A stretch of DNA of 64,000 bases from positions 1 to 64,000 of the forward strand of contig NZ_ATUT01000002.1 of assembly GCF_000420345.1 (NCBI RefSeq), read 5' to 3'. This document shows, piece after piece, positions 1-64,000 of the stretch. Every line of letters begins with the position of its first letter. Within the stretch, counting starts at the first letter, position 1. Below the pieces are notes generated by a model. The model saw only the letters and a list, made by a program, of their open reading frames with translations. It did no database searches and was not told the origin of the DNA. The position numbers and the translations under genes are program-made. Source of the stretch: Faecalicoccus pleomorphus DSM 20574. Its GTDB lineage: Bacteria; Bacillota_I; Bacilli_A; Erysipelotrichales; Erysipelotrichaceae.

Positions 1-162
1 AGGATAAGCGCTGAAAGCATCTAAGCACGAAACCTACTCCAAGATGAGATCTCCCATTCGCAAGAAGTAAGACCCCTTAAAGACGATAAGGTAGATAGGC
101 CGGAGATGGAAGTGTAGCGATACACGGAGTTGACCGGTACTAATCGGTCGAGGACTTAATCA
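1..162 (+). rRNA. 23S ribosomal RNA, 3' end (partial)
   Basis: The first 160 bases are the conserved 3' terminal part of 23S rRNA, recognisable from the stretch around GAAAGCATCTAAGCACGAA and the closing block ACCGGTACTAATCGGTCGAG. The gene starts outside the window. The 3' boundary is estimated from the family and may be off by a few bases. It is followed about 55 bases later by 5S rRNA, the normal order of a bacterial rrn operon. Confidence 0.95.
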
Positions 163-216
163 GAGATGTCTTGAGCATGTTGTTTAGTTTTGAGGGAGCG
201 ATCCTTCAAAAGAATG

Positions 217-332
217 ATCCGGTGACGATAGCGAAGTGGAACCACCTGAACTCATACCGAACTCAGAAGTTAAGCACTTCAGCGGCGACAATAGTTGGGC
301 CTGCCCCTGCCAAGATAGCACGTTGCCGGGTC
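217..332 (+). rRNA. 5S ribosomal RNA
   Basis: About 116 nt, recognised from the GAACTCAGAAGTTAAGC core and from the terminal helix: the 5' CCGGTGAC pairs with the 3' GTTGCCGG. It lies directly downstream of the 23S gene and closes the rRNA operon. The exact ends are inferred from the terminal helix. A short open frame spanning it (171-359) is a shadow. Confidence 0.93.
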
Positions 333-357
333 TTTTTTTATTTCTTAAGATTTTCTT

Positions 358-389
358 AAACTCATGTCTGTGAACTTGAGTTTTTTTTT
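358..389 (+). terminator. rho-independent terminator of the rRNA operon
   Basis: The arms AAACTCA and TGAGTTT flank a 12-nt loop and are followed by a run of T residues (381-389). It sits just after 5S rRNA. Its 3' arm overlaps the likely -35 region of the next gene's promoter. Confidence 0.6.
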
Positions 390-403
390 CGTTATGCTAA
401 AAT
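376..403 (+). promoter_or_regulatory. sigma-A type promoter for cardiolipin synthase
   Basis: TTGAGT (376-381), 16-nt spacer and TAAAAT (398-403), about 22 bases before the start codon. The -35 hexamer is shared with the 3' arm of the rRNA terminator, so the two elements are interleaved. Confidence 0.45.
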
Positions 404-424
404 ATGCTTCATATAAGGAGAATT

Positions 425-1957
425 ATGCATAAATATATACGAATTATTAAATCAAAGCCTTTTTTTATCGCTATGGCTTTTTTAATTCAATTATGGTTGT
501 TTGCCTTTTTGATCACATGGCTATCCCGACGATTCTTTGGTTTTTATCTATTATTAGTTATTTTAAGTTTCTTTGTTAGTGTTCAGGTAATTAATCGTGA
601 TTCTGATTCATCAAGCAAGCTCTTGTGGGTCTTAGTAATCATGTTCATGCCGGTTTTTGGGGGATTGTTGTATGTTCTGTTTGGAGCCAGAAAGATTCCA
701 AAGGCTCTGATGATCAAAGATAGACAGGCAAATCGAGATTATCAGCGTTATGCCAAACAAAGCATACAGGTCATGCAGAATGTAAAAAATGACTTTGTTT
801 TGGATAAGATGGTTACTTTGGCATGGTCAAATGGCTATTTTCCTGTGTATGATCATTGTCATGTAACTTACTTTCCTTCCGGAGAAACACAGTATCAGGC
901 GTTTTTAGAAGCATTATCCCAAGCTAAGATCTATATCTTTATGGAGTTTTTTATTATCAATAAAAGTGTAATGTGGGATACGATCTTGCAGATTTTAATG
1001 GATAAGGCCAGTGAAGGAGTTGATGTACGATTGATCTATGATGATTTTGGTACGATTACCTATCTTCCGGCTCATTATGATCGATGGTTGAATGAACGTG
1101 GTGTAAAGACACATCGATTTAATCCTATGAAGGCTCAAATTGCTATGCAGATGAATAATCGCGACCATCGCAAAATTTTAGTTGTCGATGGAAAAGTTGC
1201 TTTTACCGGTGGTTGTAACATATCCGATGAATATATCAATACCAGAGAACGATTTGGACATTGGAAGGATATGGGAGTTTGTATCAAGGGAGCCGCTGTT
1301 GAAACTTTTACGGTTTCTTTTCTACAAATATGGAATTATCAGGCCCAGGAACCAACACCGTATGCTCCATTCGTGCTTTCTAAAGATTTACAGGCTACTT
1401 ATAATGAACCAGGTTATGTCATACCTTTTAGTGATTCTCCAACAGATGAAAATTATACCGGAAAGTATATGCAGCTAAACCTTTTGAATACATCTTGTGA
1501 TTATTTCTGGATTTCTACACCGTATTTGATTTTGGATGATGAAATGGTTTCCAGTTTACAGCTTGCGGTTAGTAATGGTGTGGATGTTCGCATTATCGTA
1601 CCGGCTATTCCGGATAAAAAAATGGTCTATCAGGTCACAAAGGCGAACTATGATGCCTTGATCAAAAAAGGTGTCAAGATCTATGAATATACACCGGGCT
1701 TTATTCATGGAAAAGTAGCTGTCAGTGATGATCGAAGTGCTTTGGTAGGTACGGTAAATATGGATTTCCGTTCTTATTATCTTCATTATGAATGCGGAAT
1801 CTATATGCGTGATACACTTTGTATTCAAGATATAAAGAAAGATTTTGAAGAAATCTTTAAAGTATCGCATGAAGTAACCCTGCAAGAATGTGAGAATGTG
1901 AACTTCTTTGTTCGAGAATTTAGAAAGATCTTAAAAATATTTGGTCCGATGTTATAG
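425..1957 (+). CDS. cls: cardiolipin synthase (phospholipase D family)
   Basis: A 510-aa membrane enzyme that joins two phosphatidylglycerol molecules into cardiolipin and glycerol. Three hydrophobic segments occupy roughly the first 90 residues, ending in the typical VFGGLLYVLFG of bacterial Cls. Two HKD motifs follow: HRKILVVDG in the middle and HGKVAVSDD near the C-terminus, each followed by the usual GG/GT-N-D/S region. The ATG at 425 is chosen over one seven codons upstream because it sits at the right distance from AAGGAG. Length matches the family (about 480-520 aa). It stands alone between its own promoter and a terminator. Confidence 0.93.
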   Translation: MHKYIRIIKSKPFFIAMAFLIQLWLFAFLITWLSRRFFGFYLLLVILSFFVSVQVINRDSDSSSKLLWVLVIMFMPVFGGLLYVLFGARKIPKALMIKDRQANRDYQRYAKQSIQVMQNVKNDFVLDKMVTLAWSNGYFPVYDHCHVTYFPSGETQYQAFLEALSQAKIYIFMEFFIINKSVMWDTILQILMDKASEGVDVRLIYDDFGTITYLPAHYDRWLNERGVKTHRFNPMKAQIAMQMNNRDHRKILVVDGKVAFTGGCNISDEYINTRERFGHWKDMGVCIKGAAVETFTVSFLQIWNYQAQEPTPYAPFVLSKDLQATYNEPGYVIPFSDSPTDENYTGKYMQLNLLNTSCDYFWISTPYLILDDEMVSSLQLAVSNGVDVRIIVPAIPDKKMVYQVTKANYDALIKKGVKIYEYTPGFIHGKVAVSDDRSALVGTVNMDFRSYYLHYECGIYMRDTLCIQDIKKDFEEIFKVSHEVTLQECENVNFFVREFRKILKIFGPML

Positions 1958-2006
1958 AAAAGATGGAAGGATCACAAATTTGTTGTGGTTTCCATCTTTT
2001 TATTTT
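1958..2006 (+). terminator. terminator downstream of cardiolipin synthase
   Basis: An 11-bp perfect stem (AAAAGATGGAA at 1958-1968 with TTCCATCTTTT at 1990-2000) followed by a T-rich tail. It begins immediately after the cls stop codon. Confidence 0.8.
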
Positions 2007-2012
2007 TCAGCA

Positions 2013-2045
2013 GAAAAAAAAGATACAGTTGTAAGGACTGTATCT
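2013..2045 (-). terminator. terminator downstream of fumarase (minus strand)
   Basis: On the minus strand, AGATACAGT (2045-2037) pairs with ACTGTATCT (2029-2021), followed by a run of eight T residues. It lies just past the stop codon of fumC and completes a back-to-back terminator pair with the cls terminator. Confidence 0.8.
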
Positions 2046-2052
2046 CATGCTT

Positions 2053-3420
2053 CTATAACATTTTTTTAGGATCGACGTAACGATCAAATTCTTCTTCACT
2101 TAGATAGCCAAGATGTAAGATTGCTTCTTTTAAAGAACAGTTGTGATGATATGCATATTGGCTTGCTTTTCCTGCTTTTTCATATCCGATTACCGGATTT
2201 AGACATGTCACCAACATCAAAGAATGATGAAGGTTTTCATCCATTGTCTTTTGATCAGCCTTTAAGCCGACAAGACAGCGTTTTGTAAAAGAATCGATCG
2301 CATCACTGAGTAATTGAAGGCTTTGATCTAAGTTATAGGCGATGACCGGCATAAAAACATTGAGTTCGAAGTTTCCCTGACTAGCGGCAATGCCAACTGT
2401 AGTATCGTTTCCCATGACTTGTACAGCGACCATCGTTAAAGCCTCACATTGTGTCGGATTGACTTTACCGGGCATAATCGAACTTCCTGGTTCATTACTT
2501 GGAATTTCAATTTCATGTATGCCACATCGTGGACCGGAAGCCAGCCAGCGAATGTCATTGGCAATCTTCATGCAGTTGCATGCCAACCCTTTCAATGCTC
2601 CGGACAACATCACACAGGCATCTTTACTGGTCAGTGCATGAAATTTATTGGGATCCGGCTTAAAATCAATGCCGGTCTTTTCTTTTAAAATCGCACAAAT
2701 CTTTTCATCGAAATCTTTTGGACAGTTGATTCCGGTTCCAACTGCAGTTGCGCCGATGGCCAGTTCATCCACAAATGGCAGGCATTCTTGAATTTGACGC
2801 ATGCTGTGTTCGATCATGGAACGATAGCCGCTAAGCTCCTGTGAAAAATAGAGTGGCGTTGCATCTTGTAAGTGGGTACGTCCGATCTTGATAATACCCT
2901 CATTTTCTTTTTCCAGTTTTTGAAGCTGATCAACCATTTTTTGACAGGCAGGCAAGAGTTCTTCTCTTGTCTTTTGCGCCAGCATCATATGTAGTGCCGT
3001 TGGGAAGGTATCGTTGCTGCTTTGTGAACAGTTGACAGTGTCGTTAGGATGCAGGATCGTGGCATGAGCCCAAAGATTTCCCAGAGTGGTAATCACTTCA
3101 TTAAAATTCATGTTGGTCTGGGTACCGCTGCCGGTTTGCCAAATATGTAACGGAAACTGATCCAAATATTGGCCTTCCTGAATTTGTTGGCATACGTGGC
3201 AAATAGCATCGCATTGTTCCTGGGTGATCTTTCCATAGGAAGCATTAGCCTTGGCACAAGCCTCCTTTAACAAGCTAAATGCATACAACAAGCTTTTTGG
3301 CATGGTTTCCTTTCCAATCGGAAAGTTTTCCAGACTGCGCTGTGTTTGACTTTTCCAGTATTTATCAGCGGGTACTTTTACTTTCCCCAGTACATCTTCT
3401 TCAATTCTGTATTCTGACAT
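2053..3420 (-). CDS. fumC: fumarate hydratase, class II
   Basis: A 455-aa enzyme catalysing fumarate + water to malate in the cytoplasm, iron-independent. The fumarase/aspartase superfamily signature GSSIMPGKVNP is intact, as is the upstream GSGTQTNMNFNEV region and the SSNDTFPTA block. Length is normal for class II fumarase (about 460 aa). A GGAGG ribosome binding site precedes the ATG on the minus strand. It is transcribed divergently from the pullulanase gene with 93 bases between them. Aspartase is the main alternative in this superfamily, but the close match to the FumC blocks favours fumarase. Confidence 0.92.
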   Translation of the reverse strand: MSEYRIEEDVLGKVKVPADKYWKSQTQRSLENFPIGKETMPKSLLYAFSLLKEACAKANASYGKITQEQCDAICHVCQQIQEGQYLDQFPLHIWQTGSGTQTNMNFNEVITTLGNLWAHATILHPNDTVNCSQSSNDTFPTALHMMLAQKTREELLPACQKMVDQLQKLEKENEGIIKIGRTHLQDATPLYFSQELSGYRSMIEHSMRQIQECLPFVDELAIGATAVGTGINCPKDFDEKICAILKEKTGIDFKPDPNKFHALTSKDACVMLSGALKGLACNCMKIANDIRWLASGPRCGIHEIEIPSNEPGSSIMPGKVNPTQCEALTMVAVQVMGNDTTVGIAASQGNFELNVFMPVIAYNLDQSLQLLSDAIDSFTKRCLVGLKADQKTMDENLHHSLMLVTCLNPVIGYEKAGKASQYAYHHNCSLKEAILHLGYLSEEEFDRYVDPKKML

Positions 3421-3513
3421 AATAGGACCTCCAATACAGTAAGTGTAACATTTTTTTTAGGTGGGTTCTATGTTAAAATGGGTGTGGTTTTAAAGTGAAA
3501 AGGAAGAGATAGT

Positions 3514-5613
3514 ATGCGAATGGAACGAGACTACGAGGCATATTTTGACGACTATAATTGTTTGAAAGTCTATATGTCAAAAAACTTTTTTAACGGATCT
3601 TCCCGTATTTTTCATTTAAAGGATTCCTGTGATCGTATCATTCATTTAAATATTGATCATAAACAGGATCTTTTAAACGGTTATACCAAATATGTATTGT
3701 CCTTAAAAGAACCGCTGATCATGGGAGAAGAATATGTCGTTTATGATGAACATTGTCAAAAAACGATCTGTCAGTATTCTCATATCGTCAAAACGATTCG
3801 ATTTAATCAGGAATATGAAGTAAAAGATATTGATCTTGGCTGTTTTTACACAAAGGAGTGTACTGTATTTCGTTTATGGTCCCCGGTAGCTTATCAAATT
3901 TTGTTGCGACTGGATGATCATGGACAAAAATCAACGATTGAAATGGAGCGTAAAGAAAAAGGAATTTTTGAGACAACAGTATCTAAAGACCTTTTAAATG
4001 CACATTATACATTTATGGTGCGAGCTAACGGAACTTGGAAAGAAACGGTGGATCCGTACAATTCTTTCTGTGGTCCCAATACGCAATATAGTGTTGTGCA
4101 ATCCATTGAAAATGTAAAGCTCCCTAAAAAGGTGAAAGTACCTTTGATGCGATCGAATACAGATGCGATTATTTATGAAGCCAGTATTCGTGATATGACA
4201 TCCGAACCAGGTATCGGGGTGAAGCATCCACGCAAATTTAAAGGCTTTACCGAGGAAAACATCACAACAAAGTCCATGAGTACAGGCTTTAGCTATATTC
4301 AATCTTTGGGAGTAAGCCACATTCAGCTTTTGCCGGTGTTTGATTTTGGCAGTGTGGATGAGGTCTATACAGATATCTTTTACAATTGGGGCTATGATCC
4401 GGTCCATCACCGGGCCCTGGAAGGCAGTTATTCGACCGATTGCACCGATGCGACCAAACGAATTGAAGAGCTGGCTCATTTAGTACAGGATTGTCATCAG
4501 GCGGGCTTGAAGGTGAATCTGGATTTGGTCTTTAATCACGTATATACCAAAGAAAAGTACCCGTTGGAAATTCTGGTTCCCAACTATTATTTTTTGATGG
4601 ATACGGAAGGAGAGTTCAGTAACGGCTCTTTCTGTGGAAATGATATTGATACGCAACCACCGATGTCACGCAAATATTTTGTAGATACATGTCTTCGTAT
4701 CGTAGAGTGGTTTGATGTGGATGGTTTTCGTTTTGATTTGATGGGAATTTTGGATTATAACTTAATGAATGAAATTGCCGAGAAGTGTAGGGCACTGAAG
4801 CCGGATTTTATGATCTATGGAGAAGGTTGGAATATGCCTAGCTTTGTGCCGGAACATCTAAGAGCTTCGATGTTGAATCAGGAACATATGCCATTGATTG
4901 GTCATTTCAGTGATCGTTTTCGGGAAACATGTCGCGGTTCCAATGGAGATTTGGAAATTTGTGGTTATTCCAATGGCGATACCGGGTTATTGAATTCTAT
5001 GCAACAATGTTTGGGTGGCGGTTGCCTGGATCATCTTTTTGATTCGCCGCAAAAAGCTATCAATTATGTGGAGTGCCATGACAACCATACGCTGTGGGAT
5101 AAAAACAGTGTGTGTTGTCAACATGAGTCCAGAGGGGTCTTGATGCAGCGACAAACCTTGGCCAATGCTTTGGTGATCTTAGCACAGGGAATTCCTTTCC
5201 TTCATGCCGGTCAGGAATTTGGCTGCACAAAGTATAATTTAGGAAACAGCTACAATCGCAGCGACCACTATAATCATATCGACTACAACCTGCGCAATAA
5301 GCATATGCCGATCGTAGTGGATACCAAGCTGTTGATCAAAATTCGTAAAGAGCATCCATGTTTTCGCCTGGCTACAAAAGAAGAGATCGAAGCCAATGTT
5401 AGCTTTGGTGATATCGATGGAAAAGTATTGGTCTATCAGGCAAAGTGTAAAGAGGATGTCTGTCTTTGTTTCTTTAATCCGACTTCGGAACATTTTACAT
5501 ACGATTCGCATCAAAAGCTGTCGATTTTATTTGATAATGGAAATATCAATGCGGCCACGACTTATCGGGTAGGGATCGCTCCGTATTGTGTTGTCGTTTG
5601 TACATTGAGTTAA
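3514..5613 (+). CDS. pulA: pullulanase, type I (GH13 debranching enzyme), cytoplasmic
   Basis: A 699-aa glycoside hydrolase cleaving alpha-1,6 branch points in glycogen, pullulan or branched maltodextrins. An N-terminal beta-sandwich (CBM48-like) leads to the GH13 barrel with the pullulanase hallmark YNWGYDP and the four conserved regions: NLDLVFNHV, DGFRFDLMG (nucleophile Asp), YGEGWNM (acid/base Glu) and VECHDNHTLWD. There is no signal peptide, so it should act on intracellular glycogen or imported maltodextrins, like B. subtilis AmyX. Start chosen for the AGGAAGAGAT Shine-Dalgarno. It appears monocistronic. Confidence 0.92.
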   Translation: MRMERDYEAYFDDYNCLKVYMSKNFFNGSSRIFHLKDSCDRIIHLNIDHKQDLLNGYTKYVLSLKEPLIMGEEYVVYDEHCQKTICQYSHIVKTIRFNQEYEVKDIDLGCFYTKECTVFRLWSPVAYQILLRLDDHGQKSTIEMERKEKGIFETTVSKDLLNAHYTFMVRANGTWKETVDPYNSFCGPNTQYSVVQSIENVKLPKKVKVPLMRSNTDAIIYEASIRDMTSEPGIGVKHPRKFKGFTEENITTKSMSTGFSYIQSLGVSHIQLLPVFDFGSVDEVYTDIFYNWGYDPVHHRALEGSYSTDCTDATKRIEELAHLVQDCHQAGLKVNLDLVFNHVYTKEKYPLEILVPNYYFLMDTEGEFSNGSFCGNDIDTQPPMSRKYFVDTCLRIVEWFDVDGFRFDLMGILDYNLMNEIAEKCRALKPDFMIYGEGWNMPSFVPEHLRASMLNQEHMPLIGHFSDRFRETCRGSNGDLEICGYSNGDTGLLNSMQQCLGGGCLDHLFDSPQKAINYVECHDNHTLWDKNSVCCQHESRGVLMQRQTLANALVILAQGIPFLHAGQEFGCTKYNLGNSYNRSDHYNHIDYNLRNKHMPIVVDTKLLIKIRKEHPCFRLATKEEIEANVSFGDIDGKVLVYQAKCKEDVCLCFFNPTSEHFTYDSHQKLSILFDNGNINAATTYRVGIAPYCVVVCTLS

Positions 5614-5624
5614 GACGAATTCAC

Positions 5625-5653
5625 TTGACTTGTTCATCATCAAAACATAAAAT
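5625..5653 (+). promoter_or_regulatory. sigma-A promoter for guaB
   Basis: TTGACT (5625-5630), a 17-nt spacer and TAAAAT (5648-5653), 37 bases upstream of the guaB start. I saw no guanine riboswitch in the short leader. Confidence 0.75.
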
Positions 5654-5689
5654 AGTTTCAATAATGCGTAAAGACAAGAGGAGGAAACC

Positions 5690-7201
5690 ATGGCAAAGTT
5701 TTGTAAAGAACCATCCAGAACATTTAGTGAGTATTTATTGATTCCCGGTTATACCGATGAAAACTGTACACCGGATAACGTGAATCTTCGTACGCCGTTA
5801 GTTAAGTTTAAAAAAGGAGAAGAACCGGCACTTCATTTAAATATTCCTATGGTATCAGCCATCATGCAGGCCGTCAGCGGTGAAGAAATGGCTTGTGCCT
5901 TAGCACGTGAAGGGGGCGTTAGTTTCATCTATGGTTCCCAGTCGATTGAATCACAGGCGGCAATGGTTGCCAAGGTCAAGGCAACAAAATCCGGTTTTAC
6001 CGGCAGTGATTCCAATATTTCCCCGGAAGCTACTTTAAAAGATGTGATCGAATTAAAGAAGAAAACAGGCCACTCCACTATGGCAGTGACGGAAAATGGC
6101 GAAGCGGACGGTAAATTGGTCGGCATCGTAACCAGCCGTGATTATCGTGTCAGTCGTATGGACCTAGATACAAAAGTCAAAGAATTCATGACACCGTTTG
6201 ATAAGCTGATCGTAGGGAAGGAAGACATTACCTTAAGTGAGGCCAATGATTTGATCTGGGATCATAAATTGAATCAGCTTCCGGTCGTTGATGACAAGCA
6301 GCGCTTAAAAGCTTTTGTCTTTCGCAAGGACTATGCATCGCATAAAGAAAATCCCAATGAATTGTTAGATGACCAAAAACGCTATATCGTAGGGGCCGGT
6401 ATCAATACCCGTGACTATCAGGAACGTGTTCCGGCTCTGGTAAAGGCAGGGGTCGATGTACTTTGTATTGATTCCAGTGAAGGATATTCCTGCTGGCAGG
6501 CAAAGACATTACAGTGGATCCGCGATACTTATGGTGATCGTGTTAAAGTCGGTGCCGGAAATGTTGTCGATGAAGAGGGATTCCGCTTTTTGGCCGAAGC
6601 CGGAGCGGACTTTATCAAAGTCGGTATCGGTGGAGGTTCCATCTGTATTACCCGCGAACAAAAAGGGATCGGGCGTGGACAGGCCACGGCAACTTTAGAA
6701 GTTGCACAGGCCCGTGACAAATACTTTGAAGAAACCGGTGTGTATATTCCAATTTGCTCTGATGGTGGTATCGTACACGATTATCACATTACGTTGGCTT
6801 TAGCCTTCGGTGCGGATTTTGTGATGTTGGGACGTTATTTTGCACGCTTTAAGGAAGCACCGAATAATTTGGTCAGTGTCAATGGAAACTATATGAAAGA
6901 ATATTGGGGCGAAGGAAGTGCCCGTGCCAGAAACTGGCAGCGCTATGATGTCGGCGGAGAAGGCAAGATGAGCTTTGTCGAAGGAGTTGACTCCTATGTG
7001 CCTTATGCGGGAACACTTCATGAAAATGTCGGTTTGACCCTTTCTAAAGTCTCTCATACGATGTGTAACTGTGGATGTCTGACGATTCCTGACTTGCAGA
7101 AGAATGCCAAAGTGACTTTGGTTTCCAGCACAAGTATCGTTGAAGGCGGTGCACATGACGTTGTGGTACGTGATGAAAGTTTTGATGCCAAACCACAGTA
7201 A
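5690..7201 (+). CDS. guaB: IMP dehydrogenase
   Basis: A 503-aa enzyme that oxidises IMP to XMP with NAD, the committed step of guanine nucleotide synthesis. The barrel is interrupted by a pair of CBS domains (roughly residues 105-225), as usual. The catalytic loop reads [19 protein letters not shown] and includes the active-site Cys. Later blocks ([12 protein letters not shown], then the [14 protein letters not shown] segment) match the family. Strong GAGGAGG ribosome binding site. It has its own promoter and terminator, so it is monocistronic. Confidence 0.95.
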
Positions 7202-7204
7202 TAT

Positions 7205-7227
7205 AAGGGCGTAAAACCCTTTTTTTG
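7205..7227 (+). terminator. terminator downstream of guaB
   Basis: Short stem AAGGG/CCCTT with a 7-nt loop followed by seven T residues, directly after the guaB stop codon. Confidence 0.7.
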
Positions 7228-7234
7228 TTGTCGG

Positions 7235-7263
7235 TTGCACTTTCAAAAAGACTCTGTTATAGT
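7235..7263 (+). promoter_or_regulatory. promoter predicting a leaderless mRNA
   Basis: TTGCAC (7235-7240), 17-nt spacer, TATAGT (7258-7263). The expected transcription start, about 7 nt past the -10, falls on the ATG at 7270. There is no Shine-Dalgarno before this ATG, so translation is probably leaderless. Confidence 0.6.
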
Positions 7264-7269
7264 GTGACC

Positions 7270-8412
7270 ATGAATAGAGATTTTCAAAATAGTTCGGATT
7301 TATTGTTGGATATCAGCATCTTATATAGAAGTACACAAAAGTATTATGATCAAATGCTTCAAAGCATTTCATTGACCTATGCACAGCTCCCGATCTTGAT
7401 TCTGATTTATGAAAATGAAGGCATTTCTCAGCAGCAGATTGCCCAGGATGGCGGCTATGACAAGGGGACGATTACCAAGCAGGTACAGAAGCTGGAGGAA
7501 ATGGGATATATTCGGGTACAGCCATCTAAAAAGGATAAACGGGCCAAAGAACTTTATACAACGGCTAAAGCAAGAGGTATCATGAGCAAGGTCTATGCGA
7601 TCCGTACTTCCTGGTGGCGGCATATCAGTTCTTCCATTCCTAAAGAAGATATGGCAGCTTTCTCCAACTTTTATAAAAATATGGCGGCTTCCGCCAAGGA
7701 ATTTGCGAAAGCCGATTTAAATGCGATTTCTTTTTTTGAACATCAGAAGCTTAGCTTTCAAAGCGTTCCGGGCAAGGTTTCAACCATTGTCGCCACAGGG
7801 GGCTGTAACTATCGCTGCCCTTTTTGTAATGAATCACATCTGGTTTTTTTAAAAGAGGATTCCATCAGCTATTCTCAGGAAGAAATCTTACAATACGTAA
7901 AGAGTCGAAAGGATATGCTGGATTCGATAACAATCACCGGTGGAGAACCTTTGATGCATACAGAGCTTGATCCTTTTTTAAAAAAAGTAAAACAGATGGG
8001 ATTTTTCATCAATTTGATGACCAATGGTTCGTATTTTGAACATTTAAAAAGCCTGGTTGAACAAAAATTAGTGGATCGAGTTGTCATGCATATTAAAAAT
8101 GTTCCGGGAAAATATGGGGAAACGATTGGATTGAAAACATATGAGATTCATGAAGTTGAAAAATCGATACGTCTTTTAAATACAGAAAAGATAGAAAGCG
8201 TATTTGTGATTACACCGGTGCATGAGTTTCATACACCAGAGGATCTGGTTGCTATGGCCAAATGGCTACAGCCGGCGCCTAGCTTGGAACTGCATATTTT
8301 TGAAGAGAAAGAAACGGTCATTCAAAAAGGATATCATGGTTATACCCGAGAAGAATTGAATAAGATAAAAAAAGAGTTGGAAGTCTATATACCTAATGTA
8401 AAGATACGATAG
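7270..8412 (+). CDS. MarR-type regulator fused to a radical SAM activating enzyme (NrdG-like)
   Basis: A 380-aa two-domain protein. Residues about 1-140 form a MarR winged helix (TYAQLPILILIYENEG, then QQIAQDGGYDKGTITKQV and the wing). From about residue 165 a radical SAM domain begins, with the cluster motif CNYRCPFC, then TITGGEPLMH. The cluster region resembles anaerobic ribonucleotide reductase activases of the NrdG2 type (ATGGCNYRCPFCN). It lies 10 bases upstream of a NrdD-like gene, so the inferred role is to install the glycyl radical on that protein, and perhaps to regulate the operon. Start at 7270 is preferred because the promoter -10 ends at 7263; a TTG at 7225 lies upstream of the promoter. 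Confidence 0.8.
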   Translation: MNRDFQNSSDLLLDISILYRSTQKYYDQMLQSISLTYAQLPILILIYENEGISQQQIAQDGGYDKGTITKQVQKLEEMGYIRVQPSKKDKRAKELYTTAKARGIMSKVYAIRTSWWRHISSSIPKEDMAAFSNFYKNMAASAKEFAKADLNAISFFEHQKLSFQSVPGKVSTIVATGGCNYRCPFCNESHLVFLKEDSISYSQEEILQYVKSRKDMLDSITITGGEPLMHTELDPFLKKVKQMGFFINLMTNGSYFEHLKSLVEQKLVDRVVMHIKNVPGKYGETIGLKTYEIHEVEKSIRLLNTEKIESVFVITPVHEFHTPEDLVAMAKWLQPAPSLELHIFEEKETVIQKGYHGYTREELNKIKKELEVYIPNVKIR

Positions 8413-8422
8413 GAGGGGTTGT

Positions 8423-10450
8423 ATGCTGAAGGTGGAAAAAAGAGATGGAACCATCGTAGATTTTGCGATCGCCAAGATCGTAAATGCGATTCAAAAAGCG
8501 TTTGATTCCTGCAAGATGGCTTATGACCCACAAATCTTTGATCTGCTGGTATTACGTGTCAGCGCGGATGTACAACCAAAGATCAAAAACGATATCGTCT
8601 CTGTTGAAGACATACAGGACAGTGTGGAACGTGTGCTTTCTCAGGCCGGTTATACAGAGGTGGCCAAAGCATATATCTTGTATCGTAAACAAAGAGAGAA
8701 CATTCGTCGCATCGAAAATACGACGTTGGATTATAAGAATATTGTAGATGCCTATCTGGATGATGTGGAACAAGAACAGCTTCTGGATCAGCCTTCATTA
8801 TATTCTGTTGGTGGTTTGATACTATCCAATTCCGGTGCCATCACCAGAAATTACTGGTTGAGTGAAGTCTATGATGCCACGATCAAGGAAGCGCATAACA
8901 GCGGCTTGATCCATATTCATGATCTGGATATGTTGACAGGGGATAGTGCCAGCTGGTCTTTGTTGACGTTGATTAGACAGGGTATCACCGGTATGCCAGG
9001 TCAGGTACATTCTAAAGCGCCAAAGCATTTGATGACCTTATGTAATCAGATGGTCAATGTTTTAGGCATCCTGCAAAATGAATGGGCTGGTGCGCAAAGC
9101 TTTTCAAGCTTTGATACGTACCTGGCTCCTTATGTGAAAAAAGAAAAGCTTTCACTTTCCGATGTGAAGAAAGCTCTGGAGGCTTTTATATACGGTGTGA
9201 ATATCCCTTCACGCTGGGGAACGAAAACGCCATTTAGTAACGTGCTTTTTGATATGCAGGTACCGCAGGCTTTAAAGGATACCAAAGCCTGGGTAGGTAA
9301 CAAACAGATGGATTTTACCTATGGACAATGCCAAAAGGAAATGCATATCATTCAGGAAGCTTTCTTTTCGATTCTACTGGAGGGGGATGCCAAACAAAAT
9401 GGTTTTCCTTTTCCAATCGTGACAGTCTTGCTGGATAAAAACTTTGATTTTGAAGAGAAAAGCTACACAAATCTCTTTCTATGTGCCGGTAAGTACGGTA
9501 TGCCATACTTTGTAAACGCATCGATGGTTCAAAGGGATCCCTATCGACCACTGAATCCAAAACATTGGAACTACAAGCCGGGCTTTTACAGCTATCCGGA
9601 AAACTCAGGAAGCATCGGTACCGTTACGATCAATCTTGTAAGGCTGGCGTGGCTGGCAGAGGATGAAACTGGTTTTTTCCGATCATTAGATGAAGTGTTA
9701 GCTTTATCTTGTCGTTCTTTACAGATCAAACGCCAAGTTTTGACAAAGCTGTTTCGCAGTGGCTTGTATCCTTATACAGCCTGTTACATCGATAGCTTTG
9801 AACATCATTTTTCCACGATTGGAATCGTAGGTATGAATGAAGCCGGTATCAATGCCAAATGGCTTCAAAAAGATATGGGGCATAAGAGCACGCAGGAATT
9901 TGCCCGTAAAGTTTTATCGCATATACGAGATGTTTTGATGAAGCAGCAGGAAAGTACGCATTGTCTATATAATCTGGAAGCTACACCGGCAGAAAGCGTA
10001 TCGTATCGCTTTGCGAAAAAAGATCAAGATCTTTATCCTGATATGAAAACAGCCGGTATTGTATCTTATACCAATTCGAGCCAGATGCCTTTGGAAAATG
10101 AGGAAGATCTTTTTTCTTCTTTACAGATTCAGGAAACGATTCAGTCTCTGTATAACGGTGGAGTTTCTTTTTCCATACCGATGGCTAAAGGCATGGAAGA
10201 TACGACAGCTGTTAAAACGCTGGTACAAAGTATCATCAAACATTTTTCTATCTATGATTTTATGTTGTCGCCGGTGTACTCGATATGTCCGGATCACGGC
10301 TATATCTCCGGCTTAGTCAAACAATGCCCGCAATGTGAGAAAGAATGTACGGTGTGGGCACGTATGGCAGGGTATTATCATCCCGTTAATTTTCAAAATG
10401 AAAAGGTCCGACAGGATTTTATCCGCCAACATCCTTATATTTTAGAATGA
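8423..10450 (+). CDS. NrdD-like anaerobic ribonucleotide reductase homologue lacking the conserved active-site cysteines
   Basis: A 675-aa glycyl radical protein. An N-terminal ATP-cone (residues about 1-93) is followed by clear NrdD sequence, including LQNEWAGAQSFSSFDTYLAP and NIPSRWGTKTPFSN, and a C-terminal zinc site (CPDHGY, then CPQCEKEC) with glycyl radical motif ARMAGYYHPV. Two features are odd. Where NrdD normally has YCxGWxL, this protein reads GDSASWSL (about residues 173-180). The MCCRL segment that normally lies between PYF-N and GSIGVVTINL is replaced by a cysteine-free stretch with PLNPKHWNYKPG (about 357-396). Canonical NrdD needs these cysteines for thiyl chemistry. It may be a divergent RNR, a regulatory paralogue or another enzyme. 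Ribosome binding site AGGAGGGG. Confidence 0.8.
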   Translation: MLKVEKRDGTIVDFAIAKIVNAIQKAFDSCKMAYDPQIFDLLVLRVSADVQPKIKNDIVSVEDIQDSVERVLSQAGYTEVAKAYILYRKQRENIRRIENTTLDYKNIVDAYLDDVEQEQLLDQPSLYSVGGLILSNSGAITRNYWLSEVYDATIKEAHNSGLIHIHDLDMLTGDSASWSLLTLIRQGITGMPGQVHSKAPKHLMTLCNQMVNVLGILQNEWAGAQSFSSFDTYLAPYVKKEKLSLSDVKKALEAFIYGVNIPSRWGTKTPFSNVLFDMQVPQALKDTKAWVGNKQMDFTYGQCQKEMHIIQEAFFSILLEGDAKQNGFPFPIVTVLLDKNFDFEEKSYTNLFLCAGKYGMPYFVNASMVQRDPYRPLNPKHWNYKPGFYSYPENSGSIGTVTINLVRLAWLAEDETGFFRSLDEVLALSCRSLQIKRQVLTKLFRSGLYPYTACYIDSFEHHFSTIGIVGMNEAGINAKWLQKDMGHKSTQEFARKVLSHIRDVLMKQQESTHCLYNLEATPAESVSYRFAKKDQDLYPDMKTAGIVSYTNSSQMPLENEEDLFSSLQIQETIQSLYNGGVSFSIPMAKGMEDTTAVKTLVQSIIKHFSIYDFMLSPVYSICPDHGYISGLVKQCPQCEKECTVWARMAGYYHPVNFQNEKVRQDFIRQHPYILE

Positions 10451-10499
10451 GATGCGAATGAGCACCTCTTCTTTTTTGCCAATGAGAAGGAGGAAAACA

Positions 10500-12233
10500 A
10501 TGAAATTGATCATCAATTATTTAAAACCCTATAAATTTCTGGTGTTGTTGAATATTGTATCCATCTTTGGGTTTGCACTGGCTGAATTGGGTATTCCAAC
10601 ATTGATTTCCGATATGATCGATGAAGGCGTGCTGCGCCAGGATAGCCAGTATTTGTTTCGAACGGGTCTGATCATTGCGTGCATTGCCTTGATCGGTGTA
10701 TGTGGAACGATCCTGTTGGGATATTGTTGTGCCAAGATTTCCACATCAGTGACTCGAGATATTCGAAACGATGTATTTAAAAAGGTACAGACTTTTTCAC
10801 ATGCCCAGATGAATGAGTTTGGCGTATCGTCTTTGATCACCAGAACGAATAATGATGCGTATCAAATTATGGTCTTTTTAAATGTGATCCTGCGAACGGC
10901 TTTACTTACACCGGTGATGTTTTTTGTCAGCTTTACATTGACGATTCAATCCAATCTGCAGCTTTCCATGATCATTGCCTCTACGATTCCTTTGATCATA
11001 TTAGGCGTTATTCTGGTCGGTCGTTTTTCGGAGCCCATCAGTGAAAAACAACAAGGTTCACTGGATAGACTCAACCGCATCTTTCGTGAAAATCTGACCG
11101 GTATCCGTGTAATTCGTGCTTTTAATAACGATGCTTACGAATCCAAACGATTCGATGAAGAAAATCGCTTTTTCATGAATCAGTCTCGAAAGTTATTTAA
11201 GCTGATGTCCAGTACGGAACCCATGTTTTTCTTTGTGATGAATTTGGCCGCTTTGGCGATCTATTATGTAGCGGCCGGCATGATCGATGCCAATACCTTA
11301 CAAGTCGGTAAATTGATTGCCTTTATGGAATATCTGTTTCATGCGATGTTGTCGGTCATGTTGTTTTGTACCGTTTTTATGATGTATCCAAGAGCCAGTG
11401 TATCTGCTAGACGAATTCGTGCCATCTTTGATTCACGATCCGAGATTACAGAACAAAACGATGCCATAGATTTAGAACATGTAGATTCCCTGGAATTCGA
11501 TCACGTGACCTTTGCCTATCCGGATGGGGAAGAAGCGGTTTTAAAAGATATTAGCTTTAGTGTCAAAAAAGGGGAGACGATTGCCTTTATCGGTTCGACC
11601 GGTTCAGGAAAAAGTACATTGATCTCTCTGGTACCCCGTTTTTATGATGTGAGTCAGGGAAGTATTCGTATTAATGGCAGGGATATTCGATCGTATAAAA
11701 TCGATTCGCTTCGTGCCTGTATCGGTTATGTTGCCCAAAAAGCCGTCTTATTTCGAGGAAGTATAGAAGAAAATATTCGCTTCGGCAATGCACATGCGAG
11801 TCAACAAGAGATCGAAAAAGCAGCGCATGTCGCACAGGCTTATGACTTTATCATGGAAAAACCGGAACAGTTTCAAGAAAGGATCGTAGAAGGGGCCACC
11901 AATGTATCCGGGGGACAGAAACAGCGTCTTTCAATTGCCCGTGCCCTTGTCAGACATCCACAGATCTGCATTTATGATGATTCTTTTTCTGCCCTGGATT
12001 TTGCGACCGATGCCAAGCTTCGTAAAGCCTTAAAGCCGGAGATCAAAGACTCCATCATGATGATCGTCGCCCAACGAGTTTCTACGATCATGAATGCCGA
12101 TCATATCCTTGTACTGGATGAGGGAAAGACCGTAGGCTATGGAACGCATACAGCATTGTTGAAAAATTGTCCGGTGTATAAGGAAATAGCCTTATCGCAG
12201 TTAAGTGAGGAGGAACTGACTTATGGAAAATAG
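10500..12233 (+). CDS. ABC exporter half-transporter with degenerate ATPase site (subunit 1)
   Basis: 577 aa: an N-terminal six-helix exporter domain followed by a nucleotide-binding domain from about residue 330. Walker A is GSTGSGKST and the signature is NVSGGQKQRLS, both good. Walker B reads CIYDDSFSALD, with Asp where the catalytic Glu should be, and the H-loop is IVAQRVST, with Gln for His. This is the pattern of the degenerate-site partner in heterodimeric exporters (TM287, BmrC type). The ATG at 10500 is chosen for its AAGGAGG; an upstream ATG has none. It overlaps the next gene by 11 bases. Substrate unknown. Confidence 0.9.
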   Translation: MKLIINYLKPYKFLVLLNIVSIFGFALAELGIPTLISDMIDEGVLRQDSQYLFRTGLIIACIALIGVCGTILLGYCCAKISTSVTRDIRNDVFKKVQTFSHAQMNEFGVSSLITRTNNDAYQIMVFLNVILRTALLTPVMFFVSFTLTIQSNLQLSMIIASTIPLIILGVILVGRFSEPISEKQQGSLDRLNRIFRENLTGIRVIRAFNNDAYESKRFDEENRFFMNQSRKLFKLMSSTEPMFFFVMNLAALAIYYVAAGMIDANTLQVGKLIAFMEYLFHAMLSVMLFCTVFMMYPRASVSARRIRAIFDSRSEITEQNDAIDLEHVDSLEFDHVTFAYPDGEEAVLKDISFSVKKGETIAFIGSTGSGKSTLISLVPRFYDVSQGSIRINGRDIRSYKIDSLRACIGYVAQKAVLFRGSIEENIRFGNAHASQQEIEKAAHVAQAYDFIMEKPEQFQERIVEGATNVSGGQKQRLSIARALVRHPQICIYDDSFSALDFATDAKLRKALKPEIKDSIMMIVAQRVSTIMNADHILVLDEGKTVGYGTHTALLKNCPVYKEIALSQLSEEELTYGK

Positions 12234-14010
12234 AACCATCAAGACAAAAGATTGTCTAAAAGCTCTTCTTCATTTTATGAAACCCTATCGTTTTAAATTG
12301 AGTATTGCGATCTTGATGATCGTTTTGACACAGTTATCCTTTGCGTTAAATCCGACAGTAGAAGGGATGATCACAACCTCTTTGATGCAGGATGCGATGG
12401 ATATCATTCAAGGAGTGCCCGGTGCCCATGTGCATTTTGAAACCATTTTAGGCATTATGCTGCTTTTATTGGGATTATATGTGATCAAGACAGTTTCCCA
12501 ACTCATCACAGCTTTTTTCTTAACCGATGCGATTCAAATGACGATGCACGATGTACGAAATGCGTTACAAAAAAAGATCCAGCGACTGCCGGTACGCTAT
12601 TTTGACGATCATGCCTTTGGAGATATATTAAGTCGTGTGACTAATGATGTCGATGCCTTAAGCAATGCGCTTCAACAAGCATTGACCAGAGTATTCGGTG
12701 CCGTTTTGACATTTATTTTCGTAATTACGATGATGTTGATGATCAATCCGGTCATGACTGCCATTGCCTTATTGATCATTCCACTTTCATTGATCATTAC
12801 AAAAGTCGTTGTCTCTCATTCGCAAAAGCTCTTTGAAAAACAACAAAATACATTAGGGGAGCTGAATGGAACGATCACTGAAATGTATGGAGGATTTAAT
12901 GAAATCATTCTCTATGGGAAACAACAGGATGCCATTCAGATATTTCAGGATGTCAATGATAAGATGTGTAAAGCAAGCTTCAAGGCCCAGTTTGTTTCCA
13001 GTCTGATTTCTCCATTAGTATCCTTATGTACGTATTTAGCCATTGGAGCTGTTGCGGTATTTGGCTGTGTACTGGTTATTGAACAAAAACTGCAGGTAGG
13101 AAACTTACAGGCTTTTATCCGCTATATCTGGCAGATCAATGATCCACTTTCGCAGATTTCCCAATTATCTTCACAGGTACAATCGGCTTTTGCGGGTATG
13201 CATCGAATTTTCGGTATGTTGGCAGAAGAGGAAGAACCACTAGAAAAAACAGAAGTAAAAGAAGTCGATACCATGAAAGGGGATGTGAAATTTGAACATG
13301 TCCAGTTTGGTTATGATGAAGACTTATTGATGAAGGATGTCAATATCGATGTCAAAGCCGGACAGATGGTTGCGATCGTCGGTCCTACCGGTGCCGGAAA
13401 GACAACACTCATGAATCTGTTGTTGCGGTTTTATGATGTGAAAGGCGGAAGCATAAAGATTGACGGGGTAGATATACGCGATTTTAAACGAGAAGATCTA
13501 AGATCTTTATTTTCGCTGGTCTTGCAGGATACATGGCTTTTCCATGGAACGATCTATGACAACATTCGCTATGGTCGTTTAAGCGCACGTAAGGATGAAG
13601 TCATCGAAGCCGCCAAAATGGCCAATGTTCATCATTTTATCCGTACCTTGTCGCATGGCTATGATACGGAGCTAAATGAAGAAGCCAATAATATCTCACA
13701 GGGAGAAAAGCAGCTTTTAACGATTGCCAGAGCCATCTTAAAGGATCCCCAAATCTTGATTTTAGATGAAGCCACCAGTTCCGTGGATACGCGCCTGGAA
13801 AAGATGTTACAGTCGGCTATGCAAAGAGTGATGAAAAATCGAACCAGCTTTGTCATTGCCCATCGCTTATCGACCATCAAAAATGCTGATTTGATCCTTG
13901 TCTTACAACATGGTGATATCGTAGAACAAGGAACCCATGAAAGTCTGTTAGAAAAACAAGGCATCTATGAAAAGCTATATCATTCACAGTTTGCCCAACA
14001 GGAAGAGTAG
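12223..14010 (+). CDS. ABC exporter half-transporter with catalytic Glu (subunit 2)
   Basis: 595 aa, the partner of the preceding gene: membrane domain then nucleotide-binding domain. Walker A GPTGAGKTT, Walker B ILILDEATSSVD with catalytic Glu, and switch IAHRLST are canonical, while the signature is NISQGEKQLL instead of LSGGQ. Combined with the first subunit this gives one consensus and one degenerate ATP site, as known for heterodimeric multidrug-type exporters. Translationally coupled through overlap. It ends at a terminator. The transported compound cannot be told from sequence. Confidence 0.9.
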   Translation: MENRTIKTKDCLKALLHFMKPYRFKLSIAILMIVLTQLSFALNPTVEGMITTSLMQDAMDIIQGVPGAHVHFETILGIMLLLLGLYVIKTVSQLITAFFLTDAIQMTMHDVRNALQKKIQRLPVRYFDDHAFGDILSRVTNDVDALSNALQQALTRVFGAVLTFIFVITMMLMINPVMTAIALLIIPLSLIITKVVVSHSQKLFEKQQNTLGELNGTITEMYGGFNEIILYGKQQDAIQIFQDVNDKMCKASFKAQFVSSLISPLVSLCTYLAIGAVAVFGCVLVIEQKLQVGNLQAFIRYIWQINDPLSQISQLSSQVQSAFAGMHRIFGMLAEEEEPLEKTEVKEVDTMKGDVKFEHVQFGYDEDLLMKDVNIDVKAGQMVAIVGPTGAGKTTLMNLLLRFYDVKGGSIKIDGVDIRDFKREDLRSLFSLVLQDTWLFHGTIYDNIRYGRLSARKDEVIEAAKMANVHHFIRTLSHGYDTELNEEANNISQGEKQLLTIARAILKDPQILILDEATSSVDTRLEKMLQSAMQRVMKNRTSFVIAHRLSTIKNADLILVLQHGDIVEQGTHESLLEKQGIYEKLYHSQFAQQEE

Positions 14011-14011
14011 A

Positions 14012-14037
14012 GTTCAGAAATATTTCTGGACTTTTTT
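14012..14037 (+). terminator. terminator of the ABC exporter operon
   Basis: GTTCAGAA/TTCTGGAC stem with a 4-nt loop followed by six T residues, right after the stop codon. Confidence 0.8.
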
Positions 14038-14060
14038 AGATTAAGATTTCATAAAGTATA

Positions 14061-14089
14061 TTGTAAAAAAATACAAAGACCCATATAAT
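14061..14089 (+). promoter_or_regulatory. promoter for the small DUF2500-like gene
   Basis: TTGTAA (14061-14066), 17-nt spacer, TATAAT (14084-14089), 43 bases upstream of the start codon at 14132. Confidence 0.6.
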
Positions 14090-14131
14090 GTAAAAAAAGA
14101 AACTTTTTGAAAATAAATGAAAGGGGTTACT

Positions 14132-14401
14132 ATGAAACGCTATACAATCAATCATTGCCCACTTTCTACAGTAGAGGCAACTTTGGTCAAGAAAACCGTA
14201 CATTCTTATCATCCCAATCCTGTGACAAGCAGTTCAGCTACACCGATCTATGAGCTGCAGTTTGAGACAGAGAAAGGATTGTTGACATTTGAAATCGATG
14301 CCTTTGGATATCAGACTATTCCCACAGGTGTCAAAAGTGAGTTAACTTATCAGGGCTATGAACTGATTTCTTTTAAAGACTGGTATCCTGTAACACAATA
14401 A
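14132..14401 (+). CDS. small hypothetical protein, resembles DUF2500 core
   Basis: 89 aa, soluble, no signal peptide. The pattern YELQFETEKGLLTFEID, a spacer with G-x-K, then LTYQGYELISF resembles the beta-barrel core of DUF2500-type proteins (an F-E-x-x-x-G strand, later LxYQGxxxxxF). Domain match is by eye and uncertain. The ATG at 14132 is preferred over one five codons upstream because it is correctly spaced from AAAGGGG. It has its own promoter. Confidence 0.65.
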   Translation: MKRYTINHCPLSTVEATLVKKTVHSYHPNPVTSSSATPIYELQFETEKGLLTFEIDAFGYQTIPTGVKSELTYQGYELISFKDWYPVTQ

Positions 14402-14435
14402 ACTAGCCTGATATGTTTTGTTTTATGGTGACGCG

Positions 14436-14471
14436 AAAGTATTCGAAAACAATTGTTTGGTCGAATACTTT
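14436..14471. repeat. inverted repeat / hairpin upstream of the Fic gene
   Basis: An 11-bp perfect inverted repeat (AAAGTATTCGA at 14436-14446, TCGAATACTTT at 14461-14471) with a further palindromic AAACAATTGTTT inside the loop. There is no T tract directly after it, so it is a weak terminator candidate and could equally be an operator or RNA structure controlling the Fic gene 50 bases downstream. Confidence 0.55.
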
Positions 14472-14521
14472 AATAAAAAGCTTATGATTTGTGATGAAAC
14501 GATGGCAAAAGGAGTATGAAG

Positions 14522-15250
14522 ATGCGAAAAGAATGGATAGAAGAATTGATTCAAAGGCTTTTAGAGGGACAGAAAGCCAATCAAAAAGATGGAGTATATG
14601 CATGGATGCAGATCGAAACCGCCTATCAGTCCAATAAAATCGAAGGCAATACATTGACACGAAAACAAGTCGCTTCCATTTTTACACGTGGAGAGATCAT
14701 ACCGGATGATAATAGTATTCGTTTGGTTGATATTGAAGAAACGACTGGTCATTTTGTGATGTTTGATGAAATGTTGAAGACTTTAAACAATTCGGTTTCC
14801 AATAATCTAATCAAAAAATATCACCTGTGTTTTAGAAACAGCAGCAGCCAGGATGTACGCAAAGGCTCCTATGCCGGCGAATATCACAGACAAAAAGAAA
14901 GAGAAGAAAGCGAATGGGAAAAGGTTACCCAAAGAATGGATGATTTGATCAATACATATAATGAAAGAGATACGCACTCTTTGGAAAGTCTGGCACGTTT
15001 TCATGCCGCTTATGAAGCAATTATGCCTTTTCAGGGAGGAAACAGTCGAATCGGACGAATTCTTTTGATCAAAGAGTGTTTAAGAAGCAAGCAAGTTCCT
15101 TTTATCATACATGCAGCCAATAAAGATACTTATAAAGATGCCTTAAACAAAGCACAAAATGAGCAATTAGAAGAATTGATGGATTTTTTCAAGAAAGAAC
15201 AAATCAATTTTGAAAGAGAAATCGATAAAATTTTATCCAAAGAAGAATAG
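14522..15250 (+). CDS. Fic-domain protein with degenerate catalytic motif
   Basis: 242 aa. Fic enzymes usually transfer AMP or another group from a nucleotide to a target hydroxyl through the motif HPFxxGNGRxGR. Here the motif reads MPFQGGNSRIGR: the catalytic His is Met, the acidic metal ligand is Gly and the second Gly is Ser. The fold context (FHAAYEAI before, LLIKECL after) is otherwise that of Firmicute Fic proteins. The inhibitory-helix motif SNKIEGN ((S/T)xxxE(G/N)) is present near residue 40, a class II arrangement. Start at 14522 gives a proper spacing from AAGGAG. It is likely catalytically dead or altered. A 121-aa protein of unknown function follows 10 bases later. Confidence 0.85.
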   Translation: MRKEWIEELIQRLLEGQKANQKDGVYAWMQIETAYQSNKIEGNTLTRKQVASIFTRGEIIPDDNSIRLVDIEETTGHFVMFDEMLKTLNNSVSNNLIKKYHLCFRNSSSQDVRKGSYAGEYHRQKEREESEWEKVTQRMDDLINTYNERDTHSLESLARFHAAYEAIMPFQGGNSRIGRILLIKECLRSKQVPFIIHAANKDTYKDALNKAQNEQLEELMDFFKKEQINFEREIDKILSKEE

Positions 15251-15259
15251 AGGTTCATT

Positions 15260-15625
15260 ATGGAACAAGAATGCATTCTATTGGATGATACAAAACAGGA
15301 ATTACAGATTCTAATCGGTACAAAATGTACAATTTCATATAAAGATATAGAAAAAGTATCTATTTTAAATGAAGATGCGAACTTTAAAGGAAAGACAGAA
15401 CCTTTCTTACATCAGGTGTTAGGTGGAGTTTCTTTCTTTACTTTCTTTGGAGGACCCGGACTTTATGTAGGGCTAAAGATTCTTTTAAAGGATGGTTCGA
15501 TCAAAGCAGCTTATATTTCAGATCGTAAAACCGGTATGAATACGGATTGGTATAGAGAAGACGTAAAGAAAGCAAAACTATTGAAGAGAAAAATCGATAA
15601 GAGAATCGAATGTGCAACTGTTTGA
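15260..15625 (+). CDS. hypothetical protein downstream of Fic
   Basis: 121 aa, not recognised. The first 45 residues look like short beta strands (ILLDDTKQELQILIG, then ISYKDIEKVSIL), followed by a glycine/phenylalanine-rich hydrophobic stretch (GGVSFFTFFGGPGLYVG), one more strand and a basic C-terminal helix. This could be a PH-like barrel with a membrane-touching loop, but that is a guess. It starts 10 bases after the Fic gene behind GAGGT and is probably cotranscribed, so it may be a partner of the Fic protein. Confidence 0.7.
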   Translation: MEQECILLDDTKQELQILIGTKCTISYKDIEKVSILNEDANFKGKTEPFLHQVLGGVSFFTFFGGPGLYVGLKILLKDGSIKAAYISDRKTGMNTDWYREDVKKAKLLKRKIDKRIECATV

Positions 15626-15694
15626 TTATCTTTGTAGAAACATGGTATAGATTCTTTATCGGTTACACATTTGACTGGAAGGAAAGCTGGTTTT

Positions 15695-16069
15695 ATGAAA
15701 CGAGAATTAGGAATTGCCCGTTGTGGATTGGCATGTTGTCTATGTTCAGAAAATATAAGTTGTGCAGGTTGTGATTCAGGACAGTGTCCGGATAAGGATG
15801 TGTGTGCGAACAGAAAGTGTTCGATATCTAAAGGAATCAAACATTGTTATGAATGCAGCGAAGCATGTCAAAAAGGCTTGTTGTCTAAAATAAAATCCTA
15901 TTCTTTTACAGAATTTGCCAAAAGATATGGTGAAGATACGCTTTTAGATTGTCTGGAAAGAAATGAGAAAATGGGAGTTGTCTATCATCGTGAGGGAATA
16001 AATGGGGATTATGATGCTTTTGATGATGTAGAGGCATTGATCAATTTCATAAAAACAGGAAAGAGATAA
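15695..16069 (+). CDS. cysteine-rich DUF3795-type protein
   Basis: 124 aa with about fourteen cysteines in the first 65 residues (CGLACCLCSE, CAGC, CPDKDVC, CYECSEAC), the pattern of DUF3795 proteins thought to bind metal. The C-terminal half (FAKRYGEDTLLDCLERNEK, VVYHREGINGDYD) is also typical of this family. Function unknown. The ATG at 15695 is placed behind GGAAGGAAA; an in-frame ATG eight codons upstream lacks spacing. A possible promoter is TTGATT/TATAGA at 15622-15651. Confidence 0.8.
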   Translation: MKRELGIARCGLACCLCSENISCAGCDSGQCPDKDVCANRKCSISKGIKHCYECSEACQKGLLSKIKSYSFTEFAKRYGEDTLLDCLERNEKMGVVYHREGINGDYDAFDDVEALINFIKTGKR

Positions 16070-16106
16070 AAAAAGCGAACAGAGAACATTCTGTCCGTTT
16101 TTTACT
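16067..16106. terminator. bidirectional terminator between DUF3795 gene and tRNA-Leu
   Basis: CGAACAGAG and TTCTGTCCG pair with one mismatch around an AACA loop, with A-rich sequence on the left (16067-16074) and seven T residues on the right. It can serve the plus-strand DUF3795 gene and the minus-strand tRNA-Leu. Confidence 0.7.
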
Positions 16107-16109
16107 TGT

Positions 16110-16193
16110 TGGTGCGGGCGAAGGGACTCGAACCCCCACGCCAAAGGCGCCAGATCCTAAGTCTGGTGCGTCTGCCAATTTCGCCACGCCCGC
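16110..16193 (-). tRNA. tRNA-Leu (anticodon UAG)
   Basis: Minus strand, 84 nt. Acceptor GCGGGCG pairs with CGCCCGC, the anticodon stem CCAGA/TCTGG encloses loop CTTAGGA (anticodon TAG, reads CUA), a class II variable arm follows, then GTTCGAGTC. The 3' CCA is encoded. Confidence 0.95.
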
Positions 16194-16232
16194 AAGACTG
16201 CTTTAATATAATAGCAGAACCTTTTTAAAAAA

Positions 16233-16478
16233 TCAATGTAAAATTGTAGGCTTGTGTTTGGCCTCAATTTGCTCCTGAATATAAGTTTCCAGTTCTTCCA
16301 ACAACTCATCTGTAAGTTCGATATCTTCTATCATGACAGGTCCATCATGTGTTTTATCCAAAACAAAATGAATTTCGGGTAACGATCTGAATTCTGTTTT
16401 ACCGAACTGTTTTTCATATTTTTCTAACTGCTCCAAAATAGGCTGTGCAATTTGTTTGATAATCTTTTCATTTTTCAT
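16233..16478 (-). CDS. small acidic hypothetical protein, probable leaderless transcript
   Basis: 81 aa, not recognised. It is helical and acidic (PILEQLEKYEKQFGKTEF, then ELTDELLEELETYIQEQI), soluble and without a signal peptide. The start at 16478 is set by the promoter: the -10 TATAAT ends 6 bases before the ATG, so the mRNA should begin at or next to the start codon. The frame stays open further upstream but that would run through the promoter. Divergent from the membrane gene at 16580. Confidence 0.7.
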   Translation of the reverse strand: MKNEKIIKQIAQPILEQLEKYEKQFGKTEFRSLPEIHFVLDKTHDGPVMIEDIELTDELLEELETYIQEQIEAKHKPTILH

Positions 16479-16484
16479 GCCTTT

Positions 16485-16514
16485 ATTATAGCGTAATGTC
16501 TTTTCTTTTGACAA
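16485..16514 (-). promoter_or_regulatory. minus-strand promoter predicting a leaderless mRNA
   Basis: Read on the minus strand: TTGTCA (16514-16509), 18-nt spacer, TATAAT (16490-16485). The expected transcription start is at about 16478, the ATG itself. Confidence 0.6.
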
Positions 16515-16579
16515 GGAAAGTGATACTGCCTTTATTTTAAGAACTGTATTTGTTATGATATAGGCACCGGAGGAATGAA

Positions 16580-17854
16580 ATGGAAAAACCGAACAACAAA
16601 GTGCAAAAAGAAGAAATTGACGATTTTGCCAAAGCTTTACTGGATAAAAAAACGGATATGGCCATTTATGCCAATCGATCCGATACGATAGATAAAACAA
16701 AAGAAAAAAACGAAGATGAAAGAAAAGCAGCTGAACAAACCTTATCTTCGGCTTTAGATATGCTTCGAAAAGAAAGAGGACAATCAACCATTGCCGAAGA
16801 AGAGCAGCGTTTTTATTATAATCAGCTTCAGGAAGAGGATGATGATTTTACAACATCTTCGATCGAAGAGTTAAAAACACAGTCTTTTGATGTCAATACG
16901 GTTGCCAAAGCTTTACATGAATACGATCAGGATCAAACGATTCGTACTAAGCTAAAAGTGGATTTAAATAAATCAAATGCCAAAGGGGTACCACATACCA
17001 CCAAGAAAAAAGAGAAACCGGTCAAGAAAAAACGATCTAAGAAAAAGATTGCCATTATTGCCGGTGTAGTGGTTTTATTCTTGGCATGTTTGGGCGGCTA
17101 TGCTTATAAGATCTATGTTTGGGATCCGGCACATATTGTAACGGAAGCTATGCAGAAGTCCTATGACAAGCTGGTTAGCTATGCTGATGAATATGGAAGT
17201 GATCTTGATAGCGATGCTACTTTAATGTCGGATTCAGAGCGATTTGAACTATTGGATATGGATGAAGATTACGATCGTCTAAACGCAACACAGAAAGAAG
17301 AAATCAACGATTATTTTAAAGAGCAGACAGGTAAAACATATACCAGTTTGGTAAAAGAATTACAACAAATGAGAGATGAAATTGGTACGGATCCTAATGG
17401 TCCTTATCAAAGAATTACTTCTCTTTTGACAAGCTGGAGTTCTTTAAGTGCTTCTCAACAATACCAATTATTGGATTTAGAAAGTGCTTATTCACAATTA
17501 TCGGATAAGCTGCAGGAGCGTATTGATGATATGTCCAAAGCCAATGCGGATATGGGCTTTACTGAGCTTCTAGAAAACATCCGCAAGGATAAAGAAGCGG
17601 CGGATCAGCAAGCGGCGCAGCAACAACAGGCATTATCTTCTTTACAGGGCCAATTACAATCTTTACAAAACCAACTGGCCTCTTATGAAGAATATGGACA
17701 GACATTGCGTACAGAACTTGCGACAGCACAAGCAAATGGGGACTCTGCCAGCATCAGTGAATTGAATTCTGCGATTTCTTCCAATGACCAGACAATCACA
17801 CGTCTGGAAACACAGATTGCCAGTCTTCAATCACAGATTGATAGCGCTCAATAA
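16580..17854 (+). CDS. single-pass membrane protein with extracellular coiled coil, unknown function
   Basis: 424 aa. A charged N-terminal region of about 150 residues, presumably cytoplasmic, ends in a Lys-rich stretch and is followed by one transmembrane helix (IAIIAGVVVLFLACLGGYAY, about residues 156-175). The external part contains acidic helical repeats, then a Gln-rich coiled coil from about residue 335 to the C-terminus (LQGQLQSLQNQLASYEE, LETQIASLQSQI). Not recognised as a named family. A role in envelope organisation is only an inference from topology and neighbours. Start at 16580 is spaced from GGAGG. Confidence 0.8.
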   Translation: MEKPNNKVQKEEIDDFAKALLDKKTDMAIYANRSDTIDKTKEKNEDERKAAEQTLSSALDMLRKERGQSTIAEEEQRFYYNQLQEEDDDFTTSSIEELKTQSFDVNTVAKALHEYDQDQTIRTKLKVDLNKSNAKGVPHTTKKKEKPVKKKRSKKKIAIIAGVVVLFLACLGGYAYKIYVWDPAHIVTEAMQKSYDKLVSYADEYGSDLDSDATLMSDSERFELLDMDEDYDRLNATQKEEINDYFKEQTGKTYTSLVKELQQMRDEIGTDPNGPYQRITSLLTSWSSLSASQQYQLLDLESAYSQLSDKLQERIDDMSKANADMGFTELLENIRKDKEAADQQAAQQQQALSSLQGQLQSLQNQLASYEEYGQTLRTELATAQANGDSASISELNSAISSNDQTITRLETQIASLQSQIDSAQ

Positions 17855-17916
17855 CAAAAAAAACTCAACTTATCTGTGTACTTTTTTCAAAAGTATGATA
17901 TGATAGTTGAGCAATC

Positions 17917-17992
17917 GCCGACATAGCACAGTTGGTAGTGCAACGCACTCGTAACGCGTAGGTCGCAAGTTCAAGTCTTGCTGTCGGCACCA
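17917..17992 (+). tRNA. tRNA-Thr (anticodon CGU)
   Basis: 76 nt including encoded CCA. Acceptor GCCGACA/TGTCGGC, anticodon stem ACGCA/CGCGT (one mismatch) around loop CTCGTAA giving anticodon CGT, and T-loop TTCAAGT. It stands alone between two protein genes and is followed by a strong terminator. Confidence 0.93.
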
Positions 17993-18002
17993 GTTAGCTT
18001 TT

Positions 18003-18042
18003 AAACAAGGAATGTAAGTATATAGACATTCCTTGTTTTTTT
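18003..18042 (+). terminator. terminator after tRNA-Thr
   Basis: A 13-bp perfect stem (AAACAAGGAATGT at 18003-18015, ACATTCCTTGTTT at 18026-18038) followed by T residues. Confidence 0.85.
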
Positions 18043-18115
18043 TAATGGCTGGCGAAAAACGAGGATTTTAAAGACAATATGAATCATGCTATACTTTTAG
18101 GAAATGGAGGATAAT

Positions 18116-18805
18116 ATGGCAAAACAAGGAATTCGTATCCGTAAGAGTTTATATATCGTGTTGTGTATGGGAACTGTACTCAGTTTGATTCTTTGTATTG
18201 GTATCGCATTCGGTTTTTTCACAAAAGAAAAGATCGTAACCAAAGAAGTGGAAAAAGAAGTTCAGGTCGTACCGGATAACTATTTGTTTTTGGGAGATTC
18301 TTTAACGGATTATTTTGATTTAGAGACTTATTTTCCAAATCAGCCGGTTGTGAATAGTGGTATTGCGGGCAATACGACCGATCAGATTTTGGCATCGATG
18401 AAGACAAGAGTTTATGACTATAATCCATCCAAGATCTTTTTATTGATTGGAACCAATGATTTAAGAGATGGCAAGCCACAAGAGGCAGTCGTACAAAATA
18501 TAGAAAAGATCATCGAAGAGATTCAAACAAATCGTAAACAAGCTGAAATATTTGTAGAGAGTTTATATCCAGTCAATGCTTCTGTCAGTTCGGCGGTAGG
18601 TGTTCGATCCAATGCAACGATTCAAAATATCAATGCGCAGTTACAGGAATACTGTAATGAAAAGGATCTTACATATATTGATCTGTATGCAAAATTGCAG
18701 GATGAGCAGGGAAATCTTCAGACACAATATACAGTCGATGGATTACATTTGAGCGATATGGGTTATCAGGTCGTCGCCGAGGTCCTGCAGGAATATTTGA
18801 AGTAA
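18116..18805 (+). CDS. membrane-anchored SGNH/GDSL-family hydrolase
   Basis: 229 aa. One N-terminal transmembrane segment (about residues 12-35) anchors an extracellular SGNH domain with all four blocks: LGDSLTD (nucleophile Ser), NSGIAGNTT, LLIGTNDLRDG and the C-terminal DGLHLSDMGY with catalytic Asp and His. Such enzymes deacylate lipids or remove acetyl groups from envelope polysaccharides. It sits 13 bases upstream of an O-antigen-ligase-like gene, which favours polysaccharide as substrate (inference). The ATG at 18116 is taken because it is correctly spaced from GGAGG. Confidence 0.88.
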   Translation: MAKQGIRIRKSLYIVLCMGTVLSLILCIGIAFGFFTKEKIVTKEVEKEVQVVPDNYLFLGDSLTDYFDLETYFPNQPVVNSGIAGNTTDQILASMKTRVYDYNPSKIFLLIGTNDLRDGKPQEAVVQNIEKIIEEIQTNRKQAEIFVESLYPVNASVSSAVGVRSNATIQNINAQLQEYCNEKDLTYIDLYAKLQDEQGNLQTQYTVDGLHLSDMGYQVVAEVLQEYLK

Positions 18806-18818
18806 ATGAGGAATCAAA

Positions 18819-19985
18819 ATGGATTTGAGTACGTTAAAAGAAGAATTTCATTCGTTTCAGAATACAGATTGGATGCTTTTGATGGTAACGGTATCTTTAT
18901 TTTTAACACAGTATGTTACGGCAGCTGTACTGCTTGTGTTTTTAGGCTGGACAGCTTATAAAAAAGAATTATGGGTTTCCATCAAGGAACAGCTTGGTGC
19001 CATTTGGATTTATTTATTTATCGGTATAGAGATCATTGTTTCATTTTTCGCAAACAATTTGATTGGACTTGTTAATGCTTTGGGAATGCTTTTGGTGATG
19101 GGATTTATCAGTGTCTATCGAAAACAAGTACACCCTAAGTTATTTCATTATATGATCAACATCATGTTGATTGGATCGATCTTCGTGGGAATCTTGGCGC
19201 TTTTTCAATTTGCGGACTTTTCGGCACAGAAAGGATATGACTTTTTCGAATTCCATATTCAAAACTCACCAAAACGAAGAATCATGGCTACTTTTGATAA
19301 TGCCAACTTATATGCGACAATGTTGGAGTTTTGGATCTTTTTTTGCGTCTATCGTTTTATCCAGTGTAAGGGCTTGTTAAAAAGAATACTCTATGTAGTC
19401 GTTGGCCTGTTTAATTTCGGGCTGCTGTATCTGACCGGTTGCCGCACTGCTTTGTTGCCGCTTGTTGTCATCATTCCTTTATTCTTCTTTCTGGCAAGAG
19501 AAAAAAAGTGGTTGCTTCTATCTTTAGTTGGATTAGGTATAGGCATCATATTGGTTTTTATGGAACCGGATTTGATTCCCAGAATCACCGATATGAGCAC
19601 ATTGGAATCACGCTTTAAGATATGGAACTGTGCATGGATGGGCATTCAAAACTATCCAATATTCGGCCTGGGACCACAATCTTATCATCTGTATTATCAA
19701 ATGTTTAATGGACATAAGGCACCGCATGCGCATAATATTTATGTAGATTCTCTAGCTTCTTATGGGATCGTTGGAACTTTGTTGATCATTTATTATGCCT
19801 GTCGATATCTGTTACCAGAAATAATAAACGTAAGATTGTATGATCGACAGTTGTTTGGTTTGATCATCGGATTCATTCTGATTTTTTTGATTCATGGTTT
19901 ACTGGATGTAACAATGAATGTATTGGCCACGGCACTGGTTTTTATGATGATCTTAAATGCCGGTGTTTTGGTGAAAAAAGATTGA
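18819..19985 (+). CDS. O-antigen ligase / polymerase-like membrane protein
   Basis: 388 aa with about ten transmembrane helices. The large loop near the C-terminus holds the Wzy_C-type pattern (FGLGPQSYHLYYQMF, then HAHNIYVDSLASYGIVG), and GCRTALLPLVVI precedes it. Family members transfer or polymerise lipid-linked glycans on the outer face of the membrane. In Gram-positives the acceptor is often a cell-wall or exopolysaccharide chain. Probably cotranscribed with the preceding SGNH hydrolase. No glycosyltransferases lie nearby, so the polymer is unknown. Confidence 0.85.
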   Translation: MDLSTLKEEFHSFQNTDWMLLMVTVSLFLTQYVTAAVLLVFLGWTAYKKELWVSIKEQLGAIWIYLFIGIEIIVSFFANNLIGLVNALGMLLVMGFISVYRKQVHPKLFHYMINIMLIGSIFVGILALFQFADFSAQKGYDFFEFHIQNSPKRRIMATFDNANLYATMLEFWIFFCVYRFIQCKGLLKRILYVVVGLFNFGLLYLTGCRTALLPLVVIIPLFFFLAREKKWLLLSLVGLGIGIILVFMEPDLIPRITDMSTLESRFKIWNCAWMGIQNYPIFGLGPQSYHLYYQMFNGHKAPHAHNIYVDSLASYGIVGTLLIIYYACRYLLPEIINVRLYDRQLFGLIIGFILIFLIHGLLDVTMNVLATALVFMMILNAGVLVKKD

Positions 19986-20049
19986 AAATTCAATTTAGAT
20001 TGTGTTAATGTAGTGATAAAGAAAACAGACAGTAGAAGGAGATTTTTTA

Positions 20050-21254
20050 ATGCGATTTTCTCGATTCTTCGTCTGCTTTTTTTTGCTTATTTCTTTAACG
20101 GGATTTCAGGAAACTTCGTCTTACCAAAACGAGCTTGAGGCTTTGGAAAGACAGGCGATGGACTGCAAAGAGCAGCATGCTGCACAAGTTTCACAGTCTT
20201 TACAGGAAATAAGAAAAGAGATTTTAAAAGATCTGGAATCGGTATTGAATAAAGCCGATTTAAATGACATCGAGTTAAAAGAACTCAAAGAAAAAAAGAA
20301 AGTAACACATCGCTCTTATGAGCGATTGAAAAAACAAATGGCGCTGTATCTGATGCAGGAACAAAGTATGTATCCATATTGTCTGGAAGGACGAATTTCC
20401 AACGAAGGGAAAGAACTTCAAACTTTGTATATGCATCAAAAACAACTGGAAGAAAAATGTTCTCAAAAAGAGAAGAAAAAAGTTGAATTCCAGCTGGAAA
20501 TTCAAAATCTTCAAGCGTATGATAAGCGTGTTGACAAAGCACAGAACACCCTCAAGGAGCGATTTCAACGCACCGATGGATTTGATCATACTGTTCGTGG
20601 CCAACATAATCCACAAAAGACGATTCAGGGACTAGAAGATCTTCCGGTATTTGGCTCTATACATTCTACAAAGAATGATTCACACTTTTCCTGTCTGGCG
20701 CAGGATGCTTCCATTACTTCTACAAGTCCATATTGGGGAAAAGTATCGGATCAAGGTTATATATCGGCCGGAACATGGTCGTATCCGCACGGAGGAATGC
20801 ATTTAGGTATGGATCTTGCCCTGGCATTATATTCAAACATCTATGCTCCGGCCAATGGCATCGTTTTATATGCCGATACCTCATACAACAGCAATGATGG
20901 CTATCTGGGCAACATGGAAGGATGGCCTTATGGTGGGGCAATACGCTTTGTGTGATCGTTTCGATACAGGAAAAATTGTATGCCCTGACCTTTGCTCATT
21001 TGTCCAATACGATTTATGTAGCTCCCGGACAACAGTTTTCGCAAGGTGATGTTCTGGCCTTATCCGGAAACAGCGGCAACAGTACAGGCGGTCATACACA
21101 CATTGAAGTTTTTGAACTGCATGCTTCTTTGGAACAAGAGGTTTCTTATTTTCAACAAGGTGCTGATTTTAGCTTTGGCTGCGGATGGGATGCTCCTCAT
21201 ACGCAAAGTATATGGGCCACTCGAATTCGACCGGAAGAAGTGATTACGGGATAG
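20050..21254 (+). pseudogene. secreted M23 peptidoglycan peptidase, broken by a frameshift in a G tract
   Basis: Signal peptide (FFVCFFLLISLTGF), then about 140 residues of coiled coil and an M23 lysostaphin-type domain. The first frame (20050-20955) contains the HLGMD zinc motif and stops soon after YGGAIRFV. The continuation, including the second zinc motif GGHTHIEVFEL, lies in the -1 frame (open through 21254). Reading one extra G in the G tract at 20935-20938 fuses them smoothly: YGG-GNTLCVIVSIQ followed by LYALTFAHLS, the usual M23 strand. So the gene is either inactivated, phase-variable, decoded by slippage, or affected by a sequencing error. The product would be an endopeptidase on cell-wall cross-bridges. 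Confidence 0.8.
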
Positions 21255-21261
21255 GAGAATT

Positions 21262-22596
21262 ATGAACGATTTATTTTTAGAACGCATGAAAAGAGAGTTA
21301 AAAGAAGACTATCCGGCTTTTGAGAGATCTTTGGAACAACCGATGTATAAAGGGTTAAGCTATCATCCTAAAAAGATCACGAAAGAAATGCTGAAAGCTA
21401 ATACACCACTTTTGGAACCTAGTCTTTTTTATGCTTATGGCTATTACATCGATCGATCTTTAGGAAACCATCCTTATCATATTGCCGGTGCGTTCTATTT
21501 ACAGGAGCCAAGTGCTTCGGCAGCGGTTACCATATTGGATGTACAACCTTCGAATACAGTATTGGATCTCTGTGCGGCACCGGGTGGAAAATCCAGCCAG
21601 ATTTTATCACAGCTGCAGGATGGCTTTCTGGTATCCAATGAGTATGATGGCAAACGAGCCAGAATTTTATTATCAAATTTGGAGCGCATGTCCGCACAAA
21701 ATTTTTGCCTGACACAAGGCGATACTAAAGTTGTTTGCGAAGAGTTGGAGTCCTGCTTTGACAGAGTCTTGGTCGATGCGCCATGCTCCGGCGAAGGCAT
21801 GATGAAAAAACACGATGCCGCTCAGGATAACTGGTCACTGGAAAATATACAACAATGTGCTATGCGGCAGGACTATATTCTGGATCAGGCCTATAAAGCA
21901 TTAAAAAAAGGTGGATATATGGTCTATTCGACTTGTACGTATGCCAGAGAAGAAAACGAAGAAACCATTGCCTCCTTCTTAAAAAGACATCCGGATATGC
22001 AGCAGGTCGATCCGGAAGTATCCTTTGGACAAAGAGGCTTTGATACACCGGGCATGGATGCTGATAAGGTGGTTCGCATTTTCCCTATGCAGAAGGGGGA
22101 AGGTCATTTTATTTGTAAGATGCAGAAAATGCAGGGAGAAGTAAGAAAGCTTCCTATAAAAAAGGTTCGAAAAAAAGATCAGTGTGACGATATTCTTCAG
22201 GAATTCCTGGTGAATATTCCAAGATATGCATATCAGCAGGATGATGCGTTTTATATTATGGACCATCCGTTTATCGAATTTAAGAAAACACATTGTTTGC
22301 GACAAGGCATCCTGGCAGGCAATCTGGTCAAAAAAAGATTTGAACCTGCGCATGCTTTGTTTATGGCATTCTCAAAAGAGAATTATAAACAAAGTGTAGA
22401 ATTGGATCTAGCGCAGATGGATGAAGTAATGCATGGATTACAGATTCCCTATGAATGTAAAAAGGGATATACCTGTTATTGTATTGATGGCATTCCATTT
22501 GGTTTTGGGAAAAGCGACGGGCATAGGATCAACAACCGGATTCCTAAAGGCTTACGCTTATTGCCCAAGAGTCATGTGACTAAAGGAGATTTTTGA
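21262..22596 (+). CDS. rsmF: RsmF/NSUN-type RNA cytosine-C5 methyltransferase
   Basis: 444 aa. SAM-dependent m5C methyltransferase of the RsmB/NOP2 family, probably acting on 16S rRNA. Motif I is DLCAAPGGKSSQI, motif IV is DAPCSGEGMMKK with the release cysteine, and motif VI is YSTCTYAREENEE with the catalytic cysteine. A C-terminal region of about 150 residues resembles the RsmF tail. AGGAG precedes the ATG, which lies 7 bases after the end of the M23 reading frame. Which rRNA position is modified cannot be read from sequence. Confidence 0.9.
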   Translation: MNDLFLERMKRELKEDYPAFERSLEQPMYKGLSYHPKKITKEMLKANTPLLEPSLFYAYGYYIDRSLGNHPYHIAGAFYLQEPSASAAVTILDVQPSNTVLDLCAAPGGKSSQILSQLQDGFLVSNEYDGKRARILLSNLERMSAQNFCLTQGDTKVVCEELESCFDRVLVDAPCSGEGMMKKHDAAQDNWSLENIQQCAMRQDYILDQAYKALKKGGYMVYSTCTYAREENEETIASFLKRHPDMQQVDPEVSFGQRGFDTPGMDADKVVRIFPMQKGEGHFICKMQKMQGEVRKLPIKKVRKKDQCDDILQEFLVNIPRYAYQQDDAFYIMDHPFIEFKKTHCLRQGILAGNLVKKRFEPAHALFMAFSKENYKQSVELDLAQMDEVMHGLQIPYECKKGYTCYCIDGIPFGFGKSDGHRINNRIPKGLRLLPKSHVTKGDF

Positions 22597-22598
22597 AA

Positions 22599-23456
22599 AT
22601 GAAAGATGAAGTCTTAAAATATATTAAAGTAATTATTGGAAGTATTTTATTTTCCTTGGGGATCTACTTTTTTATCACACCCAGCGGATTAAACTCCGGG
22701 GGTGTTGTAGGTATCGCGCAGATATTAAATATCGTACTGCGTCCTTTGAATCCCAATCCGGATTCTTTCGATCTAACGGGTATTATGAATATGCTTTTAA
22801 ATGTGCCTTTATATATTTTGGCACTCAAATCAATTTCAAAATCCTTTTGTCTAAGAACTTTGATCAGTATCATCATTCAGATGGTTACTTTATCACTATT
22901 GCCATTACGAACAGAAGCCATTATGCCCGATATGCTAAGCAATTGTGTATTTGGTGCTTTGATGAGCGGTGTTGGTGTCGGGCTTTGCCTGCAAAGCAGC
23001 AGCTGTGCCGGTGGAATTGATATATTAGGTGTTTATTTTTCCAAGACTAAACCTAATTTTTCTGTCGGAAAACTTTCTATCATTTTAAATTTCTTTGTGT
23101 TTGCGATTTTTGCCTATATCGTAAATTTACAGAATGCCTTATATTCTATTATTTTTGTAGCGATCATGTATTTTGTTGGCGATAAGGTGCACTATCAAAA
23201 TATCAATATTTCAGCCATGATCTTTACGCAAAACGAAAATTTAAAAAAGGAAATCATGCGAATTACCGGACGTGGCGTAACCTGTTGGAAAGGACAGGGT
23301 GTTTATACCGGCCAGGAAAAAGATATACTGGTCGTTGCGTTAAACAAATATGAGATCCGGCGTCTAGAGAAAGCCATAAAAACTGTAGATCCACATGCCT
23401 TTATGATCTTAAGTGAAGGACAGAAAATATCGGGCGGATTTGAAAAACGGTTGTAA
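22599..23456 (+). CDS. YitT family membrane protein (DUF2179 C-terminus)
   Basis: 285 aa. Five to six transmembrane helices with the YitT hallmark GLNSGGVVGIAQI near the N-terminus and SSSCAGGIDILG in the middle, then a cytoplasmic DUF2179 domain of about 80 residues (ITGRGVTCWKGQGVYTG, IKTVDPHAFM). Transport or regulatory function is not established for the family. The ATG at 22599 follows AAAGGAG; a TTG two codons upstream is possible. It starts two bases after the rsmF stop, so the pair forms an operon ending at the terminator at 23462. Confidence 0.9.
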   Translation: MKDEVLKYIKVIIGSILFSLGIYFFITPSGLNSGGVVGIAQILNIVLRPLNPNPDSFDLTGIMNMLLNVPLYILALKSISKSFCLRTLISIIIQMVTLSLLPLRTEAIMPDMLSNCVFGALMSGVGVGLCLQSSSCAGGIDILGVYFSKTKPNFSVGKLSIILNFFVFAIFAYIVNLQNALYSIIFVAIMYFVGDKVHYQNINISAMIFTQNENLKKEIMRITGRGVTCWKGQGVYTGQEKDILVVALNKYEIRRLEKAIKTVDPHAFMILSEGQKISGGFEKRL

Positions 23457-23461
23457 AAGAA

Positions 23462-23495
23462 CGGGAGAGTTAAAATAGCTTAACTCTCCTTTATT
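23462..23495 (+). terminator. terminator after the YitT gene
   Basis: A 10-bp perfect stem (GGAGAGTTAA at 23464-23473, TTAACTCTCC at 23480-23489) with a 6-nt loop and a short T-rich tail. Confidence 0.75.
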
Positions 23496-23715
23496 ATAGC
23501 TTTATTTGATTTATCTTTTTCTCTATGTGGTTAATGATCTTTTTCGCAAGCTCGACATCTTCTTCATTATGATATCTTGCCTGCTCAAATATGATATCCA
23601 TTATTAAAACATCAAAATTTGTAAAAAGCCTTTAGTACTCCATAAAATGTTTTATCATTAAGCTTGATGCATTTTTATTTCTTCACTGTCATTTTTATAC
23701 TGACGTGAATGAATA
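23494..23715 (-). pseudogene. decayed gene remnant in the 23.46-23.82 kb gap
   Basis: This 360-base gap has no intact gene. On the minus strand three short open segments in different frames read on from one another: HSRQYKNDSEEIKMHQ, then LNDKTFYGVLKAFYKF, then an open 35-codon tail from 23601 to the stop at 23494 (MDIIFEQARYHNEEDVELA). Their amino-acid texture is protein-like and two single-base shifts would join them, which suggests the 3' end of an old gene. I do not recognise the family. No ribosome binding site precedes the last segment. Weakly supported. Confidence 0.3.
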
Positions 23716-23758
23716 CTTGATTAGATAGATGAAATTGGTTATTATATTATACTCAATT

Positions 23759-23787
23759 TTGAGTTTTGAAAGCGTTCGTGTTAAGAT
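23759..23787 (+). promoter_or_regulatory. promoter for the lipoprotein gene
   Basis: TTGAGT (23759-23764), 17-nt spacer, TAAGAT (23782-23787), 33 bases upstream of the start codon. Confidence 0.5.
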
Positions 23788-23820
23788 GAATCTATAAAAT
23801 TATAAAGGAGTTGTAATCCT

Positions 23821-24576
23821 ATGAAACGAAAACAAATCATGAGTTTATTACTTGGTGCGATGTTATTGTTTGGTTGTTCTTCTCCGTCTTTGGAATCTAT
23901 TCGACTTTCTGTGGAGGATGCCAAAGAGATTGAAGTCGGTGATACTGTGGAAGTGGAGGTTGAGACCGATCCTTCAGATTTTGAATTGGATAAAGAATCA
24001 TTTCGTGTGACAAAGAAAGCCGATCTTTCTTTAAAAGAAAATACCTTGCTTGTTGTACCACAAACGGCAGGAGAATATCAGGTGACAGCCAGTCAGGATG
24101 ATGTCACAAGCAATACATTGCGATTTACGGTAAAAGCGAAAGAAAATAAAAAAGAATATACAAATGAAGATGCGAAAAAAGATATGGAAGAAAAAACAGA
24201 ATCCTCACAACAGGATCCAATAAAGGATGCACAGGGTTCCAATAATACACCTGAAACATCATCGGATTCTAATTCTTCCTCATCGGATAATGCAGTATCC
24301 TGGTCACAAAGTGATCCTTTAAGTGTGGATGAAACGCTTCAATACGGTGATCTTCTTCAAAAAAGCGGTCAATCAGTCTGGCTGCAGGGAGATTTACCAC
24401 AGACTATGACAAATGGAGGTATGATCCTATATAACGGAGATCATTCGACTTTTATATCGATTGAAGACCCAATGCATTTGATTGACTTTGGCGGTACAAA
24501 CGCTATGATCGTCGGTAAGATCAAACAACAGGGAAGTAGTTATTGTGTGGTCGTAGAAAAGGCCTATGCATTATAA
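23821..24576 (+). CDS. lipoprotein with Ig-like domain
   Basis: 251 aa. The N-terminus MKRKQIMSLLLGAMLLFGCS is a lipoprotein signal with a lipobox ending in Cys 19. Next comes a beta-sandwich of about 85 residues (bacterial Ig type: SVEDAKEIEVGDTVEVEVET, AGEYQVTASQDD), then a Ser/Asn/Asp-rich linker (residues 100-160) and a C-terminal domain of about 85 residues that may be an OB fold (VWLQGDLPQTMTNGG, VGKIKQQGSSYCVV). Likely anchored on the outer face of the membrane. Function unknown. Own promoter and terminator. Confidence 0.82.
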   Translation: MKRKQIMSLLLGAMLLFGCSSPSLESIRLSVEDAKEIEVGDTVEVEVETDPSDFELDKESFRVTKKADLSLKENTLLVVPQTAGEYQVTASQDDVTSNTLRFTVKAKENKKEYTNEDAKKDMEEKTESSQQDPIKDAQGSNNTPETSSDSNSSSSDNAVSWSQSDPLSVDETLQYGDLLQKSGQSVWLQGDLPQTMTNGGMILYNGDHSTFISIEDPMHLIDFGGTNAMIVGKIKQQGSSYCVVVEKAYAL

Positions 24577-24605
24577 GCTGGTTTCGTAAGAAATCAGCTT
24601 TTTCG
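24575..24605 (+). terminator. terminator after the lipoprotein gene
   Basis: AAGCTGGTTT (24575-24584) pairs with AAATCAGCTT (24591-24600) with one G-T pair, followed by T residues. It overlaps the last two bases of the stop codon region. Confidence 0.75.
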
Positions 24606-24619
24606 AAAGGAGAAATCAC

Positions 24620-25846
24620 ATGAAAGAAATAAAGTGTCCCAACTGCCAAACCGTTTTTAAAATCGATGATGACAGCTATTATGAAATTTTAAAACAAATC
24701 AAGGATGAAGAATTAGAAAAAGAAAGAACTGTTCTGGAACAAAAATACGAAAAAGAGCTACAGCTTCAAAAAGAAAAATTTGATGCCCAGTTTAAAGCTC
24801 TTCAACAAGAAACACAGGTCAAAGAAAAAGAATGGATGATCCAGGAAGAGCGCCTGAAACATTCATTGATGCAGGAAAAAGAAAAAGAACTGCAAAGTAT
24901 GCAGGAAGAAGTATCAAATCTAAAAAATCAGATTCAGTTATCTAAGGCGCAGTCAGAGCTGGAAAATGAAAAGATCGCGCATCGCTTTGAAAAAGAAAAG
25001 GAAGAGATGGAAAGAGAAAAACAGGAGTTAGTTAACAAGTATGCACTGGAACTGAAGTCCAAAGAAGAAATGATCGAATACTATAAAGATATGAAACTTC
25101 GTCTGTCGACAAAAATGTTAGGAGAGACGTTGGAACAACATTGCGAAATTCAGTTTAATCAATTACGAGCTACCGGATTTCAGAACTCTTATTTTGAAAA
25201 GGATAATGATGCATCACAGGGAAGTAAAGGGGATTATATCTTTAAAGAATTTGATGAGGATGGAAATGAAATCATCTCCATTATGTTTGAAATGAAAAAT
25301 GAAGCGGATAAGACAACGACAAAAAAGACAAATGAATCTTTTTTGAAAGAATTGGATAAAGATCGAAATCAGAAGCATTGTGAGTATGCGGTACTTGTTT
25401 CTTTATTAGAACCGGAAAGTGAATTGTATAATAGTGGCATTGTCGATATGTCACATCGTTATGACAAGATGTATGTGATTCGTCCTCAGTTTTTTATTCC
25501 TATGATTACGATCTTGCGCAATGCAGCTCTAAAAAATGTACAGATTCGCAAAGAATTGGCTGCTATCAAAGAACAGAATATCGATATTACCAACTTTGAG
25601 GAAAAGATGACGGATTTTAAAGAAGGGTTTTTAAAGAATGTCGATTTAGCCAGTCGTAAGTTTCAATCGGCGGTGGATGAAATTGATAAAACGATCCTGC
25701 ATCTACAAAAGGTCAGAGAAAACTTATTGGCAAGTGACAGACAGCTGCATATTGCCAATAAAAAGGTGGATAATCTAAGCATTCGTTCCTTAACGTATAA
25801 AAATCCGACAATGCAGAAAATGTTTAAAGAACAAAAAGGAAAGTAG
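24620..25846 (+). CDS. DUF2130 domain protein
   Basis: 408 aa. It opens with a zinc-ribbon-like CPNCQTVF, then a long coiled coil (about residues 25-160, rich in E, K and Q), then the DUF2130 domain (EQHCEIQFNQLRATGFQN, FEMKNEADKTTTKKTN, HCEYAVLVSLLEPE). The central block has features of a restriction-nuclease-like fold (E-x-K with preceding Asp), as suggested for the family, but activity is not established. No membrane segments. Neighbours are envelope genes without an obvious link. Confidence 0.85.
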   Translation: MKEIKCPNCQTVFKIDDDSYYEILKQIKDEELEKERTVLEQKYEKELQLQKEKFDAQFKALQQETQVKEKEWMIQEERLKHSLMQEKEKELQSMQEEVSNLKNQIQLSKAQSELENEKIAHRFEKEKEEMEREKQELVNKYALELKSKEEMIEYYKDMKLRLSTKMLGETLEQHCEIQFNQLRATGFQNSYFEKDNDASQGSKGDYIFKEFDEDGNEIISIMFEMKNEADKTTTKKTNESFLKELDKDRNQKHCEYAVLVSLLEPESELYNSGIVDMSHRYDKMYVIRPQFFIPMITILRNAALKNVQIRKELAAIKEQNIDITNFEEKMTDFKEGFLKNVDLASRKFQSAVDEIDKTILHLQKVRENLLASDRQLHIANKKVDNLSIRSLTYKNPTMQKMFKEQKGK

Positions 25847-25882
25847 TGTTATACTGTTTTTAAGAAGAAGGGAAAGTAAACT

Positions 25883-26563
25883 ATGATTTGCAGACATTGT
25901 CAAAAGGAAAATCCAGAGAGCATAAAGTATTGTATTCACTGCGGAAAGCCGTTAGATGAACCGGAGCGGCAAACACCGCCTGTTTTTGATCCACATAAAG
26001 AAGAGGGGCTAAACGATGATTGGAGCAAACCAGTCGAAGAAGAAAAAACAGAAGTGATCAAACCATCGAAAAAGAATTCGCATGTCCCGGTTTTGATTGC
26101 CTTGGGTGTACTGGTTGGTTTGTTGGTGATTGGTGGTGTTGGCTATTTTATGTATTCAAATCATCAACATCAACAGGAAATCGCTCGATTGGAACAAGAA
26201 AAAGAACAAGAAAAGGAAGCACGTAGAAAGGCAGAAGAGGAAGCTGATGATCTTCAGGATAAAAATGAATATCTGGAAGACAGAAACGATCGGTTAGAAG
26301 ATCGTCAAAAAGATGAAAATGAATCGGAAGATCATTATCAATATGGTTTTGAAATCGATACCTGGTACAAGGCAAACTACAATATGGCCCTGCGCAATGC
26401 CGGCGACTACAATGCGACACAAACCGGTCATCTGCGAAAAGATGAACGAATTTTTATTGAGGAAATCATTTCTGGTTCCAATGGCAGTTACTGGGGAAGA
26501 TCTTCCTCCGGCGATTGGGTCTGTATGCAAGATAATGACTACGATTATCTTCGTGAGGAATAG
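25883..26563 (+). CDS. zinc-ribbon membrane protein with coiled coil and SH3-like C-terminus
   Basis: 226 aa. N-terminal zinc ribbon (CRHCQKENPE, CIHCGKPL), one transmembrane helix (about residues 70-90, VLIALGVLVGLLVIGGVGYF), a charged coiled coil (about 97-150) and an external C-terminal domain that looks SH3-like (WYKANYNMALRNAGDYN, GSYWGRSSSGDWVCM). SH3b domains of this kind bind peptidoglycan. It ends 6 bases before the VanY gene and is probably in the same operon, which supports a cell-wall role (inference). Confidence 0.82.
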   Translation: MICRHCQKENPESIKYCIHCGKPLDEPERQTPPVFDPHKEEGLNDDWSKPVEEEKTEVIKPSKKNSHVPVLIALGVLVGLLVIGGVGYFMYSNHQHQQEIARLEQEKEQEKEARRKAEEEADDLQDKNEYLEDRNDRLEDRQKDENESEDHYQYGFEIDTWYKANYNMALRNAGDYNATQTGHLRKDERIFIEEIISGSNGSYWGRSSSGDWVCMQDNDYDYLREE

Positions 26564-26569
26564 GCTTTT

Positions 26570-27427
26570 ATGAAACGAAAACGCAGGCTGACTAAACTTG
26601 GTGCTTTTCTGATAGGTATCATTGCGGTACTGGCTGTGGCCTTGATCGCCTCCTTAGGCTTTTTAGGTTATAAGATGTTACAGCCGACAGAGCCGAAAAC
26701 CGAAATCAAAGAAGAGGTAAAGAAAGAAGAAAAGGAAGCAGAACCTGTTTTAAATGATCGGGAACAAGCCTATGCCAAGGCACATCCGGATTTGTCGATT
26801 GAAGAAGTACAAAAACAAGTTTGGATGCATTTAGATCAGGAGCCCTATACACATATGCAACCGGTCGAAGATCTGGATTCTATGCTGCAGCTGGTCAACA
26901 AATATTATGATTTGCCATCGGATTATGAACCATCCGATCTTATATCGGTTTCTTCCAGCGGTGAAAATGGAACGGTTTATATGCGTAAGGAAGCAGCCGA
27001 TGCCTTTGAAAAACTGGTACAGGCTAGTTTAGAACAAGGCTTTATTTTGAATGCCTGTTCGGCTTATCGAAGCTATGGGTATCAAGAAAATTTGTATAAT
27101 AACGGCGTTGCAAACTATGGGCAAGAGTATGCGGATGCCTATTGGACAAGACCGGGTTCCAGTGAACACCAGACCGGACTTTCTGTCGATATTCGAATGG
27201 ATAATGATACCAGTGATCTGGATGCGGTTCGAAATCATCCTTCGTATTCGTGGTTATTAGAGCATATGCATGAATATGGTTTTATTCTTCGCTATCCGGA
27301 TGATAAAGAAGATTATACGTTGATTGCACCGGAAAGCTGGCATTTACGCTATGTAGGTGTTGATGCTGCAACCAAGATCCATGAAAATCAGTGGTGTCTG
27401 GAAGAATATTTATATTATGCACAATAA
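26570..27427 (+). CDS. D-Ala-D-Ala carboxypeptidase, VanY/M15B family
   Basis: 285 aa. One N-terminal membrane anchor (about residues 12-35), an acidic/basic linker, then the M15B peptidase with NACSAYRSYGYQENLYN, the zinc ligand block SSEHQTGLSVDIR and the later EYGFILRYP and SWHLRYVG with the catalytic Glu/His region. It trims the terminal D-Ala from peptidoglycan stem peptides outside the cell. Isolated vanY-type genes are common in Firmicutes and, with no other van genes around, do not indicate vancomycin resistance. Confidence 0.9.
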   Translation: MKRKRRLTKLGAFLIGIIAVLAVALIASLGFLGYKMLQPTEPKTEIKEEVKKEEKEAEPVLNDREQAYAKAHPDLSIEEVQKQVWMHLDQEPYTHMQPVEDLDSMLQLVNKYYDLPSDYEPSDLISVSSSGENGTVYMRKEAADAFEKLVQASLEQGFILNACSAYRSYGYQENLYNNGVANYGQEYADAYWTRPGSSEHQTGLSVDIRMDNDTSDLDAVRNHPSYSWLLEHMHEYGFILRYPDDKEDYTLIAPESWHLRYVGVDAATKIHENQWCLEEYLYYAQ

Positions 27428-27443
27428 GACATAAATCATGTCA

Positions 27444-27483
27444 AAACATCCTCTATTCTGAAAACAGAACGGAGGATGTTTTT
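27444..27483 (+). terminator. terminator hairpin that also covers the next gene's Shine-Dalgarno
   Basis: Outer stem AAACATCCTC (27444-27453) with GAGGATGTTT (27472-27481), inner stem TTCTG/CAGAA around an AAAA loop, then T residues leading straight into the ATG at 27484. The GGAGG that serves the next gene lies in the 3' arm, so the hairpin both terminates vanY transcription and can hide the ribosome binding site. Confidence 0.7.
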
Positions 27484-27687
27484 ATGAAACCGATGGACGA
27501 AATAACCTTTATTGTTTTATGCATACAGCGATTAGCTCTTTATTTGGAGATCTCGCAGGAAGAAGTCTATACACGATTTAATGCCAAAAAGATCATCGAA
27601 AATTTTATCCTGCCTTGTTTTTCCGTCTTAAAAACACAGAGCTGGTTGATCGTTCAAAATGAATTAGTAGCCTTGATGCAGAATTGA
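27484..27687 (+). CDS. DUF3791 family small protein
   Basis: 67 aa. The pattern FIVLCIQRLALYLEISQEEV, then ENFILPCFSVLKTQ and VQNEL fits the DUF3791 family (short helical proteins often found near DUF3990 or mobile/defence-type genes). No partner is visible here. The start at 27484 follows GGAGG with a T-rich spacer; an in-frame ATG further upstream lies inside vanY and is not used. Confidence 0.72.
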   Translation: MKPMDEITFIVLCIQRLALYLEISQEEVYTRFNAKKIIENFILPCFSVLKTQSWLIVQNELVALMQN

Positions 27688-27725
27688 AAATCGTTTTCAT
27701 TTATGAAATTTCTTTCATTTATCAG

Positions 27726-27754
27726 TTGACAATTGATGGAATACTGATTATATT
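27726..27754 (+). promoter_or_regulatory. promoter of the histidine operon
   Basis: Consensus TTGACA (27726-27731), 17-nt spacer, TATATT (27749-27754), transcribing the T-box leader. A 15-bp palindrome TGAAAATCGTTTTCA (27685-27699) lies just upstream. Confidence 0.8.
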
Positions 27755-27760
27755 GTATGC

Positions 27761-28006
27761 ATAAGCAGTGATAGGAAAGAGTAGTATAAAAGATACGTTT
27801 CAAGAGACTTTCTGGCTGGTGAAAAGAAAGAGCGACTTTATATGAACACATCCTGGAGCTATGTCGGCGAAAGAACAGTAGTTGGCATCGGGTACACCCG
27901 TTATTGTGTTAGAGTATGTTAGTACTTGATGAGATCATTATCGTAAGATGATGGTGAAGTAAGGTGGAACCACGTTGATAACGTCCTTATAGAGGGCGTT
28001 TTTTTG
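27761..28006 (+). promoter_or_regulatory. T-box leader, histidine specific
   Basis: A transcription-attenuating leader that senses uncharged tRNA. The T-box sequence AAGGTGGAACCACG is at 27961-27974. A terminator follows: AACGTCCT (27980-27987) pairs with AGGGCGTT (27993-28000), then T residues. The likely specifier codon is CAC (27847-27849) in the context GAA-CAC-A, which reads histidine and agrees with the downstream his genes. When tRNA-His is uncharged the antiterminator should form and the operon be read. Confidence 0.88.
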
Positions 28007-28026
28007 TTTATATAAGGAGGACATGT

Positions 28027-29139
28027 ATGCGTCAAATTCGTTTGCCTTTGGGTATGAGAGATTTGGTTTTTGAAGAAACACGAAAGAAAAGACAGATTCA
28101 AAATCGTATCGAATCGATTTTTCAATCGTATGGTTATGAAGAAGTCATCGCTCCGACGATCGAATTTTTGGAAACATACCAAAAAGCGTTTTCTTCTTTA
28201 AAGGAACAAGAGATGTATAAATTTTTTGATGCCAAAAGTAATACATTGGCACTTCGTATGGATATGACAGTTCCGATTGCTCGTATTTGTGCTTCCAAAT
28301 ACAAAGACAAAGAAGGGCCGTTTCGCTTTCGCTATTGTGCCAATGTCTTTAAAGTACGGGAAAGCTTTGCGGGCAAGCGAAGTGAAGTCACGGATTGTGG
28401 TGTAGAACTGATCGGACTGGATGAACAAAGTGATTTGGAGGTCTTGTGTTGTGCATTAGATACGATGCAAAGCTTTCAAGCTTCCTCTTATACATTGGAA
28501 ATCGGAAACAGTTCATTCTTTAAAAAAGCATGTGCTTTACTTAAACTTCCGGAAGATCAAATTGAAACTTTGGCTAAGCTTGTCGATCAAAAAAGCATGG
28601 TGGATCTAAAAACATACCTGGCTTCCCTGCAGCTTTCAAAAGAACAGGAGGCTTTCTTCCTGGAACTTCCCTTATTGAATGGAAAAGATGGTTTAGAAAA
28701 CGCCATGCAGGCAAGCTTTGATGAAGAGTTAAAAGAAATTGTTCGAAAGCTGCAAAAACTTCAAGAAAATCTGAAGTCGTTGGGGTATGAAGATACGATC
28801 ACGTTTGATTTAGGAAAAGTACCGCATTTAGATTACTACACCGGTATTTTATTTGAAGGCTATGTAGAAGGAGTCGGTACCAGTGTGTTAAGCGGAGGGC
28901 GCTATGATCATCTTCTCAATACGTTTGGAAAAGATATGCCGGCTGTCGGCTTTAGTGTGAAGCTCGATTATTTGTTGGATGTGATCGATAGTGTATCAAA
29001 GAAGGTTTTGTATCTCTACTATCCGATGCCTAAACAGCTGGAAGCTTTTCAAAAGGCTAAAGAGCTGCGAAAGGAAAAAGAAGTAAAACTAATTCCCTAT
29101 GAAGGATGCGAAATTAAAATACAGGAGGGTGTGCAATGA
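28027..29139 (+). CDS. hisZ: ATP phosphoribosyltransferase regulatory subunit
   Basis: 370 aa, a paralogue of histidyl-tRNA synthetase without tRNA charging function. It opens with LPLGMRDLVFEETRKKRQI, followed by class II synthetase motif 2-like FRFRYCANVFKV and motif 3-like SGGRYDHLL. HisZ binds the short HisG and confers histidine feedback control. First gene of the operon, directly after the T-box, behind AAGGAGG. It overlaps hisG by 4 bases (ATGA). Confidence 0.93.
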   Translation: MRQIRLPLGMRDLVFEETRKKRQIQNRIESIFQSYGYEEVIAPTIEFLETYQKAFSSLKEQEMYKFFDAKSNTLALRMDMTVPIARICASKYKDKEGPFRFRYCANVFKVRESFAGKRSEVTDCGVELIGLDEQSDLEVLCCALDTMQSFQASSYTLEIGNSSFFKKACALLKLPEDQIETLAKLVDQKSMVDLKTYLASLQLSKEQEAFFLELPLLNGKDGLENAMQASFDEELKEIVRKLQKLQENLKSLGYEDTITFDLGKVPHLDYYTGILFEGYVEGVGTSVLSGGRYDHLLNTFGKDMPAVGFSVKLDYLLDVIDSVSKKVLYLYYPMPKQLEAFQKAKELRKEKEVKLIPYEGCEIKIQEGVQ

Positions 29140-29783
29140 GCTTAAGCATTGCCTTGACAAAAGGCCGATTGGAAAAGAAAACCGTGGCGATGTTGGATCA
29201 GGTAGGCTATGGAACGCAGAATTTAAAGGATAAAGGACGTGCCCTTGTCTTTGAAGATACGATCAAACCGGTTCGTTATTTTCTGGTAAAGTCCAATGAT
29301 GTGATCACCTATGTCAATCATGGAGTAGCAGATATTGGTGTTGTGGGAAAAGATACTTTGTTGGAAAGAGAATCCGGGAATTATGAGCTGTTAGACTTAA
29401 AAATTGGAAAATGTAAGTTTTGTGTGGCATCCTTACCGGAAAAGAAAGTATTTAATAAAGTTGGACATGTAAAGATCGGTACCAAATATCCCAATGTGGC
29501 CCGAAAGTATTTTCTTGATCAGGGAATCGATGTAGAAGTGATCAAAATCGATGGATCGGTCGAACTGGCACCGATTTTAGGACTGGCAGATGGTATTGTG
29601 GATATCGTGGAAACAGGAACGACATTAAAAGAAAACGGCCTGGTCATTCTTGATGAAGTTTGTGATATCAGTGCTCGTGTGATTGTAAATAAGGCAAGTT
29701 TTAAATTAAAAAGAGAAGAAGTCTTACAATTTGTACAAGACTTGGAAAGTGTGGTGAAATCAGATGCTGACACGAATCAATAA
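29136..29783 (+). CDS. hisG: ATP phosphoribosyltransferase catalytic subunit, short form
   Basis: 215 aa. First step of histidine synthesis: ATP + PRPP to phosphoribosyl-ATP. The length is that of the short HisG that lacks the C-terminal regulatory domain and needs HisZ, which is encoded just upstream. Conserved blocks: SIALTKGRLEKKT, DIGVVGKDTLLE and the PRPP-binding stretch DGIVDIVETGTTLKENGL. Overlaps hisZ by 4 and hisD by 20 bases. Confidence 0.95.
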   Translation: MSLSIALTKGRLEKKTVAMLDQVGYGTQNLKDKGRALVFEDTIKPVRYFLVKSNDVITYVNHGVADIGVVGKDTLLERESGNYELLDLKIGKCKFCVASLPEKKVFNKVGHVKIGTKYPNVARKYFLDQGIDVEVIKIDGSVELAPILGLADGIVDIVETGTTLKENGLVILDEVCDISARVIVNKASFKLKREEVLQFVQDLESVVKSDADTNQ

Positions 29784-31053
29784 AAATAATACGCAGGAAT
29801 TGGCAGCTTTTATTGCCGGAAGAAATCAGGAAATCTCTTCAGATGTGTTAATTCAAGTTTCAGAGATCATCGAAGATGTCAAAGAAAATAAAGATGAAGC
29901 CTGCCGGCGTTATACCAAACAGTTTGATGGAGTCGATCAAAAGACGTTTAGAGTGACTGAAAAAGAATTAGACGAAGCCATTCAACAATGTGATCCAGAT
30001 TTTTGTAAAGCCATGCAAAAGGCAGCGCAGAATATTATAGATTTTCATCAGGCACAACGGCAAAAAGGCTATCGTCTTCAAAAAGAGATGGGCATCTATT
30101 TGGGGCAAAGAGTGCTTCCGTTAGAGAGTGTAGGAATCTATGTGCCCGGAGGAAGAGCACAATATCCAAGTTCGGTATTGATGAATGCGATTCCTGCCCA
30201 TGTAGCCGGTGTTAAAAGAATCGTCATGGTCACACCGCCGGATAAACAAGGAAAGATTCATCCCAATATTGCCTATGCGGCAAAAATTGCCGGTGTATCC
30301 GAAATTTATAAAATTGGTGGAGCGCAGGCCATTGCGGCCTTAGCCTATGGTACGCAATCCATTCAGAGCGTCGATAAGATCACCGGGCCGGGCAATATTT
30401 ATGTGGCTGCGGCCAAAAAGATGGTATATGGTAAGGTCGATATCGATATGATTGCCGGTCCCAGTGAAATCCTTGTCATTGCGGATGAAGAGGCCAATCC
30501 GGAATATGTGGCAGCCGATTTAATTTCGCAGGCAGAACACGATCCGATGGCCAGTGCCATCTTAGTGACAACTAGTCAAGCTTTATTAGAAAAGGTCAAT
30601 GCGGCCTTACAAAGACAAAGTGCAGTGCTTCCTAAAAAAGATATCATCGAAGCTTCGTTACGTGATTATGGAAAAAGCGTGGTCTGCGATACGATCGAAG
30701 AATGCATTGACATTTCGAATGCCGTGGCACCGGAACACTTGGAATTGATGAACAAAGAACCGGAAGTGTATTTAGATTTGGTCAAAAATGCCGGCTCTGT
30801 CTTTATGGGCTATTATACATGTGAATCAATCGGGGATTATTTTGGTGGAACCAATCATGTCCTGCCGACATCAGGAACGGCTAGATTCTCCAGTGCATTA
30901 GGAGTCGATGCTTTTATTAAAAAGAGCAGTTATTTGCACTATACCAAAGAAGCTATCGAAGCTTATGGAAAAGAGATCATCGTTATGGCTAAAGAAGAAC
31001 AACTGCAGGGACATGCCAATGCCGCAAGAATACGAATGGAGGACAAGCAATGA
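29764..31053 (+). CDS. hisD: histidinol dehydrogenase
   Basis: 429 aa. Catalyses the last two steps, histidinol to histidinal to histidine, with two NAD and a bound zinc. Conserved blocks include [58 protein letters not shown] and APEHLELM. Starts inside the end of hisG, so translation is coupled. Ends with an ATGA overlap with hisC. Confidence 0.95.
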
Positions 31054-32078
31054 AACAAGTCCAGTATAAAGTGCATACACAACAAGGTGTTTTATTAAAT
31101 GCCAACGAAAGTTCAAAGAATTTATCGGCTGCCATTCGCAAAGAAATTCAGGATGCGATCTTTGATATTGAATTTAACCGATATCCTGATGATGCCTGTC
31201 AAAAGCTTTGTGAAGCCTATGGAAACTGGATTCAGGTGCCGGCTGATCAAATTCTAGCCGGCAATGGCTCAGACCAGCATTTAGGATTTTTGATTGGTAC
31301 CTTTTTAGGAAAAGAAAAAAAGCTTTTAACATTAGCGCCGGATTTTGGCATGTACGATTACTATGCTTCCAGTTACGAAGCCCAAATTGTACGATATGCC
31401 TTAGATCCTTTACAGGCAATGGATGTGGATGCGTTCATTCGCTTTGGAAAACAAGAAAAACCACAACTGGTTCTTTTTAGTAATCCCAACAATCCAACCG
31501 GCCAGTTTTTGAATAATGAACAGATTGAAAAAATCTGTAAAGCCTTTGACTGTCCTGTTGTGATCGATGAAGCGTATGCCGAGTTTGCCCCGGACACTTG
31601 CCTTTCTTTATTGGATATATGCCCTAACTTATATGTGACCAGAACACTCTCCAAGGCTTTTGGACTGGCCGGTGCTCGTATTGGCTTTTTGATCACATCC
31701 AAAACGAATATGGAAACCATTCGAGGGAATCATGTGCCTTATTCGGTGAATTCCTTATCGATGAAGGCAGCAGAAATCGTATTAGCGCATGCCACTGAAT
31801 TTAAACCGGAGATTGAACGGATCAAAAAGGAACGAGATGTCTTTTTATCAAAATCTTATACTTCCTTTTCTTTCTCAAAGAGCGAGGCTAACTTTTTGTT
31901 GATCCAAACACCGCACATCGATAAGCTTTTAGCTTTGTTTGCACAAAAGGGATTAAGCATACGCAGTTACCAACAAAAGAACTATTGCCGTGTTACAATA
32001 GGAACAACACAAGAGAATCAATGGATCCAGGAAGTATTGGATGCCTTTGAACAGGAGGAAACACATGCGAACCAGTAA
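31050..32078 (+). CDS. hisC: histidinol-phosphate aminotransferase
   Basis: 342 aa PLP enzyme converting imidazole acetol phosphate to histidinol phosphate. The PLP lysine is in [15 protein letters not shown] and the nearby [10 protein letters not shown] and VIDEAYAEF blocks match fold type I aminotransferases. ATGA overlap with hisD. It overlaps hisB by 14 bases, taking the hisB start at 32065. Confidence 0.94.
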
Positions 32079-32649
32079 AATAGAACGAAAGACCAAAGAA
32101 ACACAAATTTCTTTATCGTTAAATGTGGATGGAAACGGCCAGGCATCCATTGAAACCGGTATTGGCTTTTTTGATCATATGTTGACTTTATTGAGCTTTC
32201 ACTCCGGCATGGATCTTGATGTACAGGCTCACGGTGACTTAGAAGTTTGTGATCATCATACTGTAGAAGATTGTGGAATTGCCCTGGGAAATGCGTTAAA
32301 ACAAGCTTTAGGCGATAAAAAAGGAATTCAGCGTTACGGCTTTTTTCAACTGCCGATGGATGAAACCTTGTGTAGTGTGACATTGGACATCAGCGGTCGT
32401 CCCTATCTTGTCTTTCATGCTGAGTTCAAAAGAGAAAATATCGGTAATTTCAGCACCGAGATGGTGGAAGAATTCTTAAGAGCAGTAGTTGTACAGGCTG
32501 GTATCACACTGCATGTCAATATCTTATATGGTTCGAATGATCATCATCAAATCGAAGCAATCTTTAAAGCCTTGGGAAGAGCTTTAAAACAGGCAGTTAC
32601 GATCACTTCCGACCAGATTCCTTCTTCTAAAGGTTGGATCGAAGTATGA
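32065..32649 (+). CDS. hisB: imidazoleglycerol-phosphate dehydratase
   Basis: 194 aa, monofunctional HisB without the phosphatase domain found in enterobacteria. Two HHxxED-type metal motifs: [13 protein letters not shown] and [16 protein letters not shown]. The start at 32065 is chosen because CAGGAGG precedes it. The operon therefore lacks a histidinol-phosphate phosphatase. Confidence 0.95.
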
Positions 32650-33260
32650 TTGGGATCATTGACTATGGCATGGGCAATTTGTTCAGTGTACATAATGCGG
32701 TTCAAAAACTGGGCTATGATGTCTTGATCAGCAGTGATCCGGTAAAATTAGAACAATGTCAGAAACTGATCTTACCGGGTGTAGGGGCCTTTGGTGATAT
32801 GATGAAGAATATCAAGGAATCGCAATTAGATGCATTTATAGAAAATTGGGTTCGCAAAGAAAAAAAGCCGTTGTTGGGGATTTGTCTTGGCATGCAGTCA
32901 TTTTTTGAGAGCAGTGAGGAAAATGGCATACATGAAGGCTTTGGCTTTTTAAAGGGGCAGATTGTCTTTATGAAAGATCAAAAAGTTCGTGTGCCACATA
33001 TTGGCTGGAATGATTTGATCAAAGAAAATGAACATCCGATCTTTTCCAAACTTTCAGCCCATCCCTATGTTTATTATGTGCATTCTTATTATGCATCCAA
33101 TATGGATCCTGATGATCTGATTGGCTATTGTGACTATGGAACAATGAAAATACCGGGATTGGTCATGCATGAAAATGTGATGGGATGTCAGTTTCATCCG
33201 GAAAAAAGCGGAGAAGATGGATTAAAAATACTACAATATTATTTGGAGGAATTTGTATGA
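32646..33260 (+). CDS. hisH: imidazole glycerol phosphate synthase, glutaminase subunit
   Basis: 204 aa. Class I glutamine amidotransferase supplying ammonia to HisF. Nucleophile Cys in [13 protein letters not shown] and the catalytic His-x-Glu in [12 protein letters not shown]. Start at the ATGA overlap with hisB (32646). An ATGA overlap with hisA follows. Confidence 0.95.
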
Positions 33261-33976
33261 TACTACTACCTGCCATTGATATCATTGACCAGGCCCCGGT
33301 ACGTTTGTATCAGGGCGATTATCATCAAAAAGAAGTTGTGGGTCAAAGCGTACTGGAAATTGCCAAAGAATTTGAAGCCATGAAAGCACAGTATTTGCAC
33401 ATGGTCGATTTAGACGGTGCAAAAAGCGGAAAGCTGGAAAATGCCAGACTGATTTGCCAAACGGCACAGGCTCTATCGATTCCGGTCGAAGTCGGTGGCG
33501 GAATTCGTTCCATGGATACGGTGGATTTTTATCTGACATCCGGTGTTTCTCGTGTGATTTTAGGAACGGCGGCCTTAGAAGATCCTGCGTTTTTAAAAGC
33601 GGCTTTGAAAAAATATGGAGAAAAGATTGCGGTCGGTATCGATTGTAAAGATGGTAAAGTCTGCGGTTCCGGATGGTTGGTGCAAAGTGATGTCGATTAT
33701 CTGGATTTTGCGAAAACGATGGAAGACTATGGGGTACAAACGATTATTTTTACCGATATTTCCAAGGATGGAACCTTGGCCGGCCCCAATCTGGATATGT
33801 TAAAAAAGTTAAAGGATGCGGTATCGATACAGATCATCGCCTCTGGCGGCATACGGGATCTATCGCACATTCAGGCTTTAAAAGAACTGAATCTTTATGG
33901 AGCGATTACCGGTAAGGCCATGTATGCTCATACACTGGATTTAAAAGAAGCCTTAAAGCTTTGTAAGGAGGGGTAA
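33257..33976 (+). CDS. hisA: ProFAR isomerase
   Basis: 239 aa (beta/alpha)8 barrel opening the ribose ring of ProFAR in histidine synthesis. [19 protein letters not shown] at the N-terminus, catalytic Asp regions [11 protein letters not shown] and [14 protein letters not shown]. The start is set at 33257 by the ATGA overlap with hisH and the preceding GGAGGA. Confidence 0.95.
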
Positions 33977-33977
33977 G

Positions 33978-34739
33978 ATGCTGACAAAAAGAATCATACC
34001 CTGTCTGGATGTAAAGAATGGCAAAGTGGTCAAGGGTATCAATTTTGTGGGTTTAAAAGAAGTGGGCGATCCTGTCGAACTGGCCCAAAAGTACTATGAG
34101 CAGGGAGCCGATGAACTCGTCTTTTTAGATATTACCGCAACCCATGAAGGACGAGATACCATGGTACAGGTCGTTGAACAAGTTGCTTCTTCGATTTATA
34201 TGCCATTTACTGTAGGCGGTGGCTTAAAGACCATCGAAGATATTAAACGTGTATTGCGGGCCGGTGCGGATAAGGTCAGCTTAAATTCGGCAGCAGTAAA
34301 AAATCCTGATTTGATTGCGCAGGGAGCACAGATTTTTGGCAATCAGTGTATTGTGCTGGCCATCGATGCCAAAGCAAGAGATGATCAAAGCGGATGGAAT
34401 GTTGTGATTCATGGCGGGCGCATCGATACCGGAATGGATTTATTAGAATGGGTACAAAAAGGTGTTTCATTAGGTGCCGGTGAAATTCTTTTGACATCGA
34501 TGGATACCGATGGGGTAAAACAAGGCTATGATCTAAAGATGTTGCAGGCGGTACGAAACATCACCAATGTTCCGGTGATCGCATCCGGCGGCTGTGGCAG
34601 CTTAGAGCATTTTGCCGAAGTGTTTGAAACCGATGTGGCCGATGCCGCATTGGCTGCCAGTTTATTTCACTATGATGAACTGAGTGTGCAGGATGTAAAA
34701 GTCTATCTACAAAAGAAAGGAATTCCGGTAAGACTATGA
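33978..34739 (+). CDS. hisF: imidazole glycerol phosphate synthase, cyclase subunit
   Basis: 253 aa barrel forming imidazole glycerol phosphate and AICAR with His[18 protein letters not shown] with the catalytic Asp 11 region, [26 protein letters not shown] and [14 protein letters not shown] match the family throughout. It starts one base after the hisA stop and overlaps hisI by 4 bases. Confidence 0.96.
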
Positions 34740-35065
34740 TCAAAATTGATTTTGAAAAGCAGAATGGTTTGGTTCCCTGCATCGTGCAGGAAGAAGGCAC
34801 TAAAGATGTTTTGATGTTGGCGTATATGAATGAGGAAAGCCTAAAAAAGACGATGGAAACAGGATTGGCAACGTATTGGTCACGCTCCCGTAATGAACTT
34901 TGGATCAAAGGAGAAACCAGCGGACACTATCAACATGTGAAACAAATCCTGGTGGATTGTGATGAAGATACGATCCTTTTGTTTGTCGAGCAAGAAGGAG
35001 CCGCCTGTCATACCGGAAGACATTCCTGTTTTTATAGAACGATGGAAGGAGAAGAAATCGAATGA
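34736..35065 (+). CDS. hisI: phosphoribosyl-AMP cyclohydrolase
   Basis: 109 aa, separate from hisE. Blocks [34 protein letters not shown] and the zinc-ligand region [18 protein letters not shown] are all present. Hydrolyses the purine ring of phosphoribosyl-AMP. ATGA overlaps on both sides. Confidence 0.95.
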
Positions 35066-35385
35066 ATGAATTTGAAGCATTATATGAAACGATATTGGAT
35101 CGTAAAAAAAATCCGGAAGAAGGAAGTTATACCGCTTATCTTTTTGACAAAGGATTGGAAAAGATCTTAAAAAAAGTAGGGGAAGAAAATACCGAAGTAA
35201 TCATTGCGGCCTTAAGTCAGACAAATACCGATCTTGTCAATGAACTGGGTGATTTGTTTTATCATATCTTCGTTCTCATGGCACAAAAAGGTGTATCTTT
35301 ACAGGAAGTGGAAGAAGAACTGGCCAGACGTTCTAAGAAAAAACATAATTTAAAAGCGGAGAGAAAGCCAATCACGAATCTATAA
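35062..35385 (+). CDS. hisE: phosphoribosyl-ATP pyrophosphatase
   Basis: 107 aa all-helical MazG-like pyrophosphatase, the second step of the pathway. [31 protein letters not shown] and [14 protein letters not shown] with the metal-binding E/D residues. Last gene of the histidine operon. The following 290 bases hold the first copy of a repeated small-RNA locus. Confidence 0.94.
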
Positions 35386-35395
35386 AACCAAAAAA

Positions 35396-35454
35396 GACAG
35401 AATTAAAACCGAAAAATCCAGTCGGCTTGTATCTGTCAATTTCTATGGTAAGCT
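35396..35454 (+). promoter_or_regulatory. promoter and conserved upstream box of repeat RNA, copy 1
   Basis: A distal box from GACAGAA to TCCAG (35396-35421), 5 bases, TTGTAT (35427-35432), 16-nt spacer, TAAGCT (35449-35454). The same elements occur at identical distances in front of copies 2 and 3 although the sequence between them differs, so the arrangement is probably functional. Confidence 0.6.
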
Positions 35455-35460
35455 ATAAGT

Positions 35461-35616
35461 GACAAAGGAAATAGCTTAGAATAAGATCTAAGTTATCATA
35501 AAAATCCATGGATGGTAAAAAGAAATCTATGGTAATTGAAAAGGGTTCAAATAAAGTCCTTCAGCAAAACAATAATGAAAAGAGGTTAGGACTTGAGAGT
35601 GAGCTCTTTTCTTTTT
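35461..35616 (+). ncRNA. putative structured small RNA, copy 1
   Basis: About 156 nt from the predicted start to the end of a T tract. Hairpin P1 pairs ATAGCTTAGA (35471-35480) with TCTAAGTTAT (35487-35496). P2 pairs CCATGGAT (35506-35513) with ATCTATGG (35525-35532). P3 pairs AAGTCCT (35554-35560) with AGGACTT (35588-35594). The terminator stem GAAAAGAG (35577-35584)/CTCTTTTC (35604-35611) is followed by T residues. P3 and the terminator interleave, so they form a pseudoknot or exclude one another. Nearly identical to copy 2. It could be an independent sRNA or a leader controlling the ABC gene 60 bases downstream. Not recognised as a known family. Confidence 0.6.
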
Positions 35617-35676
35617 GGCATTTTAGTCATACTATAAAGTTGACTCGTCAAACAAGAAAGTCAATATGGAGGAATT

Positions 35677-36555
35677 ATGATAGAAATACAACATCTGACT
35701 AAGGATTTTGGGAATCATAAAGGAATCTTTGATGTCGATTTTTCAATTCAAAGAGGAGAAACGACCGGCTTTATCGGTGCCAATGGAGCTGGAAAGACAA
35801 CTACGATTCGTCATTTGATGGGCTTTCTTCATCCGGATAGGGGACAAGCATTGATTGATGGAGAAAACTGTTTTCAAAATGCCGAGCACATACAAAGTAA
35901 GATTGGCTACCTGCCGGGAGAGATTCGTTTTATGAATGCGATGAGTGGGCAAAGCTTTATTGAATTTATGGCACAGATGAAGGGTGTTACCGATTTGAAA
36001 CGAGCTAACGAACTCATTCACTATTTTGAACTGGATACAAAAGTCGATATCAAGAAAATGTCCAAAGGAATGAAACAAAAGCTGGGCTTGGTGTTAGCCT
36101 TTATGCAGGATGCACCGATCTTGATTTTGGATGAACCAACAAGCGGTCTTGATCCTTTGATGCAGAAGAAGTTTGTAGAGTGGATTCAAAACGAGAAAAA
36201 AAGAGGTAAAACCATATTGATGTCATCTCACCTATTTGAAGAAATAGAACACACATGTAATCATATTGTACTCATCAAAGAAGGAAAGATTCTGGTCAAT
36301 ACCTCTATGGAAGAAATGCAGAAAAAAAGAAATACATATTATGAGATTTGTTTTTCATCACACAAGGATGCGTTGGCCTTTCATCAGAAATATAAAAAGA
36401 GCAACCTTCAAGACCATCAAGTTGTTCTTTTATGGAATCAGGATATCCAAACTTTGTTGAAAGAATTATCTAACTATAAATTAAACAATCTTCATGTATA
36501 TGATCAAAGCTTGGAAGATTTTTTTCTTTCTTATTATCAAGGAGAAGCGATATGA
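35677..36555 (+). CDS. ABC transporter ATP-binding protein (ABC-2 type)
   Basis: 292 aa. Walker A GANGAGKTTT, Q-loop region YLPGEIRFM, signature MSKGMKQKLG, Walker B LILDEPTSGLD and a switch His in MSSHLFEEIEHT. The C-terminal 80 residues are a divergent accessory domain. It resembles the ATPases of BcrA/NatA-type exporters. TGGAGGA precedes the ATG. ATGA overlap with the permease. Substrate unknown. Confidence 0.9.
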   Translation: MIEIQHLTKDFGNHKGIFDVDFSIQRGETTGFIGANGAGKTTTIRHLMGFLHPDRGQALIDGENCFQNAEHIQSKIGYLPGEIRFMNAMSGQSFIEFMAQMKGVTDLKRANELIHYFELDTKVDIKKMSKGMKQKLGLVLAFMQDAPILILDEPTSGLDPLMQKKFVEWIQNEKKRGKTILMSSHLFEEIEHTCNHIVLIKEGKILVNTSMEEMQKKRNTYYEICFSSHKDALAFHQKYKKSNLQDHQVVLLWNQDIQTLLKELSNYKLNNLHVYDQSLEDFFLSYYQGEAI

Positions 36556-37349
36556 GTTTAACCTTATTGAAAACAGAGTTGAAGTCCAATGTAAAAATGT
36601 TGTTAATTTTTATGGCTTTGATTACTTTATATGGAACTGTTATTACGTTAATGTTTGACCCTGATATTGGGCAGGGGATGAATGAACTTGCCAAAAGTAT
36701 GCCGGAACTTTTTGCTGCCTTTGGTATGAAAGATCCTGGAAGTACCATGCTAGATTTTTTGATTAATTATCTATATGGCTTTATTTTAATTTTGATTCCC
36801 TTTGTGTTTTCGATTTTATTATCCTATACGCTGGTGGCACGTTATATGGATCAGGGATCCATGGCATATTTATTAAATACAAAGTATGGACGAAAAGCAA
36901 TTCTTCAAACACAGATTGTTGTCTTTGTGCTGGAACATTTGATACTAATGACTTATACGACGGCATTGCTTCTTTTTTGCAGCACCATTTTAATGCAGGA
37001 GTCTTTAGATTTTTGGTGTTTCCTGTATCTGAACATAGGCTTATTTTGCCTGCATATCTTTTTAGGCTCTCTTTGTTTTTTTACAGTCTGTGTATTTAAC
37101 GAAGTCCGTTATTCGATTGGTTGTGGTGCAGGTATTGGGTTTCTGTTTCTTTTGATTCAGATGTTGTCGGATGTAAATGAGGATTTTAACTTTTTGAATT
37201 ATTTGACACCGCTCCGTCTGTTTTCACCAGAAAAGATTATTGAGTATGAAGGCACAGGATTTATCGGTGTTTTAATTTTATTTGTAGTTGGTTTTGGATT
37301 TTTAGTGTTAGGAAAAATTTGTTTTTCTAAAAGAGATCTTCCATTGTAG
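36552..37349 (+). CDS. ABC-2 type permease
   Basis: 265 aa with six predicted transmembrane helices and the usual large loop after helix 1 (MFDPDIGQGMNELAKSMPEL, FAAFGMKDPGSTMLDF), the pattern of ABC-2 permeases such as those of BcrAB- or NatAB-like systems. It pairs with the ATPase just upstream through a 4-base overlap. The two-gene unit lies between two direct copies of a small-RNA locus. Confidence 0.88.
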   Translation: MSLTLLKTELKSNVKMLLIFMALITLYGTVITLMFDPDIGQGMNELAKSMPELFAAFGMKDPGSTMLDFLINYLYGFILILIPFVFSILLSYTLVARYMDQGSMAYLLNTKYGRKAILQTQIVVFVLEHLILMTYTTALLLFCSTILMQESLDFWCFLYLNIGLFCLHIFLGSLCFFTVCVFNEVRYSIGCGAGIGFLFLLIQMLSDVNEDFNFLNYLTPLRLFSPEKIIEYEGTGFIGVLILFVVGFGFLVLGKICFSKRDLPL

Positions 37350-37359
37350 GTCGAAAAAG

Positions 37360-37418
37360 GACAAAAACGAAACCAAAAATTCCAGCCTTATTGAAATATG
37401 TATAAGGTGTGTTATGGT
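37360..37418 (+). promoter_or_regulatory. promoter and conserved upstream box of repeat RNA, copy 2
   Basis: Box GACAAAA...TTCCAG (37360-37385), 5 bases, TTGAAA (37391-37396), 16-nt spacer, TATGGT (37413-37418). Same spacings as copies 1 and 3. Confidence 0.65.
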
Positions 37419-37423
37419 ATAGA

Positions 37424-37580
37424 CAACAAAGGAAATAACTTAGAATAAGATCTAAGTTATCATAAAAATCCATGGATGGTAAAAAGAAATCTATGGTAAT
37501 TGAAAAGGGTTCAAATAAAGTCCTTCAGCAAAATAATAATGAAAAGAGGTTAGGACTTGAGAGTGAGCTCTTTTCTTTTT
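37424..37580 (+). ncRNA. putative structured small RNA, copy 2
   Basis: Differs from copy 1 at only two positions in about 150. One is the G-to-A change in P1, which turns a G-U pair (copy 1) into an A-U pair and so preserves the helix; the other lies in a loop. It ends in the same GAAAAGAG/CTCTTTTC terminator. The 220 bases that follow before the surface-protein gene hold a palindrome TAAAAGCGCTTTTA (37626-37639), a TATAAT at 37711-37716 and an ACTGAAA/TTTCAGT hairpin, but no gene. Confidence 0.6.
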
Positions 37581-38342
37581 CAATGTTTAAAGGATATGTA
37601 TGCGAAAATCATCAAGAAAATAGATAAAAGCGCTTTTATTAATTCTTTAAAAAGCCTATAATGATACTAGGCTAACCGTTGTCTGTATTCGTTATACCTA
37701 AAAAATAAATTATAATGCCAAAATGACTGAAAGTTAAAACAAGTCAACAAATTTCAGTGTGTGATGTGTAACGATAAGACAGCCTGGAAGGAGATAGAAT
37801 ATGAAGGTGAGAAAACGAAACATTTTGTCGATTTGCTTCTCGGCATTTCTGATGCTTAGTGCATCCTTCTCAACAATTCCTGTGTATGCGCAAGGTTCGG
37901 GGACCACTGACGATGATCCCTACATAGTGGACAGTTATGAAAAAGGAACGAATCCTTTTCCGAATAAGATGTCTGAGGAAGAAATCAATGCGCATGTTTC
38001 CTCTGCGTCATCGAAGAATTTTTTAAAGACGCTTTTAGTGAAGTATGAAGTCGTTCTAAAAGATGGTTCTACAATTATGGTTGATAGTCTTGAGCCAAAT
38101 TTGTTGCCAAATGATTTTTTGCATCAATATGGAAATCAAATCAAAGGATTAAACTGGTACATGTTTGCCGGAGAGGCTTCCAGTGATGGTTGGGATAAAA
38201 TTACAATTCCTTTTATTGCTGCCATTCGTCATACACAATCGACTCTTTCATATGAAAGTGGCGCTTACAGTGGACAAATGTATCCTGCAACAAAACTTCA
38301 GTTGAATGGGCAAAATTTAGATCCTTCTACAATTTTTTCGAG

Positions 38343-38350
38343 TTTAAAAA
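38343..38350 (+). other. frameshift site: slippery heptamer T TTA AAA with A tract
   Basis: In the upstream reading frame the codons are AGT TTA AAA ATG, giving X XXY YYZ = T TTA AAA, a canonical -1 slippery heptamer, immediately where the frame must change to -1. The same A tract could also gain or lose a base by slipped-strand replication. Sequence alone does not tell these apart. Confidence 0.55.
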
Positions 38351-39620
38351 TGGAGCTAAGGGACGGTACTATTTTAGTGGAAGTGCTGAGATGGACGGAA
38401 ATCCCATCACTTATTTTCAAGCACGTACTAATTTGATTGGATCAAACTCCAGCCCTAATGGAGGATCGGCCGGTTGGACAATCACTCCAGTCTTTATGTA
38501 TCCTACTGCGACAATTCATTATGTGGAAGAAAATGCATATCGGCAGTTAAATGGCTTAGATAAAGAGGCCGCTATACCTGAAAGAAGTGGTGGAGCCGAT
38601 TATAGCTCAACTGCACCAGGAACAACGCTTGATCTTACCGATTTAAAGACTTCTATTCAGCTGGGAGATAAAATTGGAACGTCAAAAAGTGGCTTGAAAC
38701 CCTTGTTCTCTACCACGGATAAGTCGCAAACCAATTTATTTATCGATTTAAATACGCACCAGGAAGTGAAAGGGGAAGCTCGCCCAACCTATGAAGATGT
38801 GATTAATCAGTCTGAACAACCTGTTGGATATGCTTATATTGGTGATGATATTGATAAAGGTGCTAATAATGTGATTTCTCCAATCGTATGGCCAGATGGA
38901 CATATTACGTATGACAAACATTATTATATTTTGGAACGTCAGATGCCATCTCCCATCAAAATCCATAAAACAGATGATCAGGATCAGGGATTAAAAGATG
39001 TTACGTTTGATCTGTACCGAATCAATGGAGAAACCGAAACACCGGTAGCCAGCGGGCTGACAACGAATGAAAACGGCGATCTTTATGCTTCCCAGGCAGA
39101 AAGTGTGACACAAAGTGATCTCTCAAAGGTAACTACAAGTGAATCGTATGATCCGCAAACAGGTTATATCGTACAGGATGATTTGGCTTACCTGACTCCG
39201 GGAACATATCGCTTAAAGGAAACCACAGTTCCAGAGGGGTACAAAATGACCCATTTTGATTTTACGGTAAAGGCTGTACAAGACATGGTTGCCGATACGA
39301 GTACACCGGTTCCCGTACAAAGTTTTACATTTAAGAATAAATCCACGTATCCTGTGGAATATAGCTTTGTCAGTGCCGACAATAAAAAAGAACTTCCAGA
39401 CGAAGTCAAAACGTTATTGCCTAAAGATGATGAACTCTATGTCAAAGGAGATATTGTCAATGCCCACGAACCGGAAACAAAGAGTTTCAAGGCAAAAGAT
39501 GGTGTGTGGAATTTCAAAGCTTATGATGCCAACAGTAAACAAGTCAATGATGAGAATCTAAAAGATGGAAAGATCCAGTTTGTGGGAACATGGACTTTCT
39601 CGCCTTATGCTATTGCATTA

Positions 39621-40421
39621 AATCAGATTCCAACGATTGATGCCAAGGATCAAGTTTTAACTGTAAACGATTCTTTTGATCCAATGCAGGGAGTGAGTGC
39701 CCACGATGAAGAAGAGGGCGATCTCACCGAAAAGGTGGAAGTCATCGAAAACAATGTTCCAACGGATGAAAATAAAAAGACGACAAAAGAGGGATCCTAT
39801 ACAGTAACTTATAGAGTAAGCGATTCCCAGGGTGCATCCAGCATAAAAACAATTACAGTGGTCGTCAATCCTGTTATGGAAGAACTCAATCATATTCCAT
39901 ACATCACGGCAGAAGATCAAGTGTTGACAATAGGAGATCCACTGAATTTATTCTACCATGTCAGTGCCATGGATGATGAAGATGGAGATCTTACCGGCTC
40001 AGTTAAGTTGGTCAAGAGTACGGTACCAGTGGATGAAAACGGAAATACGATAAAAGTTGGGGCATATACCGTGATTTATAGTGTAAGTGATTCTCAAGGC
40101 GCATCCAGTACAAAGACAGTTAGCGTGGTGGTGAATCCCAAGATGGAATCCATCAATCAAATTCCAATCATCCATGCCAAAGATAAGATAGTAAGCGTAG
40201 GCGATGTCTTTGATGTGATGCAGGATGTTACGGCAGAAGATGTAGAAGATGGAGATGTGACAGGAAATCTTCGTGTTCTGGAAAATAACGTGCCGATGGA
40301 TGACAATGGTAAGATGACAAAAGCCGGGTTGTTTACGATCACGTATCAAGTTACGGATTCAAAAGGGGCTTCCAGTACAAAAACCATTACGGTGACCGTA
40401 AATGAAAATACAAACAATCAG
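39621..40421 (+). repeat. three tandem 267-base repeats (DUF5011-type domains)
   Basis: Units begin at 39621, 39888 and 40155, exactly 267 bases (89 codons) apart. Each starts N-Q/H-I-P, contains A-x-D/E-x-V/E-x-G-D-L/V-T and ends in TVTYxVxDSxGASSxKTxxV. They are immunoglobulin-like spacer domains of Gram-positive surface proteins and diverge enough to be fairly old duplications. Confidence 0.85.
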
Positions 40422-40639
40422 CCTTCAAATCCAGAGGATGGTAAAAATCCGTCAAACGATAAGGGAAATTCATCCACACAAAGAACTGAGAGAAACTCTG
40501 CAAAAGAGACAAAAAGTTCCAAGGGAACAAAGACTTCTACAGGAACCTATGCAGCAGTATTTAGCGGTTTGGCCAGTGTATCTTTAGCCATGTTATGTGG
40601 ATTTGTCATCGTTCGAAAAAGACAAAGATAGTGAATAGA

Positions 40640-40671
40640 AAGAGTCAGTAATCCACTGACTTTTTCTTTTT
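40640..40671 (+). terminator. terminator after the surface protein gene
   Basis: AGTCAGT (40643-40649) pairs with ACTGACT (40655-40661) around a 5-nt loop, followed by a T-rich run. Confidence 0.75.
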
Positions 40672-40679
40672 GTGACTTA

Positions 40680-40708
40680 TTGAGAAATATAGTCAAAAAG
40701 CTTATAAT
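40680..40708 (+). promoter_or_regulatory. promoter of the glycerol-type oxidoreductase cluster
   Basis: TTGAGA (40680-40685), 17-nt spacer, TATAAT (40703-40708). It leaves a leader of about 100 nt that contains a cre-like site. Confidence 0.7.
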
Positions 40709-40768
40709 AAATATATACATAGTAATCGTGTAGGAAATTTAGTGATATCATATTTTTTTAATCATTGA

Positions 40769-40782
40769 TGTAAGCGCTTACT
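40769..40782 (+). promoter_or_regulatory. cre-like site (CcpA catabolite repression)
   Basis: TGTAAGCGCTTACT matches TGWNANCGNTNWCA at all but the last position and is centred on the perfect palindrome GTAAGCGCTTAC. It lies about 55 bases downstream of the expected transcription start, a roadblock position, suggesting that the oxidoreductase cluster is repressed when preferred sugars are present. Confidence 0.65.
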
Positions 40783-40818
40783 TTAAACGCTGCATATAAA
40801 GAAAGGCAGGACTGTTCT

Positions 40819-42552
40819 ATGAATGTACATTCATTGGAAAAGCGACTGAACAGGATGCTGTATAAATTGTATCCTGGTCAGTTTTCAGTTCAGGTTACGG
40901 ATGATTCTATCGTCGTAAAAGGGTTTAGTGAAGATTGGAATCAAATCGTGGATGTTTGTCAGAGGTGTGTCGTTAAAAATTCATCGTATCATGTGGTCAA
41001 TGATATAAAATTTTTAAATCATGAACCGAAGCAAATGCTTGTTCCGCACAAGACGAGTCAACAATATGATCAGAAACATTATGATGTTGTGATTATCGGT
41101 GCGGGTATTTCAGGTGCCAGTATCGCAAGAGAGTTGTCTCGCTTTGATTTGTCTATTTTATTGTTGGACAAAGAGACCGATGTTGCGATGCATGCTTCCA
41201 GTAAGAATGATGGTGAAGTTCATCCTGGTGTTGACTTGCCAAAAGGAAGTTTGAAACAGAAATACGTGGTAAGAGGCAACCGCATGTATGACAGGATCTG
41301 TAAAGAATTGGATGTTCCCTTCTATCGCAGAGGACAATATGTTGGTTTTACACAGGGCTGGTTAAGACCGGTCGTAGAGGCTTTTGCGCTTCAAAGGAGA
41401 GTGGAATGTGGTGTGGATGATACTAGAGTCATCAGTGCCAAAGAGGCATTTAAACGAGAGCCAAATCTTTCCAAAGACATTCAGTTTGTTCTCTACAATA
41501 CGAGTGCCGGGTGTGTCTCTCCATATGGATTAACGATCGCATATGCGGAAAATGCCGTGATGAATGGTGCTGAAATCGCATTGAATACGGCTGTCCTGGA
41601 TATGAAGGTTCAGAAGGGAAAAATCGTATCCATTCAAACGAATCAAGGGATAATCTATCCAAAGATCGTTATAAATTGTGCCGGAGTTTTTGCCGAGGAT
41701 ATTGCGCGTATGGCAAAGGATCGTTTCTATTCGATTCATCCACGGCGAGGAACGGATTTGATTCTGGATAAAAAGGCAAACTTTCTGACAAAATCGATCG
41801 TATCTACGAAAACGCTGGGACAACAAGCCAATCAACATACGAAAGGTGGTGGCATTATGCGAACGGTCGAAGACACGATCTTAGTGGGACCGAACGCACA
41901 GGAAACATACGAAAAAGAAGATTTTTCAACCTATCCCGAAGATATTGATACCATTATTGCACGCCAGTCTAGAACGTGTCCGAAACTGGCAAAAAAAGAT
42001 GTGATTGCGTATTACACCGGCATTCGCGCGGCTACATTTGAAGAAGATTACATTTTGGAATGGGGACATCATACAAAGAATCTTTATCATGTGGCAGGTA
42101 TTCAATCACCGGGTCTTACTACGGCACCGGCAGTTGCCGTGGATGTTAGTCATGCCGTGGTAGAGCGATTACGTATCTATCAGGAAGTAAAAGAGAATAA
42201 AGCGTTTGATCCGATTCGGAAAGGAATCCCTATGCTTAGAACCATGTCGTTGCAGGAACGCAATGATCTGGTCAGGAAAAATCCGGATTATGGTATTATG
42301 GTCTGTCGCTGTGAAGAAATCAGTAAAGGGGAAATTTTGGATGCTTTACGATCGCCTTTAAAGGTTCACACTCTGGATGCCGTAAAAAGAAGGTGCAGAC
42401 CGGGTATGGGGCGTTGTCAGGGTGGCTTTTGTGCTCCCCTTGTCGCAAAAATGATCAGTGATGAATATCAGATTCCTTTGGAAGAAGTGATAAAATCGAC
42501 TGATGGCTCGAATCTGGTTTATAAGAGTAAAAAAGGAGGCGCATCCTATTGA
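40819..42552 (+). CDS. GlpA-like FAD-dependent dehydrogenase with BFD-type [2Fe-2S] domain
   Basis: 577 aa. An N-terminal extension of about 75 residues looks like a small alpha/beta domain (BON-like: VQVTDDSIVVKGFSEDW). The FAD domain begins YDVVIIGAGISGASIARELS, and the C-terminus carries a four-cysteine BFD-like cluster site (VCRCEEISKGEI, RCRPGMGRCQGGFC). This layout is that of GlpA-type anaerobic glycerol-3-phosphate dehydrogenases. Its clustering with a second flavoprotein and DUF1667 supports a GlpABC-like complex. The true substrate may be another polyol phosphate. The next gene overlaps by 4 bases and uses a TTG start. Confidence 0.85.
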   Translation: MNVHSLEKRLNRMLYKLYPGQFSVQVTDDSIVVKGFSEDWNQIVDVCQRCVVKNSSYHVVNDIKFLNHEPKQMLVPHKTSQQYDQKHYDVVIIGAGISGASIARELSRFDLSILLLDKETDVAMHASSKNDGEVHPGVDLPKGSLKQKYVVRGNRMYDRICKELDVPFYRRGQYVGFTQGWLRPVVEAFALQRRVECGVDDTRVISAKEAFKREPNLSKDIQFVLYNTSAGCVSPYGLTIAYAENAVMNGAEIALNTAVLDMKVQKGKIVSIQTNQGIIYPKIVINCAGVFAEDIARMAKDRFYSIHPRRGTDLILDKKANFLTKSIVSTKTLGQQANQHTKGGGIMRTVEDTILVGPNAQETYEKEDFSTYPEDIDTIIARQSRTCPKLAKKDVIAYYTGIRAATFEEDYILEWGHHTKNLYHVAGIQSPGLTTAPAVAVDVSHAVVERLRIYQEVKENKAFDPIRKGIPMLRTMSLQERNDLVRKNPDYGIMVCRCEEISKGEILDALRSPLKVHTLDAVKRRCRPGMGRCQGGFCAPLVAKMISDEYQIPLEEVIKSTDGSNLVYKSKKGGASY

Positions 42553-43796
42553 AACACGTACATACTATTGTGATTGGTGGAGGCCCGGCAGGGCTTGCTG
42601 CTGCGATCAGTGCTCATAAACAAGGTGTCAGTGTCCTTTTGATTGAAAGAGAATCTAAGTTGGGAGGTATCTTAAAACAATGTATTCATGATGGGTTTGG
42701 TCTGGATCGTTTTAAGGAACGTTTAACAGGTCCGGAATATGCGAAGCGATTCATCGATGAATTGGATGCCTTATCCATTGATGTTCTTTTATCGACAACC
42801 GTGCTTCATATTGCCAAAGAAAAGGAAGGCTATTGTCTGGATGTGGTCAATGCCGATGGTGTTGCGCGCTATAGCTGCAAAAGTCTTGTACTTTCTACCG
42901 GCTGCCGTGAAAGAACAAGTCGTCAGGTCTTCATTCACGGACAGCGGCCATCGGGGGTTTATACAGCCGGCAGCGCACAATATTTTATGAATATTCTAGG
43001 TATGTTGCCAACTAGGCGATGTGTAATTTTAGGAAGTGGTGATATCGGACTGATCATGGCCAGGCGGTTGAGTCTGGAAGGTGCCCAGGTATTGGGAGTC
43101 TATGAAGCAAAGCCGACTCCCAGCGGTTTGACAAGAAACTTGCTGCAATGTCTGGAAGATTACAATATTCCATTGCATCTTTCTCATACTGTGATAAAAG
43201 TGTACGGAGATTCCAGATTGGAAGGTGTTGAAATTTCAAAGGTGGATGAAAACATGCATCCGATTCCGGGAACGTCTTTTCGTGTCGATTGTGATGCCTT
43301 GATTCTTTCTGTTGGATTGATTCCGGAAAATGAATTGGCAGAATCGTTATCGATTTCTTTGGATCCAAAAACCAAAGGCCCTTTTGTAAATCAATACTTC
43401 ATGACAGAAAAAGAAGGTTGTTTTATTTGTGGGAATGCACTGCATGTCAATGATCTGGTGGATCATGTCTCGTATTGTGCCACAAAAGCCGGTGCTTATG
43501 CAGCACAGTATGAAAATAAAAAACATTATGATCAGCCGGTTCAGGTAGAGGGGAATTTTGGATACTTCATTCCGCAAAGGATTCGTTATCCTTTAGGAGA
43601 GGATCCGATTGCTTGTTATTTTAGAGTGAATCGGGAAATGAAAAAGGCAAAGTTTTCTTTGATTGTGAATGATCAAATAATCTATACCAAGGTATTCCAT
43701 CATGTAAAACCACCGGAAATGGAATTTTTAGAGTTGAAACAAGATCTTTTTAAAGGAGCTAAAACGATTTCTGTAAAAATGGAGGAGTTACTATGA
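42549..43796 (+). CDS. FAD-dependent pyridine nucleotide-disulphide oxidoreductase family protein
   Basis: 415 aa. FAD-binding TIVIGGGPAGLAAAIS at the N-terminus, a second Rossmann fold (CVILGSGDIGLIMARRLS) for NAD(P)H, and CFICGNALHVNDLVD near the C-terminus. In many Firmicutes this protein lies between a GlpA-like dehydrogenase and DUF1667 and presumably passes electrons from the dehydrogenase onward. It starts with TTG within the stop codon overlap of the preceding gene, behind GGAGG at the correct distance. Confidence 0.87.
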   Translation: MKHVHTIVIGGGPAGLAAAISAHKQGVSVLLIERESKLGGILKQCIHDGFGLDRFKERLTGPEYAKRFIDELDALSIDVLLSTTVLHIAKEKEGYCLDVVNADGVARYSCKSLVLSTGCRERTSRQVFIHGQRPSGVYTAGSAQYFMNILGMLPTRRCVILGSGDIGLIMARRLSLEGAQVLGVYEAKPTPSGLTRNLLQCLEDYNIPLHLSHTVIKVYGDSRLEGVEISKVDENMHPIPGTSFRVDCDALILSVGLIPENELAESLSISLDPKTKGPFVNQYFMTEKEGCFICGNALHVNDLVDHVSYCATKAGAYAAQYENKKHYDQPVQVEGNFGYFIPQRIRYPLGEDPIACYFRVNREMKKAKFSLIVNDQIIYTKVFHHVKPPEMEFLELKQDLFKGAKTISVKMEELL

Positions 43797-44149
43797 AAGA
43801 GATGATCTGCATTGTATGTCCCAATGGATGTCACTTAAAAATCGATGCATCCAAAGAAGAAATTAAAGTGACGGGTAATTTGTGCCCCAGGGGAGAAGCG
43901 TTTGCCAGGGCGGAGATGACTTGTCCTATGCGAACCATTTCATCCACTGTAAAAACCACATCTTCCGTACAGCCGGTTGTCAGTGTTAAAGTCAGTCAGG
44001 AGATTCCTAAATCCAAAATTTTCGATGTGATGGACCAGATTCAGAGTGTTGTGCTGGATCATGACCTGGATGTCGGACAACCGATCATTCAAAATGTCTG
44101 TGATCTGGGTGTGGATGTTATTTTGACTACATCATTCAGGAATGGATAA
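43793..44149 (+). CDS. DUF1667 cysteine-rich protein
   Basis: 118 aa. Four N-terminal cysteines in CIVCPNGCHLKI and NLCPRGEAFARAE, then CPMRTISSTVKT, the signature of DUF1667, likely an iron-sulphur or metal-binding partner of the two flavoproteins upstream (inference; it may replace GlpC). ATGA overlap with the previous gene and a short overlap region with the kinase gene. Confidence 0.87.
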   Translation: MKEMICIVCPNGCHLKIDASKEEIKVTGNLCPRGEAFARAEMTCPMRTISSTVKTTSSVQPVVSVKVSQEIPKSKIFDVMDQIQSVVLDHDLDVGQPIIQNVCDLGVDVILTTSFRNG

Positions 44150-44153
44150 GACT

Positions 44154-45707
44154 ATGGCAGATCCTACGATATTGACCTTTGATTTAGGTACGCAAAGCAT
44201 GCGAGCCATGGTTGTCAATCGGCAGGGGGAAATCTTATATTATGCGCAATATAAATATCCGAAGCCTTATGTCAGCATCCAGCCGGGATACGCTGATGTC
44301 GATCCGATGATGTATTACAGGACCATGCGGATTTTAATGGATCAGCTCTATAAACAAGATACACACTGTCTTCAGGATTGTACAGGAGTGACTTTAGCCT
44401 GTATCCGGGATACGATCATTCTTTTAGATGAAAATAAAAAGCCGATTCGTGATGCCATCTTATGGTTGGATCATCGGCTGGCCGAGGATACTTCACGTAT
44501 TCCGGGATGGGTATTAAAGGCAAGCTCTGTGGTTCACATGCGCAAGATTTTGGAACAGCAATACTGTGCCTCTCATATTAACTGGCTCATCGAAAACGAA
44601 AAGGACAGCTATGCACGATGTACCAAAGTTGTCTTCCTGCCAAGCTTTCTACATTATCTACTGACCGGTAATTTGGTTGATACGCCCAGTAATATGATTG
44701 GACATCTTCCATTTGATTATAAACGACAGACGTGGCAGAAGGATAGAGATATCAAGCGTTATATGTGCGATATCCCAAGAGAAAAGCTGGTCGATCTGGT
44801 CACAGAAAGTGTTTTGGGTACGATTACCGAGCAGGCAAGCTTAGAAACAGGAATCCCCGAGGGATTGCCACTGGTGGCAACCGGAAGTGATAAGGGATGT
44901 GAAACGTTAGGTGTTTCGGCTATTCATCCTTATCAGGCTTCTCTTTCGTTTGGAACAACGGCTACCATTCAATTCACTCTCAATAAATATGTTACACCGG
45001 AAAAGTTTTTGCCTTCCTATCCATCTGTACTGGATGGTTACTACAATCCGGAAATTGAAATCTTTAGAGGGTATTGGCTGATCTCGTGGTTTAAAAAAGA
45101 GTTTGCAGCCAAGGAGGTGCAGCTGGCCCAGGAAATGGGAATTGCACCGGAAGACTTATTAAATGAACAATTAAAAAATATACCCTGTGGCAGTGAAGGA
45201 TTGATCCTCCAACCTTTTTGGACACCTGGTGTAATCAAGCCCGATGCCAAGGGAAGTATGATTGGTTTTCATGATGCACATACAAGAATTCACTTGTATC
45301 GTGCCATTATTGAAGGAATTGGCTATGCGCTTTATGATGGTATGATCCATATGCAGGAGCGAACCGGAGTACCGATTGAAGAAGTCTTTGTATCCGGCGG
45401 TGGATCACAATCGGATGAAATCTGTCAAATCACAGCGGATATTTTCGGTGTGAAGGTCATTCGCATTCAGACACATGAAGCGACCGGAATAGGGGCCAGT
45501 ATTGCCGGCTTTACCAAGCTAGGGTTTTTTCAAAGCTACCAGGAAGCAATTTCTTCTATGGTTCATATCAAGGACAGCTTTACTCCCGACATGGAAAATC
45601 ATCGTATTTATCACGATTTGTATACCCAAATTTATCGAAAGATTTATCCATCCTTGGTGCCGTTATATCGTAAATTATCAAATTTGGTAAAAAGAAGGGA
45701 AAGATAG
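44154..45707 (+). CDS. FGGY-family carbohydrate/polyol kinase (YgcE-like)
   Basis: 517 aa. Two-domain FGGY kinase: phosphate-1 motif LTFDLGTQSMRAMVV, central LSFGTTATIQF, and the C-terminal FVSGGGSQSDEICQITADIF with adenosine-binding region. The substrate-specific segments differ from canonical glycerol kinase, and the overall look is closer to the YgcE-like group, whose substrate is not established. Placed directly upstream of an AGPS/YgcU-like oxidase, as in the E. coli ygc cluster. Start at 44154 is preferred; an ATG at 44142 with poor spacing would add four residues. Confidence 0.85.
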   Translation: MADPTILTFDLGTQSMRAMVVNRQGEILYYAQYKYPKPYVSIQPGYADVDPMMYYRTMRILMDQLYKQDTHCLQDCTGVTLACIRDTIILLDENKKPIRDAILWLDHRLAEDTSRIPGWVLKASSVVHMRKILEQQYCASHINWLIENEKDSYARCTKVVFLPSFLHYLLTGNLVDTPSNMIGHLPFDYKRQTWQKDRDIKRYMCDIPREKLVDLVTESVLGTITEQASLETGIPEGLPLVATGSDKGCETLGVSAIHPYQASLSFGTTATIQFTLNKYVTPEKFLPSYPSVLDGYYNPEIEIFRGYWLISWFKKEFAAKEVQLAQEMGIAPEDLLNEQLKNIPCGSEGLILQPFWTPGVIKPDAKGSMIGFHDAHTRIHLYRAIIEGIGYALYDGMIHMQERTGVPIEEVFVSGGGSQSDEICQITADIFGVKVIRIQTHEATGIGASIAGFTKLGFFQSYQEAISSMVHIKDSFTPDMENHRIYHDLYTQIYRKIYPSLVPLYRKLSNLVKRRER

Positions 45708-45709
45708 AC

Positions 45710-47437
45710 ATGAAACCATATAAAGATTTTGAACCGAACTGGGTAAAAGAGGCAGCGCCGAAGCGCTCTTATCGATCCATTTTTCGCTGGGGTGATCCAG
45801 AATTTGTGAAATATCCAAAAGAATCGTTGTATAAGACGATGAAAGATATTTTTAAGATGACCGATGCGGATTTCCGCCAATATGCCCTGAATCTGGGAGA
45901 AGACGAAGTCAAAGATTTGCCAAAGAGTCAGTTGGATCCTGCATTGATCGAGGAACTGATTGAAATTTGCGGCAAAGACCATGTGAGCATTGATGATTAC
46001 GATCGTTTAAGCGTGGCCTATGGAAAAACGGCATACGATACGTTAAGACTTCGTGAAAAACAGGTAGATAGTTTGCCGGATGTCGTTGTATATCCATACA
46101 CTTCCAGAGAAGTAGAAGCTGTTGTGGATTTTTCCGTACGACATAAGATTCCACTTTATGTCTATGGCGGAGGAAGTAGTGTAACTATGGGTGTAGAACC
46201 GACCAAAGGTGGGATTTCTTTGGATATGCGAAGAAACTTTCAACATGTCATTGAATTTAATGAAGTGGACCAGACCATCACGGTGCAATCTGGTATGAGT
46301 GGACCTAGGCTGGAAAGCTTGTTGAATGATGCCGTAAAACAATTTGGGGCCAAGCGTGCCTATACGTGCGGCCATTTCCCACAGTCGTTTGAATACAGCA
46401 GTGTCGGCGGATGGGTCGTGACCCGTGGTGCCGGACAAAACAGTACGTATTATGGCTGTATTACCGATCTCGTAATGGGACAAAAATATGCTACCCCGAT
46501 CGGTGTGATTCATACTTCCACCTATCCACAGGAAGCTACGGGTCCAAATCTGAATCAGATCATGATGGGTAGCGAAGGCGCCTTTGGTGTATTGACCGAA
46601 GTGACTTTAAAAATATTCCGCTATATGCCGGAAAACAGAAAGCGATTCTCCTATATGTTCAAAGATTGGAATACAGCCATGAATGCGGCCCGAGAGATGA
46701 TGCAGTGTGAAGCCGGGAAGTCGAGCGTATTCCGCTTATCAGATGCGGAAGAGACATCTTTGATGTTGAAGCTTTATAATGTCGATGATACACCTCTGCA
46801 AAACTTACTGGAGATGAAAGGCTTCAAAGAGAATGAACGATGTCTGTTTTTAGGCTTTACAGATGGTGAAAAAGGATACAGTGCCAATGTTGCACATAAG
46901 ATTAAAGAGATTTCCAGGAAATTTGGCGGTCTAAGTCTAACCGGATATGTCACAAAGAACTGGGAGAAGGGACGATTTAATGATCCGTATTTGCGTGATA
47001 CGATGATGGACTTTGGCATCATTACCGATACTTTGGAATGTACGGTGAAATGGAGCAATATGGCACAGGTTCATCGCGATGTCCGTGAAGTCTGTCATAA
47101 ATTACCGAATACGGTAGTCACGACCCATATGTCACATTGTTATCCACAGGGAGCAAATTTGTATTTCATCTTTATTACGCGCATGAGCGATAAGGAAGAG
47201 TTTAGACGATATCATTCCAGTATCTTAGATGCAATCTTAAATGCCGGAGCGACCATGAGTCATCACCATGGAATCGGAAAGATGTTCGGTCCATGGCTTC
47301 AAAGTCAGATTGGGGATAAGGAATACGGTATTATCAAGGCTTTAAAACAATATTTTGATCCAAATAACCTGATGAATCCAGGAGGTACATTAGGATTGGA
47401 TATCGAAGAATCCAAACGACATTTTAAAGAAAGATAA
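45710..47437 (+). CDS. FAD-linked oxidase, alkylglycerone-phosphate synthase / YgcU-like
   Basis: 575 aa. N-terminal PP-loop FAD domain of the VAO type (VVVYPYTSREVEAVVDFSV, PLYVYGGGSSVTMGVEP, GPNLNQIMMGSEGAFGVLTE) and a C-terminal cap ending in TMSHHHGIGKMFGPWL, the histidine-rich motif typical of alkyl-dihydroxyacetonephosphate synthases and the YgcU group. In context with an FGGY kinase and GlpA-like proteins, it more likely oxidises a phosphorylated polyol than makes ether lipids, but both remain open. Last gene of the cluster, 2 bases after the kinase. Confidence 0.83.
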   Translation: MKPYKDFEPNWVKEAAPKRSYRSIFRWGDPEFVKYPKESLYKTMKDIFKMTDADFRQYALNLGEDEVKDLPKSQLDPALIEELIEICGKDHVSIDDYDRLSVAYGKTAYDTLRLREKQVDSLPDVVVYPYTSREVEAVVDFSVRHKIPLYVYGGGSSVTMGVEPTKGGISLDMRRNFQHVIEFNEVDQTITVQSGMSGPRLESLLNDAVKQFGAKRAYTCGHFPQSFEYSSVGGWVVTRGAGQNSTYYGCITDLVMGQKYATPIGVIHTSTYPQEATGPNLNQIMMGSEGAFGVLTEVTLKIFRYMPENRKRFSYMFKDWNTAMNAAREMMQCEAGKSSVFRLSDAEETSLMLKLYNVDDTPLQNLLEMKGFKENERCLFLGFTDGEKGYSANVAHKIKEISRKFGGLSLTGYVTKNWEKGRFNDPYLRDTMMDFGIITDTLECTVKWSNMAQVHRDVREVCHKLPNTVVTTHMSHCYPQGANLYFIFITRMSDKEEFRRYHSSILDAILNAGATMSHHHGIGKMFGPWLQSQIGDKEYGIIKALKQYFDPNNLMNPGGTLGLDIEESKRHFKER

Positions 47438-47455
47438 GACAAAAGAGTGTTTGAG

Positions 47456-47484
47456 TTGCATAGATCTAACTCTTAAGTTAGAAT
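47456..47484 (+). promoter_or_regulatory. ahpC promoter with palindromic operator in the spacer
   Basis: TTGCAT (47456-47461), 17-nt spacer, TAGAAT (47479-47484). The perfect inverted repeat TCTAACT-CTTA-AGTTAGA (47465-47482) fills the spacer and touches the -10, a typical repressor position. It does not look like a classical PerR box. Confidence 0.6.
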
Positions 47485-47508
47485 AAGCTTACTTAGGAGG
47501 TAAAAACT

Positions 47509-48069
47509 ATGTCATTAATAGGAAAAAATGTTTCAGAGTTTCGTGTAGAGGCGTATCAGAACGAGCGCTTTATCACGGTTACGGATAAAGATCTTTTAGG
47601 CCATTGGTCTGTTCTTGTCTTCTATCCTGCTGATTTTACATTTGTGTGTCCAACGGAGTTGGAAGATCTGCAGAATACGTATGAAGAATTCAAAAAAGAA
47701 GGATGTGAAGTGTATTCGGTTTCTTGTGATACACACTTTGTTCATAAGGCATGGCATGATGCCAGTGACCGAATTTCTAAAGTCGAATATCCGATGTTAG
47801 GAGATCCAACAGGAAAACTGGCCAGAGATTTTGGTGTCATGATTGAAGAAGAAGGATTAGCTTTGCGCGGAAGTTTTGTGATCAATCCGGAAGGTGTGAT
47901 CAAGGCGTATGAGATCCATGATAATGGAATCGGACGAAGCGCTAAAGAACTGCTTCGTAAAGTACAGGCTGCCAAATTTGCGGCTGAACATGGAGAAGTG
48001 TGTCCGGCCAATTGGAAACCGGGAGCCGATACATTAAAGCCGGGTATCGATCTGGTTGGAAAACTCTAA
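47509..48069 (+). CDS. ahpC: peroxiredoxin (alkyl hydroperoxide reductase subunit C)
   Basis: 186 aa typical 2-Cys peroxiredoxin. Peroxidatic Cys in FYPADFTFVCPTELEDL and resolving Cys in GEVCPANWKPG. It reduces hydrogen and organic peroxides. No AhpF reductase lies next to it, so the electron donor is elsewhere. AGGAGGT precedes the ATG. Monocistronic, with a palindrome in its promoter suggesting peroxide- or redox-responsive control. Confidence 0.95.
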   Translation: MSLIGKNVSEFRVEAYQNERFITVTDKDLLGHWSVLVFYPADFTFVCPTELEDLQNTYEEFKKEGCEVYSVSCDTHFVHKAWHDASDRISKVEYPMLGDPTGKLARDFGVMIEEEGLALRGSFVINPEGVIKAYEIHDNGIGRSAKELLRKVQAAKFAAEHGEVCPANWKPGADTLKPGIDLVGKL

Positions 48070-48096
48070 AAGACAAAACAGTTTTGAAACGTATAA

Positions 48097-48138
48097 AGCA
48101 GATGTGATGGTCAAAGAGGTCAGCATCTGCTTTTTTTT
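48097..48138 (+). terminator. terminator after ahpC
   Basis: GCAGATG (48098-48104) pairs with CATCTGC (48124-48130) around a 19-nt loop, followed by eight T residues. Confidence 0.75.
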
Positions 48139-48246
48139 GTACAAAAGACAGATGTGAAAGCGAATTTCTGTTCATCTTTCGGGTTGTATGGTAGTATGAG
48201 AATAAATACATAGTATGTTAGTAGGATATGTATAACAAGAGGTGAT

Positions 48247-48300
48247 GTGATCGAATCAGAGTTTAGATTGGCAGATATTCTTTCTATAGTATTTAAATAG
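48247..48300 (+). CDS. possible 17-codon leader peptide upstream of PFOR
   Basis: In the 290-base gap before the PFOR gene, a GTG preceded by AAGAGGTGA opens a 17-codon frame (ending at TAG, product about MIESEFRLADILSIVFK), 60 bases before the PFOR start. It may be a translated leader or chance. The rest of the gap holds the ahpC terminator and probably the PFOR promoter, whose hexamers I could not place with confidence. Confidence 0.3.
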   Translation: MIESEFRLADILSIVFK

Positions 48301-48360
48301 AAGAAACTGCAGCATATGAAAGTGTTTTAGCAGAAAAATTGTTTTTAAAGGAGGAAAATC

Positions 48361-51300
48361 ATGGTCAGAAAACAACAGTCAATGGATGGAAACCAGGCAG
48401 CGGCTTATGTTTCCTATGCTTATACAGAAGTGGCTGCCATTTATCCGATTACACCTTCCACACCGATGGCCGAACACACGGATGCCTGGTCAGCCAAAGG
48501 CCAGAAGAATATCTTCGGTCAGGAAGTGCAGCTGGTGGAAATGCAGTCAGAAGCCGGTGCAGCCGGTGCCCTGCACGGATCATTGAGCGCCGGTGCTCTT
48601 TCAACTACGTATACTGCCTCACAAGGTTTATTGTTGATGATCCCCAATATTTATAAAATTGCCGGTGAACAGCTTCCGGCGGTCTTTGATGTCGCATCTC
48701 GTGCGGTTGCGAGTCATGCCTTATCGATTTTTGGGGATCATTCGGATATTTATGCTTGTCGTCAAACGGGGGCGGCTATGCTTGCATCATCCAACGTACA
48801 GGAAGTGATGGACCTTACACCGGTTGCCCATTTGGCAGCTTTAAAAGGAAGTTTGCCATTTATTAACTTCTTTGATGGCTTTCGTACATCCCATGAGATT
48901 CAAAAAATCGAAGTCTGGGATTATGAAGACTTGAAAGAGATGATGGACATGGAAGCGTTAGAGGCTTTCCGTCAAAAAGCTTTAAATCCGAATCATCCGG
49001 AATCAAGAGGTTCTTCGCAAACACCGGATATCTTCTTCCAAAACCGTGAAGCCAGCAATCCGTATTATGAAAAGATGCCGGAGATCGTGCAGGGATATAT
49101 GGACCGAATCAATGAAAAGATCGGTACAAATTATAAATTATTCAACTACTATGGTGCCAAGGATGCGACATCCGTCATCGTGGCTATGGGATCGGTTTGC
49201 GATACGATTGAAGAAACAGTGGATTATTTGAATCAAAAAGGTGAGAAAGTCGGTCTTGTCAAGGTGCGATTATATCGCCCATTTGATGCCAAAGCCATGG
49301 TCAATGCCCTGCCGGAAACCGTTGAATACATTAACGTATTAAGCCGTACCAAAGAACCGGGATCTTTGGGAGAACCATTGTATTTGGATGTATTGGCAGC
49401 CGTGCAGAACACACCGTTTGAACACATTCAAATTCACTCCGGACGTTATGGATTAGGATCCAAAGATACGACACCGGCTGACATTGTCAGTGTGTTCCAT
49501 AATACGAATAAATCGGTATTTACCGTTGGTATTATCGATGATGTGACACATCTCTCTTTGGACAGAGGGGAAGAAATTAACGTACTTCCTGAAGGAACCA
49601 TCAGCTGTAAATTCTGGGGACTTGGATCCGACGGAACGGTTGGTGCCAACAAGAACTCTATTAAGATCATTGGGGATAACACAGAGCTGTTTGCACAGGC
49701 CTATTTTGAATATGATTCGAAAAAGTCAGGTGGCGTCACGGTATCGCATCTTCGCTTTGGAAAACATCCGATCAAAGCACCGTATATGGTCACAAAGGCC
49801 AACTTTGTCGCTTGTCATAATCCTTCCTATATCAATAAATTTGATATTGTTCAGGATTTGGTGGATGGCGGTAGCTTCTTGTTAAACTGTCCATGGAATG
49901 AAAAAGATCTCGAAGAGCGTTTACCGGGTCAGGTTAAAGCCTATATTGCCAACCATAATATTCATTTCTATACGATCAATGGAACACGTATCGGTCATGA
50001 GATTGGCTTAGGTGGACGCATCAATACGATCTTACAGGCTGCCTTCTTTACGATTACCGGTATCATTCCGGAAGAGAAAGCCATTTCTTTGATGAAAGAA
50101 GCCGCTAAAAAAGCATACTCTAAAAAAGGGGATGCGATTGTACAGATGAACTATGCCGGTATTGATGCCGGAGCAAAACAGTTTGTCGAAGTGAAGGTAC
50201 CGGAGCATTGGAAAGATGCAGAGTATGAAGAGTTTAAGACTTATGAGCTAAAAGGTACAAGAGATGCCAAAACGGTAGATTATGTCGAAAAGATCCAAAA
50301 GGTAGTCAATGCGCAGAAGGGAAATCTCTTGCCGGTTTCCACCTTTTTAGAATATGCCGATGGTTCGGCTCCGGCAGGAACTTCACAGTTCGAAAAACGT
50401 GGAATTGCGGTCAATATGCCGATTTGGCAGCCAGATAAATGTATTCAGTGTAACCGCTGTGCCTTTGTCTGTCCACATGGGGTCATTCGCCCGTTTGCCC
50501 TTACAAAAGAAGAGGCCGAAAGAGGACCGAAAGGCATGGAAGTTGTTGACTTAAACGGTGTGCCGGAAATGAAATTCATGATTGCCGTATCGGCATTGGA
50601 TTGTACCGGCTGCAGCTCTTGTGCCAATGTCTGTCCGGGCAAGAACGGTGAAAAAGCGCTTGTAATGGAAAGTATGTCGAAAAATGAAGGTCGCCAGGCT
50701 TTCTTTGATTATGCCAGAGAGCTACCAATCAAAGAAAATGTGTTGGAGAAAGTAAAGGAATCTACACTTCGCGGAAGTCAGTTCAAACAACCATTGTTGG
50801 AGTTCTCCGGTGCCTGTGCCGGCTGTGGAGAAACGCCGTATGCAAAGTTAATTACACAGTTATTTGGTGATCGTATGTATATTGCCAATGCGACCGGCTG
50901 TTCATCCATTTGGGGACATTCGGCACCATCAACGCCATATACTAAAAATGCCAAAGGGCAGGGGCCGGCATGGTCAAACTCGTTATTTGAAGATAATGCG
51001 GAATTTGGTTATGGTATGTATCTGGCACAATCGGCAACACGTAAACGCTTAGCTTCTAAAGTACAAAGTGTTCTTTCGACACAGAGTGATGCGGATGTTC
51101 AGGCAGCCGGTAAAGCGTATTTAGAAACATTCCATGATGGAGCGGCGAATGGAAAAGCTACGATCAATTTGATCTCTGCACTAGAAAAACTGAAAGATAA
51201 AAATGAGGATGTGCAGGAAATATTACGCGGCAAAGATTCTTTATCCAAAAAATCACAATGGATCTTTGGCGGTGACGGATGGGCTTATGATATCGGCTTT

Positions 51301-51909
51301 GGTGGATTGGATCATGTGATAGCCTCCGGAGAAGATGTCAATATCTTTGTCTTTGATACCGAAGTGTATTCCAATACCGGTGGGCAGTCTTCCAAAGCAA
51401 CCAATATTGGGGCAACGGCTAAGTTTGCAGCTGCCGGAAAAAACGTAAACAAAAAAGACCTGGCAGCAATCGCCATGAGTTATGGAAATGTATATGTTGC
51501 TCAAATTTCGATGGGTGCTGACTTTAACCAGACATTAAAGGCCATTCGGGAAGCTGAAAGCTATCCGGGACCATCTTTGATCATTGCGTATGCGCCATGT
51601 ATTGAGCATGGAATCAAAAATGGAATGGGCAAATCACAGACGGAAGAAAAGCTGGCGGTCGAATGTGGTTACTGGATCAACTTCCGTTATAATCCATCGG
51701 TGCAGGGCAAAAAGCTGGTGATTGACAGTAAAGAGCCGGATATGGATAAATTCCATGATTTCTTAATGGGAGAAGTTCGTTATGCTTCTTTGAAAAAATC
51801 AAATCCGGAACATGCCGAAAAACTGTTTGAAGAAAACAAGCGTTATGCGCTACACCAGTATCGCCGTATGAAAAAACTGGTAGAAGTCTACGACGAAACG
51901 GAAGCCTAG
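48361..51909 (+). CDS. nifJ: pyruvate:ferredoxin (flavodoxin) oxidoreductase
   Basis: 1182-aa single-chain enzyme converting pyruvate and CoA to acetyl-CoA, CO2 and reduced ferredoxin, the central step of anaerobic pyruvate metabolism. Domain order is the standard one: N-terminal pyruvate/TPP-binding (YPITPSTPMAEH), middle domain, two [4Fe-4S] ferredoxin motifs (CIQCNRCAFVCPHG, CTGCSSCANVCPG), the third cluster ligands (GACAGCGETPYAK) and TPP-binding GDGWAYDIGFGGLDHV with VYSNTGGQSSKAT. Strong AAAGGAGG. Own terminator. Oxygen-sensitive, consistent with an anaerobe. Confidence 0.97.
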   Translation: MVRKQQSMDGNQAAAYVSYAYTEVAAIYPITPSTPMAEHTDAWSAKGQKNIFGQEVQLVEMQSEAGAAGALHGSLSAGALSTTYTASQGLLLMIPNIYKIAGEQLPAVFDVASRAVASHALSIFGDHSDIYACRQTGAAMLASSNVQEVMDLTPVAHLAALKGSLPFINFFDGFRTSHEIQKIEVWDYEDLKEMMDMEALEAFRQKALNPNHPESRGSSQTPDIFFQNREASNPYYEKMPEIVQGYMDRINEKIGTNYKLFNYYGAKDATSVIVAMGSVCDTIEETVDYLNQKGEKVGLVKVRLYRPFDAKAMVNALPETVEYINVLSRTKEPGSLGEPLYLDVLAAVQNTPFEHIQIHSGRYGLGSKDTTPADIVSVFHNTNKSVFTVGIIDDVTHLSLDRGEEINVLPEGTISCKFWGLGSDGTVGANKNSIKIIGDNTELFAQAYFEYDSKKSGGVTVSHLRFGKHPIKAPYMVTKANFVACHNPSYINKFDIVQDLVDGGSFLLNCPWNEKDLEERLPGQVKAYIANHNIHFYTINGTRIGHEIGLGGRINTILQAAFFTITGIIPEEKAISLMKEAAKKAYSKKGDAIVQMNYAGIDAGAKQFVEVKVPEHWKDAEYEEFKTYELKGTRDAKTVDYVEKIQKVVNAQKGNLLPVSTFLEYADGSAPAGTSQFEKRGIAVNMPIWQPDKCIQCNRCAFVCPHGVIRPFALTKEEAERGPKGMEVVDLNGVPEMKFMIAVSALDCTGCSSCANVCPGKNGEKALVMESMSKNEGRQAFFDYARELPIKENVLEKVKESTLRGSQFKQPLLEFSGACAGCGETPYAKLITQLFGDRMYIANATGCSSIWGHSAPSTPYTKNAKGQGPAWSNSLFEDNAEFGYGMYLAQSATRKRLASKVQSVLSTQSDADVQAAGKAYLETFHDGAANGKATINLISALEKLKDKNEDVQEILRGKDSLSKKSQWIFGGDGWAYDIGFGGLDHVIASGEDVNIFVFDTEVYSNTGGQSSKATNIGATAKFAAAGKNVNKKDLAAIAMSYGNVYVAQISMGADFNQTLKAIREAESYPGPSLIIAYAPCIEHGIKNGMGKSQTEEKLAVECGYWINFRYNPSVQGKKLVIDSKEPDMDKFHDFLMGEVRYASLKKSNPEHAEKLFEENKRYALHQYRRMKKLVEVYDETEA

Positions 51910-51918
51910 TCGCTTATG

Positions 51919-51958
51919 ACTGTATTCTCACTGTATGGTGAGGATACAGTTTTTTTTC
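51919..51958 (+). terminator. terminator after PFOR
   Basis: ACTGTATTCTCAC (51919-51931) and GTGAGGATACAGT (51938-51950) pair almost fully around a 6-nt loop and are followed by eight T residues. Confidence 0.85.
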
Positions 51959-52019
51959 TGTGTAAAAGGAATAAAAGTCAATTTTTTAATATCTTCTTAA
52001 TGTCTTTTGTATTATTATA

Positions 52020-52038
52020 TATTTAGTAATACTAAATA
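52020..52038 (+). promoter_or_regulatory. palindromic operator for the PadR operon
   Basis: TATTTAGTA-A-TACTAAATA is a perfect 9-1-9 palindrome ending 9 bases before the padR start codon. Its position between the promoter region and the gene, and its dyad form, fit autoregulation by the encoded PadR protein. Confidence 0.65.
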
Positions 52039-52047
52039 GGTGGTTTC

Positions 52048-52395
52048 ATGAATTCGAAATATGAAAGACAGTTAAAAAAAGGAGTTTTAGAAATTCTGGT
52101 CTTAAAGCTTTTAGATCAACAAACGATGTATGGCTACCAGATTATTCAGACACTCAAAGATTACAGCAATTCGATGTTTCTTTTAAAGGAAGGAACGCTC
52201 TATCCTATTTTGTATCGTTTGGAAGATGAAGGCTGTCTGACAAGTTTTTGGAATCATTCCGATTCAAAAGATGTGCCAAAAAAGTTTTATAAGATCACAG
52301 AAAAAGGAAAACAGACATTAAAAGAACTCATCGATTTATGGACAGTTTTTTCTTTGGAAGTATCAAAGATATTGGAGGATTCAAAGGATGAATAA
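52048..52395 (+). CDS. PadR family transcriptional regulator
   Basis: 115 aa winged helix protein of the short PadR type. LEILVLKLLDQQTMYGYQII, then LKEGTLYPILYRLEDEGCL, the wing region and a C-terminal dimerisation helix. It overlaps the next gene by 8 bases, the usual arrangement with a DUF1700/HAAS membrane protein. Likely represses its own operon through the palindrome at 52020. Confidence 0.92.
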   Translation: MNSKYERQLKKGVLEILVLKLLDQQTMYGYQIIQTLKDYSNSMFLLKEGTLYPILYRLEDEGCLTSFWNHSDSKDVPKKFYKITEKGKQTLKELIDLWTVFSLEVSKILEDSKDE

Positions 52396-53029
52396 AGAAC
52401 AATATGTTAGACAAGTTACACGTCATTTAAACGCTTCACGTTTGGAACAGAAACGCATCCAACAAGATTTACTATCGGATATTGATGTCGCCATTGAAGC
52501 CGGTGAATCTTGGGACGAGGTTTTAAAACGTTGGGGTCCTGCCCAAGAAATGGCCCAAGAGCTCAGTGAAAATATGGACCTGCCTTCCAAAAAGAGTCAT
52601 AAAGGTTTGATTATCGGTATTCTTTCCGGTGTTGTCGGTGTGATCGTGATCGGTGTGGTATTGACTCATTTGTTGGCGCCGCAACAAATATCGTTAAAGG
52701 ATTCTCAACATTTTGATGAAGAAGTTGTCTATCAACAGGCACAAAGAGTCATTGAAAGTATGAATAACGCAGATTTTGATGCGATCTATGATTTATCGAA
52801 TGCAAAGATGCAGGAAGCATTGTCTACGGCTGAATTAAAAGAAAACTGGGAATCGTTACATGCCGGTTCTTTTCAGGAGATATCTCGCTACTATAGTGCA
52901 GAGATTGATTCCCGGCTGCAGGGGGATTATGCCGTTTGTGAAGTGTTAGTGACTTATTCAAATCAACCTGTCACCTTTACAATCAGCTTTGATACTGATA
53001 TGAAGCTGGCTGGTTTCTACATGAAGTGA
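52388..53029 (+). CDS. HAAS-domain membrane protein with DUF3887-like C-terminus
   Basis: 213 aa. The N-terminal 65 residues form a HAAS/DUF1700-type helical domain (RLEQKRIQQDLLSDIDVAIE, WGPAQEMAQEL), the regular partner of PadR. One transmembrane helix follows (LIIGILSGVVGVIVIGVVLT), then an external domain like DUF3887 (IESMNNADFDAIYDLSNAKM, TFTISFDTDMKLAGFYMK). PadR/HAAS pairs are thought to link membrane state to gene control. Details are unknown. Confidence 0.85.
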   Translation: MNKEQYVRQVTRHLNASRLEQKRIQQDLLSDIDVAIEAGESWDEVLKRWGPAQEMAQELSENMDLPSKKSHKGLIIGILSGVVGVIVIGVVLTHLLAPQQISLKDSQHFDEEVVYQQAQRVIESMNNADFDAIYDLSNAKMQEALSTAELKENWESLHAGSFQEISRYYSAEIDSRLQGDYAVCEVLVTYSNQPVTFTISFDTDMKLAGFYMK

Positions 53030-53046
53030 TGAAAGAAGGAAAAGGT

Positions 53047-53532
53047 ATGACTAAAAACTGGGGACAGTGGTTTCCTTTAGGATTCTTGGTAATCAGTTTC
53101 TTATTATTTATCGCTTCGGTTTTATGTTATTCAAATGAAACCGTGCAGTTTTATTTGATCGGTGTCGAAGCCGCAAGTAATCAGGGAAATATATGGCAAT
53201 GTGGATGGCCCTTGATTTTGTTTACGATCTTCTATTTATGTTGTTGGCGCTATCATCCCCAATATAAATCCGGCGATCCTGTTCGATTCTTTCGTTATGA
53301 ATGGGCAATATTGGTCACAGAAAATAATGCGTCTATCATCAATCGTGCCCTAAAGCGTTGTATTGATTCTATCAATGGCCTCATGCAGTTTTGCGGTGTA
53401 TATTATTACTTCCAACTTTATCTACAAAAACCATTGCCGACTGGATGGATCCTGCCGGCTGCCATTATTTATATGATCGTGATCATGAGCATGTTGTGCC
53501 ATCAAATAATGAAGGCAAACCATGAAATATAA
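53047..53532 (+). CDS. small membrane protein in the PadR operon
   Basis: 161 aa with about four hydrophobic segments (FPLGFLVISFLLFIASVLCY; PLILFTIFYLCCW; FCGVYYYFQLYL; ILPAAIIYMIVIMSMLCH). Not recognised. The ATG at 53047 is used because AAGGAAAAGG precedes it; starts at 53026/53029 overlap the previous stop but lack spacing. Probably cotranscribed with padR. Confidence 0.75.
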   Translation: MTKNWGQWFPLGFLVISFLLFIASVLCYSNETVQFYLIGVEAASNQGNIWQCGWPLILFTIFYLCCWRYHPQYKSGDPVRFFRYEWAILVTENNASIINRALKRCIDSINGLMQFCGVYYYFQLYLQKPLPTGWILPAAIIYMIVIMSMLCHQIMKANHEI

Positions 53533-53549
53533 TTAGGAGGATTTTAGAT

Positions 53550-54281
53550 ATGTTCTATTTTATCGTTGGTGGTATCCTTTTGATTTTAGGCTGTCTTTGT
53601 TTCGTTAAAAAAGCCGACTTCTTATTTTTACGCCATCGATCCATGGAAGATTTTGAAAAAGAATATGATGTAAACAGTGCCAGACAGATTACCGGCCTCA
53701 GCATGTTGATACTGGGATGTTCTTTTGTATTAGCAGGTTTGTATCCATCTACACTGCCTCTTTTGGTGATGGGTGCCTTGATCGCCGTTCTTGTCCAAAA
53801 GATCGGATTGGATCGTTATGCCAGTTATCAGGGCTTTCTAAAAACATCAACTTCAACGAAGAAAGCGGCAAAACCGCTGTTGAAGGGTTCAACGCTGTTT
53901 ACAATTGTTGTTCTGATATGCAGTGCTTTTGTGATGTTTATGGGCAGTATCGATGTTGAAATGAACGAGAAGGATATTCATCTGTCTGCCACATTGACAC
54001 CCTCTAAAACGATAGAATATAAAAATATCAAATCGGTTGCGCAAAAAGAGGATTTCGAATTTGGAAATCGGTCATTTGGTGTCGGCAATTCAAAAATTTC
54101 CTCAGGAAAATTTAGAAACGATACGTTGGGAAATTATGACCTATATGCCTATGCAAACAATACCAATGTGATCATTATTAATACAAAAGACGGCTATGTG
54201 GTCTTTAATCAGGAAGATACAAAAAAGACGGATGCGATGTTTGATAAACTGAAGGAAAAATTGGAAGAAAGTCAGTCTTAA
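53550..54281 (+). CDS. DUF3784-type membrane protein with PH-like C-terminus
   Basis: 243 aa. The first helix and the block DFEKEYDVNSARQITGLSML, followed by another helix, fit the DUF3784 family. A third helix (about residues 112-132) leads to a C-terminal beta-rich domain (EKDIHLSATLTPSKTIEYKN, FRNDTLGNYDLYAYAN) that looks like a bacterial PH domain. Behind GGAGGA, last gene of the PadR operon. Function unknown. Confidence 0.8.
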   Translation: MFYFIVGGILLILGCLCFVKKADFLFLRHRSMEDFEKEYDVNSARQITGLSMLILGCSFVLAGLYPSTLPLLVMGALIAVLVQKIGLDRYASYQGFLKTSTSTKKAAKPLLKGSTLFTIVVLICSAFVMFMGSIDVEMNEKDIHLSATLTPSKTIEYKNIKSVAQKEDFEFGNRSFGVGNSKISSGKFRNDTLGNYDLYAYANNTNVIIINTKDGYVVFNQEDTKKTDAMFDKLKEKLEESQS

Positions 54282-54301
54282 ATGATTTTTTTGCCGATTT
54301 G

Positions 54302-54360
54302 GACAGAAAACAAACAGAGTTTTCCAGTTCTATTTTTTTCGAAAGTTGGCGTGTTATACT
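54302..54360 (+). promoter_or_regulatory. promoter and conserved upstream box of repeat RNA, copy 3
   Basis: Box GACAGAA...TTCCAG (54302-54327), 5 bases, TTTTTT in the -35 position (54333-54338), 16-nt spacer, TATACT (54355-54360). All distances equal those of copies 1 and 2. The -35 is poor, so the distal box may matter more here. Confidence 0.55.
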
Positions 54361-54365
54361 ACAAG

Positions 54366-54578
54366 TGAACAAAGGGATGATAACTTAGAAATAGGATCTA
54401 AGTTACATAGAAAGATCCATTGGTCCTTAAGGTAAAGAAAAAATAGTAAAACAAAGAAGACATCCTTAGAAAAAGGGTGAAGAGAAAAAAGGACAATGGA
54501 AAAGGAAAAAGAACTTCAAGAGATACCAAAGAAAAAGAAAAAATAGAAGGTGATGGATCTCATTGGAGTTCTTTTCTT
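54366..54578 (+). ncRNA. putative structured small RNA, copy 3 (divergent)
   Basis: Begins with the shared AACAAAGG and P1 hairpin (TAACTTAGA/TCTAAGTTA). The middle differs from copies 1 and 2: TCCATT and GTCC (54416-54426) pair with GGAC and AATGGA (54491-54500), a helix with one bulged base. The 3' end is a terminator stem AAAAGAACT (54507-54515)/AGTTCTTTT (54567-54575). The overall plan is kept while sequence has diverged. The glutamate racemase gene follows 80 bases later but has its own promoter. Confidence 0.5.
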
Positions 54579-54627
54579 ATGTATAGTGAAGATAGAATGC
54601 TTTTCATACAGCGTTCTTTTTATTTTA

Positions 54628-54636
54628 TGGTATAAT
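54628..54636 (+). promoter_or_regulatory. extended -10 promoter for murI
   Basis: TGGTATAAT gives an extended -10 (TGn) with a consensus hexamer. No clear -35 is seen at 17 bases. It lies 22 bases upstream of the start codon. Confidence 0.5.
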
Positions 54637-54658
54637 TTTGCGCATGGAGGAATCTGAA

Positions 54659-55435
54659 ATGCAAGCAGAAAGTCCAATTGGTATTTTTGATTCAGGTTTA
54701 GGCGGTATCAGTGTACTACATACAATACACCAGATGATGCCGGGTGAAGATTTGATCTATATAGGAGATTCAAAATATAATCCTTATGGGATAAAGACAA
54801 AGGAAGAGATTACCGAACGCTGCCTAAAAATTTGTGATGCGTTTATGGAATTAGGATGCAAGGCTATCGTGATTGCCTGTAATACCGCAACCAGTGCATG
54901 TGTGCCTTTGTTGCGAGAGAAGTATCCAATCGATATCATTGGTATGGAGCCGGCCTTAAAGGTTGCCTGTTCTTTAGGTGAAAAACAACGGATCGCAGTT
55001 TGGGCAACTTCATTTACCTTAAAAGAAGAAAAATTTGCCAATTTGATGCATCGCTTTGATCAAGAGCATCAGATTGATCGTATCCCTTGTCCCGATCTGG
55101 TAGAACTGGTAGAAAAAGATCAATTAGGTGATACAAAAAAAGTAAAGGATACATTAAACTTCTATATCCAAAAGGATCAGGGTGAATCTTTAGACAGTAT
55201 TGTTCTAGGGTGCACACACTTCATCTTCTATAAAAAAATGTTGCGTCAATTATTGCCGGATTCGGTTCAAATCGTGGATGGCAATGAAGGAACTGCAGCA
55301 CACTTAAAGGATCTGCTGGGACAAAAGCAGCTTTTATCGAATAAAAAAACGGGGAAAGTAGAAATCAAAAATACATTGGAAGAGAAAGTAGAATATTCAA
55401 AGAAACTATTTCAAAGATTGGAGGAATGTAAATGA
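54659..55435 (+). CDS. murI: glutamate racemase
   Basis: 258 aa. Supplies D-glutamate for peptidoglycan. IGIFDSGLGGISVLH carries the first catalytic region, followed by GDSKYNPYG, IACNTATSACVP with one catalytic Cys and VLGCTHFIFYKKM with the other. The ATG at 54659 is correctly spaced from GGAGGAA. Two earlier in-frame ATGs are closer to or inside the ribosome binding site. ATGA overlap with the M18 peptidase gene. Confidence 0.93.
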   Translation: MQAESPIGIFDSGLGGISVLHTIHQMMPGEDLIYIGDSKYNPYGIKTKEEITERCLKICDAFMELGCKAIVIACNTATSACVPLLREKYPIDIIGMEPALKVACSLGEKQRIAVWATSFTLKEEKFANLMHRFDQEHQIDRIPCPDLVELVEKDQLGDTKKVKDTLNFYIQKDQGESLDSIVLGCTHFIFYKKMLRQLLPDSVQIVDGNEGTAAHLKDLLGQKQLLSNKKTGKVEIKNTLEEKVEYSKKLFQRLEECK

Positions 55436-56808
55436 AAAGCGCGTGGCTGCAGTACAATGAAAATGAAAAACAAAATGTTTTTTCTTTTAACGAGCAGTAT
55501 ATGAAGATGATTTCTAAGGCAAAAACCGAACGATTGTTTATTTCCGAGGCCATTGCCTTAGCCAAGGCAAAGGGCTATCAGGATATTCAGGATGTCATTG
55601 AAAACCAGAAAGAGCTAAAGCCGGGTGACAAAGTGTATGTGAATATGATGAACAAGTCTATGGCTTTAATGAATATCGGTACGGATCCTTTAGAAAAGGG
55701 ATTGAATATCTTAGGAGCTCATGTGGACTCACCTAGACTGGATGTAAAGCCAAATCCATTATATGAAGATGGAGGGTTGGCTTTATTAGATCTTCATTAC
55801 TATGGAGGCATTAAAAAGTATCAGTGGGTAACGGTACCTTTGGCATTGATGGGTGTAGTCTGTTTAAAAGATGGAACGACCAAAGAAATTTCCATCGGAA
55901 CCAAAGAAAACGATCCGGTATTCGTAGTCAGCGATCTATTGATCCATTTAAGCCAGGAGCGTATGAAAGAAAATGCATCCAATGTGATTCCGGGAGAAAA
56001 CTTGAATGTGACATTTGGCAACATTCCGGTAGCGGATGAAGAAAAAGAGGCTATTAAGAAAAATTGTCTGGCGATCTTAAAAAATCAATATGGCATTGAG
56101 GAAGAAGACTTTTTCAGCGCTGAGTTGGAATTTGTGCCGGCCGGTCCGGCTAGAAGCTGCGGCTTGGATTCCAGTATGGTGATCGGTTATGGACAGGATG
56201 ATCGTGTTTGTGCCTATACTTCCCTCATGGCACAATTAGATTGTGAAAGCGTCAAACGAACCAGTGTGACCTTATTGGTGGATAAAGAAGAAGTGGGATC
56301 GCAGGGAGCAACCGGTATGCATTCTCAATTCTTTGAAAACTTTGTTCGTGAGATCTTATATGCGATGGGATATAAAGATGAAAGAACACTCAAACGCACC
56401 TTACAGAATTCTACGATGTTGTCAAGTGATGTGGCCGCCGCACACGATCCAAACTATCCGGAAGCCAGTTCACCAAACAATCAGGCATATTTAGGCTGTG
56501 GTGTTGCGTTGTTGAAGTATGTAGGAGCGCGAGGAAAAAGCGGCAGCAACGATGCCAATGCGGAATACATGGCGCATTTAAGAAACATCATGGATCAAAA
56601 TCATGTAAAGATCCAATATGTCGAATTAGGAAAAGTGGATTTAGGCGGTGGTGGAACGATTGCCTATATCTTAGCTAATTATGGTATGCAGGTCGTAGAT
56701 TTCGGTGTACCAGTATTAAATATGCATTCACCTTTTGAAGTCAGCTCCAAAGCAGACGTCTATGAAGCCTATAAAGGCTATAAAGCATTTTTACAAAACA
56801 TGAACTAG
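55432..56808 (+). CDS. M18 family aminopeptidase
   Basis: 458 aa metalloaminopeptidase that removes N-terminal residues from peptides in the cytoplasm. LGAHVDSPRLDVKPNPLYED holds the first metal His-x-Asp. DKEEVGSQGATGMHSQF holds the catalytic Glu pair, SSDVAAAHDPNYPE a further ligand and VLNMHSPFEV the last His. Start overlaps the murI stop (ATGA), so the pair is coupled although the functions are not obviously linked. Confidence 0.92.
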   Translation: MKSAWLQYNENEKQNVFSFNEQYMKMISKAKTERLFISEAIALAKAKGYQDIQDVIENQKELKPGDKVYVNMMNKSMALMNIGTDPLEKGLNILGAHVDSPRLDVKPNPLYEDGGLALLDLHYYGGIKKYQWVTVPLALMGVVCLKDGTTKEISIGTKENDPVFVVSDLLIHLSQERMKENASNVIPGENLNVTFGNIPVADEEKEAIKKNCLAILKNQYGIEEEDFFSAELEFVPAGPARSCGLDSSMVIGYGQDDRVCAYTSLMAQLDCESVKRTSVTLLVDKEEVGSQGATGMHSQFFENFVREILYAMGYKDERTLKRTLQNSTMLSSDVAAAHDPNYPEASSPNNQAYLGCGVALLKYVGARGKSGSNDANAEYMAHLRNIMDQNHVKIQYVELGKVDLGGGGTIAYILANYGMQVVDFGVPVLNMHSPFEVSSKADVYEAYKGYKAFLQNMN

Positions 56809-56831
56809 AATAAAGATGGAGGGACAGTTTT

Positions 56832-57704
56832 ATGGCAATGTGGGATACGATATATTGTGAATTATGCGAAAAGATCATCACTGATGGTAAAAGAGTTGAG
56901 AATCGTACAGGAATTGATACGATCAAGGTGCCCAGTGCACACTTTCAACTGGATGTAGGAAAAGAGTTTCCCATTTTGACCACAAAGCAGTTGTTCATTC
57001 GTCAGGCTGTCTTGGAAATGTTGTGGATCTATCAGGCACAGTCGAACGATGTTCGCTGGCTGCAGGAAAGAAATGTGCATATCTGGGATTTATGGGAGAT
57101 CAACGAGAACGGGGACTGGTGTGATGAAAAGACCGGTGCCGTGTTAAAGCATTTTGATCCTTCGTTTGCCCATACCATTGGAACGGCCTACGGTTATATC
57201 GTTAAGAAAATGGGCTTGATGGATAAGTTAATATATTCTTTGAAAAACGATGTGAATGATCGTCGTCGTGTGATGTCTTTATGGCAGGATGAATACTTAG
57301 ATACAGCGGTATTGCCAAGTTGTGTCTGGTCCAGTGAATGGGATATTACCGATGGCGTACTGAATGCCTGGGTGCATCAAAGAAGTTGTGATGTACCACT
57401 GGGACTTCCTTTTAATGTGACACAATATGCGGTTTTATTGTGCATGCTGGCGCAGGTATGTGGCTTAAAGCCGGGAACGATCGACTGGTCCATCAAAGAT
57501 GCGCATATTTATGTCAATCAGATTGATGGAATCAAGGAACAGATCGAGCGTTATGAAACCAAAGGCAGCTTATCAGCACCTACGCTCTGGTTAAATCCGG
57601 AAATTGATGATTTCTATGCCTTTGATGCATCAAAGGATATCAAGGATATTCGTTTAGAAAACTATGAGCATATGGGAAAGATTCGTTTCCCATTGGCACA
57701 ATAG
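56832..57704 (+). CDS. thyA: thymidylate synthase
   Basis: 290 aa. Methylates dUMP to dTMP with methylene-THF. RTGIDTIKVPSAHFQLDVG near the N-terminus, the nucleophile Cys in LPSCVWSSEW (more often LPPCH), then QRSCDVPLGLPFNVTQYA and IKDAHIYVNQIDGI. Length and blocks match ThyA rather than the flavin-dependent ThyX. Ribosome binding site TGGAGGG. The dihydrofolate reductase gene follows at once, the common pair. Confidence 0.95.
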   Translation: MAMWDTIYCELCEKIITDGKRVENRTGIDTIKVPSAHFQLDVGKEFPILTTKQLFIRQAVLEMLWIYQAQSNDVRWLQERNVHIWDLWEINENGDWCDEKTGAVLKHFDPSFAHTIGTAYGYIVKKMGLMDKLIYSLKNDVNDRRRVMSLWQDEYLDTAVLPSCVWSSEWDITDGVLNAWVHQRSCDVPLGLPFNVTQYAVLLCMLAQVCGLKPGTIDWSIKDAHIYVNQIDGIKEQIERYETKGSLSAPTLWLNPEIDDFYAFDASKDIKDIRLENYEHMGKIRFPLAQ

Positions 57705-57713
57705 GAGAAGAAT

Positions 57714-58211
57714 ATGAAATTAACTGAAATCGCAGCCATTGGCAAAAATCGAGAGTTGGGAAAAGACAATCAACTGATTTGGCATTTTCCCCAGGATCTA
57801 AAGTTTTTCAAAGAACAGACAAAAGGGCATACTATCGTGATGGGGCGGAAGACTTTTGAATCTTTACCGGGCATGTTACCAAAAAGACATCATATCGTGA
57901 TTTCAAAGTCTGGTGCTAAATTTCCGGAAGAAGTGGAAGTGTTTTCTTCCATCGATGCATTTGTGGATGCCTATCAAACAAAAGAGGAAGAAATCTTTGT
58001 GATTGGTGGGGCCACGATCTATAAACAAATGTTAAGCCTGTGTCACCGCTTGATTTTGACGGAAATCAATCAAAGCTATGATGCCGATGTGTTCTTTCCC
58101 GAATTTGATAAAAATCTGTATCATAAACAGATCTTAAATGACATCATGGAAAATGGCGTACATTATCAACATGTTGAATATCGTTTAAAGTCGGAAACTA
58201 CCCGGGACTAA
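57714..58211 (+). CDS. folA: dihydrofolate reductase
   Basis: 165 aa. Regenerates tetrahydrofolate used up by ThyA. IAAIGKNRELGKDNQLIWHF, DLKFFKEQTKGHTIVMGRKT and FVIGGATIYKQML are the canonical DHFR blocks; the catalytic acid is the Asp of DLKFF. It starts 9 bases after thyA. Its stop codon lies inside the loop of the terminator that closes the operon. Confidence 0.95.
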   Translation: MKLTEIAAIGKNRELGKDNQLIWHFPQDLKFFKEQTKGHTIVMGRKTFESLPGMLPKRHHIVISKSGAKFPEEVEVFSSIDAFVDAYQTKEEEIFVIGGATIYKQMLSLCHRLILTEINQSYDADVFFPEFDKNLYHKQILNDIMENGVHYQHVEYRLKSETTRD

Positions 58212-58241
58212 GTGCTTGGAAGGATCCGACTTTTCTTTTTG
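58187..58241 (+). terminator. terminator overlapping the 3' end of folA
   Basis: AAAGTCGGA (58187-58195, still within folA) pairs with TCCGACTTT (58225-58233) and is followed by a T-rich tail. Confidence 0.7.
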
Positions 58242-58284
58242 TTCAAAAAACCTATAGATAAAATAAAAAATATGGGCATAGTAT

Positions 58285-58314
58285 TTGAAATCGCTTACAA
58301 AAGTGTCATAATAG
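58285..58314 (+). promoter_or_regulatory. promoter with overlapping perfect cre site
   Basis: TTGAAA (58285-58290), 18-nt spacer, TAATAG (58309-58314). The sequence TGAAATCGCTTACA (58286-58299) fits the cre consensus TGWNANCGNTNWCA at every position and overlaps the -35, so CcpA binding should block transcription of the acyl-CoA dehydrogenase/flavodiiron operon when sugar is plentiful. Confidence 0.7.
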
Positions 58315-58337
58315 AAATAGTAAATAAGGAGGAAATT

Positions 58338-60245
58338 ATGCTTTTTACAACAACTTCAGAGCACGAACAGATTCGTAAAGCTGTTCGAGAATTTGCGGAA
58401 ACGGAAATTAAGCCCATAGCTTTTAGCTTAGATCAAAATAATGAATTTCCGGAAGAGCAGATTCGAAAATTTGGTGAAATGGGATTTATGGGATTGCCAT
58501 ATCCGACAGAATATGGTGGTGCCGGCAAAGATGTGATCAGCTATGCGATTGCGGTGGAAGAATTATCACGTGTTGATGGGGGAACTGGTGTTATTTTATC
58601 CGCTCATGTATCGCTAGGGACTTTCCCGATTGCCCATTTTGGAAATGAAGAACAAAAGAAAAAATATTTGGTTCCTTTGGCAAAAGGAGAAAAACTGGCT
58701 GCCTTTGGATTGACGGAACCCAATGCGGGAAGTGATGCTTCGGGGACAGAAACGACTGCAGAGTGGAATGGTGACGGCTATATTCTCAATGGGAATAAAA
58801 TTTTTATCACCAATGCACCTAAAGCCGATGTGTATGTGGTCTTTGCGGTAACTGATAAAGATAAGGGGACACATGGCATCAGCGCTTTTATCGTTGAAAA
58901 AGGATGGGAAGGATTTACCTTTGGCGATCATTATGACAAATTAGGTATCCGTTCTTCTTCGACAGCTGAGCTTCGTTTTAATAATGTATTTGTACCAAAA
59001 GAAAATTTACTGGGAAAAGAGGGTGAAGGCTTCAAGATTGCCATGATGACATTAGATGGCGGTCGTATTGGTATTGCGGCACAGGCTTTAGGAATTGCCC
59101 AGGGGGCTTATGAAGCGGCTGTTGAATATGCTAAAGAACGTGTGCAGTTTGGGCGACCTATTGCCAGCCAGCAGGCCATTTCTTTTAAGATTGCCGACAT
59201 GGCTACCAAGATTCGCTGTGCCCGATTCTTAGTGTACAGTGCTGCAGAGTTAAAGGAAGCACATGAACCTTACGGTAAAGAAAGCGCAATGGCCAAGATG
59301 TATGCTTCAGATATTGCCCTGGAAGTTGTAAACGATGCCGTGCAGATTTTTGGCGGTACAGGATACTTAAAGGGTATGGATGTAGAACGTATGTATCGTG
59401 ATGCCAAGATCACGACCATCTATGAGGGTACGAATGAAATTCAGCGCATCGTCATCGCATCCCATATCTTGCCGCGAAAAAAAGATAAGAAAAAAGCTCG
59501 CGCAGCCCTAAAAGCCAATGTAGGCATTACCGGCGTAAGAAAGAATCAGATTTTTGAAGGAACGCCGCAGGAACAAGTTGATCAGCTGGTAGCAGCTTTA
59601 AAGAAAGATGGATATGATTTTACACAAGGTATAGCGATCGATACACCAATCGTTGATGCCGAACGTGTTGTCAGTGCCGGTAAAGGTATCGGACCTAAAG
59701 AAAATATGAAATTGATTGAAGACCTTGCAAAAAATGCAGGAGCTGCCATCGGCTCCAGCCGTCCGGTTGCCGAAAGTCTTCGCTATCTGCCATTAGAACG
59801 ATATGTAGGTATGTCCGGTCAAAAATTCCACGGCAACCTTTATATCGCCTGTGGTATTTCCGGGGCTTCTCAGCATTTAAAAGGTATTGTCGATGCGACG
59901 ACGATTGTTGCGATCAATACGGATCCAAAAGCGCACATCTTTAAGAATGCCGATTATGGCATCGTAGGTGATGTAGAAGTCATCTTGCCACTGTTATCCA
60001 AAGCTCTGGATACCGGAGAAAAGAAACCGGCTCCACCTATGGTTAAAATGAGACGTCCGTTCTTTAAGAAGAGCGCACCGGAATACAAGCGCTACGTATG
60101 TTTGGGCTGTGGTCATGAATATGATCAGGCTTATGGAGATCCGGAAGGTGGTATTGATCCGGGTACACCATTCAACAAGCTTCCGGAAGATTGGATTTGT
60201 CCAAAATGCGGCGAAGGAAAAGAAAGCTATATCGAAGAGGAGTAG
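58338..60245 (+). CDS. acyl-CoA dehydrogenase - EtfA FAD domain - rubredoxin fusion
   Basis: 635 aa. Residues 1 to about 380 are a short-chain acyl-CoA dehydrogenase (GLTEPNAGSDASGTET, QIFGGTGYLKGMDVERMYRD, catalytic Glu in IYEGTNEIQR). Residues about 430-560 match the C-terminal FAD domain of electron transfer flavoprotein alpha (GAAIGSSRPVAESLRYLP, YIACGISGASQHLKGI, AINTDPKAHIFKNADYGIVG). The last 55 residues are rubredoxin (YVCLGCGHEYD, WICPKCGEG). Electrons can thus run from acyl-CoA through two flavins to an iron centre within one chain. No EtfB is encoded nearby. The start at 58338 follows AAGGAGG. The flavodiiron gene follows 9 bases later and is the likely acceptor. Confidence 0.92.
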   Translation: MLFTTTSEHEQIRKAVREFAETEIKPIAFSLDQNNEFPEEQIRKFGEMGFMGLPYPTEYGGAGKDVISYAIAVEELSRVDGGTGVILSAHVSLGTFPIAHFGNEEQKKKYLVPLAKGEKLAAFGLTEPNAGSDASGTETTAEWNGDGYILNGNKIFITNAPKADVYVVFAVTDKDKGTHGISAFIVEKGWEGFTFGDHYDKLGIRSSSTAELRFNNVFVPKENLLGKEGEGFKIAMMTLDGGRIGIAAQALGIAQGAYEAAVEYAKERVQFGRPIASQQAISFKIADMATKIRCARFLVYSAAELKEAHEPYGKESAMAKMYASDIALEVVNDAVQIFGGTGYLKGMDVERMYRDAKITTIYEGTNEIQRIVIASHILPRKKDKKKARAALKANVGITGVRKNQIFEGTPQEQVDQLVAALKKDGYDFTQGIAIDTPIVDAERVVSAGKGIGPKENMKLIEDLAKNAGAAIGSSRPVAESLRYLPLERYVGMSGQKFHGNLYIACGISGASQHLKGIVDATTIVAINTDPKAHIFKNADYGIVGDVEVILPLLSKALDTGEKKPAPPMVKMRRPFFKKSAPEYKRYVCLGCGHEYDQAYGDPEGGIDPGTPFNKLPEDWICPKCGEGKESYIEEE

Positions 60246-60254
60246 GAGTCATAT

Positions 60255-61469
60255 ATGTATAATGTAAGAAAAATTGTAGATGATTTATATTGGGTTGGAG
60301 GAAGCGACCATCGTTTGGAATTGTTTGAAAACATTCATCCGATTCCGGATGGCGTATCCTATAACGCCTATGTCTTATTAGATGAAAAAACAGTTTTATT
60401 TGATACTGTGGACTGGTCGATTTGCCGTCAGTTTTTGGAAAATTTGGAGCATGTATTAAACGGTAGAGATTTGGATTATGTGATCATTAACCATATGGAA
60501 CCAGATCATGCTGCCAGCATGGAAGAAGTTTTGTTACGCTATCCAAATGCCAAAGTTATTTCTACTGAAAAATCCATTATGATGATGTATCAGTTTGGTT
60601 TTAATGTAGAAGGAAGAACCGAAACGGTAGCCGAAGGGGACAGCCGCTGCTTTGGAAAGCATACAATTGCCTTTGTCGATGCCCAAATGGTGCATTGGCC
60701 GGAAGCCATGGTTAGTTATGATACCAGCAATGGTGTTCTATTTTCAGCTGATGCCTTTGGAAGCTTTAAAGCTTTAGATGGAAAGTTGTTTGCCGATGAA
60801 GTTAATTTTGATCGTGACTGGATTGATGAAGCAAGACGCTATCTCACTAACATTGTTGGGAAATATGGACCGGAAGTCATGCATCTGATAAAGAAGGCGG
60901 GAACTTTAGATATCAAAGTGATTTGTCCATTACACGGACCGGTATGGAGAAAACCGGAAGATATTCAGTATATTTTAGGAAAATATATCAAATGGGCTAC
61001 ATACGAACCAGAGGAAAAAGGTGTTTTGATTGTCTATGCCTCCATGTATGGAAATACAGAATCGGCAGCACAGGTGCTTGCAACAAAGCTTGTGGAAAAA
61101 GGAATGACCAATGTTCGAGTTTATGATGTTTCAAAAACACACGTTTCTTATTTAGTTTCCGAAGCCTTTAAGTATTCACACATTGTGTTTGCCAGTGTAA
61201 CGTATAACTTACAGATTTATCCTGTCATGAAAGAATTCCTGGAACACTTGGCTATGTTGAATCTACAGAATCGCATTTGCGGTATTATCGAAAATGGTTC
61301 ATGGGCCCCTCAATCCGGTTCATTGATTCGTGAATTCTTAGATGATGAAATGAAACAGATGAGCATTATCAATAGCGAATTAAGTATTATCAGCTCATTA
61401 CAAGAAAAAGATCAAAGGGATATGGATTTATTTGTCGATAGCCTTTTAGATACGATGAACGAAGAGTAA
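60255..61469 (+). CDS. flavodiiron protein (A-type, oxygen/NO reductase)
   Basis: 404 aa. An N-terminal metallo-beta-lactamase domain carries the di-iron ligands: H-x-E-x-D-H in NHMEPDHAAS, a His in QMVHWPEAM, an Asp in FSADAFGSF and a His in CPLHGPVW. The flavodoxin domain begins VLIVYASMYGNTESAAQVL. Such enzymes reduce O2 to water or NO to N2O using electrons from rubredoxin. The upstream fusion protein ends in a rubredoxin domain, so the two probably form one pathway. Cotranscribed; ends at a strong terminator. Confidence 0.95.
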   Translation: MYNVRKIVDDLYWVGGSDHRLELFENIHPIPDGVSYNAYVLLDEKTVLFDTVDWSICRQFLENLEHVLNGRDLDYVIINHMEPDHAASMEEVLLRYPNAKVISTEKSIMMMYQFGFNVEGRTETVAEGDSRCFGKHTIAFVDAQMVHWPEAMVSYDTSNGVLFSADAFGSFKALDGKLFADEVNFDRDWIDEARRYLTNIVGKYGPEVMHLIKKAGTLDIKVICPLHGPVWRKPEDIQYILGKYIKWATYEPEEKGVLIVYASMYGNTESAAQVLATKLVEKGMTNVRVYDVSKTHVSYLVSEAFKYSHIVFASVTYNLQIYPVMKEFLEHLAMLNLQNRICGIIENGSWAPQSGSLIREFLDDEMKQMSIINSELSIISSLQEKDQRDMDLFVDSLLDTMNEE

Positions 61470-61500
61470 AGAAAACCTGTCAGAACAGTAATCCATACGG

Positions 61501-61538
61501 AAAAGAGGTTGTGTACGGATGCAATCTCTTTTCTTTTT
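61501..61538 (+). terminator. terminator after the flavodiiron gene
   Basis: An 11-bp stem (AAAAGAGGTTG at 61501-61511, CAATCTCTTTT at 61522-61532, one G-T pair) followed by T residues. An upstream ATCCATAC (61490-61498 region) could pair with part of the loop as an alternative fold. Confidence 0.8.
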
Positions 61539-61579
61539 AAGAAAAACACATCCGTTTACCATGGAAAAAGGAGAAGAAA

Positions 61580-62098
61580 ATGGGATTATTTAGTTTATTT
61601 GGAGGGAATTCACAAGGCACTGTGCTTGATCGTGAAAAAAGTGATGAAAATAAAAAACGCATGCGAGAAATTTTTGATGCGAAAGTAGAAAATGGTTCAC
61701 AATATCATGTTGTTTATGCGTACTCAGAAGATATCCGGGGTGCCAATTTTGCGGTCCTACGCACTGTTTCCTATCAATACCGAAGCTTTATTCTCGGGTA
61801 TAGAGACAGTGATTTGAGTCTAGTCTTACTGGAAATCAGCCCTGATTTACAACAGAGTGGAGACGCACTTTGTTATCGAGCACAAGATATGAAGAAAACA
61901 AATTTCAATAAAATGGTCAATTCCTATTATCTGCAATATGGCAGTGCTTATAAAAAAGAGTTCTTTCATGTTTTTTCCCCTAAGACCATTGATGATATTT
62001 TGAATCTGGATTGGTATGACGAAGAAATGTTTCCCTATATCGATCAAGGAGAAGAGCATAGTGGATGGACTTCCTTTTGGAATCAATTTTGTCAATAA
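61580..62098 (+). CDS. hypothetical protein
   Basis: 172 aa, not recognised. Starts MGLFSLFGGN, mixed alpha/beta composition (YHVVYAYSEDIRGANFAVLR, YRSFILGYRDSDLSLVLLEI), acidic C-terminus ending WTSFWNQFC. No signal peptide, membrane helix or known motif seen. AAAAGGAG precedes the ATG. A small membrane protein follows 13 bases later and may be cotranscribed. Confidence 0.75.
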   Translation: MGLFSLFGGNSQGTVLDREKSDENKKRMREIFDAKVENGSQYHVVYAYSEDIRGANFAVLRTVSYQYRSFILGYRDSDLSLVLLEISPDLQQSGDALCYRAQDMKKTNFNKMVNSYYLQYGSAYKKEFFHVFSPKTIDDILNLDWYDEEMFPYIDQGEEHSGWTSFWNQFCQ

Positions 62099-62111
62099 AT
62101 GAGTAAATGAT

Positions 62112-62327
62112 ATGAACATGCTGCCAAATTATATCTTGGCATTTATCCTTTTTGTCTTTTTGATCTATAGTGGTATCCACATACAAAAGGCTAAGATACA
62201 AAACACATTTCTTTATGGACTAGCCATTCTGATTACTCTGTTGTTATTGGGCATGTCACTGTATGGGATTTTCCATTCTATGTCTTTGGGACAGGTCCAA
62301 TCGATTCTGGAGAATCATTTTTCATAA
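62112..62327 (+). CDS. small two-helix membrane protein
   Basis: 71 aa with two predicted transmembrane helices (YILAFILFVFLIYSGIHI; YGLAILITLLLLGMSLYGIF) and short polar ends. No family recognised. The ribosome binding site is weak, so expression may depend on coupling to the gene 13 bases upstream. Confidence 0.6.
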   Translation: MNMLPNYILAFILFVFLIYSGIHIQKAKIQNTFLYGLAILITLLLLGMSLYGIFHSMSLGQVQSILENHFS

Positions 62328-62493
62328 AAAGAAACTTTAAAATCAGTCAATCAAAACGGAAGAAACCCCAATGTTTAGCTGTCAAACCAAGGTATTTACT
62401 TTCACAATAGGTTGACTGTTTTCTATTATTGAAGATTAATGATCCAATGGTTGCCATGTGATCACGGTAATTCGGACATCTTATTCACGACAT
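62328..62493. other. intergenic stretch without a supported gene
   Basis: Before the tRNA terminator. On the minus strand a 36-codon frame (62457-62347, containing RKQSTYCESKYLGLTAKHWG) is open but lacks a ribosome binding site and similarity that I recognise. I see nothing else. Confidence 0.4.
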
Positions 62494-62520
62494 AAAAAAA
62501 GGTCCTTTCTACAAAGGACT
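62494..62520 (-). terminator. terminator for tRNA-Lys (minus strand)
   Basis: On the minus strand, GTCCTTT (62519-62513) pairs with AAAGGAC (62508-62502) around a 4-nt loop, followed by T residues (62500-62494). Confidence 0.75.
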
Positions 62521-62530
62521 TTCAGACAAA

Positions 62531-62606
62531 TGGTGGACCCCTGGGGATTCGAACCCCAGACCCACTGATTAAGAGTCAGTTGCTCTGCCAGCTGAGCTAG
62601 GGGTCC
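62531..62606 (-). tRNA. tRNA-Lys (anticodon CUU)
   Basis: Minus strand, 76 nt with encoded CCA. Acceptor GGACCCC/GGGGTCC, D-arm AGCTCAGCTGGCAGAGC, anticodon stem ACTGA/TCAGT around loop CTCTTAA (anticodon CTT), T-loop GTTCGAATC. Confidence 0.95.
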
Positions 62607-62749
62607 CTGTTAAAGCTTATTTATGATAGCACACTTGATGTAGATATGCAAGGAAAAAATGTGCGTTCGAGGGGTGCTTTATTCTTTTACAAACCAGAAA
62701 GTATGATAGAATCAAATGGAAAACCATTCAAAAAAAGAGGTGATTTTTC

Positions 62750-64000
62750 ATGGACGTATCCGCTAAAGAACTTTTCAAGGCAGTGGGACATAACCTTCTA
62801 CAAAATAAATGGCTGTTTCTGTCACAAGGGGCGCTTTTGCAACTGGTGCTGTTGCTGTTGGGGACGGCACTGGTGCAGTTTGGTTTTCGCTTGATTCTCG
62901 TTATCAGCGGACAGCCAAATCTATCACTCGATACATTCAAAGCGATTCTGTTAGATCCTTTGGGTCTGGCAGGTGTTTTGATTTTTGTGACTATCGTTGC
63001 CTTTCTGCTTTTTTTTGAATATGCGATTTTAACATTTTTAGTGGCTGGCAGTTATCAAAATCAGAAGCTCACCTGGAAAAATATATGCATTCTTACCGCA
63101 AAGAGAATCCGGAAATTAAATTGGAAACAAATTCCCTTTTTCCTACTTTATTTTCTTTCGATGGTACCGGCTGCCAATCTAGATATGGGCTCTTTTTTAA
63201 CGGATCGTCTCTATATCCCTCATTTTATCACCGGTGAATTGATGAAAACGACAACGGGTCTTTGGGGCATGATGATTCTTTGGCTGGTATTGATCTATGT
63301 CAATTTTCGCCTTTTATTCACACTGCCTTTAACGATGGTGAATGAGCAGTCTATCGTGGCGAATATACGAAAAAGTTGGGCAATGACCAAAAAAGGCAAA
63401 CATACGTTCGTGTTTTCCTGGCTGGCTTTGGAATCTATACTCGCCATTCTTACAATCTGTATGCTTTTATTTTTCTTATTCTTAGGAGGGGTGCTGGATA
63501 CTTCTGGACAAAGTATCGTGGTAGAAACAGTTTTATTTACAATTTTTAAAACATTGATGTTTTATCAAACTTTTTTGACAAAATTGATCATCCTTTCCAG
63601 CATTTTGTATGTATTAAAAAAAGAGAATGAAGTACAAGTGGTTTGCCAAATGCCGGAAGGACATAGAAAGAATACTTTGGGTATCGTACTGATTTTGACC
63701 ATGTTTACCTTGTTTCTGGGCGTGTATAATAGTGTTCGCCTATATACCGCCAGCTTAAATCCCCATCAGCTTGTTATTGCTCATCGGGGATTCAATGCCG
63801 TGGAAAACTCAATACAAGGCTTACAAAATGCGGCAAAAGTTCATGCGGACTATGTTGAATTGGATGTACAGATGACAAAAGATGGAAAATTCGTTGTTGT
63901 ACATGATTATGATTTAAAACGGTTGGCTAACATTCAGCAACGAGTCAAAGAACGAGATTTTCAAGAGGTCAAAGGGCTGCCGATCAGTCAGGGAAATCAA
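62750..64000 (+). CDS. membrane-bound glycerophosphodiester phosphodiesterase (partial, runs off the window)
   Basis: 417 codons are visible and the frame is open to the last base. The first 330 residues form a membrane domain with about six to seven hydrophobic helices (LLQLVLLLLGTALVQFGF, GVLIFVTIVAFLLFFEYAIL), typical of the GDPD-associated membrane domain. The catalytic domain begins with VIAHRGFNAVENSIQG, containing the His-Arg and Glu-Asn residues of GlpQ/UgpQ enzymes, followed by ELDVQMTKDGKFVVVHD. It hydrolyses glycerophosphodiesters, perhaps turning over lipoteichoic acid or lipid head groups. AAGAGGTGA precedes the ATG. Confidence 0.92.
   Translation, partial: MDVSAKELFKAVGHNLLQNKWLFLSQGALLQLVLLLLGTALVQFGFRLILVISGQPNLSLDTFKAILLDPLGLAGVLIFVTIVAFLLFFEYAILTFLVAGSYQNQKLTWKNICILTAKRIRKLNWKQIPFFLLYFLSMVPAANLDMGSFLTDRLYIPHFITGELMKTTTGLWGMMILWLVLIYVNFRLLFTLPLTMVNEQSIVANIRKSWAMTKKGKHTFVFSWLALESILAILTICMLLFFLFLGGVLDTSGQSIVVETVLFTIFKTLMFYQTFLTKLIILSSILYVLKKENEVQVVCQMPEGHRKNTLGIVLILTMFTLFLGVYNSVRLYTASLNPHQLVIAHRGFNAVENSIQGLQNAAKVHADYVELDVQMTKDGKFVVVHDYDLKRLANIQQRVKERDFQEVKGLPISQGNQ

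Follow-up and report, generated by a model that had tools for sequence, protein, structure and literature searches.

What does a class III ribonucleotide reductase do once its catalytic cysteines are gone? The question is raised by a gene of Faecalicoccus pleomorphus DSM 20574, found in a stretch of 64,000 nucleotides which we call the window (contig NZ_ATUT01000002.1, positions 1 to 64,000). A preliminary description, made from the sequence alone, had argued that the loss of two cysteines opposes ordinary ribonucleotide reduction and favours either a paralogue with a regulatory role or some new activity. Our results support this argument, and they favour the regulatory branch: judging from comparative sequence analysis, this protein and the activase encoded upstream of it probably form a nucleotide-sensing transcriptional regulator of the working nrdD-nrdG operon. 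The branch of a new catalytic activity is weakened because several relatives under selection have lost the Fe-S motif of the activase or the whole glycyl-radical tail.

The degenerate NrdD and its lost catalytic parts

The protein, which we call the degenerate NrdD, has the following features:

8423..10450, + strand: degenerate class III ribonucleotide reductase, 675 aa, exact ORF bounds (Pfam, NCBIfam, alignment, model)
8423..8707, + strand: ATP-cone domain, residues 1-95, the best-kept part (retention of invariant positions in dead copies)
8942..8947, + strand: Asp174-Ser175 replacing the Tyr-Cys of working enzymes, N-strand cysteine lost (alignment, cysteine counts)
9518..9607, + strand: rewritten finger-loop region without cysteines, residues 366-395, replacing SMCCRLRLD (alignment)
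10286..10378, + strand: zinc site (C622, H625, C635, C638) and glycyl-radical loop (Gly650), kept (sequence, alignment)

The family profiles of class III reductases, NF006126 and PF13597, both score above their cut-offs. For NF006126, the NCBIfam profile of PRK08270 ribonucleoside triphosphate reductases, the score is 762 bits (cut-off 548). Pfam places an ATP-cone at residues 3-92 and the NRDD domain (PF13597) at residues 128-662. The AlphaFold2 model (pLDDT 81.7) has the class III NrdD 4u3e as its top structural match (Z 36.3, rmsd 3.1, 520 residues), and 8p2s, also a class III NrdD, gives a Z of 33.4. The ATP-cone, the C-terminal zinc site (Cys-x2-His and Cys-x2-Cys) and the glycyl-radical motif (ARMAGYYHPV, with Gly650) are all kept, as had been described.

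The catalytic positions are different. We have aligned the protein with about 20 working relatives from the same order. It has GDSASW where they have GYCAGW, which agrees with the earlier reading of this site: The N-strand cysteine is found in 51/51 working relatives and in only 2/17 members of the degenerate lineage. Ahead of GSIG(T/V)VTINL, a shorter stretch without cysteines replaces DVRSMCCRLRLD. There is no SMCCRL, and the thiyl-radical cysteine of the finger loop is missing. The preliminary description was right about this replacement, but the text which follows is GSIGTVTINL, not GSIGVVTINL. Residues 371-390 of the finger loop are modelled with low confidence (pLDDT 56-59).

A third loss had been overlooked. 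Working relatives have a glutaredoxin/thioredoxin domain (PF00462) at the C-terminus, likely their reductant, which brings their length to about 790-840 aa. The degenerate NrdD lacks this domain and ends shortly past the glycyl-radical loop. The whole pattern is common to three other species of the genus, with about 70% identity, which excludes an artefact of sequencing. We propose, from these alignments, that the protein no longer reduces ribonucleotides.

The genome, of 1.99 Mb in 47 contigs and 99.9% complete, contains a separate, intact classic pair on contig C5, one of the checks suggested at the outset: an nrdD with all its motifs (HNCCLVN, CMGCRSF, RRTCGY) and its own nrdG. A class I/II reductase large subunit is found on contig C14. 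The degenerate NrdD comes from a subtype other than that of classic NrdD, with which it has only about 25-30% identity.

The fusion gene and the dead copies of Erysipelotrichales

The gene directly upstream, also overlooked in the preliminary description, codes for a fusion protein:

7205..7221, + strand: terminator-like hairpin in the interval between guaB and the fusion gene (sequence scan)
7270..8412, + strand: MarR-NrdG fusion, 380 aa, N-terminal MarR winged helix and C-terminal NrdG2-type radical SAM activase (Pfam, TIGR02495, model)
7804..7827, + strand: radical-SAM motif CxxxCxxC (CNYRCPFC), intact in the window copy (alignment)

The winged-helix domain belongs to the MarR family: It is above the Pfam cut-off (E about 1e-14) and has the matching fold. 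The activase half is detected by Pfam as Radical_SAM (2e-22), it passes the cut-off of TIGR02495 (NrdG2), and the window copy has both the CxxxCxxC and GGE motifs. The model has a pLDDT of 93.7, and its Foldseek matches are pyruvate formate-lyase activase and MarR/SlyA. The start is likely the ATG at 7270, whereas the listed ORF opens at the TTG at 7225.

In order to find the same loss elsewhere, 316 genomes of the order Erysipelotrichales were surveyed; a copy was considered dead when its finger loop was gone. Working PRK08270 NrdDs are common in the order. We have collected 30 dead loci, a repeated loss which the preliminary description had proposed to look for. They fall in three groups: A comprises 17 loci from several genera, that of the window among them, and most of these have guaB directly upstream; B comprises 8 loci from a single genus; and T comprises 5 loci whose products are about 500-570 aa long and have no glycyl tail. 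The MarR-NrdG fusion is directly upstream in 30/30 of them, while working copies are paired with either the fusion or a plain NrdG. Four genomes contain both types (G307, with loci L070 and L088, and G097, G107 and G128, with L081-L083 and L120-L122); in all four, the working copy is found with the plain NrdG and the dead copy with the fusion. Among the loci inspected, the fusion is confined to this order, and its named examples are Erysipelotrichaceae MAGs. A scan of genome contigs found working copies only, and the names again put the fusion in Erysipelotrichaceae.

Two working-type variants were also observed. In G233, a working-type NrdD seems to be divided on contig C28 (L127, L128): A piece of 508 aa with SMCCRL and another of 449 aa with the glycyl tail lie about 70 kb from each other, which may correspond to a rearrangement, an insertion or an assembly error. 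L078 and L079 (in G303 and G256) are PRK08270 NrdDs which have the catalytic cysteines and a plain NrdG, without the C-terminal extension.

As to the neighbourhood, most group A genera have the same two genes in synteny 5' of the dead copy: a pullulanase-like gene and guaB, coding for IMP dehydrogenase (window 3514-7201). We have rejected guaB as a functional partner: The terminator-like hairpin lies in between and group B loci have no guaB, so synteny is the simpler reading. Two ABC transporter half-genes (window 10452-14010) lie directly 3' of the pair in the genus (G001, G002). They are not found there in the other group A genera inspected, and therefore seem unrelated. A link with anti-phage defence was also rejected, as only viperin matches were found, via the radical SAM fold. 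In most group A loci the fusion has no clear Shine-Dalgarno sequence, and a possible -10 box is found a few bases upstream of its start (window 7258-7272), which suggests leaderless transcripts.

The loss of catalysis arose several times. In the MarR-NrdG tree the dead copies require about five changes, and a single clade containing all of them is rejected (p-AU 3e-25). The dead copy of G036, for example, is sister to the working copy of G042, with a support of 100/99. Dead copies do cluster in the NrdD tree, with strong long-branch warnings. We have rejected the single origin which this would indicate, and consider the cluster as long-branch attraction because long branches meet in it and the MarR-NrdG tree contradicts it.

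The dead copies are under purifying selection. Sister pairs of them, the truncated type included, have dN/dS values of 0.04-0.16 (working pairs, 0.02-0.10), so the degenerate NrdD is not a pseudogene. Some dS values are saturated, and the unsaturated pairs L071/L072, L082/L083 and L110/L111 agree, with 0.05-0.13. The dN/dS of the ATP-cone is below that of the rest of the protein in 8/9 dead pairs and equal in the ninth. We have also calculated how many of the invariant positions are kept by the dead copies (for NrdD, those invariant in 51 working relatives):

ATP-cone (31 positions): 97% in A, 96% in B, 96% in T
Barrel: 47-74% in A, 65-78% in B, 21-43% in T
Zinc site and glycyl tail: 62% in A, 54% in B, 3% in T (tail and linker of A and B within 54-67%)
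MarR domain (21 positions, including the recognition segment DKGT): 93, 94 and 98% in the three dead groups
Radical SAM part: 63, 86 and 66% in the three dead groups

Both activase motifs are intact in the window copy. Among the relatives, G016, G079 and G271/272 have a broken CxxxCxxC, and the GGE which binds SAM is disrupted in G307, G224/225 and G025. Selection keeps the ATP-cone and the MarR domain while the barrel, the glycyl tail and the [4Fe-4S] motif of the activase decay.

A palindrome at the fusion gene and at the classic nrdD

By footprinting upstream of the MarR-NrdG genes we have detected a palindrome, TAGTTGNNNNNNCAACTA, a predicted operator. At least 11 of its 12 fixed bases are found 5' of the fusion in 20/28 working loci (0.015 expected) and in 8/30 dead loci (0.01 expected), the expectation being obtained by first-order Markov resampling. 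A whole-genome search for exact sites gave the following: Where a dead copy and a classic nrdD occur in one genome, the exact palindrome lies 16-70 bp 5' of the classic gene, in 25/25 cases. The distances, in bp, are the following:

G000 29, G001 28, G002 28, G003 28, G004 27, G014 41
G016 55, G024 16, G025 51, G033 28, G036 66, G079 25
G090 27, G092 20, G097 30, G126 19, G142 40, G145 41
G224 47, G225 41, G228 29, G229 70, G232 17, G307 27
G154 (the 25th genome): a short way 5' of nrdD, by direct reading

On the other hand, the exact palindrome was found at this place in 0/24 genomes of the order which have a classic nrdD and lack the fusion, several of them with chance sites elsewhere (Fisher p 1.6e-14, with independence overstated since the genomes are related). 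In G271 an exact site is found ahead of a 760-aa NrdD. Where the fusion is accompanied by a classic nrdD and by a local NrdD which still works, the exact site is present at nrdD in 3/7 genomes, and a fourth has a 10/12 site. Altogether, 42/54 exact sites in fusion-bearing genomes lie 5' of nrdD or of the fusion gene. Exact sites in or near unrelated genes (G225 C10, G024 C34) were taken as chance, and a search of the genus allowing up to 2 mismatches was uninformative, with fewer matches than a control pattern.

The sites of the host genome are these:

C5:6550-6567: TAGTTGAACGTTCAACTA, the only exact site in the genome, 29 bp 5' of nrdD and just ahead of its ribosome-binding site
7232..7249, + strand: CGGTTGCACTTTCAAAAA, a weakened operator-like site (8/12) which overlaps a possible -35 box (sequence)

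The possible fusion promoter consists of TTGCAC (7235-7240, -35) and TATAGT (7258-7263), and it was not listed in a consensus promoter scan of the window. The operator of this operon is weak, so autoregulation is doubtful here; the corresponding site of G003, from the same genus, is TGGTTGCACTTTCAACTG, with 10/12. At 43227-43239 of the window, GTTGAAATTTCAA matches the operator core and its flanks do not fit, probably by chance.

A further site is found about 150 bp upstream of pflB, which codes for pyruvate formate-lyase, another glycyl radical enzyme. It is an 11/12 operator-like site present in G000 (L247:2023-2040, which is C20:11322-11339), G003 (L263) and G014 (L272), the last from a different genus. 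It is absent from G001, G002 and others. This may mean that the regulatory signal is not nucleotides alone.

The proposed regulator, its rivals and known systems

On the reading which we prefer, the pair at 7270-10450 would be a transcription regulator of two proteins, which have an anaerobic ribonucleotide reductase and its activase as their ancestors. MarR-NrdG would provide the DNA-binding part, with its NrdG half docked on the degenerate NrdD; we infer that it physically binds both the palindrome and this protein. The conserved ATP-cone would most likely read the dATP/ATP balance. The complex would bind TAGTTGNNNNNNCAACTA just 5' of the intact nrdD-nrdG operon and most likely repress it at high dATP, although this direction is a guess, and the glycyl radical may or may not still be installed and read. 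NrdG activates NrdD via the glycyl radical domain. It has been shown for P. copri NrdD that this domain is loosened by dATP bound at the ATP-cone and ordered by ATP (PMC11226230), so a MarR-tagged NrdG could sense dATP through its contact with the degenerate NrdD. The truncated copies (G033, G036, G271) have no glycyl domain, and another contact must therefore serve there.

Such a regulator may have evolved in three steps: A working reductase operon came under its own MarR-tagged activase, the operator then spread to a second nrdD, and finally the local NrdD lost catalysis. Intermediates are still alive in the form of working copies which share the MarR fusion and the operator, and there are several independent endpoints.

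The radical-SAM and glycyl motifs of the window copy would be unneeded in a pure nucleotide sensor, and their integrity counts against one. We may tentatively suggest, as a possibility well short of probable, a dual sensor which has arisen repeatedly in Erysipelotrichales: The ATP-cone would read dATP/ATP, the Fe-S cluster of the activase or the glycyl radical would read anaerobiosis, and the pair would control nrdDG and, in some species, pflB. If this is true, it would be a transcription regulator with a protein radical or its activase as signal, and a control of ribonucleotide reduction independent of NrdR.

The same intact motifs (activase motif, GGEP, Gly650 loop and zinc site), together with a barrel in which roughly 50 to 75% of the invariant residues are kept, could also mean that the protein is a glycyl radical enzyme which catalyses a new reaction, MarR merely regulating the operon and nrdD. 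We consider this unlikely. Known glycyl radical enzymes use a finger-loop cysteine, which is missing here, and the conservation of the rewritten loop is uneven. Within the same clade, some relatives have lost the Fe-S cysteines of the activase (G016, G079) or GGE (G307, G224, G025), others the glycyl tail, and these decayed relatives are still under selection, with their ATP-cone kept.

It is quite unlikely that MarR-NrdG is the regulator by itself, sensing redox state, SAM or its Fe-S cluster, with the degenerate NrdD as a dispensable passenger. A MarR domain would bind DNA on its own, and the pflB site of G000, G003 and G014 suggests anaerobiosis as the signal rather than nucleotides; against this, purifying selection on the degenerate NrdD is about as strong as on MarR-NrdG, and the ATP-cone is nearly frozen in every lineage, even where the Fe-S motif is gone. 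Control of the working NrdD at the protein level, by heterodimers or competition for NrdG, is very unlikely. NrdD enzymes are dimers, the model keeps the fold and a working nrdD is present in the same genome, but mixed dimers are unlikely between subtypes with about 25-30% identity, and the invariable MarR fusion and the palindrome at nrdD would be left unexplained.

Ribonucleotide reduction by another cysteine or reductant route is extremely improbable. It could be argued from T. maritima NrdD, whose crystals show no pre-positioned radical cysteine (PMC4493059), and from C303, which is conserved in most dead copies. Nevertheless, T. maritima retains an SCCR motif where the degenerate NrdD has no cysteine, and the N-strand cysteine and the glutaredoxin domain are also lost. 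C303, the only cysteine outside the zinc site held across the whole degenerate lineage, lies at neither catalytic position and is shared with 51/51 working enzymes, which rules it out as a replacement. The earlier description had considered that another conserved active-site cysteine might exist; cysteine counts against 51 working relatives found none substituting in the dead copies. Finally, a redundant reductase decaying on its way to loss, as the working nrdD and the several truncated versions might suggest, can be practically discarded given dN/dS values of 0.04-0.16, intact frames in about 30 genomes and the same outcome reached repeatedly with domain-selective conservation.

The preferred reading is a regulator made of known parts. 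The degenerate NrdD resembles the PRK08270-type NrdD with its NrdG2 in sequence family, ATP-cone, fold, zinc site, glycyl loop and adjacent NrdG2; it differs in having lost the finger loop, the N-strand cysteine and the fused glutaredoxin, and its activase is fused to MarR. We should note that the PRK08270 "equivalog" annotation labels dead copies as reductases. Catalytically dead reductase homologues with another role are known in the herpesvirus M45/UL45 R1 proteins, which have likewise lost catalysis and gained a new role. Nevertheless, these are viral class I R1 homologues acting on host signalling, with no known role in transcription, unlike the one proposed here. T. maritima NrdD also has an unusual radical-cysteine loop for a class III enzyme (PMC4493059), but its cysteine is present, although displaced, and it is still studied as a reductase, while the region here is free of cysteines. 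MarR-family repressors (MarR, SlyA, MexR) share the winged-helix fold with the fusion, whose predicted operator, a palindromic GTTG-N6-CAAC site near its own gene, is also reminiscent of them. These repressors have a small-molecule pocket in the MarR dimer, whereas the effector part of the fusion is a radical SAM activase plus a second protein.

The control of ribonucleotide reduction sets the DNA precursor pool, and bacteria are thought to rely on NrdR for it. NrdR has been described as universal in bacteria (PMC12051234). With TIGR00244 we have detected no NrdR above the cut-off in 60 relatives and no match in the host genome, while 9/14 control genomes score; the degenerate NrdD itself does not match this profile, which covers the zinc-ribbon and ATP-cone of NrdR. 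The pair may take the place of NrdR. In open-licence papers we have found no description of a MarR-NrdG fusion, a dead NrdD regulator or a reductase pseudoenzyme acting as a regulator. A dead reductase sensing for a live one, if true, would clearly exemplify how an enzyme can turn into a gene regulator.

The likeness to NrdR is in the proposed role, a nucleotide-sensing ATP-cone which controls the transcription of reductase genes. The construction is different: NrdR is a small zinc-ribbon/ATP-cone protein which acts on paired NrdR boxes, while here the ATP-cone is on a dead reductase, and DNA binding is predicted for the MarR domain on the activase, at a different palindrome. In summary, every part belongs to a family already known, and the role proposed for the pair is similar to that of NrdR.
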